A DNA stretch of 64,000 nucleotides from positions 1-64,000 of the forward strand of contig BCIJ01000012.1 of assembly GCA_001599935.1 (NCBI GenBank), read 5' to 3'. The stretch comes from Holtermannia corniformis (taxonomy: Eukaryota; Basidiomycota; Tremellomycetes; Holtermanniales). This document shows positions 1 through 64,000 of this stretch, one piece after another. Below the pieces are notes generated by a model. The model did no database searches. It was not told the DNA's origin and was given only the letters and a program-made list of their open reading frames with translations. The position numbers and the translations under genes are program-made. Numbering within the stretch: position 1 is the stretch's first letter; each line of letters opens with the position of its first letter.

Positions 1-1487
1 TCCACGGAGGACAAGTAGCCGTGTCGCCGGTACTTGGGGTCAGCGAAACGCCGAATCGCCGAGCGGCGGCTTTCCAAGCCGGCGCACAGACGGGTCGTCA
101 TCTCGAACGACCATCATCTCTGCGCACCCACCATCCCGCCCTTGTTTCAAGGTTTGTATATCCGCATAGACTGTACAGCTTCCGCTTCGCATCGCATCCG
201 CACTGTGTATTCCCACTGTAGGAACCTCCTCTTTGTAGATAACGACTGTCATGGACGCTTAGACTCTTCCGCCTCCTTGCTCCGTGTCCAGCTCCTCGTG
301 TGTGGGGGCCATCGCCGGACACGTGACCCGATCCCTTTTCCGGATCGAGCCCAAACCTTTGCTGACCCTTGCCCAGCGTTGAGCACATCACCAAGTCTCA
401 GAAAACTTCTCTGACTCGGTGTAGCGGTCACGTGGCTCGCTGCTTTTCTCACCCGGTCGTCTTCCTATCGCTCGTACCGCTCCAACGCCTGCAGGATACG
501 AGCTATCAGTCGCCAAGGCGATAGAAGCAGCTCGGAGCTATCCAACGGTGCTGTTCTCCCGAAAATCGGCCATAGGATCGGGTGCTGGCCCGACATCGCC
601 CGGCATCGCTGGACGATTCTCAACCGTAACGAGCCCTATGCCGGGCCCGACACCGATCAGCAAGGCCGCAGACGGGACTGGTGATCAAGGATGCAAGTAA
701 GGTTAGTACAGTCGCCCTGCCAAGTTTGAGCTGACGGCACTTGGCCGTTTGCGAGAACTGACCCCTCAGACCCCTCAGCGCGTTCAAGCGCTATGACCGA
801 CCGCATACCTGCAGGACAACCCCGAGCGCTATCAGTGAGCTCGTACGGATTCGGCGACCCGACGCAAGTACAAGCTCGGCCTTGCAAGTACACTGCCCGC
901 GCGATCGCCAGGACACTGCCGATCACTCCGCCGCTTCAACGAGGCTGCGCAGACGCAACCGCGGGTCTACACGCCGTAGCGGGATCCAGGCCGTATCTCG
1001 CAACAGAAGGACGACCCGTCAACGATACGTGCCGTACTCCCACACCAATCGCGAGGTCGATCGCCATAGCACGCACACCCTCTACACCTGCGATGCTCGC
1101 GCCGTCGTGTCGCCACACCCGCGAGGCGGAGCCGTACAGTGAACGGGCTTGTGGAGAATCCCACGCGAATCTGGTGATCATGGACACGTATACATCCTCA
1201 GCCGCCCGCTCTCAACCCGATGATCTTGCAGTCGTAGTGGACGACGACGCCGAAGAGTAAAAACGCCAGCAACGCCTCTGACGACATGTCGTAGCTACCA
1301 AGCGCGCAGATGCAGTCGGCTACCGACACGTCGTCGGCCAAGCCACCGTTGCTGCGGGTCAGCGCAGTCGACCAGCGTGACTCACGCTTTGGGCAGCCTC
1401 CTCGAGATCAAGCTCTGGACGGACAGACGCGAGCCGCCTAGTGGCTTGCCACAGCCGGGATGCGGACAGGACTGGCGTCAGCGACGT
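1..1487. other. Left-edge region with no supported gene
   Basis: I see only short overlapping open frames on both strands and no protein motif. No chain of exons joined by the short CTGAC-type introns used elsewhere in the window could be assembled. It may be the 3' flank of the minus-strand gene that ends at 1488, or gene remnants. Confidence 0.4.
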
Positions 1488-3149
1488 TTACGCGCGTCGA
1501 CTCACGTGCAACAGCTTTTGCCACTGCTGGCTTTGCTGTTCAGCGTCCTTCCTGGCGCCCTTGACGTGCATGCGGAAGACTAGGACGGCGGACGCGTGCG
1601 TGACCTTGGCGAGGCAGTATGTCAAGAGCCGGTCAAGATCGTTCGAGACGGGGGCGGGGGTCGACTTCCATTTATGCCAGGCTCTTAGCCAGAGCGCTTT
1701 GACGAGAGCGGCGAGGGACCCAGCGCGGCTTGAAAAGCACGACTTTGCGAGCAGTACCGCCGACTGTCGGTACAGGTTCTCGAGGCCGTTCAGCTGCCGC
1801 GATCCTTGCGCTTGCTTGTGCGCGTCAATCTGCTGTCGAATCGCCGCCATCGAATCAAAGGCGTGGTGACGAGCAAACTTCGGACTCGCGTGTGCTCGAT
1901 GAGCGGTGCGGACGGGCGGCGCTGGCACGGTGCGTGCGTGCTCGGCATTGGGCCTAGGCGGCTCACAGTCGTCGATCCTGGCCTTGGTACTGAAGAGCAT
2001 GGCGGATAGATCGGCAATGTCCTTTGCGCAGGTGCGCGCAGACAGCTCGGGCTCGAGGTCGTGCTCGACATAGTGCCGGATGTCGTCAATCGCCGCGTCG
2101 AGGTCGACTCTGCGCGATCGCGCGTCTGCGATGCCGAGATCGCGCTTTGTCGCGTCGTACTCGTCGTTGAGCGTTTTCAACCGATCGAGGGTGGAGTCAA
2201 CCGTCGGCGTGGGCGGCATTGCCCGACTAGGCAGCGGTACCGGGTCGACATGGCCAGAGCCAAAGCTATAGCGCTGCGGGTTAGCGCCGCCGCGACTCGG
2301 ATCTCACCTTGATCTGCGTCTTGACCGCGTCACCGTCCTTGAACGGTTGATACGTCGCAGCCTGTTTGGCGATACCGGCAAGCTTGACGATGCTGTGTAC
2401 GACCTGATCGCCACTCATCCGCCTGCCGTCCGGTCCACAGATTGACCTGCCGTCAGCGCGGTCAATCTAACCCAACCCACCTGTGAGCCCACGGCTCGCC
2501 TCCGCTGCCGTCCGCTAGGTGCGTGCCCTGGGTGAGCATGTAGGCGACGGCGATGGCGTGCGCGACCTGGCCATTCTTGAGCTCGCACGCGGTACCCGTT
2601 TTTGCTATCGAGAAAGTTGCCGAGCTCTACGTCGTATGCCGTCTCACGCTGTGCGCGCATCGACAGCGTGCGCTGGCGTGCCTTGGCCTTGATCTCCTTG
2701 AGCTCGTGCATTGACGTCTTCACATAGAGCTCGAGCAGGTCGTCGGTGAGCTGCTGCGACGGCTCTCAGCCTTGCGACGTAACTCCCTCGCGCTGTTGAT
2801 GCCACTCTGTGGTCGTGGCATCGCGGTTGCACACCAGCCGAAGAGCCTCGTGCTGGGCGATCAGCAGGTTGTTGCGAGCGTGATAGCGACGGGCGGTAAA
2901 ACACCATTCACGCAGCTTAGCAAAATACAGCGGGTGACCACGCTCTGGGAACTGGTCGTCATCATAGATGTCGTCCTCGCCCGGCTCGATCGGGTCCGTC
3001 TCGATCCCTGCCAGATCCGACGTCTGCGACAGAGGGGCACGTACGGTCTGCCGCGAGTCCTTGGCGGTGTGTACTCGACTCGTCGCTTCTTGACCGGCCC
3101 AGTCTCTTAGCGGAACGAGCTGTCGGGCGTCGACTGCTTGCGTTTCATC
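1488..3149 (-). CDS. Unrecognised multi-exon gene, possibly broken at its 5' end
   Basis: The 3' half is well supported. Two 34-nt introns (2447-2480 and 2274-2307), each with a CTGAC/CTAAC branch site, join an exon containing SGDQVVHSIVKLAG to one containing RYSFGSGH and then a ~240-residue helical tail ending at 1488. The 5' half is less clean. A likely start MKRKQSTPDSSFR (ATG near 3149) runs into an in-frame TAA before a basic NLS-like PVKKRRVEY segment, then changes frame into an acidic IYDDDQFPERGHPLYF segment, and meets an in-frame TGA near 2766 before a Gln-rich helical exon. Atypical introns, assembly errors or pseudogenisation could explain this. The NLS-like patch and acidic stretch suggest a nuclear protein. 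No family is recognised. Confidence 0.5.
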
Positions 3150-3826
3150 TTGCGCGCAGTACGGTGATGGGACGCGAGGCGACGATGCCGGGTGTAGGTC
3201 TGTGCCGAGCCGTACGGGTGAGCTGGGAGCGTGTGGTGGACGTGGGATGAAGTGGGTGATCGCTTGCCGAGCCTGTCGAGCCTGACGAGTGAGCTGGAAG
3301 CGTGTGGTGGACGTGGGCTGAACTCGAGGTGTGGGTGAGCTGGGAGCAGTCTTGTGGTGGGACGCGAGCTTCGAGATGTGGGATTGCACGTCGAGCCGAG
3401 TGAAGAGTCTAGAGTGCCGCGTCGATGCCTATGAGGCCTCGTCAGAGAGCGGTGTAGATGTCGGAAGAGGACCATATTGCGATTCGGTCCGGGTCGTCAG
3501 AGATGGTACTGCTGTGCGTGTGCTGCGTGCGTGTGCTGCGTGGATGCTGGACACGGCAGGATCCTGGGCTACACGATGCATACACGAGTCCGAGGCGATC
3601 CGATGAGCACGGCCGACGCCGTGGCCCCGTCTGACCGTTTCTCATCCATTTTCGCCGCTCTTTCGTCTCTACCGACGTTGTCGCAGCGTGCGGATCGATT
3701 GCATCCACTCTGAGAGCTCTACGTGCGGTCGTTGCCGTTGCGGTCGCTACTACCAACGGTCTGCGCGTCAACGGTCTGCGTGTCAATTGTCGCGGAGAAA
3801 CCAATGCCGCACGTCGAGAAGGCGAG
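3150..3826. other. Intergenic region between divergent genes
   Basis: It separates the minus-strand gene below from the plus-strand coiled-coil gene. It includes a short plus-strand open frame beginning ATGAGCACGG at 3603 that could be an upstream exon of the next gene, but I could not connect it in frame with a convincing intron. GTGTGGTGGACGTGGG recurs near 3232 and 3302 as a local direct repeat. Confidence 0.35.
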
Positions 3827-6490
3827 ATGGGACGCTCGATGGGACACATCTCGACCATGATGGAGGCCGCGGCGCGGCGCCGCATGGTCAGGAATATGGC
3901 AGAGGCGCGGCACGAGAGCGAGGAGGCGTACGCGGCAGCTCAGGTACCTTGGCGGCGAGTGGCCGAGCTAGCAGAGGAGGATCTGCAGCGTGACGTGGGA
4001 AGAGACCCGCTCGACCTGCAAGTGGTGAGTGACGACCGTCAGGACCGTGCTGACGACAGGAACTGACGGATCTGAGGGTGAGATCGACTGCAGTGATGGA
4101 GCTGACGGCAGGGCGGTCTGCTCCAGATGATCATGATGCTGAACCTCCCGCTCGACGGACCGGGCGAGCGTGTGCCCAACATTGGCAACGGGATCGACGC
4201 AGTCATGGTGAGTCGACTCTGGCTGACCGAGCTGACAGACGCCAGACCCGGATGGAGCAGGCAGAGGCCAGGGTGACCGAGCTCGAGGTGAGTCCATCAC
4301 TGACGTCTAGGCCGCTGACGCCGTCTAGGCTGCCGTCCCCGACCACCGTCCCGCGTACACTACCGTCCTCAACAAGCTTGGCATCGCTCCCAAAGACGAC
4401 GTCGTCAAGCAAGTCGATGACGAGATCAACAAGCTCAAGGGCGCAGCCGCAAAGGCAACCAACGACGCGTATGCCAAGGTTGCAGCAAAGCTCGGCATCT
4501 ACGGCGGTCTCGCTACGATCAAGGACGAGATTGACCGCCTCAAGGCCATTGCCAAGGCGGCAGACGCGCAAGCCAAGGCCGTCGCCGCCGCAAAGGCCCA
4601 AGGGAAAGCCGATGCGAGAGCCGAGGCTAGAGCCGCCGCCGACAAGACGGTTGCTGCTGCTCGAGTTGCTGCACAAGCCGATGCCAACACGGCGATCGCA
4701 GCGGCCAAAGCCGACGCCGACAAGGCGATCGCCAATGCCCAAACCGCCGCTCGTACAGCCGTCGCCGCCGCCGTCGCCGCCGCCAAAACCGAGGCCTACG
4801 CCGAGGTCCTGACCAAGATCACCGGCGTCAACGCACCTCTTGCCAACGCCACGCAGGTCGACGCCGCGATCACTGTGCTCAAGAACGGCAAGACGACCGT
4901 GCTCGAGCGCATATCGGCCAAGTTTTCCAACGACGCAGCGACCAACCTCGAGGGCAAAGTGGCGATTGCGCACGATCAAGCCGAGGTGTTGACAGCTCAC
5001 GTCGTCGAGCTCGAAGGCGAGCTGGACATTGCCCAAGGTCAAGTGGAGATCAGCGCCGCTCGCGTCACGGATCTCGAAGGCGAGCTACAACTCGCGCAGG
5101 GCCAGGCCCAAACCAACGCCGCCCGTATCCTCAATCTTGAAGACAAAGCGCAGACTGCTCAAGGCCAAGTCGACGCGAATGCCGTTCGGATCACCGAGCT
5201 CGAGAGCGAAGTCAAGATTGCTCGCAGTCAAGCCGAGACAAGCGCCGCCCGTGTCGTGCATCTCGAGGGCGAAGCGCAGATCGGTCAAAGCCAACTCGAC
5301 GCCAGCGCTGCCCGCGTCCTCGAGCTCGAGGGCGAATTGAAGCTTGCCCAGAGTCAAGCAACAACCAACGCCGCCCACGTCGAGACCGAAGCGCAGCGCA
5401 TGCGCGAGACCAGCGCCCGCGTCACCGAGCTCGAAGGCGAGTTGGAGCTCGCCCTAGGCCAAAGAATTCGCGGCGGATATCCGCGATTTGGCGTTACGTA
5501 ACAAAAGTGGAGGTATATCCGCTCCGATCCGCAAAAAAGCATGTGAAAGGATCAGAAGGATTGCAATCATGTGACTCAAGGATCCAAGGATCGGGTTGCA
5601 ACAGTGCGGATATCCTGCAGATCAACTTTGTCTCCCATTATCTCACTTGATTTCAGGAAACCAACAGCATGGCTCAAGTCTTTCAATCAGACTGCTGTTC
5701 AACAGCTGCTGCACCATGCAAGATCTGCTCATTCGCCCAAATAAGGAGCGCGGATTGCGCGGATTTGGCAAGGATATCCGCGTCGCGGACAGTTGCGGAT
5801 ACGGATGCGGATACGGATACGGATCCGCAAGTGAGGATATCCGCGTCGCGGATCAGAATCCGCGAAAGGATATCCGCCGTGATTTTTTTGCCCTAGGCCA
5901 AGCCAAGACCAACGGCACCCGCGTCGTGCATCTCGAAGGCGAGATTCAGACTGCGCAAACCCAAGCCGACGCGCGCGTCTCCCAGCTCGAGGGCGAGCTA
6001 AAAACCGCGCGCGAACAAATTGCCACCAGCGCCGGTGAAATCGACGAGCTGGAAAGCGCCAACAAGGTTGTCAAGCGCTGTAAACGCAAGCTCGAAGACG
6101 CGCTTGCAGAAGCGCAGACCGACAAGGAGGCTGAAACGGCCAAGCGTGCGGCAGGGGCGAAAGACTTGATCGAGGCCCGGGCCAGGCGCCACACAGACGT
6201 CAAAACGGCAAACGAGACCAACAAGCACCTACTGGGACGCGTCCGATTCTATCGCCCGATAATAGTGCGTCTCTTTTGTACGACTGCGCTGACGACAGGT
6301 GGACTTGGGCCATGCGACCTCGCAGCTGCTGCTGCATCTCAAGCTTCGCGAAGAGGCAGACGCCATCAAACTGGCGCTCAACCGATTGAGCTTTGGGGCG
6401 CCAGCCTCGGGCGCCGCCGTGACCGCCGTGGTTGAAACCGCTCTGTCAGCTGCGAGGGCGAGTCGGGTCGCGAGGGAGAAGCAAGTGTAG
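3827..6490 (+). CDS. Ala-rich coiled-coil protein with 21-residue repeats, interrupted by an insertion
   Basis: The start is taken at MGRSMGHIST (3827); an upstream exon is possible. Introns of 35, 34, 39, 41 and 34 nt (4025-4059, 4078-4111, 4207-4245, 4288-4328, 6265-6298) keep one frame. The product has a short hydrophobic LLQMIMMLNLPL segment, an Ala/Lys/Asp-rich region resembling LEA or coiled-coil proteins, then about eight 21-residue units (three heptads) of the form AQGQ-x6-AR-V-x2-LEGEL from 4968. Inside the repeat region a ~430 bp insertion adds 439 bp including one target-site copy, which is not a multiple of three. The assembled allele therefore stops at 5499 unless the insertion is removed. 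A scaffold or stress-protection role is only inferred from composition. Confidence 0.65.
4968..5462 (+). repeat. 63-bp coding repeat (21-residue, three-heptad units)
   Basis: Successive units start at 4968, 5031, 5094, 5157, 5220 and 5283. Each encodes a variant of an alternating Ala/Gln segment followed by LEGEL-like residues. The register is exact (63 bp) while the codons differ between units, so these are old, diverged duplications rather than a microsatellite. The repeat continues after the insertion, from 5890 to about 6010. Confidence 0.8.
5463..5889. mobile_element. Short non-autonomous insertion with 12-bp target-site duplication
   Basis: The sequence GCCCTAGGCCAA occurs at 5451-5462 and again at 5890-5901, immediately flanking this segment. 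Removing the segment plus one copy restores the 21-residue repeat frame of the host gene exactly. The insert is AT-richer than its surroundings, contains several copies of GGATATCCGCG-like motifs, and its two ends share CGGCGGATATCC in inverted orientation. A T7 tract next to the right duplication (A-tract on the other strand) and a 12-bp duplication suit a short retroposon (SINE-like). The inverted ends would instead suit a MITE. It has no coding capacity. Confidence 0.75.
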
Positions 6491-6513
6491 TATAGACATG
6501 TACATAATGATCG

Positions 6514-8074
6514 CTACAACTTCTTGATTCGCTTGTCCTGCTTCTTCAGCTCCTCACTAAACTCCCGCCGCGACTTGTGCTTCAGATTGGAACCGCGCAA
6601 CTGCCGCACAAACTCGTGGTACGCGATGAGCAGCGCCGGATGTTCCTTGAAGACCTCGCCGCGCGTCAGGTTGGACGCGCCGGGCTCGATCCGGTACAGG
6701 GGGAAGCTAGACGCTCCGTTGGAACACGCCGCCTTGACAGCGCCTTTTTCATTGGCCTAAGGTCAGCGCGGTCAATCTCGAGGACGTACCAAAACGGCGT
6801 CGACCGTCTCGCGAGGAGGGACAAAGAAACCGCAGTGTTCGTACGGGTCGTCGCTCGCGGGGCGGGTCACCGTTGGGAACGACCAAGGGCAGTTGGCTCC
6901 GATCCATCCGAGGTTGACAAGGCGTGCGTCGAGACCGGCAAGGTAACCGACGTCCGTGTCGTGGCAAGTGACGCTGAAACCGAGTCGTCTTTCCCAGTCG
7001 TAGTCGTCCTACCGGTACTGGACTGGGTCGGCGCGCGCAGGTGTGGGGCAGGGAACGAGGCGACCTGGCGTCAGCATTGCCAAGCCATCGTGACTCACAT
7101 GCGCGACGATCTGCTCCACCCCATCGACCGTCTGCATCCTGACCGTATTGCCCTCTTGCTCAAACGTGATGTCTGTCGTCAGCTATGCCGGCGCAATCGT
7201 ACTCACCGTCGCCGTCCACATTGATCTCAAACGCCTTGATCGTTGAGCGGAACAGCTTGCCGACGTCGCGGTCAGCCCAGACGAGATGGGCGTCGTGGTC
7301 GAGGCCGATGATGCCGCCGATTGTCTTGACGACGCGTTTGCCAGTGCCGGCCCAGGTAGCATTGAGGACGTTGCAGACTACAGTCGTGGCGTGAGGGCGA
7401 CCGATCAGCAGAGCGGTCGTGACGAGGTTGCGGCGCGGGTGCTTGACAAGCAGACGCGCCGCGGCAGCAGGGCGGTCTAGATGAGCGTCGACGAGGCGAT
7501 ATATGAGATGCGCGACGTCAAACACGATGTCGAAGTGAGGAGAGTCAAGGAGCGATTCAAGACTGGCGTCAGCTTGATCACACCGGATGACCTACAATGC
7601 CCAGTCAACCAACCACGAGATGTCTTGCGGCGTGTACCGCGCCAGCAGCTGCAGCGCGGCAAGCTGCAACAGCGTACGCCGCAGTCGAGTCGTGAGGCGG
7701 GGTGGAGCGGTAGCGGGTACTGCCGTCAGCTTGGCACGATCAGATCCACCTACCCGAGCCGGATCAATGCGAGCGTCGCGACGGTCGGCTGAGCCGCGAG
7801 GAAGTCAATGAACAACCCCGGGACGGTGGGAAAGGCGTGCTGCGTGGCCGAATCGCACTGTCATCAGCTGGCTCGTCGGATCCGACTCACGAGCTGCTCG
7901 ACGAGGACCGTGCCCGCCGCGTCAAGGCGGGTGATCACCTGGCGTCAGCTCGATCTGGCTATCCAAACCCACCTTGACTTGCTTCCAGACGTCCAAGACG
8001 GGGTCCCTGGCTGCCTGGCTGCGAGCGGCGAGGGCGTCTTCGACCTGTCGCGCAATCTGAGCAGAGATCAACAT
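6514..8074 (-). CDS. Unrecognised helical multi-exon protein
   Basis: It starts at MLISAQIARQVEDAL (8074). Short introns with GTGGGT/GTGAGT donors and CTGAC branch sites join exons encoding VITRLDAAGTVLVEQL, a Leu-rich helical region, FDVAHLIYRLVDAHL and FRSTIKAFEINVDG. The end is a Lys-rich helix, SEELKKQDKRIKKL. Near 7010 an in-frame TAG precedes DDYDWERRLGF, so either a longer intron is used or the allele carries a defect. The helical repeat character suggests an ARM/HEAT-like fold, by inference only. The start lies 37 bp from the divergent start of the next gene, so they probably share a promoter. Confidence 0.6.
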
Positions 8075-8111
8075 GGTTGTCGGTGGGAGCAGACCGCACG
8101 TGTCGACGACA

Positions 8112-8609
8112 ATGAAGTACCATATTGAAGAACTGGCGTTCCCCGAGCCCAAGTCGGCGGAGCTGCTGGCATGGGAGGAGATGCTCAGAGAGTCAGCAGT
8201 GAGTGCTGTCCCATAGGACGTGGCTGACCGCCAGTCGGCGCGGACGTCAACAGCGAGCCGCCCGCAACTCGGCTCGTCGCAAGCGACCGAGGACGTCATT
8301 GCACTCAGCTCGAGCGTGGTGATGGAGGCCGAGAGCGGCCAGATCGCGGAGGCGAAGGGTGACGACAAGACCGTGGGGGAGGGCCTGGGGGAGGGCGAGA
8401 AGACCGGGGAGGGCGACAAGACTGTGGGCGAAAACGGCGAGGGAGATCAGACGGCGACGCCGACCAACGTGAGTCTCGGTTGATCGCACTGATCTCACTG
8501 CCGGGTCCTGCTGACAGCTCAGACACGCAAACGCTTGCCCGCCGCGTCGACCGCATCAACGCCGACCCAGACTGAAGGGCCGAACGCTGAGAAAAAGAGA
8601 AAGGTCTGA
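8112..8609 (+). CDS. Small acidic protein with C-terminal nuclear localisation signal
   Basis: Three exons: MKYHIEELAFPEPKSAELL..., then after a 36-nt intron a Glu/Gly/Asp-rich low-complexity segment with GEGDKTVGEN-type repeats, and after a 54-nt intron a basic tail ending AEKKRKV. The terminal KKRKV is a classical monopartite nuclear localisation motif, so a nuclear product is likely. No catalytic or folded domain is visible; most of the chain looks disordered. It is divergent from the preceding gene with 37 bp between start codons. Confidence 0.7.
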
Positions 8610-9450
8610 TCCGATTCATACTTGTATATAGCCTGTCAATATGTGCATCTCGCCATCCTCTCGCTCTGATTGCCATCGAGACAGCGTCGAGACGCCACGG
8701 CACGGACTCGGGCGGATTGAAAGGTAAAGACGGCTGGCTAACCCCAGCGCCAAACGCCGAACGGAGTTTGGTGCGGGTCGCGCAAGGCGTAGCAGTCCGA
8801 ACCGGCCGGAGACGAAACTCACCAATTATTTAGCGCGGGAGAATGCGGTGGGATGCAGTGGGATGCGGTGGGCGATGGGGCGATGGGACGGGCGGCGGGG
8901 TACGTCAATGTGCGTTGGATGTGCGTCGGGGCGATAGAGGTACGATGGGAGCGCGACGATGCAGCTGGGATCTTCAGTGTCAGTTACCCATAGCGGACGA
9001 ACCGCATGATGCTCCCGCACGGGCACGGAAGACGCTGGAGGGCACGACTGACCCACGCGGTGGTACCCAAGCTTCGCGAGCTGCTAGCGTGCAAGCGCAT
9101 GCAAGGCGCGATGCGGAAGGAGCCGAGTGCTCTGCGATATGTCCAATAGGGTATATCGAGATCTAACGCGCTGGTCGCACGACGAAGAACGGACACGCCC
9201 CTTGCCACCGTGTTGATCACTTTGAGCGGTTGACAGCGGTGCGCGAGAGGACATGTGCCTGCGAGCGGCGCGTCCATCAGGGTGGATGCGTATTGACAAG
9301 AGGCGTGGTTTCAGGTACAGAGATCGACGCCGTTAATATCGCACATTGACGATCGTCCGAACGTTAAAGCCATCCGACGGCAGTGTCAACACTGTCCAAG
9401 GTATAAATCACGCTGGGGGTGCGCTGGGTTGATCTCATTCCTCATCCACC
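8610..9450. other. Intergenic region upstream of a small secreted protein gene
   Basis: No frame here shows motifs or exon-intron structure. Purine-rich GATGGGACGGGCGG-like tracts lie at 8860-8960. The 3' end carries a TATA box at 9402 that probably serves the gene starting at 9451. Confidence 0.5.
9402..9408 (+). promoter_or_regulatory. TATA box
   Basis: TATAAAT lies 42 bp before the ATG of the small secreted protein gene. Clear TATA boxes are rare in the housekeeping promoters of this window. Confidence 0.6.
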
Positions 9451-10001
9451 ATGCGCTTCCTCCTCGCCCTCTTGCTCCTCACGCTCGCCGCCGCGTCGCC
9501 GCTCAAGCAGGCGACGCGGGCTCAAGTTGTTCGTCAAGCGAGCCGTACGGTCCACCGCCGCGCGGTCCCTTCGCCCGAGGCGGCGCCGGCGAGCGTGACC
9601 AACGGCGAGACGTACAACCTGTTCTACTCGGGCAGCGGGTTCACCGAGACGGACACCAACCCAGGTAGGTTGACGGGTGCCAGACGGCGCTGACGCCAGA
9701 CAACGACCAACCGGCGCAATTCCCGCCGACGCAGACGACGTACCCGGGCTCGACGACGCAGACGGCGGCCATCACCCAGTGCGCCGGGTTCGCCAATGGC
9801 TCGGCCGGGCAGTACTATGCGTTCCAGATCTACTACCTCACCAGTACCGACACTTGGGTCTGCCGCGCGTACTACCAGTCTAGCGCGGCCACTCGGTCGG
9901 ACGCGAGCTACTTTAACGTCGCCAACGCCGACGCCGCTCCGGTCTACGGCTACCAGCACTGTGAGTCGAGCGGCGCAGAGTCGGCGGCTGACGCGGCAGA
10001 A
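9451..10001 (+). CDS. Small secreted protein
   Basis: The start MRFLLALLLLTLAAASP is a textbook signal peptide (positive residue, Leu/Ala core, AAAS-P cleavage). A dibasic HRRAV site near residue 37 could be a Kex2-type processing point. A 35-nt intron (9665-9699) precedes a Tyr/Thr/Ser/Ala-rich domain with two Cys (CAGFANGS and WVCRAYYQSS). A second intron (9961-9999) splits the TAA stop after VYGYQH, giving about 158 residues; read-through or another acceptor would extend it. No family is recognised. Size, secretion and the TATA-driven promoter suit a wall-associated or effector-like protein. Confidence 0.7.
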
Positions 10002-10407
10002 ACACTCTTTTCAACACCTTCTTTACGGACTTTATGCATCCTTGCGGGAACTGGCGCGCTAGACGGCAGCTAAGCGCGAGGGCATGTTCAGCACCGTTGC
10101 GACTCTGCTCACATTCGCCGTATTGAGAACGCGCTCAGACATAAGCAGCGCAGAGTTGACCCAGGCGCCATGGAAGGCCCGGTTCAACTGCCAGCCACAG
10201 CTCGCACAATGCACAGATCACTGCCGAGCCGACCGTCAAGGCCACAGTCGCGGTTCAAAGCGTCCAGCGCAGGTATCCTACGGGGTAGAAACTGTCGCAG
10301 CGTAAACGCCCGAGTGAGATGTCCCGCCGACGCCGACACTGGCCGCGGCCGCCAAGGCCTGGCAGCCGAAGCTTCTGTAAACTCCATCGCCCCGTGTACG
10401 CCGCGTG
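10002..10407. other. Unresolved region upstream of the next open frame
   Basis: It may hold 5' exons of the following gene: a frame with LAAAAKAWQPKLL ends in TAA near 10378, close to a possible GTAAAC donor. No splice arrangement kept the frame. Confidence 0.3.
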
Positions 10408-11005
10408 AGGCCAAAACGCACTCGAGCGGGTCTCGCAACGTGACGACGCCAGTGATGCCTTCGTCTCTCCGTTGTGGAGCAAAGGCAGAGCGAAGGCAGA
10501 GCTCGCGTTGGGGTATATCAACTCGATGCTCGCCATGCCCGTCGCCATGTCTGACGGAAAAGTAAGCCCCGCGCTGCTGGTCGACGTTCGCCCAACCCGG
10601 TTTGACACGCCACTGGACACGCTGACAGAGGTTGCGAGCCGGCTCGACACTGCCTACCAGACGGACCCGAATTATTCCAAGCAGTTTCAGACCATCCTCG
10701 CAGAGTACGGCCTCGAGCGCAATATCGGGAACAGCATTGTCAATGTCCTGGAACGCCGCCTAGGACGCTCACCTGCTTGGCAGCCAACAACCATTGCGGC
10801 CGAGACGCTGGCATCGGCCGACATGGCCTACTTTGGAAGCCGCACCAAGGAGGAGCTGCAGCAGATGGCGACAGCACTGAGCGAGGCATACAACAGCGAG
10901 GAGCACGGATCACGCGAGGAGCATCTGAGCAATGCTCTGGCGCCGTGGGGCGGCAAGAAGACGCCACGACTGCGTGCGGCTCGTAACGTGTTGAGTGGGA
11001 TGTAG
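10408..11005 (+). CDS. Unrecognised protein, 5' end unresolved
   Basis: A 598-bp open frame begins after an in-frame TGA, reads QNALERVSQRDDASDAFV at its left end and ends at 11005. Most of it looks like an authentic globular helical protein (ELALGYINSMLAM, SRTKEELQQMATALSEAY). The first internal ATG is at 10526, so the true start is probably in an upstream exon I could not place. No motif identifies the family. Confidence 0.5.
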
Positions 11006-11164
11006 AGCGTCGATGCAAAGGTTGCAGCCGCTTCCATCGCGCAATGCCAAAGGCCAACCGCCGCGCGTGGGCACTCTATGCAAGAGCGAGACGTCTCAAA
11101 GCAGCCAGAAAGCAGGTGGCCGACGCACCTGTCATGCCGTCGTGACCTTTGCCAACGTCCAACC

Positions 11165-14122
11165 ATGCGGTTCACGACGAGCAAGTTTCGGAATGCGCAG
11201 CTGCACCCTGCCAGCCGGGACGACTACCTACGCAACGTCAGCTTTACTACAGGCTCAGTTAGCGAGATCAAAACGGGCTCACAGTCGGTGGTGACGCTCT
11301 CGGGTGGGGATACCCTTGTCAAAGACGACGTCCGATGCAAGGTCGGGGCCGTTGGGGACTGGGATGTGAGCAGGCTCAACGATGGGACGGTTGCTGTAGG
11401 AATGGATGGCAAGGTGGGTGTCGTTGTCAGACCGAGCTGATGGCAGGTCACCCTCTACGACCCATCACTTCAACCCCTCAAGTCGTACACACTCGACGGG
11501 GCGGTAACGAGCGTTGCACTGCACCCTACGACCCCCGGGATCGTGCTGGCGGCCGCCAAGCAGGTCTACATTGACGACAAGCAGATTGCGAGCGGTGCAC
11601 AGTGGGATGTCGCCTGGAGTCCGTGCGGGCGGTTTGCTGCTGGCATTGGCAAGAACGCCGTGCTCGCCGTGTGGCCAGCAAGGGGTGGTGATGCCAAGGT
11701 GAGCACTCTGGCACTACCAAGCTGACGCCAGACCCGCACGCTCCCAATCCAACCGCTCAAGCCAGCGAGGCTCGCTTGGGTCAAGGATGTGCTTGTCCTC
11801 ACGTCGTTTTCCAAGGTAGGTCTTGTCCGGCAGCCAAGCTGACGACAGACCCGGGAGCGTCAATACACACTCTACAACACCCAGCTCGAGACAATCGCCC
11901 AGCAGACTATCGATCAGTCCACCGCGGTGCTCAAGACGGCGGTGGATCACGAACGCGGAATCGTCTATCTCGCTGCAAGGGTTAGTCGGCTTGAGTGACC
12001 GAGCTGACGACAGGGTGACATGACTCTCCGCCAAGTCGAGCTAGGCGGTCCATCCGGGTTCATCGAGAGTGAGTCTTATACATCCTACCGAGCTGATCGC
12101 AGCGTTCCACGCGTTGCCATCACCCCTCGCGTCCTCTTCCCTCGCCCTTGCCCACCCGTCGACGCTACCTGTCATGCAGGCGCAGATTGCAACGCTGCTC
12201 CTGCCCATCAACGACAAGGACGGCGACGCGATCCAGCCAATCGCAGTCAAGGTGCCTCGACGCCAGCTGATCGATTTCCATGAGGAGCTGTTTCCAGAGA
12301 TACGAGGGGATGGTGGGTGCGCATAGCACGACGTAGCTGACGGCAGAACCTGCACAGACGGCCGCCGAGTGGTATGCAGGCGGTGATGCGGCGCCAGCAA
12401 TGTGGTCGCTCGATCCAGCCAAGCGGGCGCGGCGTGCGGCGGGTGTGCAAACTCCTGCTGCACCAGCCACCAAGTCTTTGCCTGCTCCATTGGCCCAGGC
12501 GACATCGTCTACAGTCGCCGCGTCGACGCCAGCTCCCTCGTTAGCTGTTGGTGCCGCTGCTTCCAGGCAAGCTGCTGCTCTTGCTCCTGCTCCTACACCC
12601 GCTGCTCCTGCTCCTACCCCTTCATCCGCTCCTACTCCTGCGCCCACTACTCCCGCTCCATCCACTGCCGCTCCAGCTCCTGCCAGGGCCTCTCCCGCTC
12701 TCACTCCTTTCGCTACCGCCCCAGCCCCCACCCCCTACAACCCCGGGTGGTCGCGCAAATTCCTTGGCACCAAATCCGCCATCATCCCCGCATACGACCA
12801 GCTTCCCGCCCTGTCGACGCTCCACCCCGACTCGCAATTGCTTCAAGTCACGCGCGAGCATCTGCTCTTTCCCATTGCCGGCCCTGGTGGTCGTCTAGCC
12901 GTCCTTGCGCGCGCGCAAAAGGGTCGGGTGCAGCTGGAACGCTACCTCTCGGCTGGCGTCGAGATATTTGGCTTTGCGGCGGATCCGTTTGGAGAAAGAG
13001 TCGCGGTGGCTGGCGAGGACGGGACTGTGTGGGTTTGGCCGCTGGACGGGGATCCACTCGTGCTCAAGGGTGAGTCTCTACGCACGACCGAGCTGACGCC
13101 AGGCGCGGATCGAATCACCCAGGTTGCATTCCACCCAACCGCCGTGGATCTTCTCGTCGTTGCAACCGACCGACTGCATCTGTGGGATCTCTCGACCCAG
13201 ACCAAAACCACTGTCGACGAGGCTCTGCACGGCTTTGCGTTTCACCCGGATGGCCACCGCTTGGCAATCGCAAAAGACCGCCGGATCGGTGTACTCGACC
13301 CTCGCAACCCGTCGCCAGTCTACGGCCAAGCCCACACCAGCCCGAGGTCGTTCCAACTCGCCTGGATCGACGCTACCCACCTCGTCAGCGTCGGCTTTGA
13401 CTCTGGCTCGCAGCGCAAAATCAACCTGTATGAGATTGGCGACACCATCACCACGGTCGCTTCCCTCACGATCGACGTGTCTCCGTCAGTCCTGTTTCCC
13501 GTGTACGACCCTGACACGGCCATCCTCTACGTCTGGGGCCGAGGCGAGCGCACGATCCAGGCGTTCCAAATCGACATGACCGCAAAAGAGCCGATTGCCA
13601 AGCTGCCGACGTATACCGGGTCAAGTGCCCAGCTGGCGGTTTGGTTTGCCCCGAAGACCGAGCTTGACGTGCGCCAGGTGCAAGTCGCCCAGTGCTGGCG
13701 CCTGACTGTCAAAACAATCGAAGAGGTCGTGTTCAGCGTCCCTCGCAACAAGGTGGGTCCACGATTGCAGAGCTGCTGACCTTCAGCCCGAGTTTTTCCA
13801 GGATGACATCTATGTCCTTACGCGGGATCCCAAGCCGGTCACATCAGCGAGCAAGTGGTTGCAGGGTGACGACACGGTGCCGACCCGGATCAGCCTGCAT
13901 CCGAGTGGAATGCCCAAACGTGAGTGCTACCGTCTGACCGAGCTCACGCTAGTCTCGGCCGCACCCAAGCCGACTGCCAAGGCTCGGTTTGTCCCAGCGG
14001 CCAAGATCATGTCGGACGAAGAACGCAAGCGTCAAGAGATGGATGAGCTGTTTCAGCGTGCCAAGTTGGATCTCAGTGACAGCGAGGAAGAGCGGGGCGT
14101 GCCGGCGCCCGACGATTGGTGA
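11165..14122 (+). CDS. Coronin 7-type tandem beta-propeller protein
   Basis: Ten exons (11165-11413, 11447-11698, 11732-11815, 11849-11980, 12014-12068, 12103-12312, 12347-13069, 13103-13752, 13787-13919, 13953-14122) sum to 2658 nt, an 885-residue protein. The N-terminal propeller begins MRFTTSKFRNA and shows coronin features: RQYTLYNTQ, AFHALPSPLA and the DUF1900-like PRRQLIDFHEELFPE. A ~110-residue Ala/Pro/Thr linker follows, then a second propeller starting GWSRKFLGTKSAI, with a WD repeat (DRLHLWDLS), the coronin signature LFPVYDPDTAILYVWG and PEFFQDDIYVLTRDP. Two full coronin modules are the hallmark of the coronin 7/POD1 class, which acts on F-actin and Golgi trafficking in animals and amoebae. 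The tail is acidic (DLSDSEEERG) and lacks the trimerising coiled coil of short coronins. Confidence 0.9.
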
Positions 14123-14190
14123 TGCATCCATGCGGCGGCGATGCAGAAAGGACGCACAGTAGCACGCACAGACTCACGACGACCAAGACC

Positions 14191-15498
14191 ATGGCCGGTC
14201 CCCACCGCGGCCTCCCGATCTGTACGCACCTCCCACATCGATGACCACTGACAGCAGTGTCCGGAGAGCCCCCTCGCACCGAATCCGACTGTACGTCTCC
14301 ATCACCGTGCTCGCTGACAACAGCATGCATCACCTGCGGCAAAGACTTTAACCCACTCTGGCGGCGACCCAAGTCGTGTGCGCACTGCGGCTACGACCGC
14401 TGCTCGTCGTGTGCATCGGATGGCCAGGCGTTGATGCCGAGGGTGGGTGGAGGAGGCTACGACGTTGCGGCCGTGTGTGTGCACTGCCTCGGGATGCTGC
14501 AAGGTGAGTGCGATTGTACGAGCTGCTGATGACAGTCACCGCCGCGTCCCTCGCTACCCTCCGCTCGCTCCCGATCAAACGGCTGAAGGAATACATTGCC
14601 GCGTACGACCTAGTCTGCATGGGCCCGAGGGAAAAGGAGGACTTTGTGCAGGCAGTGGTCAAGGCGAGGAACCCACAGACGGGATGTCTCCCGCCAGAGA
14701 ACGAGGTGGGTGGTGGTGCATAGGCTGGGCTGATCTACAGAGCTACTACCGCCGCAAGTCGGTCCCTCGTAGGCAGGACGGCTCGGCGGCTGCTCCAACT
14801 CGGCCTCGCCCCGCTCAGGCAGCCCCTCGCCCTCCTGCCCGCCCTCCTGCCCGCTCACCTGCCCGTCCACCTGCTCCCGCGCCTACCTGGCCCCAACCGA
14901 CCCAGCCAGCCCAACCAGCCCGCCCACCCGCACAAGCCCGCCCACCCGCACCTGCCCCACCCCCCACAATCCTCTCACTCGTGCCGCTTCCCCTCAGCTA
15001 CCTATCAACGCTCAGCATCACCACGCTCAAAGCCATCCTGGCCGACAACCACGTCCGCGTCGATTTCAAACAGCTGTTGGAAAAGTACGTCCTCTGCCCG
15101 TACCGCGCTGACCACAGGGATGACCTGATCGCGCGCGTGGCCGAACTGATCGCCGACGAACGCCATCGGCTCGAACGCCAGCGCCTTCAAGAGCTCGAAC
15201 CGGATTCGGCCGAAACGGGCCTGTGCGTGGTCTGTCAAGACGAGCAAGCCGTGCTCGCCGTGGTCGACTGCGGGTGAGTCCCTAGCATGCCGACAGGGCT
15301 GACGCCAGTCACCTCTCCATGTGTCCTAGTGAGTCTCCACAACGCTCCACCCGCTAACCGCAGCCTGCTCCGATCTAATCATGGCGACATCACGCGAATG
15401 CCCGCTGTGCCGAACGCGGATTGTCACAGAGTCAGTGTGCCTCCGTCCGACTCGGCTAACGGCGCAGCCAGCGATTGCTCCGGATATACCGTACCTGA
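14191..15498 (+). CDS. CARP/rififylin-like RING E3 ubiquitin ligase
   Basis: The start MAGPHRGLPI (14191) is followed by two tiny exons and an N-terminal FYVE-like zinc finger (CITCGKDFNPLWRRPKSC, then CGYDRCSSC and CVHC). A SAP-like helix pair (LRSLPIKRLKEYIAAYDL), a long Pro/Ala/Gln-rich linker and a C-terminal C3HC4 RING follow: CVVCQDE, VVDCG-HLSMCPTC and CPLCRTRI. Introns of 30-40 nt fall inside the RING (after DCG and after MCP), and a final intron leads to the stop TGA at 15496-15498. Zinc finger, SAP-like region and terminal RING in this order match the RNF34/RFFL class, so a ubiquitin ligase tethered by its FYVE-like finger is likely. The substrate is unknown. Confidence 0.8.
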
Positions 15499-15622
15499 TG
15501 CAGCTTTTGTTGGCGCGCCCTGTCTTGGCAATACTGACCCTGACCTCCAATCTGATAGCGGCCGAAACCGGCGTGAAAAACAGCAATCTGATAAAGTGTG
15601 ACCCCTGCGCTCTTCTCACCCA

Positions 15623-17658
15623 ATGTCTACCCACTCGGCAGAGAAAAAGGTGCCTGCGGCCAACGACCTACCCTACGCGGATTCCGAGCTCGAGTCGATT
15701 CCCGAGCAGGATGACGGTGTCACCAAGATCGAGGCGTTGTGTGAGTCGCTGCGAGCTGGCCGAGCTGACCCCAGACCTCGTCTTCACCGGATGGAAGATT
15801 TGGATGCTCTACGTGTGAGTCCAATGCATCCGCTCGCTGAAGCTCACGAACCAGGGCCATCGGGATCATGTGCTACATCACCTCGCTCAGCTCCAACACG
15901 ACCTACGTTTACGAAGCGTTTGCGACTAGCGACTACTCGACCCACTCGCTGATCGGCACCATCGCCACGGCCGTGTCCATCATTGGCGGCATCGGCAAAC
16001 CGTTTATCGCCAAGATCTCCGACGTGACCTCCCGCCCGACGGCCATTGCCATCTCGGTCGGGTTCTACCTGCTCGGCTATGTCATCATTGCAGGCTCCAA
16101 GACGGTCAACGCGGTCGCGTGCGGTCAAGTCTTGGCTGCAGTCGGCAACACGGGAGTCGACATTATGACGACCATCCTGCTCGGCGACATCACCTCGCTT
16201 CAGTGGCGTGGCATGGCGTCTGGTCTCGCCGCGTCACCCTACATCCTCAACGCGTTCATCGCGGGCTATGTGACCGACGGCGTTGGCGCTGCAGGCTGGC
16301 GATGGGGCTATGGCATGTTTACCATCATCTACCCAGTTGCGTTTGCCCCAATCCTGCTCGTCCTCTTCTGGGCCGACATCAAGGCCAAGCGCGTTGGTGC
16401 GCTGTCTCTCACCGCTTCGTCCTACGCCCGTCGCCAAGCGCTCGCCGGCCGCCCCAAGCGCTCGGCTTTGCAAATGCTCTACTACTACATCAAGGTCATC
16501 GACGCACTCGGCCTCATCCTCATGGGCTTTGGTTTCGCCCTGATCCTCTTGCCCCTCACTCTGTACGCCAAGGCCGCCAACGGGTGGAAGAATCGTAAGT
16601 CGCCCTGTCTGACCTAGCTGACGACAGCCTCGATCATCGCCATGCTCGTCTGCGGCGGCATCATCTTGATCGCCTTTTTCATCTGGGAGCTGCGCTACTC
16701 GCCTCACCCTCTGATGCCCAAGCGCTTGTGGAACCGCACCGTGTTCTGCTGCATCGCCATCGACTTTCTCTACTACCTCTCGGGCTACATCTCGGGCGGC
16801 TACACCGGCTCGTGGGTTTACGTCGTCAAGTGGGACTGGACCCTGCGCAACTATACGTTCTGGTCGAACACGCTCGGCGTTGCTCTCTGCCTGTTTGGCA
16901 TCCTCGCCGGGGCTCTTCAACGCTACTTTCACAACTACAAGTACCCGCAGCTGGCCGGGCTCTGCATCCGCATCATGTACGTCGCGCCACACCGACTGTG
17001 CTGACATCCAGCGGCATGGGTCTCGTCTTCTACGCGTCGCAAGGCCACAACTCGACCGCCGTGTTTGTCGCCGGCCAAGCGGTGATCGGACTGGGGGTAC
17101 GTCGCTTGCAGTGATTGCGCTGACTTCAGGGCGCGCTCTCGGTCGTCGGCTCGCAAACGGCGGTTCAAGCGTCCGTCCCGCACCAAGACATGGCTCAGGC
17201 ATCTGCTGCTCTCGCCCTGTGGACGTCTGTCGGCGGCGCAATCGGCAACGCCATCGCCGCGGCCATGTGGAACTCGCGCCTCCCTCCTAGGCTCGAGGAA
17301 AACCTTGGGGCATACTACAACTCGACCGAGCTGGCCGACATTTTCGGCAGCATTGTCGTCGCCCAGCTTGCCGAGCCCAAGGATGCTGTTGCCAAGGGTG
17401 AGTCGCATCAGTCAAGCAGCGCTGACGGCAGCGTACAACGACACGACCTGGCTCATGAACCTGATCGGCCTGATCCTCGCCATCCTCCCTCTGATCGCCG
17501 GTCTCTTCACCACCAACTACTACCTCGGGAACACGCAAAACGCCATCGAACAAGACAAGGTCGTCGTCATGCGCTCAGAGGAGGAGACGCAGGAGGAATA
17601 CCTCGCTCGCCAGGTGCGCGAGGCCGAGGACAAGGCGGCTGCCACCAGTCGCGCCTAG
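15623..17658 (+). CDS. Siderophore-iron transporter family MFS protein
   Basis: The N-terminus is hydrophilic (MSTHSAEKKVPAAND). Transmembrane helices start at LVFTGWKIWMLY and continue as about 12-14 segments. THSLIGTIATAVSIIGGIG followed by KPFIAKISDVTSRPTA is characteristic of fungal siderophore transporters (Sit1/Arn/Mir), as are the loop DWTLRNYTFWSN and the late SRLPPRLEENLG element. At least six short introns interrupt it. The cytoplasmic tail is acidic with a possible coiled coil (EEETQEEYLARQVREAEDK). Predicted role: plasma-membrane or endosomal proton symport of ferric siderophores. The substrate cannot be read from sequence, and no siderophore biosynthesis gene is nearby. Confidence 0.85.
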
Positions 17659-17660
17659 GA

Positions 17661-17997
17661 TTATAATGCATCTTTCTTGGCGACAAACGTCGCGGCTGTC
17701 GCTGCCACGGCAATGGTCATGGTCGTGACGAGTGCGTGCCGGCTCGAGTGCTGCGTGTGCAGCGCCACGTAAGCGCTGTCAATACTCCGCGTGATGGTCG
17801 CCCGCCTCGTCTTTTGCGTCGACCTTTTCAACCACTACGGCTTGCTCGATGACACACCTTTGTTCCAGCGGCGAAAGTAGTAGACGAGTAGCTGAGCGAC
17901 AAACACTTGCTCGCCTGACGTCAGCCATCGCCAGGCTAGCACGATCGAGGCCGAGCAGGATTCGATCAGAAAGGTGAGGAACGCTCTTGGTTGTCAT
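17661..17997 (-). CDS. Possible small membrane protein, structure uncertain
   Basis: A start MTTKSVPHLSDRILLGLD (17997) is followed by a sequence ending GGCTGACGTCAG, a typical acceptor, and a hydrophobic stretch EQVFVAQLLVYYFRRWNK. In a third frame the region ends with a tail-anchor-like LVTTMTIAVAATAATFVAKK and a TAA at 17661-17663, two bases from the convergent MFS gene stop. Tight convergent spacing is usual in this window, which supports a real gene, but I could not join all parts with canonical introns. Confidence 0.35.
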
Positions 17998-18069
17998 GGT
18001 TGTTTCAGTGCCCGGTGACATGGCTGTCTACAATCGAGGATATGTGCATACAACAATGCTAATGATATG

Positions 18070-20002
18070 CTACTCGTCTTCACTGTCATCCTCGTCGCCC
18101 TCGCCCTCGCTATCCTCTGCCTCGTCGTCGATAAACGCATTGCCTTCAGACCCACTGTCCTCGCTGTCCTCCTCAGACCTGAATTGTCAGCCAAGCTATG
18201 CCGGGACCGGGGACTCACTCGCTGTCGCCGCCAATGCCAATCTCCTCGACCTCGCCGTCGTCCTCGCCAACGACAACCTCCATCTCGTCCTCGCTTTCGC
18301 CCTCGACATAGTGCGTCGCCTTGTCACGCTTCGACTGGGCAAACGCCTTGGCGTGCTCTGCGGCCGCTCGGCGCATTTCAATCTGTGCGAGGGCGAGGTC
18401 GAGCCGGCCGCTGAGAGCGAGCAGAGGGTCGTGCAGCTTGAGGCGAGCGCTCAGGACTGCGTTGAGCGAGGCCAGGTGCAGGGGAAGAGACGGCATGGTC
18501 ATGAGCACGGCACCGCGCTCGACGAGAACGCCCTTTACCCATTCAATCGTGCCGCGCGCTTGCTGCTCGGCTTGAGCAGTCCCGCGCTTGCTCCGACCGA
18601 GGCGCTCGACGCAGGCTTTGAGCAGAGGCAAGGCCATGCTGACGGGCAAGCCTCGGATCGTGTTGCGCACTAGCGCCGGATCGCGGTGGGACAAACACAT
18701 CGAGATCAGACCTTGGTCGCGCGTGTGTAGGCCTTGGACGAGCAGCCGGGTCAACGAGTTCGCAGTGACGGCTTCGGTTGGAGTGTCGTCGGCCGGGTCG
18801 GGGGCGGCGAGTAGGCGCTCACCGAGCGAGAGGTCCGCCATGGCTGCGTCGGTCGGGAGAGCCGAATCGGCAGCAGTGCCAGCGTCGACATCGACAGCAT
18901 GGGCTGGTGCAGACTGCGCGCCAGAGAACCGATGCGTCGTCGTCTCACTCTCGGGGACGTTGAGAGTCGCGTCGATCTGCACCACGCCCTCGGTAATCTC
19001 GGTGAAAGAGACGCGGCCGGCGCCAAGCATGACGCCTGCATACCGCCGCTGCTGGAGGTGGGCAACGGCAAGGACGCGCAAAGAGCCACCCTTGGCACAG
19101 ACTTGGGCTGACACCGGACTCGAATCGGTCGATGGCTTGCGGGCGTCGAGAGCGGTGGGAATCGGAAAGAGAAACGTCTCGCCTGATTGAGAGACGAGGG
19201 TGAGGGACGAGTGAAAGTGCAAGCTGTGGACGGGAGAGATGGTAGGTGGGGAAAACCGATGGACAAGCTGGTGGTTGCTGATCGAGACGAGTGAAGCGGC
19301 GCGGTCGTCTGGCGCGGCGACGGCGAGGAGCGTGTCGGAAACGTTGATAATGGTAGAGACTGGTGCGGTGGAGATTGGGATCGGTTGGGATGTGGTGACG
19401 CTCCCAGAGGCGAGCTCGATGGTGACGAGGGTGACTGCGAGCGAGCCGAGAGCGAGGACGAGGGTGGATTCGGGTGATGGGACGACTGCGGCGGCTGAAA
19501 CGGGTGGAAGCGCTGGCAGAGCAACCGTGTGCGTCACCCCGCTCGCGGTCAAGAGGTAGACGGCGCTCTGGGCGACAACGACCGCAGACCGTTTGCTGGC
19601 CGCGACGGCGACACCACCGGCAACGGCCACGGAGAACAGCAGCTCTCCACTCGAGGGGTCGTAATAGTGCACAGCATCCGCGGTAAGCGCCACGACGCCG
19701 AGCTGGGGCTGCCGCGGTCTCCGTTGGCGCTTGGCGGCGTGTTCGTCGGGATCGGGCAAGGCGGCCCAAGTGACGGCCACGACGCCTTGGACACTCGTCT
19801 CCCATCGGACCGCGTCGTCGGCAACGTCCCACACTGCGAGCGTCTGGGCCGAGCCAAGAGCGGGCCGGACAGACGCAAACAGCGAGCTGTCCCGGTTGAA
19901 TGCCGAGTACCGGGGTGGAGGAGGCGGTGGCAGTGTCGACGGGCCTGCAATCGCCGAGGTCGAGACGGGCCGCGAGGGCCGCGAGGGACCGGCTTTGGGC
20001 AT
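18070..20002 (-). CDS. UTP5: U3 snoRNP / t-UTP subunit UTP5 (WDR43-like)
   Basis: Two exons (20002-18219 and 18178-18070, 40-nt intron) encode 630 residues. A Pro-rich N-terminus is followed by a WD40 propeller (LAVWDVADDAVRWE, VHYYDPSSGELLFSV). The C-terminal half holds the Utp12 domain (LTRLLVQGLHTRDQGLISMC, IRGLPVSMALPLLKACVERL, LNAVLSARLKLHDPLLALSG). It ends in a long acidic Glu/Asp/Ser tail, typical of nucleolar proteins. UTP5 is a t-UTP/UtpA subunit that couples rDNA transcription to early 18S pre-rRNA processing. HAS1, another ribosome-biogenesis gene, lies divergently on the other side of the promoter region. Confidence 0.85.
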
Positions 20003-20279
20003 CTGCGCCGTCAGCTCGGGACGGACATTGGAGAGAGAGTCAGATCGGTGCCCGGTGTAATGGGTTTCGGGCCTTTTCAGCAGCCAGCCAGGTTATTAGC
20101 CCGGTGGTTCAGTAGACCGTCGTGTTGGATCATCCTTTATTCAGAGCAAAGAACGAGGCTTACCTTTGTTCAGGGGGTGCAATCTGCGGCGGGTCAGCAC
20201 TGCCTGGCTATGCAGCGGATAGAGTAAAGAGGACGAGCGGATCAGATAGATAAAACAGCCATGTTTCGTCGTCAGCGCA

Positions 20280-20318
20280 CCGGCCAGGGCAGCGTATTGC
20301 TACGCCGCGCCTGGCCGG
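20280..20318. repeat. Inverted repeat, 9-bp stem
   Basis: CCGGCCAGG at 20280-20288 and CCTGGCCGG at 20310-20318 are perfect inverted copies separated by 21 bp, able to form a hairpin in DNA or RNA. It lies ~280 bp upstream of the UTP5 start; no function is known. Confidence 0.6.
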
Positions 20319-20718
20319 CACTCGGGCGGTAATTCCCCTTACGGGACATCATAAGAGTAGAGGGAGATGAGATGGGACGAGACTCACGAGATGATCGTAC
20401 TGATGTCTGTTGAGCCTACGGGGTCAGCGCTGGCCACGGTACGGCGAAGACGAAGTGAGGGTCAGAACAGTGCTGTTACGTGTCTTTGTCGCTTGGACTA
20501 ACAGACTCTAGTTTGATTGAACACGATGTCATCCGGTGGGGAGCAGGGAGGGAGAAGAGGAGCAGACACTCACCGCAGCCAGAGTCAGTCAAGACCTGGA
20601 AGTGAGGAGGAGAAGAGGGACAAGGTGAAGAGCGCAGCGGGATCCAAGTATCGTTGAGAACCGAAATTTATATCGCCGGCGGTAATCCCGCGCGCTGCTA
20701 TCGGGGGGGGGGGGGGGG

Positions 20719-20793
20719 NNNNNNNNNNNNNNNNNNNNNNNNNNNNNNNNNNNNNNNNNNNNNNNNNNNNNNNNNNNNNNNNNNNNNNNNNNN
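20719..20793. other. Assembly gap (75 N)
   Basis: Unknown bases preceded by a 16-G homopolymer, probably a failed read through a G-rich tract just upstream of HAS1. The true length is unknown. Confidence 0.99.
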
Positions 20794-20868
20794 CGGGGGC
20801 CTACCACCCACGTGACGAAGAATTTCCACCATGTATCGGTTGCATCGCTTGAGCAACTCAACCACACC

Positions 20869-22772
20869 ATGCCTTCAGCTCACTCTCAAGCCGCAACAGG
20901 ATCAGCGACCACTGCAAAGAAACGCAAGCGCTCACGACCCTCGGGAGCGTCCGACTCGAGTGCGGCGGCGAAACGAACGCGAGCGGGCTCGAGCGATGTC
21001 GAGCCAGTCGAGCCAGCCGAGCCAGCCGTCGAGGCTGCACAGCCGGTCGCCTCGACCTCTGCTGCCGCTGCCAACACACCCTACCAACGCGTCCCGTTCT
21101 CAACTCTGTCCGGCCTCTCGCCCGCAACCCAGAGCGCGCTGCAAAAGATGGGATTCGAGACAATGACCGAGGTCCAAGCGCGCACGATCCCGCCGCTGCT
21201 CGCGGGCAGAGACGTGCTGGGAGCCGCGAGGACAGGCAGCGGCAAGACGGTAGCGTTCTTGGTCCCCAGCGTCGAGCTCTTGTCCAGTCTGAGGTTCAAA
21301 CCCGCCAACGGTCAGTCGCTCCCATCTGTCGACCCAGCTGACGCCCGCAGGCACCGGCGTCATCATCATCTCGCCTACGCGTGAACTCGCGCTTCAGATC
21401 TTTGGCGTCGCAAAGGAACTCATGTCGACCCACTCGCAGACGTACGGCATCGTCATGGGCGGAGCGAACCGCAAGGCCGAGGCGGAGAAGCTGAGCAAGG
21501 GGGTCAACTTGATCGTCGCCACCCCGGGGCGGTTGCTGGATCATTTGCAGGTGGGTCGCCATGGCGAGACAGGCATTCCAGAGCAGCGCCTCTATGGCAA
21601 TCTCTGCACCGCTCCCACTTGCAACGCTCACCCCGCAGAACACCAAAGGCTTCGTGTTCAAAAACCTCAAGGCGCTGGTGATCGACGAGGCGGACCGGAT
21701 CCTCGAGATTGGGTTCGAGGAGGAGATGAAGCAGATTATCAAGCTGTTGCCGACTGGTGAGTCCTGTCGAGCATCGCTTTCCGCGCCAACGCTCGCTCGT
21801 AGAAAACCGCCAATCGATGCTGTTCTCCGCGACGCAGACGACCAAAGTGACCGACCTCGCCCGGATCTCGCTCAAATCCGGCCCGCTCTACATCAACGTC
21901 GACGACACCAAGGAGGCATCCACCGTCGACATGCTCGAGCAAGGCTACGTCGTGTGCGAGTCCGACCGGCGCTTCTTGCTGCTCTTCTCGTTCCTCAAGC
22001 GCAACCTGAAGAAAAAAGTCATCGTCTTCTTTTCGAGCTGCAACAGTGTAAAGTACTATGCCGAGCTGCTCAACTATATCGACATTCCTGTTCTCGACCT
22101 GCATGTGAGTCGCGCCCGCACGACCCCGCTGACCGACAGGGCAAGCAAAAGCAGCAAAAGCGGACCAACACGTTTTTCGAGTTTTGCAACGCCCCGACCG
22201 GCCATCTGCTCTGCACCGACGTCGCCGCGCGTGGGCTCGACATTCCCAAGGTCGACTGGATCATCCAATTCGACCCGCCAGACGACCCACGCGACTACAT
22301 CCACCGCGTGGGACGCACGGCGCGTGCAGGCAAGGCCGGCAAGAGTCTGCTCTTCCTTCTCCCCAGCGAGCTCGGCTTTTTGCGTTTCCTCAAGGTCGCC
22401 AAGGTCCCGCTGAACGAGTACACGTTTCCGCTCGACAAGGTGGCAAACGTCCAGGCGCAGGTACGTCCACTCGCACAGTGCCTCGCTCACACGCAGCTCG
22501 AAAAACTCATCTCGAAAAACTACTACCTCCACCAATCCGCGCGCGACGGCTACCGGTCCTACCTCCAGGCGTACGCTTCCTACTCGCTCAAAAAGATCTT
22601 TGACGTCAACAAGCTCGACCTGGCCAAGGTCGGCAAGGCGTTTGGGTTCAACGTCCCGCCAAAGGTCAACATCTCGATTGGCTCGATCAAGGCAAAGAAG
22701 GCGGGTGACAGCGAGAGCGAGGATGAGGTAGAGAAAAAGGCCTACTACCGCAAGAACCACCAGCGGGGGTGA
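20869..22772 (+). CDS. HAS1: DEAD-box RNA helicase HAS1 (DDX18)
   Basis: Six exons (20869-21310, 21351-21550, 21639-21756, 21803-22104, 22140-22460, 22497-22772) give 552 residues. Motifs in order: Q motif ([16 protein letters not shown]), Walker [33 protein letters not shown] in [12 protein letters not shown] in [52 protein letters not shown] and [10 protein letters not shown]. The HGKQKQQKR and Phe-rich context and the DUF4217-like C-terminus ([29 protein letters not shown]) are specific to HAS1, needed for 40S and 60S subunit assembly. An out-of-frame ATG at 20831 precedes the chosen start. The 88-nt second intron is unusually long for this window. Confidence 0.95.
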
Positions 22773-22855
22773 TGGGGCTGATCCGGAGTGGGCAGTGTCG
22801 TACGAGTAGCCATGTGAACACTTACGTCGCGTCTCGGCCTTGTCCGGTTGTCAAC

Positions 22856-24115
22856 ATGCTCCGCTCTCTCCCTCGTCTCCACACAATGAGTATACCCACG
22901 ATGCGCGCGTCCCAGGTGGGTTCATACTAGGTAGCAACATCTCACCGCAGTTCTCCCGCACCGGCGGCCCAGAAGTCGGCGAGATCAACGAAATTCCCGT
23001 GCCAACGCCTTCAGACGGCCAAGTGCTGATCAAGGTCGAGCTTTCGTGCGTATCCTCGGCGTGAGCACACTGACCGCAGGGGCGTCAACTTTATCGACAA
23101 CTGTGAGTGCTGCTGAGTGGACTAGGCTGACGTGCAGATCGCCGCAACGGTGCGTGACCTTGCATAGTGCTAGCTTACAACAGGCCTCTACACGGTCCCG
23201 TTGCCATTCACTCAAGGCCAAGATGCAGTCGGTCGTGTCGTCGCGCACGGCCCGAATGTCCCGGCGTCCGCACCGGCCATCTCTCAGCGAGTGTTTACCA
23301 CTGCCGGCTCGGCTTTCGCACAATACCTCGCGGTCAACGCTTGGCAGACGTATCCGCTGCCAGACAGTGTCAAGTCGGAAGACGGCGTAGTCGCTGCGAC
23401 CCAGGGCCTGACCGCATTGACGCTGGTGACCGAGGCGTACAATGTCAAGAAGGACGACTGGGTGCTGGTCCGTGCGGCGGCAGGAGGCGTTGGCCTGCTC
23501 CTCGTTCAAGTATGTGCTCTTGTATGACCTGGCTGACAACAGCTTGCCAAATCCCGCGGCGCTCGAGTGATCGCAACGGCCTCGACGCAGGCAAAGCTCG
23601 ACCTCGTCCGGTCATTCGGCGCAGACCACACCGTCCTCTCGTCCGACCCAGACGCAGCCAGCAAGATCCTCGCCCATGCAGATGGCAAAGGCGTGCACGT
23701 CGTCTACGATGGCGTCGGCAAAGACACCTGGGAGGAAAACTTTGTCATTGTCCGCCCAAAAGGTGCGTCCCTCGCCTTGTTCGCGCTGACAGCAGCGACG
23801 ATTGTAACGTTTGGCAACGCGTCCGGCGCCGTACCGCCGTTCTCGCCCCTCAAGCTGTCGCCAAAGTGCCTCAAGGTGATCCGCCCTACGCTCAACCCGT
23901 ACATTTCCACGCCTGAAGACTTTGCGCGCTACGCCGCGGAAACGGTCAAGGCGATCGAAAGCGGTGCTCTCAAGGTGAGTCTACCTGTCCGACGTCGCTC
24001 ACGTCAGTTTGTCTACCACGCCACGTATCCGTTCACGGCAAAAGGGATCGCCCAGTCGCAGATCGATATCGCGTCGCGCGGGACAACGGGCAAGCTGTTG
24101 ATCCAGATCGAATAA
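22856..24115 (+). CDS. NADPH:quinone oxidoreductase (zeta-crystallin-like)
   Basis: Eight exons (22856-22915, 22951-23045, 23080-23102, 23137-23148, 23184-23509, 23543-23762, 23796-23974, 24008-24115) give 340 residues. The zinc-free MDR fold shows LSGVNFIDNYRRNGLY, then GQDAVGRVVAHG, the Rossmann loop AAAGGVGLLLVQ, FGADHTVLSS, YDGVGKDTWEENF and FGNASGAVPPFSPLKL. A 20-residue Arg-containing N-terminus could be a mitochondrial presequence. Exon 4 is a 12-nt microexon. The 33-nt intron 23763-23795 is a multiple of three without an in-frame stop, so it is invisible to simple ORF calling; removal restores the conserved glycine context. Likely one- or two-electron quinone reduction in redox defence (ZTA1/QOR class). 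Confidence 0.9.
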
Positions 24116-26360
24116 TTACATAGGGGATGCTACAAACTCGTCGCCCTGCATACTCTGGAGCGTTAGCGCGCGATCATCTTGCGCGACTCACCTCGAGCAA
24201 ACCCTCGACATACCCATCGACCTCGTTGAGCGGGACGCCGCCACACGCCGACGCGACCAAGCGCCTGTATCCGGCCACGCGCTCGCCCGTGCCAGCTTCC
24301 GCCTGGGCGCGTACATAGCGCTCAAACGCCTGATCGCGCTGATCGCGCTGCTGCTGCACTTCCCACCTGAGACGATCCTCTTCACTGTCTTCAACCCCGC
24401 TGAGATCGAGCAGCGCCTCGAGGTCGCTATAGTCTTGGCCAGCGCGCCACTGCTGTTCCCGCTCGAGCTCGCCAGCAAGCCAGACTTCATAGCCTTGGCG
24501 ATAGCTGTCGTGCAGTTGGCTCTTGACTAGAGTCTCGAGCTCGTGCAGGCGTGCGCGCCGGGTATCGAGTGCCGAGGCGGAAGCAGAGAGATGCTGCGCT
24601 TGACGTGCGATTTGGCTCTCTTCGGCCTCGAGCTGGACGAGCAGCGAGTTGGCTTGGAGGATATCGCGCTCTTTGCCTTGCAGTTCCGCCTCGAACGCTT
24701 TTGCGAGCGTCTCGAAATGACTCGTCGCGTCCGCCAAGCACCTACCGCCGGCGTCCTGCGCCGCTTGTGAGTGGTACAGCTGCGGCAGCGCCGACGTCGA
24801 CGCAATCGGCCCAGACGAGATCCGGGCGCCGATCGGAGACGACCGGAAGCGCTCGTCTTCGAGAATGTAGTCTTCAGCCGACTTGCCATCGCGGTTCTGA
24901 ATCTTTGGATCCGCGCCGTGGTCGAGCAGAGCCTTGACGAGCCGCTTGGACCTCGCGCGCGCGGCGAGCGTCAGCGCCGTCTCGCCGTCTTCATCTTGAT
25001 AGTTGATGACGTCTGCCAGTTCCTGCGGGTAGTCGCCGAGCCTGGCGAGGATCGTCTCCATATAGTACCTCGCCGCGTGCGTCTTGCCTTTGGTCAATGC
25101 GACGTCGGCAATGTGGTGGAACACTGTGCGGTTCGACTTGTCGATGTTCAGCGTCGAGCGGTGCAAGAGCTCGTACAAGTCGTGAAACTTGCGCACGTCG
25201 TAGTTGTTGCTAAACATTACAGCGCGCATCAGCGGCGTCTGCTCGGCATTGTTGATAAAGTAGATGTTGGCGCCGGCGGTGAGGAGCAGGCGGACGACGC
25301 GGAGGCGGCCCATGGCACATGCCCAGTGCAGCGCCGTGTGGCCGTCGTCGTCGATCCTCGTGTTGGGGTCATAGTCTGCCGGGGGGCTGATCAGAAACTG
25401 CGGGATCTGCGTCGTCTCGGTGATGAAATAGTTGAGGATCATGTCGGTGTAGACGTCGGGATCGATCCGGGGGCGCTGGGCAGGGGCGTCGGCAGCCGGC
25501 AGCTTGCGCTTGCGCCCAGAACCGGGTGATTCAATCGGGCTGGGGGTGGCGCTCGCACTCGAGCTGGCAGAGGGCGATGCCGACAGGCTCTCGTCGCCAC
25601 TCTGGCGGCTCGGAGGCTCCGGCGTAGCTTGGCGGGGTGTGGCTTGAGCGATGCGCATTGCTGCTTGAGCCTGAGCCTGAGCCTGCGCCTGAGCCTGAGC
25701 CTGCGCCTGCGCTTGCGCCTTGGCCAAAGCAGACGGCTTGGCCGGGGTCGCTGCCTGCGTCAAGCCGGGGACGATCTCCTTTTTGCGCTTGGTCGGGGGT
25801 GCGACAATGTGCTTTGGCGCTGGCGGTGGCGAAACAGCCGTGGGGATGTAGTCGATAATAGGGCGCATCTTGTCCTCGACGAAAAACTGCTGAGCCAGGG
25901 CGAGGCCGCGCTCGATCGGGACCCACGTTCCTACGTGTGTAAGCCGTGGTCTTGACGCGACACATACTCACCCTGGTATTTGCCATAGCCGCCCTGGACC
26001 TTTTCATGCTCTCCCTTTTGCACCTCGCGCTCGAGCACGCGCGTCCTCTGCGGCTTGTCGAGGCCGGCGACCTTGAGGATCTGGGTCGCGTTCAGGTAGC
26101 CGTCGGAACGCCTGCGCATGACTGCGACGTTTCCAGAGATCATCTCGTAGACCGGTCTGTGAGCGTTAGTGCGCACGCTAGGGCGAGATGGACGTACACT
26201 CCACTGTGTCAGTATCGTCAGTAAGCGTCAGTAGGCGGTGCAGACGGACCTATACGTTGCCTGGCTTTGTCAGTGTGTATTCGCTTGCGATCCCTCGACT
26301 CACTTTGAAGATTGTATTGGGGCCGTTCTCGCCTCCGGGCGCGACCGGTTTCTTTACCAT
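24116..26360 (-). CDS. MBP1: MBP1/RES-type APSES transcription factor with ankyrin repeats
   Basis: Six exons (26360-26304, 26260-26250, 26203-26198, 26156-25972, 25930-24192, 24154-24116) sum to 2037 nt, 678 residues. The N-terminal APSES/KilA-N domain spans [51 protein letters not shown] and [17 protein letters not shown]. It is built partly from 11-nt and 6-nt microexons. A disordered region with an (AQ)n tract and an SGRKRKLP nuclear signal follows, then ankyrin repeats ([36 protein letters not shown]) and a C-terminal coiled coil. This is the DNA-binding MBF subunit type that drives G1/S genes through ACGCGT boxes. Its stop (24116-24118) directly abuts that of the convergent oxidoreductase gene. 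Confidence 0.92.
25655..25726 (-). repeat. Gln/Ala-coding tract in MBP1-like gene
   Basis: A nearly perfect GCTCAGGCGCAG-type tract encodes alternating Ala-Gln residues between the nuclear-signal linker and the ankyrin repeats. It is in frame and likely length-polymorphic. Confidence 0.7.
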
Positions 26361-26728
26361 TGTGACTGCTCGCGATGAGGGGTGGATGCCGCGTAGCTCG
26401 ATGACGACTGGTCCGTTTACGCTCGTTTCAGCTGTGATTCACTCGGCTGCGCTTGCTCTTGCTTCAGAGTGAGCAGCTGCTGTCGATGCTACCGTGTCGG
26501 TGGTGTTGCTGCTGGTCGAGGTGGTGGCGATGGCTGGGAACGCGTCGGCGCGTCCGACGCGGCGCGGCGTTATCCGGCGGGGTATTGCTAGGCAATCTAG
26601 CGGGTTCCAATCGCGCTTATGTGGTGCTAGGGCGCCAAGCACTTGCCGGGAGGACCTGCTTGATTCCCAAGCAACCAACTAGCAATTACCTCTTGCGCGC
26701 GGATCCACCCTTAGTACTTGTACCCACC
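26361..26728. other. Divergent promoter between MBP1-like and methyltransferase genes
   Basis: No coding frame is supported. It contains MCB-like sites (26540-26562) and otherwise nothing recognisable. Confidence 0.5.
26540..26562. promoter_or_regulatory. Candidate MCB/MBF binding sites
   Basis: ACGCGT at 26540-26545 is a perfect MluI cell-cycle box, and ACGCGG at 26557-26562 shares the ACGCG core. They lie ~180 bp upstream of the MBP1-like start, which suggests autoregulation by MBF. A single ACGCGT in GC-rich DNA can also occur by chance. Confidence 0.4.
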
Positions 26729-27803
26729 ATGTTCGGGCTCGCCATCTCGCTCCCAGTCTTCCTGGTCGCCCTCGTGCCGCTGCTGATCCGCCTGCTTCCA
26801 CTGCTGATCCCAGGATGGGCCACGCTCGAGAGCTACAGCCTGTGGGACGCGAGCGAGATGAACCGGCGTGATGGCGTCGACAGCGGCTCGCTCTGGGTCA
26901 ATGTCGGGTTCTGGAGGGTGCGTAAGCAGAGTGTTGCATATGCTGATGATGTAGAATACCGACAGCTATCCCGACGCGGCGTATGGTGAGTTTCGCTGAA
27001 CAAACCGAGCTAAGACGCAGCGCTCGCGAGCAGGTTACTCGAGTTTGCAGACGTCCCCGGCGGCAGCGTGCTAGGTGGGTCTTGACGCATCCAACACCGC
27101 TGACGATAGATATCGCACACGGCAACGGCGACTCGCTCTGTAAGCTCCGTCACGTCTGACCGTGCTGAGAACAGTACTCCACCTCGAGCAAACGCCTCCG
27201 CCAACCCATCTCCACGGCCTCACGTCGCTCAAGGCCCACACAGATACAGCAGCTGCCCGTCTCGACGTGACCAACGCCACCTCGCTCAAACTCTACACTG
27301 CGTCCGCCTCGTTTCACCCGACTCAGCGCGAGCAAAACCACCCGTTGAACCCGATGCTGCGTCACGTCGGGCTTGCCAACAACGATGACGCCCCGCCATA
27401 CGATCTGATCTATATCCTCGATGGGGTGTATCACTTTCCACCTGCGCTGCCGCGTTTCCTTGCGACTCTGCCGAAAGCGCTCAGCCCGGGCGGTGTGGTC
27501 GCCTACACCGACATTGCCGCGCCGCCAGGACTGTCACCACTACTCGCCCGGCTGGTGCTCTCTCCGCTGCTCGGGGTGCCAGCGAGCAACCTTCTCAACG
27601 GCGCGCCATCCATCGACGCGTACCGCAGTATGGTACAACGCGCAGGGTTCACTTCGGTCCAAGTCCAAGATTGGACCGACGACGTCCTGCCCGGGTTCGC
27701 CGCGTTCCTCGCAACCCGCGGCGCGCTCTGGCCCGTCGTCGCCAAAGCTGTAGCTTACGCCCACGCCACCGGGTGGAAAGTGCTCGCCGTTCGAGCCAAT
27801 TGA
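26729..27803 (+). CDS. Membrane-anchored SAM-dependent methyltransferase-like protein
   Basis: The N-terminal anchor MFGLAISLPVFLVALVPLLI continues hydrophobic. Five exons joined by 34-36 nt introns (with GCTGACGATAG- and GCTAAGACGCAG-type ends) give RLLEFADVPGGSVLDIAHGN, where DIAHGNGDS is motif I of class I methyltransferases. LIYILDGVYHFP, LPKALSPGGVVAYTDIAAPP (motif III-like) and YRSMVQRAGFTSVQVQDWT near the C-terminus follow the same fold. The order matches small-molecule/lipid methyltransferases of the sterol or UbiE type. Membrane anchoring suggests a lipid or quinone substrate, but this is inference. The stop at 27801-27803 lies 4 bp from the convergent gene's stop. Confidence 0.75.
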
Positions 27804-27807
27804 TACA

Positions 27808-28500
27808 TCACTTTCGCGGCACCCCCGCACGGAAATAGTTGTCCCTCAGCTCGTCTTCCTCTTCGACTTCCCCCGCCAGCCCTTTGCCCTTCCAATACCG
27901 CTTCCTCCGCTCTGCCTCGTCCTTGCTCAGCTCCACTTCCCGATCGGCCTCGACCGGTCCTCGAGCGATCCTTTGCGCGCGTTGGAGATCCTGCACCGAT
28001 GGCCGCGCCGGCGGATCAGCCAGCAGCGGTCCTTCAGGATGCGACGCCGCTGCCGCTTCAGCTCGCAACCCGGCGATGCGCGAGAGCAGCAGGCGGTGCG
28101 ATGTAAAGTAGGAGATGCACGTTGAGGACACTGCGCGTTAGCCGAGCCTTGCGATCGCACGCACAAAAGAAGGTGAGGAACAGGGCGTTTCGCGTTGGGA
28201 GGTATCGACGGGCGAGCAAGGCCGTGACGCCGCCGCCGACGATGCCCAGTGCCGTCCCCTTTTCCAGCGTTCTCTGCGAGATGAGCTGCGCCCGAATGCA
28301 CAGCACTGACCCTGCTCAATCGCTTGTAGTCGTCGACCGTCATCAGATCGGACGGCTTGATCTCGCCTCGAGGTCGCTCAGGGGTTGACTGTCCTCCGAG
28401 ACTGACGCTGAACGTAGAGAGCGATGCTGCTCGTCAGCTCATCCTCGCTCGCCCACTCACCATCCTCGGTCGATCCCTCGGCTGCCAGTGATCCGGCCAT
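27808..28500 (-). CDS. Small two-helix membrane protein
   Basis: Four exons: MAGSLAAEGSTEDA; SLSTFSVSLGGQSTPER through MTVDDYKRLSR; RTLEKGTALGIVGGG through the hydrophobic TALLARRYLPTRNALFLTFF; and CISYFTSHRLLLSRIAGLRA followed by a charged C-terminal half (RKRYWKGKGLAGEVEEEDEL). Intron two is read as 37 nt; a 25-nt alternative acceptor is also in frame. Two putative membrane helices with Gly-rich and Arg-flanked ends resemble small mitochondrial inner-membrane assembly proteins, but I recognise no family. Confidence 0.65.
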
Positions 28501-28581
28501 GGTTGTTTGAGCGATCTCGACACGATCGTCTTGCAGGGGCCCCTGTCAAGGCGGAAAAGTCGGCTGTTGCTGTCGACAACG

Positions 28582-29797
28582 ATGGTAGATATGCTCGAGC
28601 TCCGCAAAGCGTACTATGCCTTGTTCCCACCCGTCTATCTCTTGCTCCCTACACCCGCCGAGCTCGCATCGGACGACGGCCAGGCCTACCTCGTCGACCG
28701 CATTCTGCAAGACGACACACTGAGCTATCGCCCGGAACGAGGGTATACGCGACTGTTTCTCAAACGTCTCTTGCCAGAGATCGAAAACGGGGTAGCAGCT
28801 CGAGTGTCAGCTGGCGAGGATGCGCAAGTCGACGAACGGCTTTACGAAGCATATGCGGAGCTCATGGTCGCTAGTCGGCCTCTGTGAGTAGCTATTGCAT
28901 GACCGAGCTGATGCCAGAGGCCAACCGTCGTACAAGACGTTGATCTATGGTTCGCCTGAACGTCGAATCACTCTGTTTGAAGAGCAGGCACTCGTCTCTG
29001 CCGGCTCGACAGGCTTGAGGACTTGGTATGTGTGCGTTGGCTGACGCTGGCTGACGTCTAGGACTGCAAGCTTGCATCTCGCCCACCACATCCTCCACGA
29101 TCCCTCGCTGCTCGGTCCGAACCCCGTCCTCGAGCTCGGCGCCGGCACTGGCTTTCTCAGCATCTTTCTCGCTCAACTCGGGTTCAATGTGATCGCTACA
29201 GACCTCGATGGCGAGGCTGACGGGAAACGGACCCCGTTGGCGAGTCTGCAACACAATGTCGAGCTGAGTGAGTTACCAGGTGCAGAACGAGCTGACGACA
29301 GATGCCCTGCCAAACCCTCCCCAAGTGATCGCGCTGGACTGGACGGATGCTCTGCCTGCGGATGCTCTGCCTGCGGATGCTCTGCCTGCGGATGCTCTGC
29401 CTGCCGAGCAAACATCGTCCGATCGAGTCGCAGGATCCGGTGTGGTGATCGCTGCCGATGTGGTGCGTCTTGACCATCTTTCTTGGCTGACGCACAGATC
29501 TACGACCCGGTCATCATCCCCGCGCTGGTCGCGACCCTCGGCCTGCTCCTCGTCACCCGCTCGCACGCTCTGATCGCCGCGACCATGCGCAACGAAGCCA
29601 CTCTAGCGTCCTTTCTCGCCGCCTGCGGTATGTCGCCGTCTCGTCAACCCGGCTGACATGCAGCCTCCAACCTGCACGTCACCGACCTGAACCTCGCCAT
29701 GCCCGCCAACCCGACATTCTACGACTCGGGCGCGCTCGGTGTGCGCGAGCTCGTCAAAGTGTTCCGTGTCGAGATGGCGCACAGACGGCTAGCTTGA
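28582..29797 (+). CDS. EEF2KMT/FAM86-like (EFM3-type) protein lysine methyltransferase
   Basis: A helical N-terminus (MVDMLELRKAYYALF) is followed by KTLIYGSPERRITLFEEQ and LRTWTASLHLAHHILHDPSL, the typical entry of the Methyltransf_16 family. Motif I is VLELGAGTGFLSIFLAQLG, the acidic loop ATDLDGEADG, and the late ADV-IYDPVIIPALVATLGLLL carries the post-I/II signature. The tail GVRELVKVFRVE completes the fold. The N-terminal extension matches EFM3/FAM86, which methylates elongation factor 2. A fourfold DALPA insertion sits between LDWT and the IYDP strand. Intron positions follow the CTGAC/CAG rule. Confidence 0.82.
29346..29405 (+). repeat. In-frame 15-bp tandem repeat, four copies
   Basis: GATGCTCTGCCTGCG occurs at 29346, 29361, 29376 and 29391 (last copy ending C instead of G), encoding DALPA four times inside the methyltransferase. 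Near identity indicates recent slippage. Confidence 0.92.
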
Positions 29798-29911
29798 AAC
29801 GAGGACCTGTTTCAGCACCATCTCGACTTGTCGCCGCTCGGACCCCCTTCGCGTACTCTGATTCTCCACGTCTCTTTCTCATCACCCCATCGCAACTCCA
29901 TCACCACCACC

Positions 29912-30874
29912 ATGTCTGGCTTTCGCGATGCAAGCCAACCGTCTGGCTATCCCGTGAGTTGCCATCTAGTGGCACGACTGACGACGCAGTCTCACAAGCA
30001 AAACGACGGCATGCGCGCCTTGAGCCGCGAGCCCCGCAGTGTTCGTCTCAATCACCCGCGATGTAGCTCATCGCGCAGATCACCTACGAACCGCACACGC
30101 CGGAACACCGCATTCAGAAACGCCAAGCATACCCAACGCCCTCGTCTTCAAAAGTATGTCCTGGATGTATGACAGGCTCTGACGCCGGTAGCGTCCCTGC
30201 CCGGTCGACGTTCGCGAGCTCTCTCCCTCGCCGTTGCAACCCTCTTCGCGATCAAGGGTGAGTCAGCAGATTGTAGATCACAGCTGATCGACAGACTACG
30301 ACCCGCACGCCGTTTGCAGGCAGCTCAAAGGCAAGTCTAGCTTTCACGACTCTGCTGACGTCTAGGCCGACGCAATCTGTGTCGACGATTCGCGCTACGA
30401 CCAGCCGAGTGTCAAAGCGGAGCGCGAGAGCAGCGCCATGCCCGAGCGCAAGCCGTTTCGCTTTTCACCACCATCCAAGCCTTCCCGCGAGCCGACGGAA
30501 CTGCTCGAGGCTACAGAGTTCCGCTTGCGCACCCCACTGCCCCGTCGCAAGGCTGGGGATGCGCCCCGCCGTGCTGGGGATGCGCGCCGTGCGCCAACAA
30601 TCCCCACCGGGCCGAGCGTCAAAGAGACCAAGTACGACCTGCTGATGCAGAACGCTCGCCTGGCGATTGGCAACCCGGACTGGGACGAGGACGACCTCGC
30701 TCTGCTGCTCATGTGGAAGGACCGGGACACTGGTGGGTCAACCGGGCAGTGACCTGGCTAATGGGTAGCGATGCCGCAGAGCCTTTGCGACAAGCACGGC
30801 GCGGACAAGGTGCACGCCATGTGGAGCAAGGTCATGCACGTCGTGCGGTCCGTCATGGCCCAGGCTGCAGAGTA
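29912..30874 (+). CDS. Unrecognised protein with conserved C-terminal helical domain
   Basis: Exons: MSGFRDASQPSGYP; SHKQNDGMRALSREPRS; ITYEPHTPEHRIQKRQAYP-TPSSSK; RPCPVDVRELSPSPLQ; TTTRTPFAGSSK; a long low-complexity exon (ADAICVDDSRYDQPSVKAER, then basic/Pro-rich); and a last exon after a 39-nt intron. The best-folded part is the C-terminus: KYDLLMQNARLAIGNPDWDE, DDLALLLMWKDRD, then DKHGADKVHAMWSKVMHVVR. The 35-nt intron 30331-30365 begins GC instead of GT. The disordered basic N-terminus suggests a nuclear regulator, which is inference only. Confidence 0.65.
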
Positions 30875-31152
30875 GGGATGCGTGTTGGTGCTGATTGTGA
30901 TCCAATCTCGACGGGCTAGGGTAGGACCAAGGTGGATGCGAGCGACTGCGAGCGGTCCATGACAGTATCGATCTCCGCTGCGTTTGCTACTAGGATGTAT
31001 CCTTTGTCCACGTCGAGTGCCAGGATGATGCGAGTGCAAGTCACGGCGCAACTCGGACATGCGGATGTCGACGCTCACCGTGATTCTTCACTGCATCAAC
31101 GACCACGATGCGTCCCGGTTTTCTTGTGCGCGCAGCTCACGCTCGCACGCCC

Positions 31153-34123
<2,971 letters not shown>

Positions 34124-34226
34124 GGTGGTGGATGTAAAGAGGACGAGCGGTCGAGCTGATGTCGTGTCACTAGTCTCCGTGGATCGCCTGCTATCGTCTT
34201 GTTCATCACCATTCTACATCCACACC

Positions 34227-34973
34227 ATGAACAGCATAGTGAGAACACTGTTGCGGCCAGCACTGCGCCAGGCTGCACGCCAGGCTGCACTGCATACTAT
34301 CCCTCCCGCTCCCCCTGTCAACCCTCTTGCCCTGCGTGACCAAGCGATCAAGCACTTTGCTGCAGTCCAGCTCGTAGACGCTGGCTCCCTCGGCCCTCCT
34401 CAGTCACCCTCGCACATCCTGCGCAGCCTCGACTTGGCAACCCACACGCTCATTGTCGTTTCCGCCGAACCGCCGATCGTCAAGATCCTCTCTCGCGAGG
34501 ATGAACGGAAACGAGAGCTAGAGCAGCAGGCAAAAGCAAAGCTGCGGCGCAAGACGGCGGTCGAGAGCAAAGAGGTTCAGGTCTCGTGGAGCAGTGCCGC
34601 CGGCGACCTCGCTCACAAGCTCGCCAACGCCCAGGCCGTGCTCGAGCGAGGGGACCGGCTCGCACTCGTGTTTGCCAAACGCAAAGGCGGCGGCCAAGAC
34701 GTCCCTGTCTCGTCCAAACGGCAAAAGGAGATTGTCGCACTGTTTGAAGACGGCTTGAAAGACATTGGCACCAAATGGCGTGCAGACGATCACAACCTGG
34801 CCACGGGCGTCCGCATCGTCCACTGGGACTCGAGGGGAGAGCTCCGGACCGAGCTCAAGCGCAAAGTGCTCGACGGAGAGCTCGAGCGGAGAAGGGAAAA
34901 GGACGAGAAGAGGGAGAAGCGAAGGCAAAAGGAGGACGAGCGGGCGAGGCGGGCCAAGGAGCGCAGTGGGTGA
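34227..34973 (+). CDS. Mitochondrial translation initiation factor IF-3-like
   Basis: A single exon of 248 residues. The N-terminus MNSIVRTLLRPALRQAARQA is Arg-rich, amphipathic and free of acidic residues, a good mitochondrial presequence. The body follows IF3 topology: NPLALRDQAIKHFAAVQLVD, a beta segment (ATHTLIVVSAEPPIVKIL), the Lys-rich linker and a C-terminal RNA-binding half with AHKLANAQAVLERGDRLALV. It ends in a highly charged KDEKREKRRQKEDERARR helix, as in several fungal mtIF3/AIM23 proteins. It would keep mitoribosomal subunits apart and assist start-codon selection. The call rests on architecture rather than invariant residues. Confidence 0.65.
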   Translation: MNSIVRTLLRPALRQAARQAALHTIPPAPPVNPLALRDQAIKHFAAVQLVDAGSLGPPQSPSHILRSLDLATHTLIVVSAEPPIVKILSREDERKRELEQQAKAKLRRKTAVESKEVQVSWSSAAGDLAHKLANAQAVLERGDRLALVFAKRKGGGQDVPVSSKRQKEIVALFEDGLKDIGTKWRADDHNLATGVRIVHWDSRGELRTELKRKVLDGELERRREKDEKREKRRQKEDERARRAKERSG

Positions 34974-35079
34974 TGCACCGCTGCGGGCTTTGCTATCCGG
35001 GCTCCCTCGAGCCAACTGATGCAAGGATTGCAGGGCGTTGCACATAGCTGCTAGCGTGGGCGAAGGCCCGCAGTGAGCA

Positions 35080-35355
35080 ATGTCGACCAGCGAGTCCAAC
35101 GAGCAGCGCGAGACGAGCAACCCGACAGCTGCGGGCGAGATCAAACCATCTTCATCACCCAACGCGTGTCAGACCGAGCTGTTGAGCGCCTTTCAAGCCT
35201 GCGCGACCGCGCCTCTTCACACACAATTCTGGAACGACCAGCAGCACAACGAGGCCCTGACCGTCCTCTATAAACTCTACTCGAGGGCTGAACAACTGAC
35301 AGAACCTGACGACGAGATGCGCAAAGTGATGAACTGGCGGGGCTCGACCACTTGA
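35080..35355 (+). CDS. Tandem small-protein array A, member 1 (divergent)
   Basis: Intronless, 91 residues. A Ser/Thr/Asn-rich disordered start (MSTSESNEQRE) precedes a helical core TELLSAFQACATAPLHTQFW and LYKLYSRAEQLTEPDDEMRK. The Leu-Tyr-x-Arg-Ala block and its position match members 2-4 (for example ARLYSRAATASADDAEI), so I place it as the outlying copy of the array. It lacks the terminal TDRM shared by the other three. No TATA box is obvious. No known family. Confidence 0.6.
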   Translation: MSTSESNEQRETSNPTAAGEIKPSSSPNACQTELLSAFQACATAPLHTQFWNDQQHNEALTVLYKLYSRAEQLTEPDDEMRKVMNWRGSTT

Positions 35356-35532
35356 TTGGATGCACCGCGTTGATCTGCACCCTGCGATCCCTTGCAAAGT
35401 CAGCTATCCAGTCGCTCCCATGATGCACACAGGAGGTCACTCCCGATTCGGCATGACGTCGCACCAAGGAAGTTCCTTTTCATCAATGTCGACTCCGCCG
35501 GCATCCTTTCTTTCCGACCGGCTCGACAGGCA

Positions 35533-35538
35533 TATATG
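35533..35538 (+). promoter_or_regulatory. TATA-like box, array A member 2
   Basis: TATATG lies 31 bp before the ATG at 35570, a spacing repeated for other array genes. Confidence 0.45.
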
Positions 35539-35569
35539 ACGCTGTCCTCCCTCGACCCCAATTCCCACC

Positions 35570-35821
35570 ATGCCGACCGACCTTCAGAACAAGCTGCATG
35601 ATGCATACGTTTCGTACGCCTCTTCGTTCGACTTCAATCACCACCGTGGCGACGGCGAGCGCGAAGAGGCTTATCGAGAATACCTCGTTCTGTACAAGTG
35701 CGCAGAGACGGCCAGCGACGATCACAAAGAAATCAACAAAGCTCTAGACAAATGGTCGCCGCAATCAACCAGTTCAACAAGGGCTGACGTGCCGAGTGGC
35801 GTTGATACCGACCGCATGTAG
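35570..35821 (+). CDS. Tandem small-protein array A, member 2
   Basis: Intronless, 83 residues, starting MPTDLQNKLHDAYVSYAS, close to member 3 (MPTDLQNQLQTAFTAWSG). The helical core continues REEAYREYLVLYKCAETASD, and the C-terminus ends VDTDRM. The protein is acidic and mostly helical, without signal peptide, Cys pattern or catalytic motif. Orphan family; function unknown. Confidence 0.75.
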   Translation: MPTDLQNKLHDAYVSYASSFDFNHHRGDGEREEAYREYLVLYKCAETASDDHKEINKALDKWSPQSTSSTRADVPSGVDTDRM

Positions 35822-35935
35822 CGCTCCTTTGTCAGAGATGCATCGGCATCAGTGCTGCTATCGACTCTGTTGTGCTATCGGCTGGCGGCGTTGCCGTTCG
35901 GCACCCTGCTGCGCATGGCGCAGTGGCCGCAAGGA

Positions 35936-35940
35936 TATAA
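35936..35940 (+). promoter_or_regulatory. TATA box, array A member 3
   Basis: GGATATAAGC places TATAA 33 bp before the ATG at 35969. Confidence 0.6.
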
Positions 35941-35968
35941 GCCCATCTCTGATCACCCACCACACAAC

Positions 35969-36217
35969 ATGCCCACCGACCTCCAGAACCAACTCCAAAC
36001 CGCCTTCACCGCCTGGTCTGGCACGCTGGTCGGCTCCCAGCTCTCGGACGACGCGACGCGCAATCAACAGCAGCAGGAGTATGCGCGCCTGTATAGCCGC
36101 GCAGCGACAGCGAGTGCCGACGACGCAGAGATCCGACAAGCGCTTCAAGATTACACGGCGGTCGCGAACACCACGGATAGCTCCAAACGCGATGGCACCA
36201 GCACTGACCGCATGTGA
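35969..36217 (+). CDS. Tandem small-protein array A, member 3
   Basis: Intronless, 82 residues. MPTDLQNQLQTAFTAWSG opens the first helix; QQEYARLYSRAATASADD is the best-conserved block of the family; the tail is TSTDRM. Member 4 is its closest relative across the whole length. Its 3' flank (to about 36285) is recognisably similar to that of member 4, so gene plus flank duplicated together. Confidence 0.8.
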   Translation: MPTDLQNQLQTAFTAWSGTLVGSQLSDDATRNQQQQEYARLYSRAATASADDAEIRQALQDYTAVANTTDSSKRDGTSTDRM

Positions 36218-36506
36218 GGGAGGATATCGTCGTCTGCAGTGCGCTAGATGTAACGCCGCTGCGGTGTGCGAAATGAGAGCGTACTATGGACACATGGTCG
36301 CCGCAATCAACCAAGGCGGCCGAGGCGTAGATACCCGCCATGGCACTTCCATAGCGATCGGTTGTACAACGCATCGTGTCGCTTGCGGCTCTCCCTTCAT
36401 CGGCCGGCTGCGACCTGTTAACACAGCCGTCTTCTTTCGCTACTCTACAAGCGCGCCGCTCATGCCGCGCATAAAGCGCAATCGATCACGCTGATCTCCC
36501 ATCACC

Positions 36507-36755
36507 ATGCCGAGCGCTCTCCAGAAACAACTCGAAAGTGCATTCACCGCGTACAGCGGGGCTTTCATCACCGGCCAAGCCGCGAACGATCGCTCAAGGG
36601 TGCAGGACCAGCAAGAGTATGCGCGGCTGTACGACCGCGCGGCAACGGCTAGTGCTGACGACTCGGAGATTCAGCGCGCTATTGCAGAGTACAACAGTGT
36701 GAAGGACACGACGGCTTCTTCCAAGCCTGATGGCGTCAACACAGACCGCATGTGA
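36507..36755 (+). CDS. Tandem small-protein array A, member 4
   Basis: Intronless, 82 residues, the same length as member 3. It begins MPSALQKQLESAFTAYSG, keeps QQEYARLYDRAATASADD and ends VNTDRM. Identity with member 3 is concentrated in these blocks while the linking residues differ, the pattern of a diversifying tandem family. A weak ATAAAG sequence lies ~33 bp upstream of the ATG. Confidence 0.8.
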   Translation: MPSALQKQLESAFTAYSGAFITGQAANDRSRVQDQQEYARLYDRAATASADDSEIQRAIAEYNSVKDTTASSKPDGVNTDRM

Positions 36756-36901
36756 AGGGTAGCTTGCCAATATGTACAGTTGCGCTGGCTACATCGCCGC
36801 TGCGCGTGCGAAAGGAGAGCCCGAACGCCTTCGCGACCAGGGCCTTCGCCAAAGTCGATCACAACACTTTGCCACTTCTGTCCGACACTGAACTGCAGTC
36901 A

Positions 36902-37177
36902 ATGACCACGACGCCTGGAGAGACCACAAGTGCGCGCACACCCACAATGAGCTCCGGAACCGACGTGACGACGGTGATCCTCGAAAAATTCGACAAGACC
37001 TTTACGGAATTCTCGCACAGCGAATGGTTCAAATCCAGAAGCGCTGAGGAGCAGTTTCGATTCTGTCAACTTCACGGTGTATGGATGAATCGTCCACCAG
37101 GAGCCGTCATGTCACCGGTTTATCGCGATCGCACGCTCAAAGTGATTGAGGCAATGCGTGACCGCGTAACGGAATGA
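36902..37177 (+). CDS. Tandem small-protein array A, member 5 (subtype B)
   Basis: Intronless, 91 residues if started at 36902; an ATG at 36947 is a second option. A Thr/Ser-rich N-terminus precedes TVILEKFDKTFTEFSHSEWF, QFRFCQLHGVWMNRPPGAVM and SPVYRDRTLKVIEAM. The pattern F-x6-F-x-S...C-x4-W-x2-R-x-PG-x2-M is shared with member 6 and separates this pair from members 1-4. Function unknown. Confidence 0.7.
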   Translation: MTTTPGETTSARTPTMSSGTDVTTVILEKFDKTFTEFSHSEWFKSRSAEEQFRFCQLHGVWMNRPPGAVMSPVYRDRTLKVIEAMRDRVTE

Positions 37178-37564
37178 ACGCAGGTTAGGACTGGATGATG
37201 CAACTATGGAATCTGAAATATGCAACAGGCGACCCGGTCAAAGCAGGTAAACGTCTAGGACGGAGAGATGTCCGCACAAAGGTGTTCGAGCATGATCAGG
37301 CAGCTAGCCGGGCTTTGCTCTCGAAAGTGCAGCACGCAGCGCTTTACCAGGAGATCAAGCAGGGAGCGCTGCCATCGCCGACATCAAGGGCGACCCGGCG
37401 GTGGAGGCGCTCAGCATCGGACACATCGAGTAGACTGGCATAAAGTGGTCTCGCACTCAGACTGCGGCGGCCTAGATCCGCTGCGTCCTTTCTTCAGCGG
37501 ACTCAGCTGAGATTGATTGCCAGCCAATATATGAGCCCTCGGTATCGGCACGGACGCTCCAGCC
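37178..37564. other. Spacer between array A members 5 and 6
   Basis: Several short frames are open but none resembles the array proteins; this may be the relic of a lost member. The last 40 bp carry a TATA-like box for member 6. Confidence 0.4.
37527..37533 (+). promoter_or_regulatory. TATA-like box, array A member 6
   Basis: ATATATG lies 31 bp before the ATG at 37565. Confidence 0.5.
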
Positions 37565-37837
37565 ATGTCAGAGGAGCCAGTCAGCGAGGCCGAAGCCCAG
37601 CTAGCCATTGACAACTTGACCCGCGCATACGAGCGGTTCACCGGCACGAACAAGTTTCGTTCGTTCCCGCCAGAAACGCAGGCGCTGTGTCACGCAAGAT
37701 TTCGACAGTGGACGCACCGGACCCCAGGTCAAGACATGACGCAGTACTGGTATAGACGCTTCTACGTGCTCACGACGGAGCTAGAGGCAATCGTCACGGC
37801 TGAGCAGCTCCGGGCATATCTGGATAGTACAGCGTAG
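37565..37837 (+). CDS. Tandem small-protein array A, member 6 (subtype B)
   Basis: Intronless, 90 residues. NLTRAYERFTGTNKFRSFP aligns with the first half of member 5, and CHARFRQWTHRTPGQDM with its C-x4-W-x2-R-x-PG-x2-M block; the end is TAEQLRAYLDSTA. It is a helical, aromatic-rich soluble protein without signal peptide. Last gene of the array; the next gene is convergent. Confidence 0.75.
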   Translation: MSEEPVSEAEAQLAIDNLTRAYERFTGTNKFRSFPPETQALCHARFRQWTHRTPGQDMTQYWYRRFYVLTTELEAIVTAEQLRAYLDSTA

Positions 37838-37992
37838 CATGCAGGCACTGATTGACAGAGTTCTGCTCCAAAATGCGTGCTGTGCAGCTGCGAGCATGCC
37901 TAGCAATTGCAGTTCTTGGAGAGTCTCGCCGACCGACTGCTCACCTGACTGTCGTTGCGGAATGCACCATTTCACATATCGATATACAGTAC

Positions 37993-39395
37993 TCACTACA
38001 AGTCAGTTCAATCCGCGGACAATATCACCCACCTCATCCGCCCATTTCGACTTTGCGAGCGCGCCCTCGAGCCTGGCCTTGCCCTTGATGGCGAGCTCGG
38101 GTTTTGGCGGATCCACGAGCTCCTTGCCGCGCTCGCGCGATGCAGAGCGGTCAGCCAGACGTCGTGGTGGAGTGTCCGAGTCGTGGCGGCGCCGAGGCGT
38201 ACTCGAGTCTCGACGACGCCGTGGCGGGCTCCGGGAGCGCGACCGGCTTTCAGAAGGCGAGCGACGACGCGGCGGTGTGTCTGATCGCGAACGAGAACGA
38301 CCGCGCGGGCTCTGACGCTCGCGACGTGTGCTCGGTGGCGTCCTCGAGGGCAGACGCGCGCGCTTGCGCGGTGGAGTACGCGATCGAGACCTAGCACCAC
38401 GGGAAACCGAGCGGTCTCGACGCCGGCGCGGCGGGCTGCGTGAGCGAGAGCTGGAATCGCGCCGTCTTGGAGGCGTTTTCGACTCGTTCCGACCCCTACC
38501 GCGGACCGGGGATGGGCTACGGCGACGACGGGGAGGCGGCGAGGGCGAGTAACGACGGCGAGGGACGTAGCGGTCATCTTCTCTCCGTCTGGGCGGCGAG
38601 CGAGTCTGCTGCTGGCGCGACGGGTGGATGTAGGGTCGCGCACCGGGGGGAGGCAGTGGCAGAGGGTGTGGCTGCCGATCGTTAGACTTTACTATCAACC
38701 ACGCGACAACCCACCTCGCGATCCCGTCCGCCGCCATCATAGCGTGTGCTCGGTCGATCACTGTAGTCGTCTCGCCTGTGCTGTGGCCGCAACTCGGCAT
38801 CTTGCTTGCTGCGCTCGTTCTTTTGCTGGGTTTCGAGTTCGGCCTTTTTCGCATCGATAAACTGACGATCAGCTTGGGTCGTCACGGTCAGACCCACCTG
38901 CTGAGGGACGCCACCTGATGTGCCCTGCGCCGAGATCAAGAGATCCCACAGGCCCTTCATGAATGCGGCAGCGCCCTCGGCGTTGAGAAAGCCCGTGAGC
39001 GAGATCTGCACCTTGCGCGGGTCCGGGATCTGCTCATCAGCCACAGTCTCATCATACGCATACGCACCGGATCGTCCTTCGACTCGAGCATGCCGAACAC
39101 GAATTCGACGAGGATATCGTCTTCAAACCCAACGAGCTCGGTCACGCGCTTGGCGATCCACGAGCGCAGGACGCTGATATTCACTTTGCGCAGGTCGACC
39201 TTGGTGCTGAAGCTCTTTGGGAACTTGGTCGTCCGCAGCATCTTGGCCTCCTTGTCTGAGAAACGCTGGCCGTGTGAGCAGCAAACGAGCAGGTAGGACA
39301 TACCGCGTCTTGGGACATGTTTGTCCCGCGCATCCCTAGTGATGGTCAGCTCGTTGGTGAGCTGGGACACGCAGCTACCCACCGTTGTCACCCAT
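37993..39395 (-). CDS. SRRM1/SRm160-like PWI-domain splicing coactivator
   Basis: A first exon MGDNGM and a tiny second exon RGTNMSQDA lead into the PWI domain: RFSDKEAKMLRTTKFPKSFS, KVDLRKVNISVLRSWIAKRV, TELVGFEDDILVEFVFGMLE, then PDPRKVQISLTGFLNAEGAA and FMKGLWDLLISAQ. This order is characteristic of SRm160. A Gln/Lys/Glu helix and a long Arg/Ser/Pro-rich region with many RSRSPPRRR-type blocks complete it. PWI binds nucleic acid and the RS region recruits spliceosomal and exon-junction proteins. I read a last 37-nt intron before the TGA at 37993; without it the stop is at 38003. Such a splicing activator fits a genome saturated with short introns. Confidence 0.85.
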
Positions 39396-39748
39396 GAGGC
39401 CTATCCAGCACTGTGGACGTCGAAACAGACAAGTATAGACTGATGGCGAGTAACAAGCCAAGAGGGTCAAATCCGCGGATCAGCGCGATTTGCTCCCGTT
39501 GCCGTCTTGCCACCCTCGACATCTTGTTGGCCATCGCCAGCGTCGACAACGACCGCGACAGCGTGCAGCGACTGTTGACAGTGCTCGAGAACCTCTTGGC
39601 GAGCGTCCAACTACCTCTTGGCGAAACCCGCACGAAAAACGGATCAGCAACGGTCGAGAACCACTCTTGTTCTTGATCGCCGCCTTCTCCACTCCCTTGA
39701 CCGCCCAGCGTCGCCAGCACGTATGGACATTCTCTTCGTCGCTCGCAG
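39396..39748. other. Divergent promoter between SRRM1-like and KDM3-like genes
   Basis: About 350 bp. It contains one open frame listed separately at low confidence; otherwise no recognisable elements. Confidence 0.4.
39413..39676 (+). CDS. Possible small gene, unrecognised
   Basis: An intronless frame of 87 residues (MDVETDKYRLMASNKPRG...) contains a plausible amphipathic helix LATLDILLAIASVDNDRDSV. It lies in the promoter interval between two divergent genes and lacks homologous motifs, so it may be chance or an upstream ORF. Confidence 0.2.
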   Translation: MDVETDKYRLMASNKPRGSNPRISAICSRCRLATLDILLAIASVDNDRDSVQRLLTVLENLLASVQLPLGETRTKNGSATVENHSCS

Positions 39749-42700
39749 ATGAGATTCGGCGCTAGAACGAGTTCGGATCGGACAATGTCGGCCGATGGCT
39801 CATCCACCGGCTCGCCCCTCACATCGCTCGGCGAGCACTCGCCATCCAAGGCGTCACTGGGCGGAGCGTCGCCAGACTTTGAAGCAACGAGCTCGGTGAG
39901 GAACGCAGGGCTGTTTGCGTCAAAATTCCCTGTCGAGATGCGGCACGGACCGGATGGGGCCTCGTCTCGGTTCGGTACGAGGGAGCGCAGAGTGGATGGA
40001 GAGTCTGGTACGTCGAAAGCCGCGAGTGGACGTGTACTGACTCTAGCAGCGCGCAGTACAACTTCTAAAACCCTCCTTGGCGATCTCATAGACGAACCGC
40101 GCGTTCGTATACAATCCTCACCCATCAAGATCAGTCAGCTGCTCAACTCGCCTACCAAATCGCCCGAGCCAGAAGACGAGATCGTTGTCCAGGTCCCAGC
40201 CCACAACCCGCCGTTAGAAGCATCCTTTACAACCGCACAAGGACCTGCACCCATTCCGGTTCCTCCCGGACGCCCTTCCAAGTTCTGGGAATACGTAGTC
40301 GTACCGGTCGTGGCTCAGACGGAACCGACACTGCCGATTTGCGAGACGAGGACGAGGTTTGGGAACCCGTCGGTTGAAAGGCAGATCGTCGACGCCTTGG
40401 ATGCTGGGACCGAAGGGGTGATGGCCAAGGGTAGAGGCCGGGTTGCACCTCGTGCGAGCAAAGGCAAAAAGCGCTCCACGCACGACTATACCTCGTCAGA
40501 ACCCGACGCCGGTCCATCGAGGAAAAAGGCAATCAGTGTACGGACAAAGGAGAGTGCGAGGCCAACCAAGAGGTCGAAGCAAGCACCGGACCAAGTGTCC
40601 GCAGCCGAGAGCTCTCGTTCGGGTGCGGAGCGTGCTGTCAAGTCAGAGGCGCAGGTCGACCTGAACGCAAAGGAGTCTGTCAACGATGCTGTCGCAGTGG
40701 GCGCTTCGCACGGCGAATCGACGAACAAGGCCAACCGCACGCTCGATCCAGAGCGCATGTCAGCCGCAGCAGCACAGCCGCGGAAGAAAGTGCAGCTCGA
40801 GCAACCCACCGAGAGCTCGCGCAAACCGAAAAAGCCGCGCGCGAGTCTCAAGACGGCTTTTGAAGATCCGCCGGACGCACTTCGAGATCTCACGCAGACT
40901 GGCGCGGACTGTGCCATCGAGAACGCGGCGGAGCGTCTCCGCGTTAGCAAGAGTCCCGGCAAAGCCCGCGTTGACACCGAGTCACCCGTCCCAAGATCCA
41001 GCAAGCACACGACACCGCTCGTGGAGAGCGTCCGCGATATGCGCGATGAAGATTGGTGGGATCCCGAGCCGGCTAGGCGCAAGTGTGAGTTGCCGACTCA
41101 TCCCGGCCAGTGGGCTGATGAAGCAGCGAATGGCAGAGCCAAGACTGGAGGCGCTCGCCCAAAGAAGGGTGAGTCTATCGCTGCGTGGCCTCGCTGACAG
41201 CTCAGCTCCGCCGCGTGACCCGCTCGATGATCAGATTCGCCGCTTATGTCAAGGGCAGGAAACAGAACGGCAAATGGCAATATGTCAGCGTGTGCGCTAC
41301 GCCGAGCATCCAAAATGCGTCCAGTGCATCAGTAAGATTTCCGGTGATACCTGTCGCTACCGTGGCTTCCGCGTCTTTCCGTGAGTTCTAAAGGGCTGGG
41401 CGTCGCTCACACCTCAGGATCAACCCGGATACCGGCGACATCACTGGCCAGCCGTACTTTGCGAGTCAGCCCGTGCACCCGCCAGTTGCTCGCGCGCCCA
41501 CGACTTATAATGCCGACTTTGGGCCAGAGGCGGTCGCAGCGACGAGGGTGAGTGCTCCATGTGTGATCGCGCTGACGACAGGCCGTCGTCGTTGGCGCCA
41601 TGCTGCCCGTGATCACCGACGAGTTGCGCCACGTCGCTGCCAACGATGCGCTGTATCGCGATATCGGCGAGGACAATCAGCGCATGCTCTGTGGTAAGCC
41701 CCCTCTTCCGTAGCCCGGCTGACGCCAGACTTTTGCTCGTCGACAATCTTTGGCGGCAGCTGGTTCTGCCAGACTTGCGGTCGCGACTATTGCGACCAGT
41801 GCAAGTGCTTGATCCCGACCTCGCTAGACGACGTCGAGAGCATGTCACTCGACAAGGGTTCAAGACCGCGCCTCCTTCGGTGCATGCACCGGGGTCCGCC
41901 CCATGACCAGAACAACCTCCGCGCCGTCTCACGCTTTTCAAAAGCCGACGTCGAGGCGCACTGGGTCGCCATGGCCGCGCGCATGGTAGAGAACCGCACG
42001 TCATTCGACGCCTTGGCCAAGTATCCCGGCTTTACTCTGCTCCTCGACCGCCTACGCGCCGCCGACATTTCGCCTCAGCCCGCCGCCGAGCCTGAAGCGT
42101 ACTTTGAGCAGCTGTGCGACGCGATGTACACCAAATCGACCCATCGCACGGCGATCGACGATCCGGCGGGCTTGCGCGAGCAGTCGCTCGAATTCATGCA
42201 CGTCCGTGGCGTCCAACTGCCCCCTAGCGATGACCGGTTCTTCGACGCCGCTTGGAGGCGGAGCGAGCCGCTTGTCGTCGATCATTGCGGCCAAGAGCTC
42301 AAGCTCGACTGGACGCCAAAGGGGTTCATCGAGCGCTATGGGGACCAGAGCTGCTGTGAGTCGCTGCCTCGCCGACCATGCTGACAGCCTAGACGTTGTC
42401 AACTGCCAATCCAACCTGTCAATCCCTACGACGGTCGGTAAATTCTTCAGCGCGTTTGGCAAACCCGAAGGTCGCAGAGGGATCATGAAGCTCAAGGTGG
42501 GTTGGTCACCTGATGCCAGGCTGACCCGCAGGACTGGCCACCGACGAGCGACTTCAAGGAGAGCTTTCCAGACTTGTACGACGACTTTAACCGCGCGCTG
42601 CCTGTCCCAGACTACACTCGTCGTGACGGTCGGCTCAACATTTCTGCGCATGTGAGCGGCTGCCCTCGCGTGGCGATCGCTGACCGGCAGTACCCCGACG

Positions 42701-44324
42701 GACCATCGCGCCCTGATCTGGGTCCCAAGATGTACAATGCATATGTAAGTGCATAGCCAAGCCGCGTCGACTGACCCGCAGGAAGCAAAGGAGACCAAAG
42801 GCGGGCACGGCTCGTAAGTGTTCGACTCGACGTGACTGTGCTGATCGGCAGGACCCGGCTGCATATGGACATTGCCGACGCCATCAACATCATGGTCTAT
42901 GCATCCGACCGTCCCGACGGCCAACCCGGCTGCGCAGTGTGGGACATTTATCGCCCGACCGACGCCCATCAGATCCGACAGTTTCTCACCGCGCGGTACA
43001 AGGCCACGCACGCGTTTACGGATCCGATCCATTCCCAGCTCTTCTACCTCGATGCCAACCTCCGCAGGGAGCTCTACGACGAGACCGGGGTAGCCAGCTT
43101 TCGCATCTACCAGTATCCAGTGAGTCTTCTGCCCAACGATCCGTGCTGACATGCAGGGCCAAGCAGTCTTCATCCCGGCCGGGTGCGCGCACCAAGTGTG
43201 CAACTTGGCCGACTGTATCAAGATTGCCATGGACTTTGTCAGCCCTCGTGAGTGGTCCTGGTGCCGAGAGTGTGCTGACCGCTTAGACAACATCGAACGC
43301 TGCCAAGAGCTCACGGCCGACTTTCGCAAGGAAAACTTTGTGCGGGCGTGGAAGGACGACGTGTTGCAGCTGCGCAACGTCATGTGGTGCGTTGTGCGGG
43401 TTGGGGATTGAGCTGACTTGCAGGCATGCGTGGCTTGCGTGTCAGGCCGCAGGTACCCACGCGCCCGTCGAGCAAGCAGACCCCGAGGCCGCTCAGTCTA
43501 CCGCCGCGCCTCCAAGCAAGTCACCAGCCGAGCTTCTCGCAGAAGACTTGCTCGAGATTATTGTTGCGCATGCGCATCTGCCGGTCGCGCTGGCTGATGC
43601 GGTGGCCGACGCGCCGTTCCATGCCAAACAAGAGACTCCCGAGGTCGTCGAGCAACCTATTAGCTCGCCATCAGCGCAGGATGTGGCCATGGCCGAACCG
43701 ACTGCACCAGTCGAAACGATCGAGGTAGCCGCTCGCTGCGGTACCGAAGACGACCTCATGTCGCCGGAATCGACCACCGCGTTGCTGGTTGTCATGGCTG
43801 AGGCGGCCCCGCCTCTCGAAGAGTTGGTCGAGGCGGCCGCGACGCCTGCGACAGGCCCGTCCGAGGCAAACCAGTCGACTGCTACCGAGACGCACGCGGC
43901 GCCTGAAGCCAAGGCGCCCAGTCGCGACTCTGGCCCCGGCTCGGCAAGTGATTCGACAACTACAGGCAAACCCGCCGCCATCAACTGCGTCTCCGCAGAC
44001 GCTGGCCCCACGTCGCCTATAGACCACGACAGCCTGAGCTCGATCGACGGCGACGACCCCGCAGTGTCAGAAGCATCCACCAGCGAACCAATCGACCACC
44101 GAACGCTGTCAATCATCGACACGATCCGTACGCCTCCAACGCCCGATCTGTACTCTGGCAACGGATACATGGAAGGCTATGGCAAGCCGGCGAGTGTTGA
44201 AACTGCGAGCGCGGGCGACTTGTCATCCGACGATCTGGCGTCGGATGACGGCCACCTCGGCTCACTGCGCGCGCTCTCACCCGGTGTCATCAGCGAAGGG
44301 ATCGACCCTGCGCTCGCTAGCTAG
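39749..44324 (+). CDS. KDM3/JMJD1-like JmjC histone demethylase
   Basis: A long disordered N-terminus (start ATG 39749 or 39785) has basic blocks (SKGKKRST, PTKRSKQAPD) and a possible 42-nt, multiple-of-three intron near 40010. A cysteine region (RYAEHPKCVQCISKISGD) and a zinc finger (DFCSSTIFGGSWFCQTCGRD, YCDQCKCLIP) precede the JmjC domain. This domain holds DWPPTSDFKESFPDLYDDF, the Fe(II)-binding HMD in TRLHMDIADAINIMVYAS, and the distal His in FIPAGCAHQVCNLADCIKIA. Zinc finger plus JmjC with HxD...H is the KDM3 class, removing H3K9me1/2 with 2-oxoglutarate and oxygen. The ~300-residue tail is Ala/Glu/Ser-rich and acidic. More than ten short introns. Confidence 0.85.
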
Positions 44325-44466
44325 CCCATGTATACGATGATGATAAGACGATCCACCGAGTCGACGCTTATCGCTAATCGGATCCGCGCATTAGCATCTT
44401 ATTTGTAATCGGCGACTCGACCTCGTCAGCAAGGACGACAGAAGCACAGCTTGAACCATCACCATC

Positions 44467-45634
44467 ATGCCAGGTCCACGTCTCGCTCACAAGGTGCGTA
44501 GCGAGCGGCAGCTGGGCGGGCTGACGAGGACAGGTCGCCGTCATCACCGGTGCTGGCTCGTGCGTTCTATGCTCACAACGGCGCTGACTGTGCAGTGGGA
44601 TCGGTCTCGAGACCGCTCTCCAGTTTGCCGCAGAGGGCGCGCATATCGTCCTTGCCGACATCAACGAGCCTGCGGCGGTCAAGGCGGCCGCGTACCTCAA
44701 CTCGCAGTTTCCAGAGTCCAACAGCGTCGCCGTCCGGTGCGATGTGAGCGTGGAAGCCGATGTGGAAAAGACGATTGCAAAGGCTCTCGAGGCGTTTGGC
44801 CGCCTGGACGTGCTTGTGAGTGAACAACTCGCGCCGAGTGCAGCTGAGCGACAGTTTAACAATGCTGGGATCATGCACGGCGCCGACGATGACGCCGTCA
44901 ACACGGAAGAACGCATCTGGGACTTGACCCAGGCGATCAATGTCAAGGGCGTGTGGTACGGCTGCAAGCATGCGATCATTGCCATGCGCAAGGTGGGTGC
45001 GCTAGGTCGAGGCATGGCTGACGCTCAGAACCCGACCGACGCCGCCAACGGTCTCCACGTCGGCGGCTCGATCATCAACGTTGCCTCGTTTGTCGCCAAG
45101 CTCGGTGCGGCCACGCCTCAGATTGCGTGTGAGCCGTGTGCGCGAGCTCTGAGCAGCACTGACCGACAGACACGGCGTCAAAGGGTGCCGTGCTCGCCAT
45201 GACGCGCGAGCTCGCCATGGTGCACGCTCGTGAAGGCATCCGGTTCAACTCGCTCTGCCCGTGCGTGCAACTGTGCATCGCAACGACTGACAAGGCAGCG
45301 GCCCGATCCGAACCCCGCTGCTGATGGACTATCTCAACACGGCTGAAAAGCTCGACCGCCGGATGACGCACGTCCCGATGGGTCGCTTTGGCGAAGCCGT
45401 CGAGCAGGCCAAGGCTGTCGTGTTCTGTACGTATGCTCCAGCCAACACGGCTGACGAGTGCAGTGGCCTCGGATGACTCGTCGTACATCAACGGGACCGA
45501 CTTTATGGTCGATGGCGGCCTTTCGTCGTGCTATGTTGTAAGTCGGTCTACGCACTCGTCCACAGCCGCTCATCCTGCAGACGCCGCTCGGGGAGAACCC
45601 GCTGCCGGCTCCCAAGGGCCTGTTGCCCTCGTAG
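44467..45634 (+). CDS. Short-chain dehydrogenase/reductase
   Basis: MPGPRLAHK is spliced to VAVITGAGSGIGLETALQFA, the TGxxxGxG cofactor loop. ADINEPAAVKAA places an Asp after strand 2, favouring NAD(H). FNNAGIMHG is the NNAG motif, GSIINVASF holds the catalytic Ser, and YTASKGAV is the YxxxK pair, formed across an intron. DYLNTAEKLDRRMTHVPMG and INGTDFMVDGGLSS complete the classical 250-residue SDR fold. At least seven short introns; the last leads to a tail ending KGLLPS. Likely an alcohol dehydrogenase acting on a small molecule; substrate unknown. Confidence 0.85.
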
Positions 45635-45714
45635 ACTGTGATGACTGCAAACGTGTACAAACCCCAGTGATGGATTTTTCATGACGTGGTTGTCTCTTGC
45701 CTGTTGACCATCGG

Positions 45715-47074
45715 ATGCCCATCGACCTGGTTGCGTTTGGAGCTCTTGCCGGGTCTGCAACCGCACTCGTCTACGCTCTCTACACGATGCCGAGCTCTCG
45801 CCAACAGTTTCTCGGCCCCGGCTGGGTCGACGGCGAGTTTGCGCCGTTGAGAAACGACATGATGCTCCGTGCGGCCCGCGGTCCGTCTCTCGGTCTCGAC
45901 AAGGCCTAGCTGACATGTACAGGCGAGGAGACGGAGCGTGCGCCCGTGTGGGTCATGCGCCAGGCAGGTCGCTACCTCCCTGGTCCGTCTCTCCGGTTCT
46001 TCACCCAAACTGACCATCAGAGTTCCTCGAGCTGCGCAAGAAGCACTCGTTCTTCGAGTGCTGCCAGACGCCTTCCCTCGCGTGCGAGCTCACGCTCCAA
46101 CCGATCCGCCGGTTCTCGGGCCTGCTCGACGCCGCCATCATCTTTTGCGACATTCTCGTCGTCCCGCAGGCCATGGGCATGGTGGTCGAGATGCATCCTG
46201 GCGCCGGTCCCGTCCTGCCTTCACCCCTCGTCACCCCTGCCGATCTCGAACGCCTGCACAAGACGGTCGATATCCACAAGCAGCTAGGCTACGTGTTTGA
46301 AGCGATCAAGCTCACTAGGGAGGCGCTGCAGGGCGAGGTCCCGCTGATTGGCTTCTGCGGTGCGCCTTGGACTCTGATGGCGTACATGGTCGAGGGCGGC
46401 GGCAGCAAGACGTTTCAAAAGAGCAAAGAGTGGCTGTACCGCTACCCCGAGGCGAGCAAGCAGCTGCTGTTGCGCATTGCCGATGTCTGTGCGGATCTCT
46501 TGGTCGGCCAAGTGCTGGCTGGCGCTCAGGTGGGTTTTCTCATCTATTCTGCTACTCTACACCTACCATGCTGACCGCGCAGATGGTCCAAGTGTTCGAC
46601 TCGTGGGCGGGCGAGCTCACGCCGTACCAATTCGAAGCTTTCGCCCTCCCGGCCCTCGTCTACATCCGTGAAAAGTTCCACCGCGTCCTGACCGAGCTCT
46701 CGCACCCGATCCCACCCATGACGCTGTTTGCAAAAGGCGCAAACGACAGCATCACCCTGCAGTCGGCCGTGGCCGGCTACGACACGCTCGGTCTCGACTG
46801 GACGATCGACCCGGTCAACGCGCGCGCCCTGTCGGACGCAGGCAGTGAACAGGCCGAGCAAAGGAGGATGACGTTCCAGGGCAACTGGGACCCGGTCGTC
46901 CTGTACGCTGGTAGGGACGGGATCGAGCGTGAAGTCGAGCGCGTCGCGCAACGCTTCAAGGCCGCGGGCGGGGCCTGGATCGCAAACCTCGGCCACGGCG
47001 TGACGCCGCAAGTCAAGCCAGACGACTTCAAGTGGTTCCTGCAGTGTGTGCACCAGTATACCCGCCGAGGATAG
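45715..47074 (+). CDS. HEM12: Uroporphyrinogen decarboxylase with N-terminal hydrophobic extension
   Basis: The enzyme body is canonical: RNDMMLRAARG-EETERAP, VWVMRQAGRYLPEF with the substrate-binding Arg pair, FSGLLDAAIIFCDILVVPQA, LIGFCGAPWTLMAYMVEGG, FDSWAGELTPYQFEAFALP, GLDWTIDPVNAR and QGNWDPVVLYAG, with the conserved His in ANLGHGVTPQV. It decarboxylates uroporphyrinogen III to coproporphyrinogen III in haem synthesis. Unusually, ATG 45715 adds MPIDLVAFGALAGSATALVY, a predicted transmembrane or presequence segment absent from the usual cytosolic enzyme. A start at a later Met, such as ATG 45787, would remove it. Three introns of 36-46 nt. Confidence 0.92.
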
Positions 47075-47183
47075 CATGTATAGACGATCCCAACTCGTAG
47101 AAGATTCGTGGTGTACGCAAACAAGGGAGATTTCTTCGAACCGTCGAGTCGTTGTAGCGTTCGAATCGTTCTGTTCATCAACG

Positions 47184-47821
47184 ATGCAGGCCACTCGCTC
47201 GCTCTGTGGTGCTTCCCGCTTGCCGTTGACGCCCAAGCGGGCCAACAAGGATTTTTACAAGGGTTGGTGCGCGTTCGGTGGAACCGTCTAACGATCGCAG
47301 GGACCGGTCAGTCGTACACTCCGGGCGGTGGCCATCGCACAGGCCCACCAGGCAAGCATGTCGTCGGAGGCAAGGCAAAGTACAGGCTGGTAGATGACAA
47401 CGTCCGGTTCTTTGTCGGGCCCGGTCAGGAGGCGTTCAACGAGACGAGGGTGGGTTCAGCTCGGCTGCGTCTCTTGCTGACCAGGCAGCTACGACCGTAC
47501 GTGTCCACGGCTGTACCCAAGCGTGAACCGGGTGTCCTCCCACCTCGGCGGACACGCAACCTGCTCCCTCCTTTCTCTCCCAACGCCCTCCCGCCCCTCC
47601 CGACGGCCACCACGGCCGAGGGGCAAGAACCGTTCTTGATCCGAAAAGACTTTGTCGACTTTTCAAAGCGCTATCAGCGCCTGACGACTGAAGACAAGAA
47701 GGCGCTGGTGATGAGCACACGGAGAAAGTTTTGGGACGGCCTCATGCGGCAGTATGGTGCGAGGGGAGCCGAAGGAGAGCAGGCGAGGACGGAAGAGGTC
47801 GAGCGGAGGGCAGGGCAGTGA
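47184..47821 (+). CDS. Mitochondrial ribosomal protein mL41 (MRPL27-like)
   Basis: MQATRSLCGASRLPLTPKRA is an Arg/Ser-rich presequence. NKDFYKG then, after a 36-nt intron, TGQSYTPGGGHRTGPPGKHV and YRLVDDNVRFFVGP follow the mL41/MRPL27 pattern (KDYYKG, Gly/Pro/Lys-rich loop, then VR-x-FVVP). LRPYVSTAVPK after the next intron corresponds to the family's LKPYV. The C-terminal extension (KRYQRLTTEDKKALVMS and an acidic, Arg-rich tail) is fungal-specific. Role: large subunit of the mitoribosome. Confidence 0.75.
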
Positions 47822-47982
47822 TGCAGTTTTGACGTGCGATGGTCGCTGCATGCTCACATCTGATGCAGTCGGCGAGAACGGGGAGCATGCTGACGCTGGC
47901 TAGGCGGAAGGCGAGTCGACTGCAAACTGATCGGCCGTGCACAGCAAACGTCTACCTTGCTGTCCTTTCGTCGACAACCACC

Positions 47983-50055
47983 ATGCATATCCCCCTCGTA
48001 CTCGGCTTCGCGCTCGCCGCAGCTGCACCAAGCCCGACAGTCCGTCTCGGCAGCACGGCGATACAAGGCCTCGCGTTTCCCCAGTTCAACCAAGATGTCT
48101 TCCTTGGCATCCCCTATGCCCAGCCGCGTACGTTGCGTTCAACCTGCCCGAGCTCACCCCAGCCATTGGTAACCTCCGGTTCGCACCGCCCAGACCCTAC
48201 CGCTGGACGCAGCGTGCATTCAACGCTACCACCGTTGCGAATGCGTGTCTGCAGGATCCCACAAGTGTACGTGGGCCATCGCAACGAGTACGACTGAGAT
48301 GCAGGTCGGAGCCGTCGGCGGAGCGCCCGTGTCGGAAGACTGCTTGACCGTCAGCATCTACCGCCCAGCCGGCGTGACCGCCAACGCCAAGCTGCCCGTC
48401 ATGGTCTGGATGTGCGTCGCTTTGGTGGGGCGCACCGCTGACGCTCAGCTATGGCGGCGGCTTCTTTGCTGGCTCTTCGACTCCTTACAACGCTACGGCC
48501 CTCGTTGGCGCCAGTATCCTTGCGGTGGGTCACCTACGTCGCTTCAATCCTGATGCCCCAGCACACGCCCGTAGTCTTTGTTGCGTTCAACTACCGCGTT
48601 GGCATCTTGGGCTTTGGGTAGGTTCCGCCTGACCGTTCACTACTGACACCCAGTGGCGGCAAAGAGTTTGCAGATCGCAACGCTGGCAACCTCGGCCTCC
48701 AAGATCAGCTGCTCGCGCTCGAATGGGTCCAGGCTCACATCCGCTCGTTTGGAGGTGATCCAGACAACGTGACGGCGTTTGGCTTGTCCTCGGGCGCCAT
48801 TTCGATCTCGCTGCATCTACTCAACCCGGCCGTCATTGCACGCAGGAAACCGCTCTTTCACCGTGCCATCATGCAGTCGGGCGCGCCGTCTACGTTTCCG
48901 CTGGTCAAAGCCGCCGTCTCGAGGCAAGCGGCCTACGACGCCGTCGTGACCGCCACGGGCTGTGCAGGCGAGAACAGCTTTGACTGCCTTAAATGGTTGG
49001 ATGCGGATTCGCTGCTCAACGCGACGCTCAGTGTGCTCCGCTCGCTCGAGTTTCAGCTCTTGTATGTTTAACGCTGTCCCCCTGGTGCTGACCAGACAGC
49101 AACTTTGCGTTTGGTATGTTGCCGCCTGCGCTTCCCGACTGACCTCAGGCCCGGTCATCGACGGCCGCATGATCCCAGATTCACCCCAGCGTCTCATCCA
49201 GACCGGCGCCTTTCGCAAGACGCCGTTCATCGCCGGCAACACGCTAGACGAGTGCGTGGCACAAGAGACAAACACGGCTGACATTCCAGAGGCACCGTCT
49301 TTGTCCCACTCGACCTCAACTCGACAGATCAATCAATCGCCTACCTCGACTTGTTCCTGCCAAAGCCGGCAGCTCGCGACGTGGTCAACGGCCTGTTTGA
49401 TCTCTACCCGGTCGGAGATGTCGCGGCGGGCTCGTCAGTACCGGCTTACATCGACATGGCTAACATGCAGACCGTACGGCACGGGCAATGAGACGTTTGG
49501 TCTTTCCCCGCAGTACGTTGGCACCCGTCTGCCTTTGCTGATCGACAGGTTCAAGCGCGGCGCCAGTCTCGTCGGCGACCTCACGCTGCAGTCGGCTCGG
49601 TACGTCGCTAATCTGTTGTCCCTGCTCACGCGACAGGCGCGAATTCCTCGACCATGCCGCCCGCCACGGCCTCACCGACACGTACTCGTACAGCTTTCAA
49701 GAGCCGTTTGCCAACGCTTCAGCCTACGGCGTCTCGCACGCCATCGACGCGTACTTTACCTTTGGCTTTGTCTCGCCCGAGTCTGGCTTTGCGCCAGAGT
49801 CCGAAGCGGTCCAGACTGATCTAATCGCGTATTGGTGCGTGTCGCGCGCACCCGCACGTGCTGATCGGTAGGATCAACTATGCAAACAGTGGCAATCCCA
49901 ACGGCCGCTCGCTTCCACCGTGGCCAGCCTACGACGCTGCAGGCGCACGCAACCTGCTGCGCTTCAAAGCCAACGACATGACTGTCTTCAAGGACGACTA
50001 CCGCCAAGAGCAGATTGCGTACGTTAACGCGCACGGGCAAGAGTTTAGTCACTAG
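47983..50055 (+). CDS. Secreted type-B carboxylesterase/lipase
   Basis: Signal peptide [18 protein letters not shown]. The alpha/beta-hydrolase body shows [23 protein letters not shown], the oxyanion-hole [47 protein letters not shown] and [19 protein letters not shown], where the nucleophilic elbow is G-L-S-S-G instead of the common G-E-S-A-G. Asn-x-Ser/Thr sites and six or more Cys fit a secreted glycoprotein. The distal part ([18 protein letters not shown]) probably carries the catalytic His. More than ten short introns. Substrate range from triglycerides to cutin or carbamates cannot be decided. Confidence 0.85.
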
Positions 50056-50121
50056 GTGTGAGATACGTGGGATAGAAGTGTCATCTGAATTTGTTGCCCT
50101 CAGATGCAGCCGACCTCGGCA

Positions 50122-50207
50122 GCGCTGACAATGGAGTTTTTGGCGGCGCTCGGCGGGATGTCTGGTTGCCGTTGCTCCGCGCCATGGTAGCGCTGACAAT
50201 GGAGTTT
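50122..50207 (+). repeat. 18-bp direct repeat upstream of array B
   Basis: GCGCTGACAATGGAGTTT occurs at 50122-50139 and 50190-50207. The flanking CGGCGCTCGGCGGGATG and CAGCGCTCGGCAAGATG are also related, so an ~65-bp unit duplicated in the promoter of the first array B gene. Confidence 0.8.
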
Positions 50208-50263
50208 CCTATCGGCAGACCAAGACCAGCACACATGGGCAGCGCTCGGCAAGATGGCTGGGC

Positions 50264-50269
50264 ATAAAA
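50264..50269 (+). promoter_or_regulatory. TATA box, array B member 1
   Basis: GCATAAAAGC lies about 30 bp before ATG 50297. Confidence 0.6.
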
Positions 50270-50296
50270 GCAAGACTCTTGGAGACGCTGGGCATA

Positions 50297-50617
50297 ATGG
50301 TCAAGTGCAGCAACTGCCGGCAAGCGTGCGACTCGTCCTATACGGGCTACCGGCTCTGCGCTTCGTGCTCAGTGCTCACCTCTTGTCGCGAATGTGGCGA
50401 AAAGGTCGCCAAGGGCGATACAAGCACCGAAGGCGATTGCGAGGCATGTTTCTACATCCTCCATCGCTCGCTCGACTTTGAATGCGAGAAGAGCACCTGC
50501 TCGACGAAGATCACGTCTGCGCAAGGTGATCAATGCGCACTCCATGGCGGGTCGCGCTTGCCAACCATGCAGCAGATGCCCGGGCTGTGGAGCAAAAGCC
50601 GTTGGAAGCCGTATTAA
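50297..50617 (+). CDS. Cys-rich tandem array B, member 1
   Basis: Intronless, 106 residues. CxxC pairs CSNC, CASC, CREC and CEAC are followed by DFECEKSTCSTKITSAQGD and CALHGG, then a Trp/Arg C-terminus (LWSKSRWKPY). The core STEGDC-x2-CF, DFxC, TKI-x2-QG and C-x2-HGG recurs in other array members. The Cys/His spacing suggests two treble-clef or zinc-ribbon-like sites. No signal peptide, so intracellular zinc binding is likelier than secretion. No known family recognised. Confidence 0.8.
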   Translation: MVKCSNCRQACDSSYTGYRLCASCSVLTSCRECGEKVAKGDTSTEGDCEACFYILHRSLDFECEKSTCSTKITSAQGDQCALHGGSRLPTMQQMPGLWSKSRWKPY

Positions 50618-50918
50618 TACACAGATGACCAATCAGGCCATGTGCTATCATTGTACTGCGGAGCAGTGCTGTCACTGGGGCGCTCCGAAGCAGATTGTCC
50701 AGTGTGGCCCTTGATCGCTTTCCCGTTGCTTACCGTCGCCCGCCTGCTGCTCTGCGCCGCGATCCCCTTTGTCCTAGGTTGCTCTTGATCCGGGCTCAGA
50801 AAGGGTCGTCGCGCAGGGTCCTCCCGCGTTGTATCGGAACATCGCCCCGCTCAGTGAGCTGGGTTCCAAGCCGGAGAACGTGCATAAATAGCTCACTTTT
50901 CATCAGCGACACTCAGCA
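50618..50918. other. Spacer between array B members 1 and 2
   Basis: No related frame is visible. It ends in the TATA box of member 2. Confidence 0.5.
50884..50890 (+). promoter_or_regulatory. TATA box, array B member 2
   Basis: CATAAATAG lies ~30 bp before ATG 50919. Confidence 0.65.
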
Positions 50919-51254
50919 ATGCCCAAGTGTAACAACTGCCGCCAGCCACTGACGCTTCCTATCGCCGACGGCGACTCTACCACTTTGTGCGAGACATGCT
51001 CGGTGCCCACTACTTGTAATGAGTGCCAGAAACTCGTGCCAATAGGGGAGACGAGCACAGAGGGAGACTGCCGCTCGTGCTTTGACGTCATCCAAAGTCA
51101 TCTAGACTTTGACTGCGAGCACGAAACCTGCAACACCAAGATCGCGTCTGTCCAAGGAGAGTACTGCACCCGTCACGGTGGGAATCCCAGGCCGAAACCG
51201 TCCAAACTCGAGACGGCCTGGCGTGGGAGCCGATGGAAGCCCTCGACAGAGTGA
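50919..51254 (+). CDS. Cys-rich tandem array B, member 2
   Basis: Intronless, 111 residues. MPKCNNCRQPL opens the first CxxC; CETC, CNECQK, STEGDCRSCFDVI, DFDCEHETCNTKIASVQGE and CTRHGG follow in the same order as member 1. The C-terminus AWRGSRWKPSTE matches the RWKP ending of members 1 and 4. Loops between Cys differ strongly while Cys and Gly stay fixed. Confidence 0.82.
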   Translation: MPKCNNCRQPLTLPIADGDSTTLCETCSVPTTCNECQKLVPIGETSTEGDCRSCFDVIQSHLDFDCEHETCNTKIASVQGEYCTRHGGNPRPKPSKLETAWRGSRWKPSTE

Positions 51255-51829
51255 TCTCCCAGTGAGATGAACAGCAGCAGTAACCATTCCCTTGAATCAC
51301 GATAGCGAGTCGGAGTTACCTTCCGCGGACTGCAGACAGGGGAGCATTCCCTTATGACAGCAAGTCTGCATCTTGCATGACGTCGTTCAAAGGGACTCGG
51401 TAGCACTTGCCATGGCGATCACAGCTGCTGGTCAGGCCAAAGAAACACGCATAACATGTCCTGCGCTCACCACTGGGCACATATTGCGCGGTGTTGCGGC
51501 CGGAGCAGCATGTCCAAGTGCAGCAGGCCGAGCTGCGTCGGAACCAGTCGTGCACAAAGCCTGGAGACCCAGCGTCCCCGTCTGGAACAGCCGAGCGGCA
51601 GGCGTGTGGTCTCACTGTGCAACGACTGCGTTGGAATCTTTACCGTCCAATATGGATTTAATCCAGGCTTTGATCTCTGCAATGCCTCCAATGTCACTCA
51701 CAGACCCAACACCGCTCAAAGGGGTACCAAGCCTCCTTGTTACGCTTGCCCGCAGATTGTCCGACGCCTTCGCAAGCGCTGATAACGCGGGTACACTGCT
51801 CGTCGTTGAGATGTAGCAGACTTCAAGCC
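51255..51829. other. Spacer between array B members 2 and 4
   Basis: It holds one low-confidence Cys-containing frame (51510-51782) and no TATA-like box. It may be a decayed array unit. Confidence 0.4.
51510..51782 (+). pseudogene. Possible decayed or divergent array B unit (member 3)
   Basis: A 90-residue frame begins MSKCSRPSCVGTSR and contains CNDC and later CYAC, so Cys pairs are present, but STEGDC, TKI-x-QG and HGG are missing. Position (one spacer on each side) and orientation fit a lost copy. It could equally be chance. Confidence 0.3.
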
Positions 51830-52171
51830 ATGCCCCCAACGTGCAACAATTGTGCATCGACCCAATCGTCCGGCTCGCACCTGTGCGGGACGTGTTCCGC
51901 GCCTGTCAAGTGCACAGAGTGCCAGGAGTCTGTTCCGCGTGGCAACACCAGCAATGACGGAGATTGCCGTAAGTGCTTTGAAATCATTTACCGCGATTCC
52001 GCTTTTCCTTGCTCGCAATGCGAAACCAAGATCACCATGGCGCAGGGTGAGAAGTGCAGCCGGCATGGCGGCAAACCCAAGCTGTCGCTGCGGGCGTTCG
52101 AAGCCCTGTGGAAGGAGGAGCGATGGAAGCCAGACAGTGGGTCCGGTCAGACGCAGCCCGAGTCTTGCTAG
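51830..52171 (+). CDS. Cys-rich tandem array B, member 4
   Basis: Intronless, 113 residues: MPPTCNNCASTQ, CGTC, CTECQESVP, TSNDGDCRKCFEII, AFPCSQCETKITMAQGEK and CSRHGG, then a basic C-terminus with EERWKPDSGSG. STEGDC is NDGDC here. The extra CSQC pair replaces the C-x3/4-C of the others. No TATA box is clear upstream. Confidence 0.82.
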   Translation: MPPTCNNCASTQSSGSHLCGTCSAPVKCTECQESVPRGNTSNDGDCRKCFEIIYRDSAFPCSQCETKITMAQGEKCSRHGGKPKLSLRAFEALWKEERWKPDSGSGQTQPESC

Positions 52172-52371
52172 CGCGAGGCAGGAACGTCGCTGCTGCAGAT
52201 GCAACCCATGGCCTATCTGAAGTGCCTTCGCGGTGGTGATACCTAGGCCACGTCTGCTTTGTATATCCGCGGTGAGGACAACGGTGAGCAGCCAAGCACA
52301 ACTCAGCAAATCAGGTCCAGAACAGAGGAGCGTTTCCTTTGCCACGAGTCATATCGCATAGTATAAGATGG

Positions 52372-52377
52372 GCACTG
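52372..52377 (+). promoter_or_regulatory. TATA box, array B member 5
   Basis: GTATAAGATG lies ~33 bp before ATG 52409. Confidence 0.6.
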
Positions 52378-52408
52378 CCTCGCCACGACCGTCATCTGCA
52401 CCCACACC

Positions 52409-52654
52409 ATGTCTGCGCACTGCAGGGAGTGCGGAACGGAGACTTCCAAGTACGCGCTGACCAATGAGGGCGACTGCTACAAGTGTTTCACATACTTGCA
52501 CCAGCAGCGCGACTTTCCTTGCCAGGCTGCCAACTGCAGCGAGACAACGACGAGTGCCCAAGATGGCAGATGTTCAAACCATGGGGGCTGTCCGGTCTTG
52601 GAAAATGAGGAGGATCTCAACAAAAAGTACAACTCTATGCTTTGCTGTGGCTAG
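52409..52654 (+). CDS. Cys-rich tandem array B, member 5 (short form)
   Basis: Intronless, 81 residues. MSAHCRECGTETSKYAL carries one CxxC, then TNEGDCYKCFTYL, DFPCQAANCSETTTSAQDG and CSNHGG, ending KKYNSMLCCG. It lacks the N-terminal double CxxC of members 1, 2 and 4, and pairs with member 6 as a short subtype. Confidence 0.82.
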   Translation: MSAHCRECGTETSKYALTNEGDCYKCFTYLHQQRDFPCQAANCSETTTSAQDGRCSNHGGCPVLENEEDLNKKYNSMLCCG

Positions 52655-52879
52655 CATCAAAGGGTCCCTGCGAATACCGCAAGGACTTGCACAGCAGTCA
52701 TGCATCGTCTTGTCGTCTTGAGCTGTGCACTGCCCGACTGCGAGATCGGACAATCATCTTGTCAATCTCCGAGTCTCAGCTGATTTCAAAGGTATCGATC
52801 GGGTCGACGTCGTATGCGCCGCCCGAATCGGCGCCATATCGGCTAAAGTGCTACAAGGGTACGTTGGAGTATCCGAGGA

Positions 52880-52886
52880 TATAATA
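52880..52886 (+). promoter_or_regulatory. TATA box, array B member 6
   Basis: GGATATAATACG lies ~30 bp before ATG 52915. Confidence 0.65.
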
Positions 52887-52914
52887 CGCCGCACGTATCT
52901 CGAGCCACTCCACA

Positions 52915-53172
52915 ATGTCGTCCGATGACTCGACCTGCCGCGAATGTCAAAAGCCATCGAGCCGCTTCGTGCGGACGACGGAAGGCGACTGTTTTACGTG
53001 TTTCCGCCTCATTCAGCAGAGCCGTGACTTTCCATGCAGTGCTGGGAATTGCTCAACCCTGACGACTTCGGCGCAGAACGAGCGGTGCGAGGCTCATGGC
53101 GGCACAGCGGTCCCGTCGGACGAAGAAATGATGAAGCTGTTCAACAGCATGCTGCCGTCCACAACCCACTGA
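52915..53172 (+). CDS. Cys-rich tandem array B, member 6 (short form)
   Basis: Intronless, 85 residues: MSSDDSTCRECQKPSSRF, TTEGDCFTCFRLI, DFPCSAGNCSTLTTSAQNE, CEAHGG and a tail MMKLFNSMLPSTTH. It resembles member 5 over its whole length, including the FNSML/YNSML tail, so these two are the youngest pair. Confidence 0.82.
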   Translation: MSSDDSTCRECQKPSSRFVRTTEGDCFTCFRLIQQSRDFPCSAGNCSTLTTSAQNERCEAHGGTAVPSDEEMMKLFNSMLPSTTH

Positions 53173-53198
53173 ATCCTGCAGAGAAAGGATGGACTCAT

Positions 53199-54197
53199 CT
53201 ATGCATTGCGTTGTGATGCTCGGATCCCCAGCACGCCCCTCACGCCTTCGAGTGCGAGCGTGTCGACATCTTCCCGCGTGTTGTCAATGCTGACCGTCAC
53301 CACGCCGTCTTCTTCTCTCGGGTCTTCAAGCGTAGCCAGCTGCGAGTCGAGCATCTTGGCGCCCATAAAGTGGTTCTTCCGTGCTGCGATCCGACCCTCG
53401 AGCAGCTCGCGCTCGCCATGACAGTAGAGGAAGAGGGTTTGCAGGCGGGACGTGGCTGGCTTCGAGATCTCGTCGGGCAGCTCGGATGAGCGCAAGGGCT
53501 GAGGTGTCAGTTGATGCCGGTGCAGACTTGACGCACCAGATCATCCTCTGCTGGCGGCTGAGCTTGAACAACACCACGGAGGATATCGCGATACCAAGCC
53601 TTGAGAGCCGAGCACGCAATCACAACCGCTGGTCGGCCAAACACGGTCGAGACCTCGTTCTTCTCGTATTGCTCGTGGCAGACGCGTTCGGCTGTCGAGC
53701 GGATCAGTGCGAGCCACGGCAGGCGGTCGGCGTCGTTGAGTGGGTTCCCGGCTGACATTTTGGCAACGTTGGAAGCCGGGTGGAGATTGTCGGCATCGAT
53801 GAACGGGACTTGGAGTGATGTGGCGAGAGACTGCCCGATTGTCGACTTTCCGCTATGTGGCGTTAACCCGTACCTTCCGAGGAAGACGTTACCAACCAGG
53901 AAGCCACGCCCTGCGGTCGTGTGAGTCGCATGTTGCCGCATCCACCGCACTCACCATGACGACGATCAATACGGGCCGTGGGCTGTCCTCTGGCACGGTC
54001 AGTTCCTCCTCCTCGGCATCCAGCTTGTCCTCTTCCTGTTCGAGAGCGGCAGCACGGGCCTCATCCGCGCCTGTTGCGTAGCGCTCGCCCTCGGGCAGCG
54101 CATGGAACGCCGAGGACGGGTGGAAGAGCACGCCGAGTGTCGCGGCGGTGAATAGGACCGTTCCGAACAGGCTCAAGTGAACGTCGTGCGATGCCAT
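53199..54197 (-). CDS. Gluconokinase with N-terminal membrane segment
   Basis: The kinase part is canonical: PVLIVVM-GVASCGKSTIGQSL (P-loop assembled across two introns), FIDADNLHPASNVAKMSAG, PLNDADRLPWLALI, VIACSALKAWYRDILRG and LYCHGERELLEGRIAARKNH with the lid Arg, then FMGAKMLDSQLATLEDP. It phosphorylates gluconate to 6-phosphogluconate. Before it, MASHDVHLSLFGTVLFTAAT and GVLFHPSSAF form one hydrophobic helix, then a ~40-residue Glu/Asp-rich linker. The usual fungal enzyme is soluble and lacks this extension. A start near the P-loop is not available, since the preceding frame is open throughout. Confidence 0.85.
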
Positions 54198-54417
54198 GCT
54201 GGTTGTTGGAAGCGAAGCGCTGAATCGTCAAGCTCGTTGGAAGTCTTGGGGAGGAAGAGGACGATCCCGGAAGCCGGCCCGGCGTCATGTGTGGCGCTTG
54301 CTAGAGGCGTGCTACACATCGTAGCAATTTGTGCTAGAACATTTAGCAAACGCAATAGGAGAACCGTCAGGACCATACCTGTTGATCTCACCATCTGCAA
54401 GCTCTACGCACCTCGGA

Positions 54418-55557
54418 ATGGCCATCAAACGCCCCATCTCACCCTCGGCAAGCACTTCTGTAAAGGACGCAAAAGCCGCCAAGCCGTCGTTCGCGCCTGA
54501 TCAAGGCAAAGAGTGGCTGCTGGCGGAACTCGATACGCTCGAGCAGAGCTACAAGGCGGCTCTGTACCATGTCGGGATGATCATGCGGTTCCATGCAGAT
54601 GTCAGGAGGGTGTGAGTACTCTCGGTCACGCAGAAAGGAGCTGATCGAGCAGCGGGTCGCACGTCCGTAACGCACCATCGCACCTCGTCGTCGGCTTGGC
54701 GAGGGAGACGGACCGGTGGGAGAATGCAAAGCGTAGGGTCGACTACTATCTTGTAGGTCAATCGAGTCGAGGGTCGTGGGCTGACGAGTCAGCGCAAAAC
54801 GTACCGGCTGACATCCAACTCGGTCGCTCCCTCGCCCGAACTCTCGCACCAACCGCTCGAGGACGACGAGACAGTTCTTGCCTCCGTTCCTGCACCTCCT
54901 CCCTCGGCTCTATCCAACCCACTCCTCGCAGCACATCTCAAGCTGCCGACAGGTCAAGCATCGCCCGTCCCACTTGCTACCGCCAAGTTTGACAGCACGG
55001 CCGCACCAACTCTGAACGAGGCAACATTCTTCGACCAGACCACTACCAATCCAGAACTGCTTGCGTCCTACCCTGCGCCGGTGCAAGAACAACTGAACCT
55101 GAACCAGCTCCATCCCTTCATCTCGACGGACCAAACGAGGCAGACGGAAGAGTTTCCCGACATGTCCGAGATGGACTTTACCAACCTCGACATGTCGGCG
55201 CTCGAGGGGCTCTTTCCGGGTGGTGGAGACGCCGAGCAGCAGACGGTCACAGAGCAGGCACCGCTACCGAGAGCAGACCTCGACCAGCTACAGGCGTTTT
55301 TGAACCAATCGACGGCACCTCGTGCTGCACCGACCCCTGCACCACAGCCCCAGACCCAACCACAGCGACCACCACCGCCCACCCAGCAGTACCTCGACTC
55401 GACGTTTGCCGCGCCAAGCAATCCGCCGGCACCGCCGGCTCCCCCTTCCGACGCGCTGACAGGGCTCGGACTCGAGATCCCCTCAAACGGAGCCAACGAC
55501 GGGTTGCAGCTTGGTCCAGAGGAGCTCGAGATGCTTTTGGCAGGCTGGCAAGAATGA
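54418..55557 (+). CDS. Unrecognised protein with helical N-terminus and acidic Pro/Gln-rich tail
   Basis: MAIKRPISPSASTSVKDAK leads to a helix EWLLAELDTLEQSYKAALYH and VGMIMRFHADVR; two short introns then join SHLVVGLARETDRWENAKRR and the tail. The tail has short acidic/hydrophobic clusters (MDFTNLDMSALEGLFPGG) that resemble transactivation segments, Pro/Gln-rich linkers and LQLGPEELEMLLAGWQE at the end. The layout would suit a Mediator-type or transcriptional coactivator subunit, by inference only. The stop is 17 bp from the convergent gene. Confidence 0.65.
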
Positions 55558-55574
55558 CGCAAACAGATGCATCC

Positions 55575-55814
55575 CTACACACTCGACATTGTATTCCCCG
55601 CGCGTATCGCAATCGCTTTCTCGAGTTCTTTCTCGATCTCCGGCTCAGTCTTCTTTCCGAGCTCTCCGCGCTCATGAGCGGCTTCAAGCTCGGCACGGGT
55701 CCACTTGGTGATCAATTCATTGCACATTGTAACAGTGAGGTGGTTTCCATTGGGTTTGAAGCGCCTTTGCATGCGTTCGACATACTGCGTGACAGTCTCC
55801 GATATGTCTGACAT
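55575..55814 (-). CDS. Small charged helical protein
   Basis: Intronless, 79 residues: MSDISETVTQYVERMQRRF, LTVTMCNELITKWTRAELEA, and a Glu/Lys-rich helix (TEPEIEKELEKAIAIRAG). A single TW-hydrophobic core with flanking charged helices suggests a small subunit of a complex. No family is recognised. Its 3' end is convergent with the preceding gene. Confidence 0.6.
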   Translation of the reverse strand: MSDISETVTQYVERMQRRFKPNGNHLTVTMCNELITKWTRAELEAAHERGELGKKTEPEIEKELEKAIAIRAGNTMSSV

Positions 55815-55852
55815 GGGCGACTGTCAGTGAGCAGCAGAGACTATAAAAGTGG

Positions 55853-56000
55853 GCATGCGCTGATCTCGCTGTTTACAGGCGCGCGACCAGTCGAGCGACG
55901 CGTGTGCCTTCTGCGCAGCTGACACCCTTTGTGCTCGATCAAGGAGCATGCGCTCATCTCGCTCTCAATTTGTCGAGAGAAGGCTTGGCCTTCTGCGCAG
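55853..56000 (+). repeat. Imperfect duplicated segment
   Basis: GCATGCGCTGATCTCGCT at 55853 recurs as GCATGCGCTCATCTCGCT at 55946, and GCCTTCTGCGCAG occurs at 55906 and 55988. Spacing differs (53 against 42 bp), so this is an old duplication in the interval between two genes. A TATAAAAG at 55843 precedes it. Confidence 0.6.
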
Positions 56001-56094
56001 TCCGTCCTTTCGTATCCAGGATAGAGCTGAAAACACCAGGACCGCGTTATCATTCACTTTATGTACAACCTTTGCCACCTTTCGCGACGGGAGC

Positions 56095-57960
56095 TCAAGT
56101 TAACAGCGCCTCGAGCTGACGCTGTTCCGCCGCGACCAAGTCGGGTGCCACCTCGGCGGATTCCAGATCAACGACCTGCAACGGCAAGTCGGGGCCAGGA
56201 CTACAGATATTCCTCATTGCGACGTCGCGCTGGATGACGCCGATAGCATGCAAAGCGGCAAACGCTTGGCGGATCAAGTCCCTACCACGTTAATGGCTCA
56301 TCAATATCCTCAGTACCTACCTTTGCGCCGGACGCAAGTAGGGCCAATCCCAACCCAGAGCCTCCAGACTGGATCCCGCATCCGACTGGACGATGATGGC
56401 GGCATCCTTGCCGATACCGAACCCGAGGAGCCGAGGGACCGCGCGGCCTTGCAGCGGGGCGAGAGGTCCCTGAAGAATGTCGATCTCGCTCTGAACATGC
56501 TCCCGCCACTCGGGACCGTATTCGTCGGTGCGGGAGCCGGTACCAGGACAGGCAACTTTGATGACGCATGGGGTGCTCTTGCCCTCTACGACGAGCTGGG
56601 CACCGTAGCAGTCATACAGATGGCCGGACGCAATGTGGTACTTGACGAGAATATCGTCGTGGCTGATGGCAGAGTTGCCGATGGCTTCAATGCTGACGTC
56701 GGCCAAGCGCTCTCGTTCTAACGCGGTGAGGGCCGATTGTGAGCTGAGCAGTTTGGGTGCCGACGCACGACCGTCGAGAAACTAGTGTTGGTTAGCTCAA
56801 GCAACGACGGGACGACGTACTGGACCAAAGAGCTTGGCGTCGTCTGCCGAGTGTACTGCGGAAACGGTCGCAGCGCCGGCAGCGCCAACCTCGGCTGCAG
56901 CAGTTGATGCTGGCCGCTCCAGGACTGCGGGGTCGGCGCGCGCACGCTTGTTCGAGTACATCTCGTGCCGCCGGAACCCGCGCGCGAAGAGGACTTGGCT
57001 TGGGTCGACGGGGGGCTCGACAGCCAGTGCGACCAGCACAGCAAGTGGTGCTGGGCTGGGCCCGTAGCCTGGACGCGGCGGGTATGCCGCCGAGTCGCGA
57101 CGAAAGAGGCGCGAGACGGCAATGCGGTCAATGGCGACGAGCTTGAAGAGCACATAGTCGTCATAGTCGGTCAGGAGAGCGTAACGCGCGCGGTAGACGT
57201 GCAATTTCTCGACCACCTGCAAGAGTCAGCCTATCGTCGTGAGATCACAGCAACGCACCTGCACCAGCAGGCTCTGGACGTCTGCAGCGAGCTCTACATT
57301 GTGAACCCTGACCGCACCGGCCTGAACCTCGACCGTGAAGGATGCCGAGTGAACCGAGCCAAAGAGCTTGGCGAGGATGGCGTCAAAGCGACCTTGCACT
57401 TTGACGACCTTTTGGACCTCGACGATTGCGTTGATCTGCGGCACGAGAGCCGACGGCATGGTCATAAAGTCGCTCGAGGCTGAGCCCTTTTCTACCGCTG
57501 GCGCCCATTGGACCCGAGGCGATGACGGCTCGTTGAAATGGGTAGATTCCGAGATGAATACATTGGCGAGGGTGAACAGTGATACTTGCATGAGAGCGCA
57601 AAGGGCTTTTGCGTGCGGGATGGCGGTATATCTCGCGATCTCATGCAAGGCAGCTGACATGGCCGTCCACTTTGCACTTTGTACGACGTCGTGGTCCAAG
57701 GCGGTATCCAGCTGCGCGAGCAGCTCTTGCAGCATGGTCTCGTCGCCGACAAACGTGATGCGGTGCTCAGGTATGTGCTGAAACATGCGAACGACAGTCT
57801 GGCTCGGTCGCCATTGACTGATAGTGGCTTCCGGGACGACAAGGTCATTGGCAAAAGACATGTCAGTGGGCGTGCGATCAACGGCCGGCGGGATGTGCTT
57901 GAAGAGCGCTTCAGCCATCTTGCCCGGCGGCACTGACGATGATCCCCCGTCGTTGGACAT
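56095..57960 (-). CDS. Divergent protein-kinase-like protein (fungal kinase-fold family)
   Basis: A ~240-residue N-terminal region (MSNDGGSSSVPPGKMAEALF) is followed by YRARYALLTDYDDYVLFKLV and a second linker. The kinase-like lobe holds ISHDDILVKYHIASGHLYDC, CVIKVACPG with the ATP-site Lys, and VPRLLGFGIGKDAAIIVQSD. After a 39-nt intron come LHAIGVIQRDVAMRNICSPG, where QRD replaces HRD, and LPLQVVDLESAEV, where DLE replaces DFG. The architecture resembles expanded agaricomycete FunK1-like kinases. Loss of the His and Gly may mean weak or absent activity. Three introns; a decayed copy lies just upstream. Confidence 0.75.
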
Positions 57961-58008
57961 GGTGGTTGATGATGGTATCCAGTGCAGATGCGAATCGGCA
58001 TCGTCTCT

Positions 58009-58200
58009 TCAGGTATGTACAACTTGGTGACCGTCACCAAACTCGGAATCCAAGCCGCCAGAAACTCCTCCAGTACTACGTTTGTGCGCAACAGCACCTG
58101 TTCCCAATCCACAATCTGCAGAGCCAAGCCTTCGCCCGGATCGCATACGTTGCGAAAGGCGTTTCGAACGCGAGTCCTGCTCATCAGCTCGCTGCATTGC
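58009..58200 (-). pseudogene. Remnant of a duplicated kinase-like C-terminus
   Basis: A frame containing RNAFRNVCDPGEGLALQIVD, followed by WEQVLL, aligns with AMRNICSPGPDLPLQVVDLE of the adjacent kinase-like gene. It covers only the post-catalytic-loop segment; the loop itself and the rest of the domain are missing or out of frame (the preceding residues read LMSRTRV instead of the VIQRDVA loop). It sits between the kinase-like gene and CBC1, consistent with tandem duplication followed by decay. Confidence 0.65.
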
Positions 58201-58248
58201 CTGATTGACTGTAGAATTGTGGGCAAAGTGACTCGTAGCATCCCTCCG

Positions 58249-61216
58249 CTAACCGCCTGCGACGACTGCCCACACAGCTCTGACGAGCGCCTCTGCGCGC
58301 GCGTTGGCATCGTCCTCGCCCGACGGCACGGGTACAGCCGCAAACACCTCGCTGTCAATCGTCGCCACGAGCGGGGTGAGATGGCGTTGGTACTGCCTCG
58401 TCAGCTCGTGCCACCGCAACTGAATTCACTCACATTGCGGACAAACTCGCGGTACCAGCCCCAGCGCGCTCTCACAGGCCACTGACCGTCTTCACCGCTC
58501 TCGACGAGGGTCAGGACGGCGCTCAGGCCTTGCGCTTCCCCGCTGAAACACCATGGCAGCAGCTCGGCCGCGAAAGCCTTGGCCACAGCGACGAGCACGG
58601 CGTCTTGCTGCTCAATCAACTCGGCAAGCGTCTCCTGCGCTTCGAGCGCTGCGGGAGATTGCTGGATTGGCGCAGGCTCGGCATCGACGTCCATGCCCAT
58701 TGCGCCGCCGTCGTCGAGCTGCTCGGCGGCCTTGCGTGCGCGCGCTTTATCGTCTTCGGCTTCGAGTTCGGCCAGCCTGCGGCGCGCACCGGCGACGCGA
58801 CCAATGACTTTATCCAGTCCCATGCGGAGCATTTCCCACGCATGGAAATCGGTCCAGGCATCAGGCGCATCCGCCATGGCGTCAGTGGGGACGAGGTCAA
58901 ACACGTAGTGGACGACATCGAGGCCTTCGGCGACGCCGTATTGCAGGTACTTGTCGATCACGACGACGCGCATCTGCGCGCTCTCGGACCAGTAGGACGA
59001 TACGGCGTTGAGGAGCACGCGGCGGTCGGCTTCCGACTGGGTCAGGTTGCGCAGCAGGGGCAGGTAGCGTTCGGTCGCGTTGAGAAAGTGGGAGAATGAG
59101 CGCGAGCCCAGGTGGAGCAGCGTCTCAAACGCCAGCAGCCGGATCTCGGTCGAGACCGCGTCACCGCCCGACAGCGTCTTGAGGTGGGTAATGACCTCGT
59201 CCGCCGGGGTCTTTTGCCGCAGCAAAGTGTGCAGCTGCTTTGCTTCGGCGTGCAGTGCGTGGCCGTCCGACTCGTAGCTCCAGCTCGGCTCGGGCGGCTG
59301 GTCCGAGATCACCTCGATGCCCTTTTCAAGCATGGGATCCGGCAGCGTCTGCATGATGCGGTCGTGGTACGCGAGCCGGATCTCGAGCTCGACGACGCGG
59401 CGGATGAACGCGCGTTTTGGGTGGGACGAAGGCAGCGCGAGGTCCGGGATCCTAGTACGTTAGCTCGAAACCAACAAGGCCACGCACCATTCCTTCCACA
59501 TCCACTGAAAGCCGAAATTACTCAGATGGACACTGAACCAGTCTGCGGCCCTGCGCGCGACTTCGAGATCGAGCCCGTCGCTTCCAAGCATGGTGAACAG
59601 CTTGCGGACCGCTCTCCCGACGGGCGGGGCGACGGTACTCGGGCTCAGCTTGCAGAGCTCGGTCAGTACGGCCGTGTAGTAGATTGCCTTGTGGGCTGAA
59701 GCGGGCAGGGCAAACATGCAGTTGAGAATGGTCGAGACGATAAGCGATTCGAGCGAGAGCGTCGTCTTTGCCTCTGGCGCGGCGACCGTCGCGCTCGGAG
59801 GCGGCTTGAACACGCCGGGTTCGAGAAAGGATGGGAGCAGCAGCAACAGCCGGGCACACTCTTTCCGGTTGATCTCGTATAGCTGCAGCATGTCGACCAG
59901 GGTCGAGCGCAGGAGCCAGCCCGCTGGCGTGTCGATCGGGAGCACGATTTCGTCTGCGAAAAACTTGACGAGACCGCACCGGCCCTCGCCGTCGGTCACG
60001 CCTGAATCGTCTGATGCTTCCGGTGGGATCCGGAGATCGCTCGGGAGTGGGAACGGCTCGGCGGCTGTCTCGGTCGGTTTCAGAGGGAACAGGGTGTGAA
60101 AGACGGGGAGGAACGCAGGTGGGGTGTATTGGTTTGCGCGCAGGTCTTGCAGTGCCGTCAAGAGGTGGTTCAGGTTCTGATGGTCAGCACAGGTCACGAC
60201 CAAGTGCACACTCACGTCTTTGACTTGAGGCGCGGGCTCGCTCGTCGGCGTAAACGGAGTCAGGGCGCTGTGCAACGCTTTTTCAGAGTCGGAGCGGCGG
60301 CCGGTGATATACGTCTCGATGGTCGCCACGACCGCATCGACCTCTTCGGGCGCGGCAGTGTACAAAGCATCACCGGCACGAAGCAGACCTTCGGCGACGG
60401 CACGGACGACTCGCTCTGCGCGCTCGCCACCGCCGCCCATCTCGTCGAGGATGGAGAGGAAGGAGCGGTAGAGGTCGAGCAGCGCTTGTGGTGCCACGAG
60501 GCCGGTCGGAACGAGCAGTGCGAGGAATTGCAGCTGCGACGTTAGCAAGGGTGTTAGATGTGACAGCGACCTACCCCCATCCTGAATTTGAGCCATACGC
60601 GGTTGTCGAGCCAATAGCGCATTCCGCGGGTCAGGTCGTCAAGGATGTCTCGACTGATCTCGGGTGCTGGTGCGGGTGCTGGTGCCGCTTCATCCTCTGC
60701 CGCAGCCTCGGTCTTGACTATTTCTGGTGACCGCGACAGGACTAGGACAAGGGCAGCATACAGAGGCAGCTTGTACGGCTGCTGTGTGATCCTGCGATTG
60801 TCAGCCTCGCCTGCAGTCCTCGCTCTACTCACCCAATCCTCAACCCATGCAGAATCCCCTCCTTGCCTTCCGCATACTGTTTCCTCAACGCCCGCGCGAG
60901 ACCCGGCAAGTCTTCTTTGACGTCGAAATCCTCCAGGCTGTCAGCCCGGCTCCTCGGTCGTCCACCTACACACATTGTGATCGCCAAACTCGACGACCAT
61001 CTTCTTGAGTCTGTTTGGGAGCGGATCTGGCGGCGGCGCCCTGCGTTCATCATGCCTTGGCGGGAAGCGACCGCGGCCCCGGTGAAAGTCGTCTGCAGGT
61101 TGTCAGCTCTGCATGGATTGACCGGACTGACCTCTTCGACCGTGCCCACCTCTTCCACCGCCGCCGCCGCCGCCTCCCGCACTGCCATTATACCCTCCTG
61201 AGCCTCTGTAGCTCAT
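58249..61216 (-). CDS. Nuclear cap-binding complex large subunit CBC1 (CBP80)
   Basis: The start MSYRGSGGYNGSAGGGGGGG is an RGG-rich N-terminus running to HGRRDDFHRGRGRFPPR. LPNRLKKMVVEFGDHNV and EDFDVKEDLPGLARALR enter the MIF4G domain; ITQQPYKLPLYAALVLVL and LDDLTRGMRYWLDNRVWLKF follow. Central helical repeats (PAGWLLRSTLVDMLQLYEI, AIYYTAVLTELCKLSPS) and the C-terminal third with VVIDKYLQYGVAEGLDVVHY and FHAWEMLRMGLDKVIGRV are typical of CBP80. With CBP20 it binds the m7G cap and supports splicing and export. All introns are about 34-46 nt; a final one precedes YQRHLTPLVATIDSEVFA and the stop. Confidence 0.9.
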
Positions 61217-61440
61217 CTCGAGTTGCAATCAACGCGTTCAACGTCGAGAACAGGTTGGGTTACGAGTTTGCTACGGTGACGGCGCGCCTACTGGCGGCGC
61301 TGCGGGCCTAGCGAATATCCTGGCTGGTGGTTCTTTTCTTTTTCCCGATTTCCTCCCACGCCTAGTTTCCATCCCGCAAGCCTATTACCCGCCCTGCCAC
61401 GCCCTTGACTGCCTGCTGCTGTCCGCTTGCTCTGTATACA

Positions 61441-62484
61441 ATGGCAGGACCGGCAGACGCAACGCCCGTCGTAGAGGCCCAGTACGTTGCTCTTGATCTC
61501 TACACTGATCAAGCTGACATTGCCATCCAGAAAACGAGTGCGTCGTCGAGCCAAACCACCCCGTGCTGACCGTCCAGGCGCCGGCCGAGCTGCAGGCGGT
61601 CGCCAGCTTTCTTCGCGGCAAGCATGGCCCCAAAGTCCGCAAAGGCGCTCTGAACGGCAAGCGGATCGACTATTTCAAGGGTGGGCGGCTGTGTGCACGT
61701 CCAGGCGCGCGGCTGACGCAGCACAGGCAAGACGGCGATCAAAGCGCTCCTCTCGCCAGCGTATGCCAAAGTGAAAAAGGCGCCGGCGGTCAAGGATGAA
61801 AAGGAAGCGAGCGATCTGCTGGCCAAGATGCTGCCCTTGTGCGTGCCTGTGCTTTCGGTCGAGCTTACACTCACCCCGCCAGCGGCTTCTTCCTCAAGTG
61901 CGACCGCCCAGTGCAGGACCCACCAACACCCAGCGGCGTGCCGAAACCACTGACGCTCGCGCCAGCCCAGTCGTTCGAAGAGCTAGCCTACTACAGCTGG
62001 TTCTACGACGGCTCCTCGCTCGGCACCATTCTCGGCGCCATCGCCATGGTCGTCGTCATGCTCACTGCCGTCATGTTCCCGCTGTGGCCTGCCAGCCTGC
62101 GCCTCGGCGTGTGGTATCTCAGCGTCGGCGTGCTCTGTCTCATCGGCGCTTTCATCGGGCTCGCGATCATCAGGCTCATTGGCTGGGCGCTCACGAGCTT
62201 GGTGCTGACCCGGGGCATCTGGCTGTTCCCCAACCTGTTTGAAGACGTTGGCTTTGTGAGTCACTCGGCCCGTCTGGTATTGGCTGACGGACCAGGTCGA
62301 CTCGTTTATCCCGCTCTGGGCGTGGGACATGCCACCCAAGAAGAAGAAGAAGGCCACCTCGGCCAAATCGCAAAAGTCCAAGCCGGTACCGGTCCCCGCA
62401 CAGACCGAGATAGCGAGCGATCAAGATGGCATGCGCAAGCGTCAGCAGGCTTATGTCGAGGAGTTGGGCGAGGGAGAAGAGTAG
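61441..62484 (+). CDS. SEC62: ER translocon subunit SEC62
   Basis: MAGPADATPVVEA is followed by a cytosolic domain with SFLRGKHGPKVRKGALNGKR, IDYFKGKTAIKALLSPAYAK and KEASDLLAKMLPFGFFLKCD, formed across introns. Two membrane segments follow (GTILGAIAMVVVMLTAVMFP and YLSVGVLCLIGAFIGLAIIR), then IRLIGWALTSLVLTRGIWLF and the C-terminal cytosolic tail WAWDMPPKKKKKATSAKSQK, which ends acidic (EELGEGEE). SEC62 works with SEC63/SEC61 in post-translational import into the ER. Four introns of 39-49 nt. Confidence 0.93.
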
Positions 62485-62576
62485 ACGTGCATGCATCACT
62501 GCGGTTAGTGCGAGCGAGACGCCGAATTACCGGCGCAACGGATGCGTTCCGCGTTTGCCACCGACCAACCACGACG

Positions 62577-64000
62577 ATGAGCGTCTTCGACTCTGCGCAG
62601 AAAGAGTACCCTTTCGACAAGACGGCCTGGGTCAAGGATCTGCACGCCAACTACTGGGGAAACCCTGATAAAGTCGTCGAGAAAGTCTGCGAGGATGCGG
62701 GACGTCAGTACGAGGTCGTGTCGACTCGGCTACCAAACGTGTGGAACGTCGTGACCAACGACGTCGTCCTTGTGCGCCAAGACTACCACCGAATGTGGAA
62801 CCACATCTCGGCCGATTATGAGGACCGTATGAGTAAAAACCAACCCGGCGGCTTGTGCATCTATGGTCATCCGGGAATCGGTCAGTGCGCTCAGACTTGC
62901 GAGTGACGCGCTGACAGGCTTGCTTTAGGCAAGACGTATGCCCTTTTCTTTGTGCTTCTGCGTGCGTTGGGTGCACAGCTTCCGACCGTCCTCGTCTTTG
63001 CAAAGATGTACTACGTTATCACCAAGGAAACCGTGTCGGGCCCTTTCAGCAACGACGAAGCCGCCCCACGGTATCCCACCAAGTCTCTCATCATCCTCGA
63101 CTCGTCGAGGGCAAAAACCCCACCACCCGACTTGCACATTGACACGACGGCCTCGTCATACGTCGTCCAGGCCACGCCACCGGGCGTGGATCGCTGGTCG
63201 AGCTGGGTCAAGGAACTGAACGCTCGAGTACTCGTCATGAACCTTTGGACCTTGGACGAGTTCAAAAAGTTGCTGTCAGTCGACCTCTTGCTTCCTGTCT
63301 GGATATTGACGTATCCAGCGCCGTACGAGCTCTGGCCAACACCCTTCAAACACCATCAGAGCCATGTTACTCGGCAGAAGACCTCTTCTGCCTTATCGGG
63401 CCTTCTCCTCGTGCCATCTTCCATACACAACAGACGGTCACCAAGACAGACAACATCCATCACGACTTCCGCGACTTGTACAAAACAATCGGGCAGATTG
63501 CGACTGTCACCAATGATGGAGGTGATGGCCATACAGTCGCGCAACGCCAGCAGCAGTCGAGCTTTCACAACCTTTTCTATGTCCAACCCGACCAAACTGA
63601 AGCGGCGCAAGAACCCATGTTCACACTTGTCGTCCCGACGGCGTTCCTGCGAGAGATCTTTGCGTTCGCCCGCGTCAAGGTCAACCTCGATGTGGATCTC
63701 AATTGGCCATCACATTTCTCGCAGGTGCCGGGCTTGCACGGCGCGCTCTTCGAAGCTTACAGCGCCAAGCGGCTTGCGCATCGCCCAAAATTGCTCGACT
63801 GCCATTTCGCCAATAGCAACTACTCGTTCCAGCTCCCCTGCATCATCCCTCGCTGTCCAATCCTTGTCAAGTCTGCGGCCGGCATCGAGCTTCAGTGGGG
63901 CATGCTACAGTTCCCTGAGTCGCCACAGCAGGAAGACTGGGACGCGATTCTGGGCTACACCGGCCCGCAGTCGTGGGTTACGAAGTTGTTCAGGCCAAAG
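62577..64000 (+). CDS. Crinkler-like P-loop NTPase, truncated by window edge
   Basis: MSVFDSAQKEYPFDKTAWVK starts a soluble protein. NVVTNDVVLVRQDYHRMWNH and GGLCIYGHPGIGKTYALFFV form the module upstream of and including Walker A (GHPGIGKT, built across a 46-nt intron). TKSLIILDSSRAKTPP is a candidate Walker B region, and LNARVLVMNLWTLDEFKKLL and a helical second half follow. The REEY/QPGIGKT-type start matches the Crinkler/RHS-like NTPases common in agaricomycete genomes, usually joined to a C-terminal nuclease-like domain. That domain would lie beyond 64000. No signal peptide is present. Confidence 0.6.

Follow-up and report, generated by a model that had tools for sequence, protein, structure and literature searches.

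The interval from 50297 to 53172 contains a real, old and selected tandem family of small zinc-finger-like proteins that is undescribed in the libraries and literature searched. It lies in the window, i.e. the whole stretch of DNA that was analysed (64 kb, bases 1-64000 of contig C12), which belongs to a genome of 20.2 Mb in 55 contigs. The best reading, to which we give about an even chance, is that the members are small intracellular adaptor proteins organized by structural zinc.

Layout and coding nature of the array

Five open reading frames (m1, m2, m4, m5 and m6, Table 1) run from ATG to stop without a break, all on the + strand, at the positions where a sequence-only reading of this DNA had placed five intact genes in tandem. 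The absence of introns claimed in the same reading would follow from these intact frames. Start-to-start distances are 622 bp (m1-m2), 579 bp (m4-m5) and 506 bp (m5-m6), and the 911 bp between the starts of m2 and m4 contain a possible relic. The array is flanked on its 5' side by a carboxylesterase-like gene of the + strand (Pfam COesterase 20.2 bits, cut-off 27), and a frame that we take to continue it ends near 50055. On its 3' side lies a P-loop kinase gene of the - strand that scores above the Pfam cut-off for SKI (27.8 bits) and that, from its motif, we take to be gluconokinase-like. Searches of the genome with m2, m4 and m6 matched the family only here, in agreement with the single tandem locus proposed before; these searches were six-frame and exon-wise, and strongly diverged intron-split paralogues could escape them.

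Table 1. Coordinates of the array members, of putative promoter elements and of further features mentioned in the text
Feature	Position	Strand	Length	Subtype	Remarks
22-nt direct repeat 5' of m1	50118-50139 and 50186-50207				95% identical, 68 bp apart
TATA-like box of m1	50263-50269	+			CATAAAA, start 34 bp before ATG
m1	50297-50617	+	106 aa	long	tail LWSKSRWKPY
TATA-like box of m2	50883-50889	+			CATAAAT, start 36 bp before ATG
m2	50919-51254	+	111 aa	long	tail AWRGSRWKPSTE
m3?, possible decayed member	51510-51782	+			ATG 51510, stop 51782; keeps MSKC...C and LCNDC; without GDCxxCF and HGG
m4	51830-52171	+	113 aa	long	third site shortened to C-x2-C; tail LWKEERWKP...
TATA-like box of m5	52362-52368	+			TATAAGA, start 47 bp before ATG
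m5	52409-52654	+	81 aa	short	tail KKYNSMLCCG
TATA-like box of m6	52880-52886	+			TATAATA, start 35 bp before ATG
m6	52915-53172	+	85 aa	short	tail KLFNSMLPSTTH
Second tandem array	35146-36752	+			MPTDLQ...TDRM type
KDZ transposase locus	C20:379989-380838				three matched stretches
KDZ transposase locus	C2:371746-372589				three matched stretches

All five proteins follow the common pattern C-x2-C-x14-C-x2-C-x11-C-x(2,4)-C-x11-C-x2-HGG, in which eight ligand-type positions are invariant. Its strict spacing form (to C-x2-H), derived from the five members themselves, has five matches in a six-frame translation of the window, one in each member, and 20 rounds of residue-shuffled frames gave none; the Cys and His positions are thus fixed, as had been claimed. 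Of the motifs reported as shared, GDCxxCF is indeed common to all five, but exact STEGDC occurs in m1 and m2 only. In m1 the ligand-type positions are C4/C7 with C21/C24, C30/C33 with C48/C51 and C63/C68 with C80/H83, the pairs being assigned to putative sites. A profile built from the five gave 107-167 bits for the members, which is high by construction, and 7.1 bits for the best non-member among 1319 six-frame ORFs (at least 30 residues long). Identity of the other members to m1 is 36-48%.

Third-position GC is 0.69-0.72 in the five members and 0.67-0.80 in five conserved exons of the window. At the first position the members have 0.44-0.49 compared with 0.64-0.70 in these exons, presumably because of their amino-acid make-up. 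Averaged over whole genes, pS is 0.66-0.88 and pN 0.36-0.51 across the ten pairs, and pN is smaller than pS in every pair. By the Nei-Gojobori method (own script) no pair has a dS lower than 1.6, four of the ten not being estimable. From these values it follows that the genes are protein-coding, are under purifying selection and go back to old duplications, and we conclude that the five ORFs are real protein genes. The copies are old duplicates retained by selection. The earlier view of a family expanding in place therefore holds as far as the tandem arrangement is concerned but not for recent growth, which the high dS in all pairs contradicts.

The possible relic (m3?) has to be regarded as an unproven member. 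When its residues were shuffled 1000 times, 27 of the shuffles reached its profile score of 4.2 bits, and the 21 nt around its ATG are 81% identical to the m1 counterpart.

Subtypes and upstream DNA

The division into long and short subtypes, noticed already from the letters, is recovered in a tree of the five sequences (midpoint root, m4 flagged as long branch), in which m1, m2 and m4 are separated from m5 and m6 with support of 100/99. The split follows the chromosomal order, as expected from stepwise tandem duplication. Each subtype has its own tail, W-x3-RWKP in all three long members and [YF]NSML in both short ones, and the long subtype carries an extra CxxC...CxxC ribbon. An origin of this first ribbon as a copy of the second was not supported, as 4936 of 5000 shuffles scored at least as high as the real sequence when shared Cys were excluded. 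No remnant of the first ribbon was found 5' of the short members (best score 3.1 bits).

Upstream of four of the five genes a TATA-like heptamer (at most one mismatch) occurs 34-47 bp before the ATG, with none at m4 or at the possible relic. Random window positions had such a heptamer between -60 and -25 in 1.8% of 20,000 draws, an interval that was set after inspection of the sequence and a comparison in which real promoters may exceed random places in such words. Transcription typically starts about 30 bp downstream of a TATA box, and with starts at this distance the boxes of m1, m2 and m6, 34-36 bp before the ATG, would give nearly leaderless mRNAs or mRNAs with very short leaders. In yeasts, genes with a TATA box are often under regulation or induced by stress, and inducible expression of the array genes is therefore a fair guess. 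Among 7- to 9-mers shared upstream of the members none exceeded shuffled sequences. A 22-nt direct repeat is found 5' of m1 (Table 1).

Predicted fold and relation to described families

Zinc binding by the family is likely, judging from the paired ligand-type residues. AlphaFold predicts for both subtypes, with modest confidence, a helix beginning inside the second CxxC in a treble-clef-like manner, as well as a helix in the tail; fold-library matches of the models are weak. A hydrophobic N-terminal stretch is absent from all five proteins (12-residue Kyte-Doolittle means near the N-terminus reach 1.13 at most), which accords with the earlier statement that signal peptides are lacking and is consistent with an intracellular location.

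In the model that we propose each gene would encode a small protein, soluble and intracellular, whose fold is built round structural Zn(II), with two ions in the short and three in the long subtype. CxxC...GDCxxCF would form a treble-clef-like unit, its helix beginning in the second CxxC, and this unit would be joined to a C-x(2-4)-C...CxxHGG unit; in the long subtype a CxxC...CxxC ribbon would be added N-terminally. The zinc sites may provide a rigid scaffold, and the variable loops together with the subtype-specific helical tail would be the likely partner-binding surfaces, so that the proteins could be non-enzymatic zinc-finger adaptors or inhibitors. Members would have diversified following old tandem duplications and would probably be expressed from regulated TATA promoters. 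Zinc itself, the pairing of ligands into sites, the adaptor role and the regulation are the steps that we infer.

No member reaches a curated cut-off of Pfam or NCBIfam. Closest is m4, which matches Pfam DZR (PF12773) over residues 5-38 with 24.7 bits and E 2.6e-5 (cut-off 27.3) and DZR_2 (PF18912) over residues 2-49 with 18.6 bits (cut-off 27); neither model appeared among the matches listed for the other five ORFs scanned. The likeness lies in small ribbons that carry CxxC pairs one after another, and four such pairs in series (own pattern) are present in all three long members and in neither of the short ones. The later part of m4 with CxxHGG, however, lies outside the match. A described zinc-ribbon family with evident homology to the members, the observation that was to speak against novelty, was thus not seen, though m4 comes near to it. 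Zinc-finger-like ends of the type C..C....C-x2-HGG connect m2 (residues 66-88) with Pfam Zf_WRKY19 (PF24906) at 8.2 bits (cut-off 27) and m6 (residues 46-64) with NCBIfam HGG_STG (NF041373) at 14.5 bits (cut-off 29), but both scores are far under the cut-offs and the motifs HGGxSTG and CxxHGGG occur in none of the five members. In the whole genome these two models gave eight and five matches at E<=10, respectively, none of them inside the array. As judged from these scores and motifs, the family is not assignable to DZR, to a WRKY19-type finger or to an HGGxSTG domain; its mode of action is probably that of other small modules with structural zinc.

An alignment of the five sequences searched against 5.8 billion proteins yielded 68 candidates, none with E<=10, and m1 alone found no candidate with three common 5-residue words in this collection. 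As a control, the CBP80 exon of the same window was scored against 7997 candidates, and at least 53 of these proteins had E<=0.001, the best of them matching 76% of the query at 79% identity. This control indicates that eukaryotes, and fungi among them, are sparse in the collection; the absence of matches is therefore no proof of a restricted family, and relatives may well exist in other fungal genomes beyond this collection. Pattern searches retrieved 38 stretches from viral contigs and 53 from prokaryote genomes, none of which was confirmed. Best hits were also weak in PHROGs (phrog_15341, a family of unknown function, for m4, E 0.0053) and PADLOC (a Csm6 model for m1, E 0.037). No Rfam family was found in 47000-56500, and the part of the literature covered by our search contains no description of such a family. 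Within the libraries searched the family is thus undescribed, as the sequence-only reading had supposed.

Alternative readings and wider setting

The likeness of CxxHGG to WRKY19-type fingers and HGGxSTG proteins, sub-threshold as it is, would also suit nucleic-acid-binding zinc fingers, perhaps the remnant of a mobile element or of a larger transcription factor. Phage records gave 13 matches to m6 at E<=10 (best E about 0.9), with terminase small subunit annotation in three of the best 10 of the 13, and none to m2 at E<=1; this very weak likeness and KDZ transposase matches at two loci elsewhere in the genome (Table 1), with a stop inside one of the matched stretches, point in the same direction. 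We consider this unlikely, as three of the five proteins are acidic (pI 5.2-5.6, the other two 7.4-8.0) and the diagnostic HGG motifs named above are absent. Against a mobile origin, no transposase family was detected among ten window ORFs scanned (E<=0.01), the KDZ matches are located on contigs other than that of the array, and copies of the family are found at one place only.

A search of the PDB by sequence gave two matches at E<=10, the TRIM34 RING (E 0.0013) and a MasC subunit (E 0.75). Four ligand pairs binding two interleaved zincs in a RING-like cross-brace could imply ubiquitin or SUMO transfer, E3-like or E2-binding. This appears improbable because for two of the eight RING ligands we see no counterpart in the TRIM34 alignment, and Pfam at E<=10 returned no RING E3 family (zf-UDP, a 'RING-finger', scored 13.5 bits in m4, cut-off 27.1). 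The C3HC4/C3H2C3 spacing of RING fingers fits none of the five proteins, nor do the ligand patterns of FYVE, LIM and PHD.

Genes for metallothioneins often stand in tandem and are induced by metals. Like the fungal ones the members are small, Cys-rich (8-12% Cys) and tandemly arranged, and they have TATA-like promoters, so metal buffering, i.e. storage or detoxification of zinc or copper, has to be weighed. It is decidedly improbable, since the CxC motif is absent from all five and the fixed spacing, the invariant G, D, F and Q and the predicted helices indicate that the protein is folded and its sites are structural. Small, Cys-rich and divergent tandem genes are typical of effectors in fungi, but exported Cys-rich effectors, or antifungal peptides stabilized by disulfides, are very improbable here given the missing hydrophobic N-termini and the paired CxxC/CxxH spacing typical of metal sites.

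About 13.5 kb upstream lies another tandem array, likewise of small orphan proteins (Table 1). It has three clear members, none with a Pfam match above the cut-off, and one weak match (E 0.13), and no match elsewhere in the genome. A SWI6-like ankyrin protein also occurs in this genome, and the window contains an exon of a nuclear cap-binding protein; together with the KDZ matches they suit a fungal source, perhaps a basidiomycete. The assembly yielded no aromatic ammonia-lyase (PF00221), no 5.8S rRNA and no TTAGGG triple. Lineage-restricted arrays of small proteins are not rare in fungi, and orphan arrays of this kind belong to what is less well understood in fungal genomes.

Returning to the structural-zinc adaptors that we prefer, their fullest form would be a family of a fungal lineage in which a treble clef and a CxxHGG unit, with an optional third ribbon, make up a new composite zinc fold. 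Its genes would have been kept at one locus as an old and diversified array, and the proteins would each bind partners of their own, for instance serving as adaptors in an inducible response concerned with stress, recognition or defence; taken as a whole this picture is tentative and rather doubtful. The array is compact, its proteins fall into two subtypes round a clear invariant core, and with less than 3 kb it is short enough for deletion in one piece; this makes zinc binding, fold and role of the family accessible to direct test.
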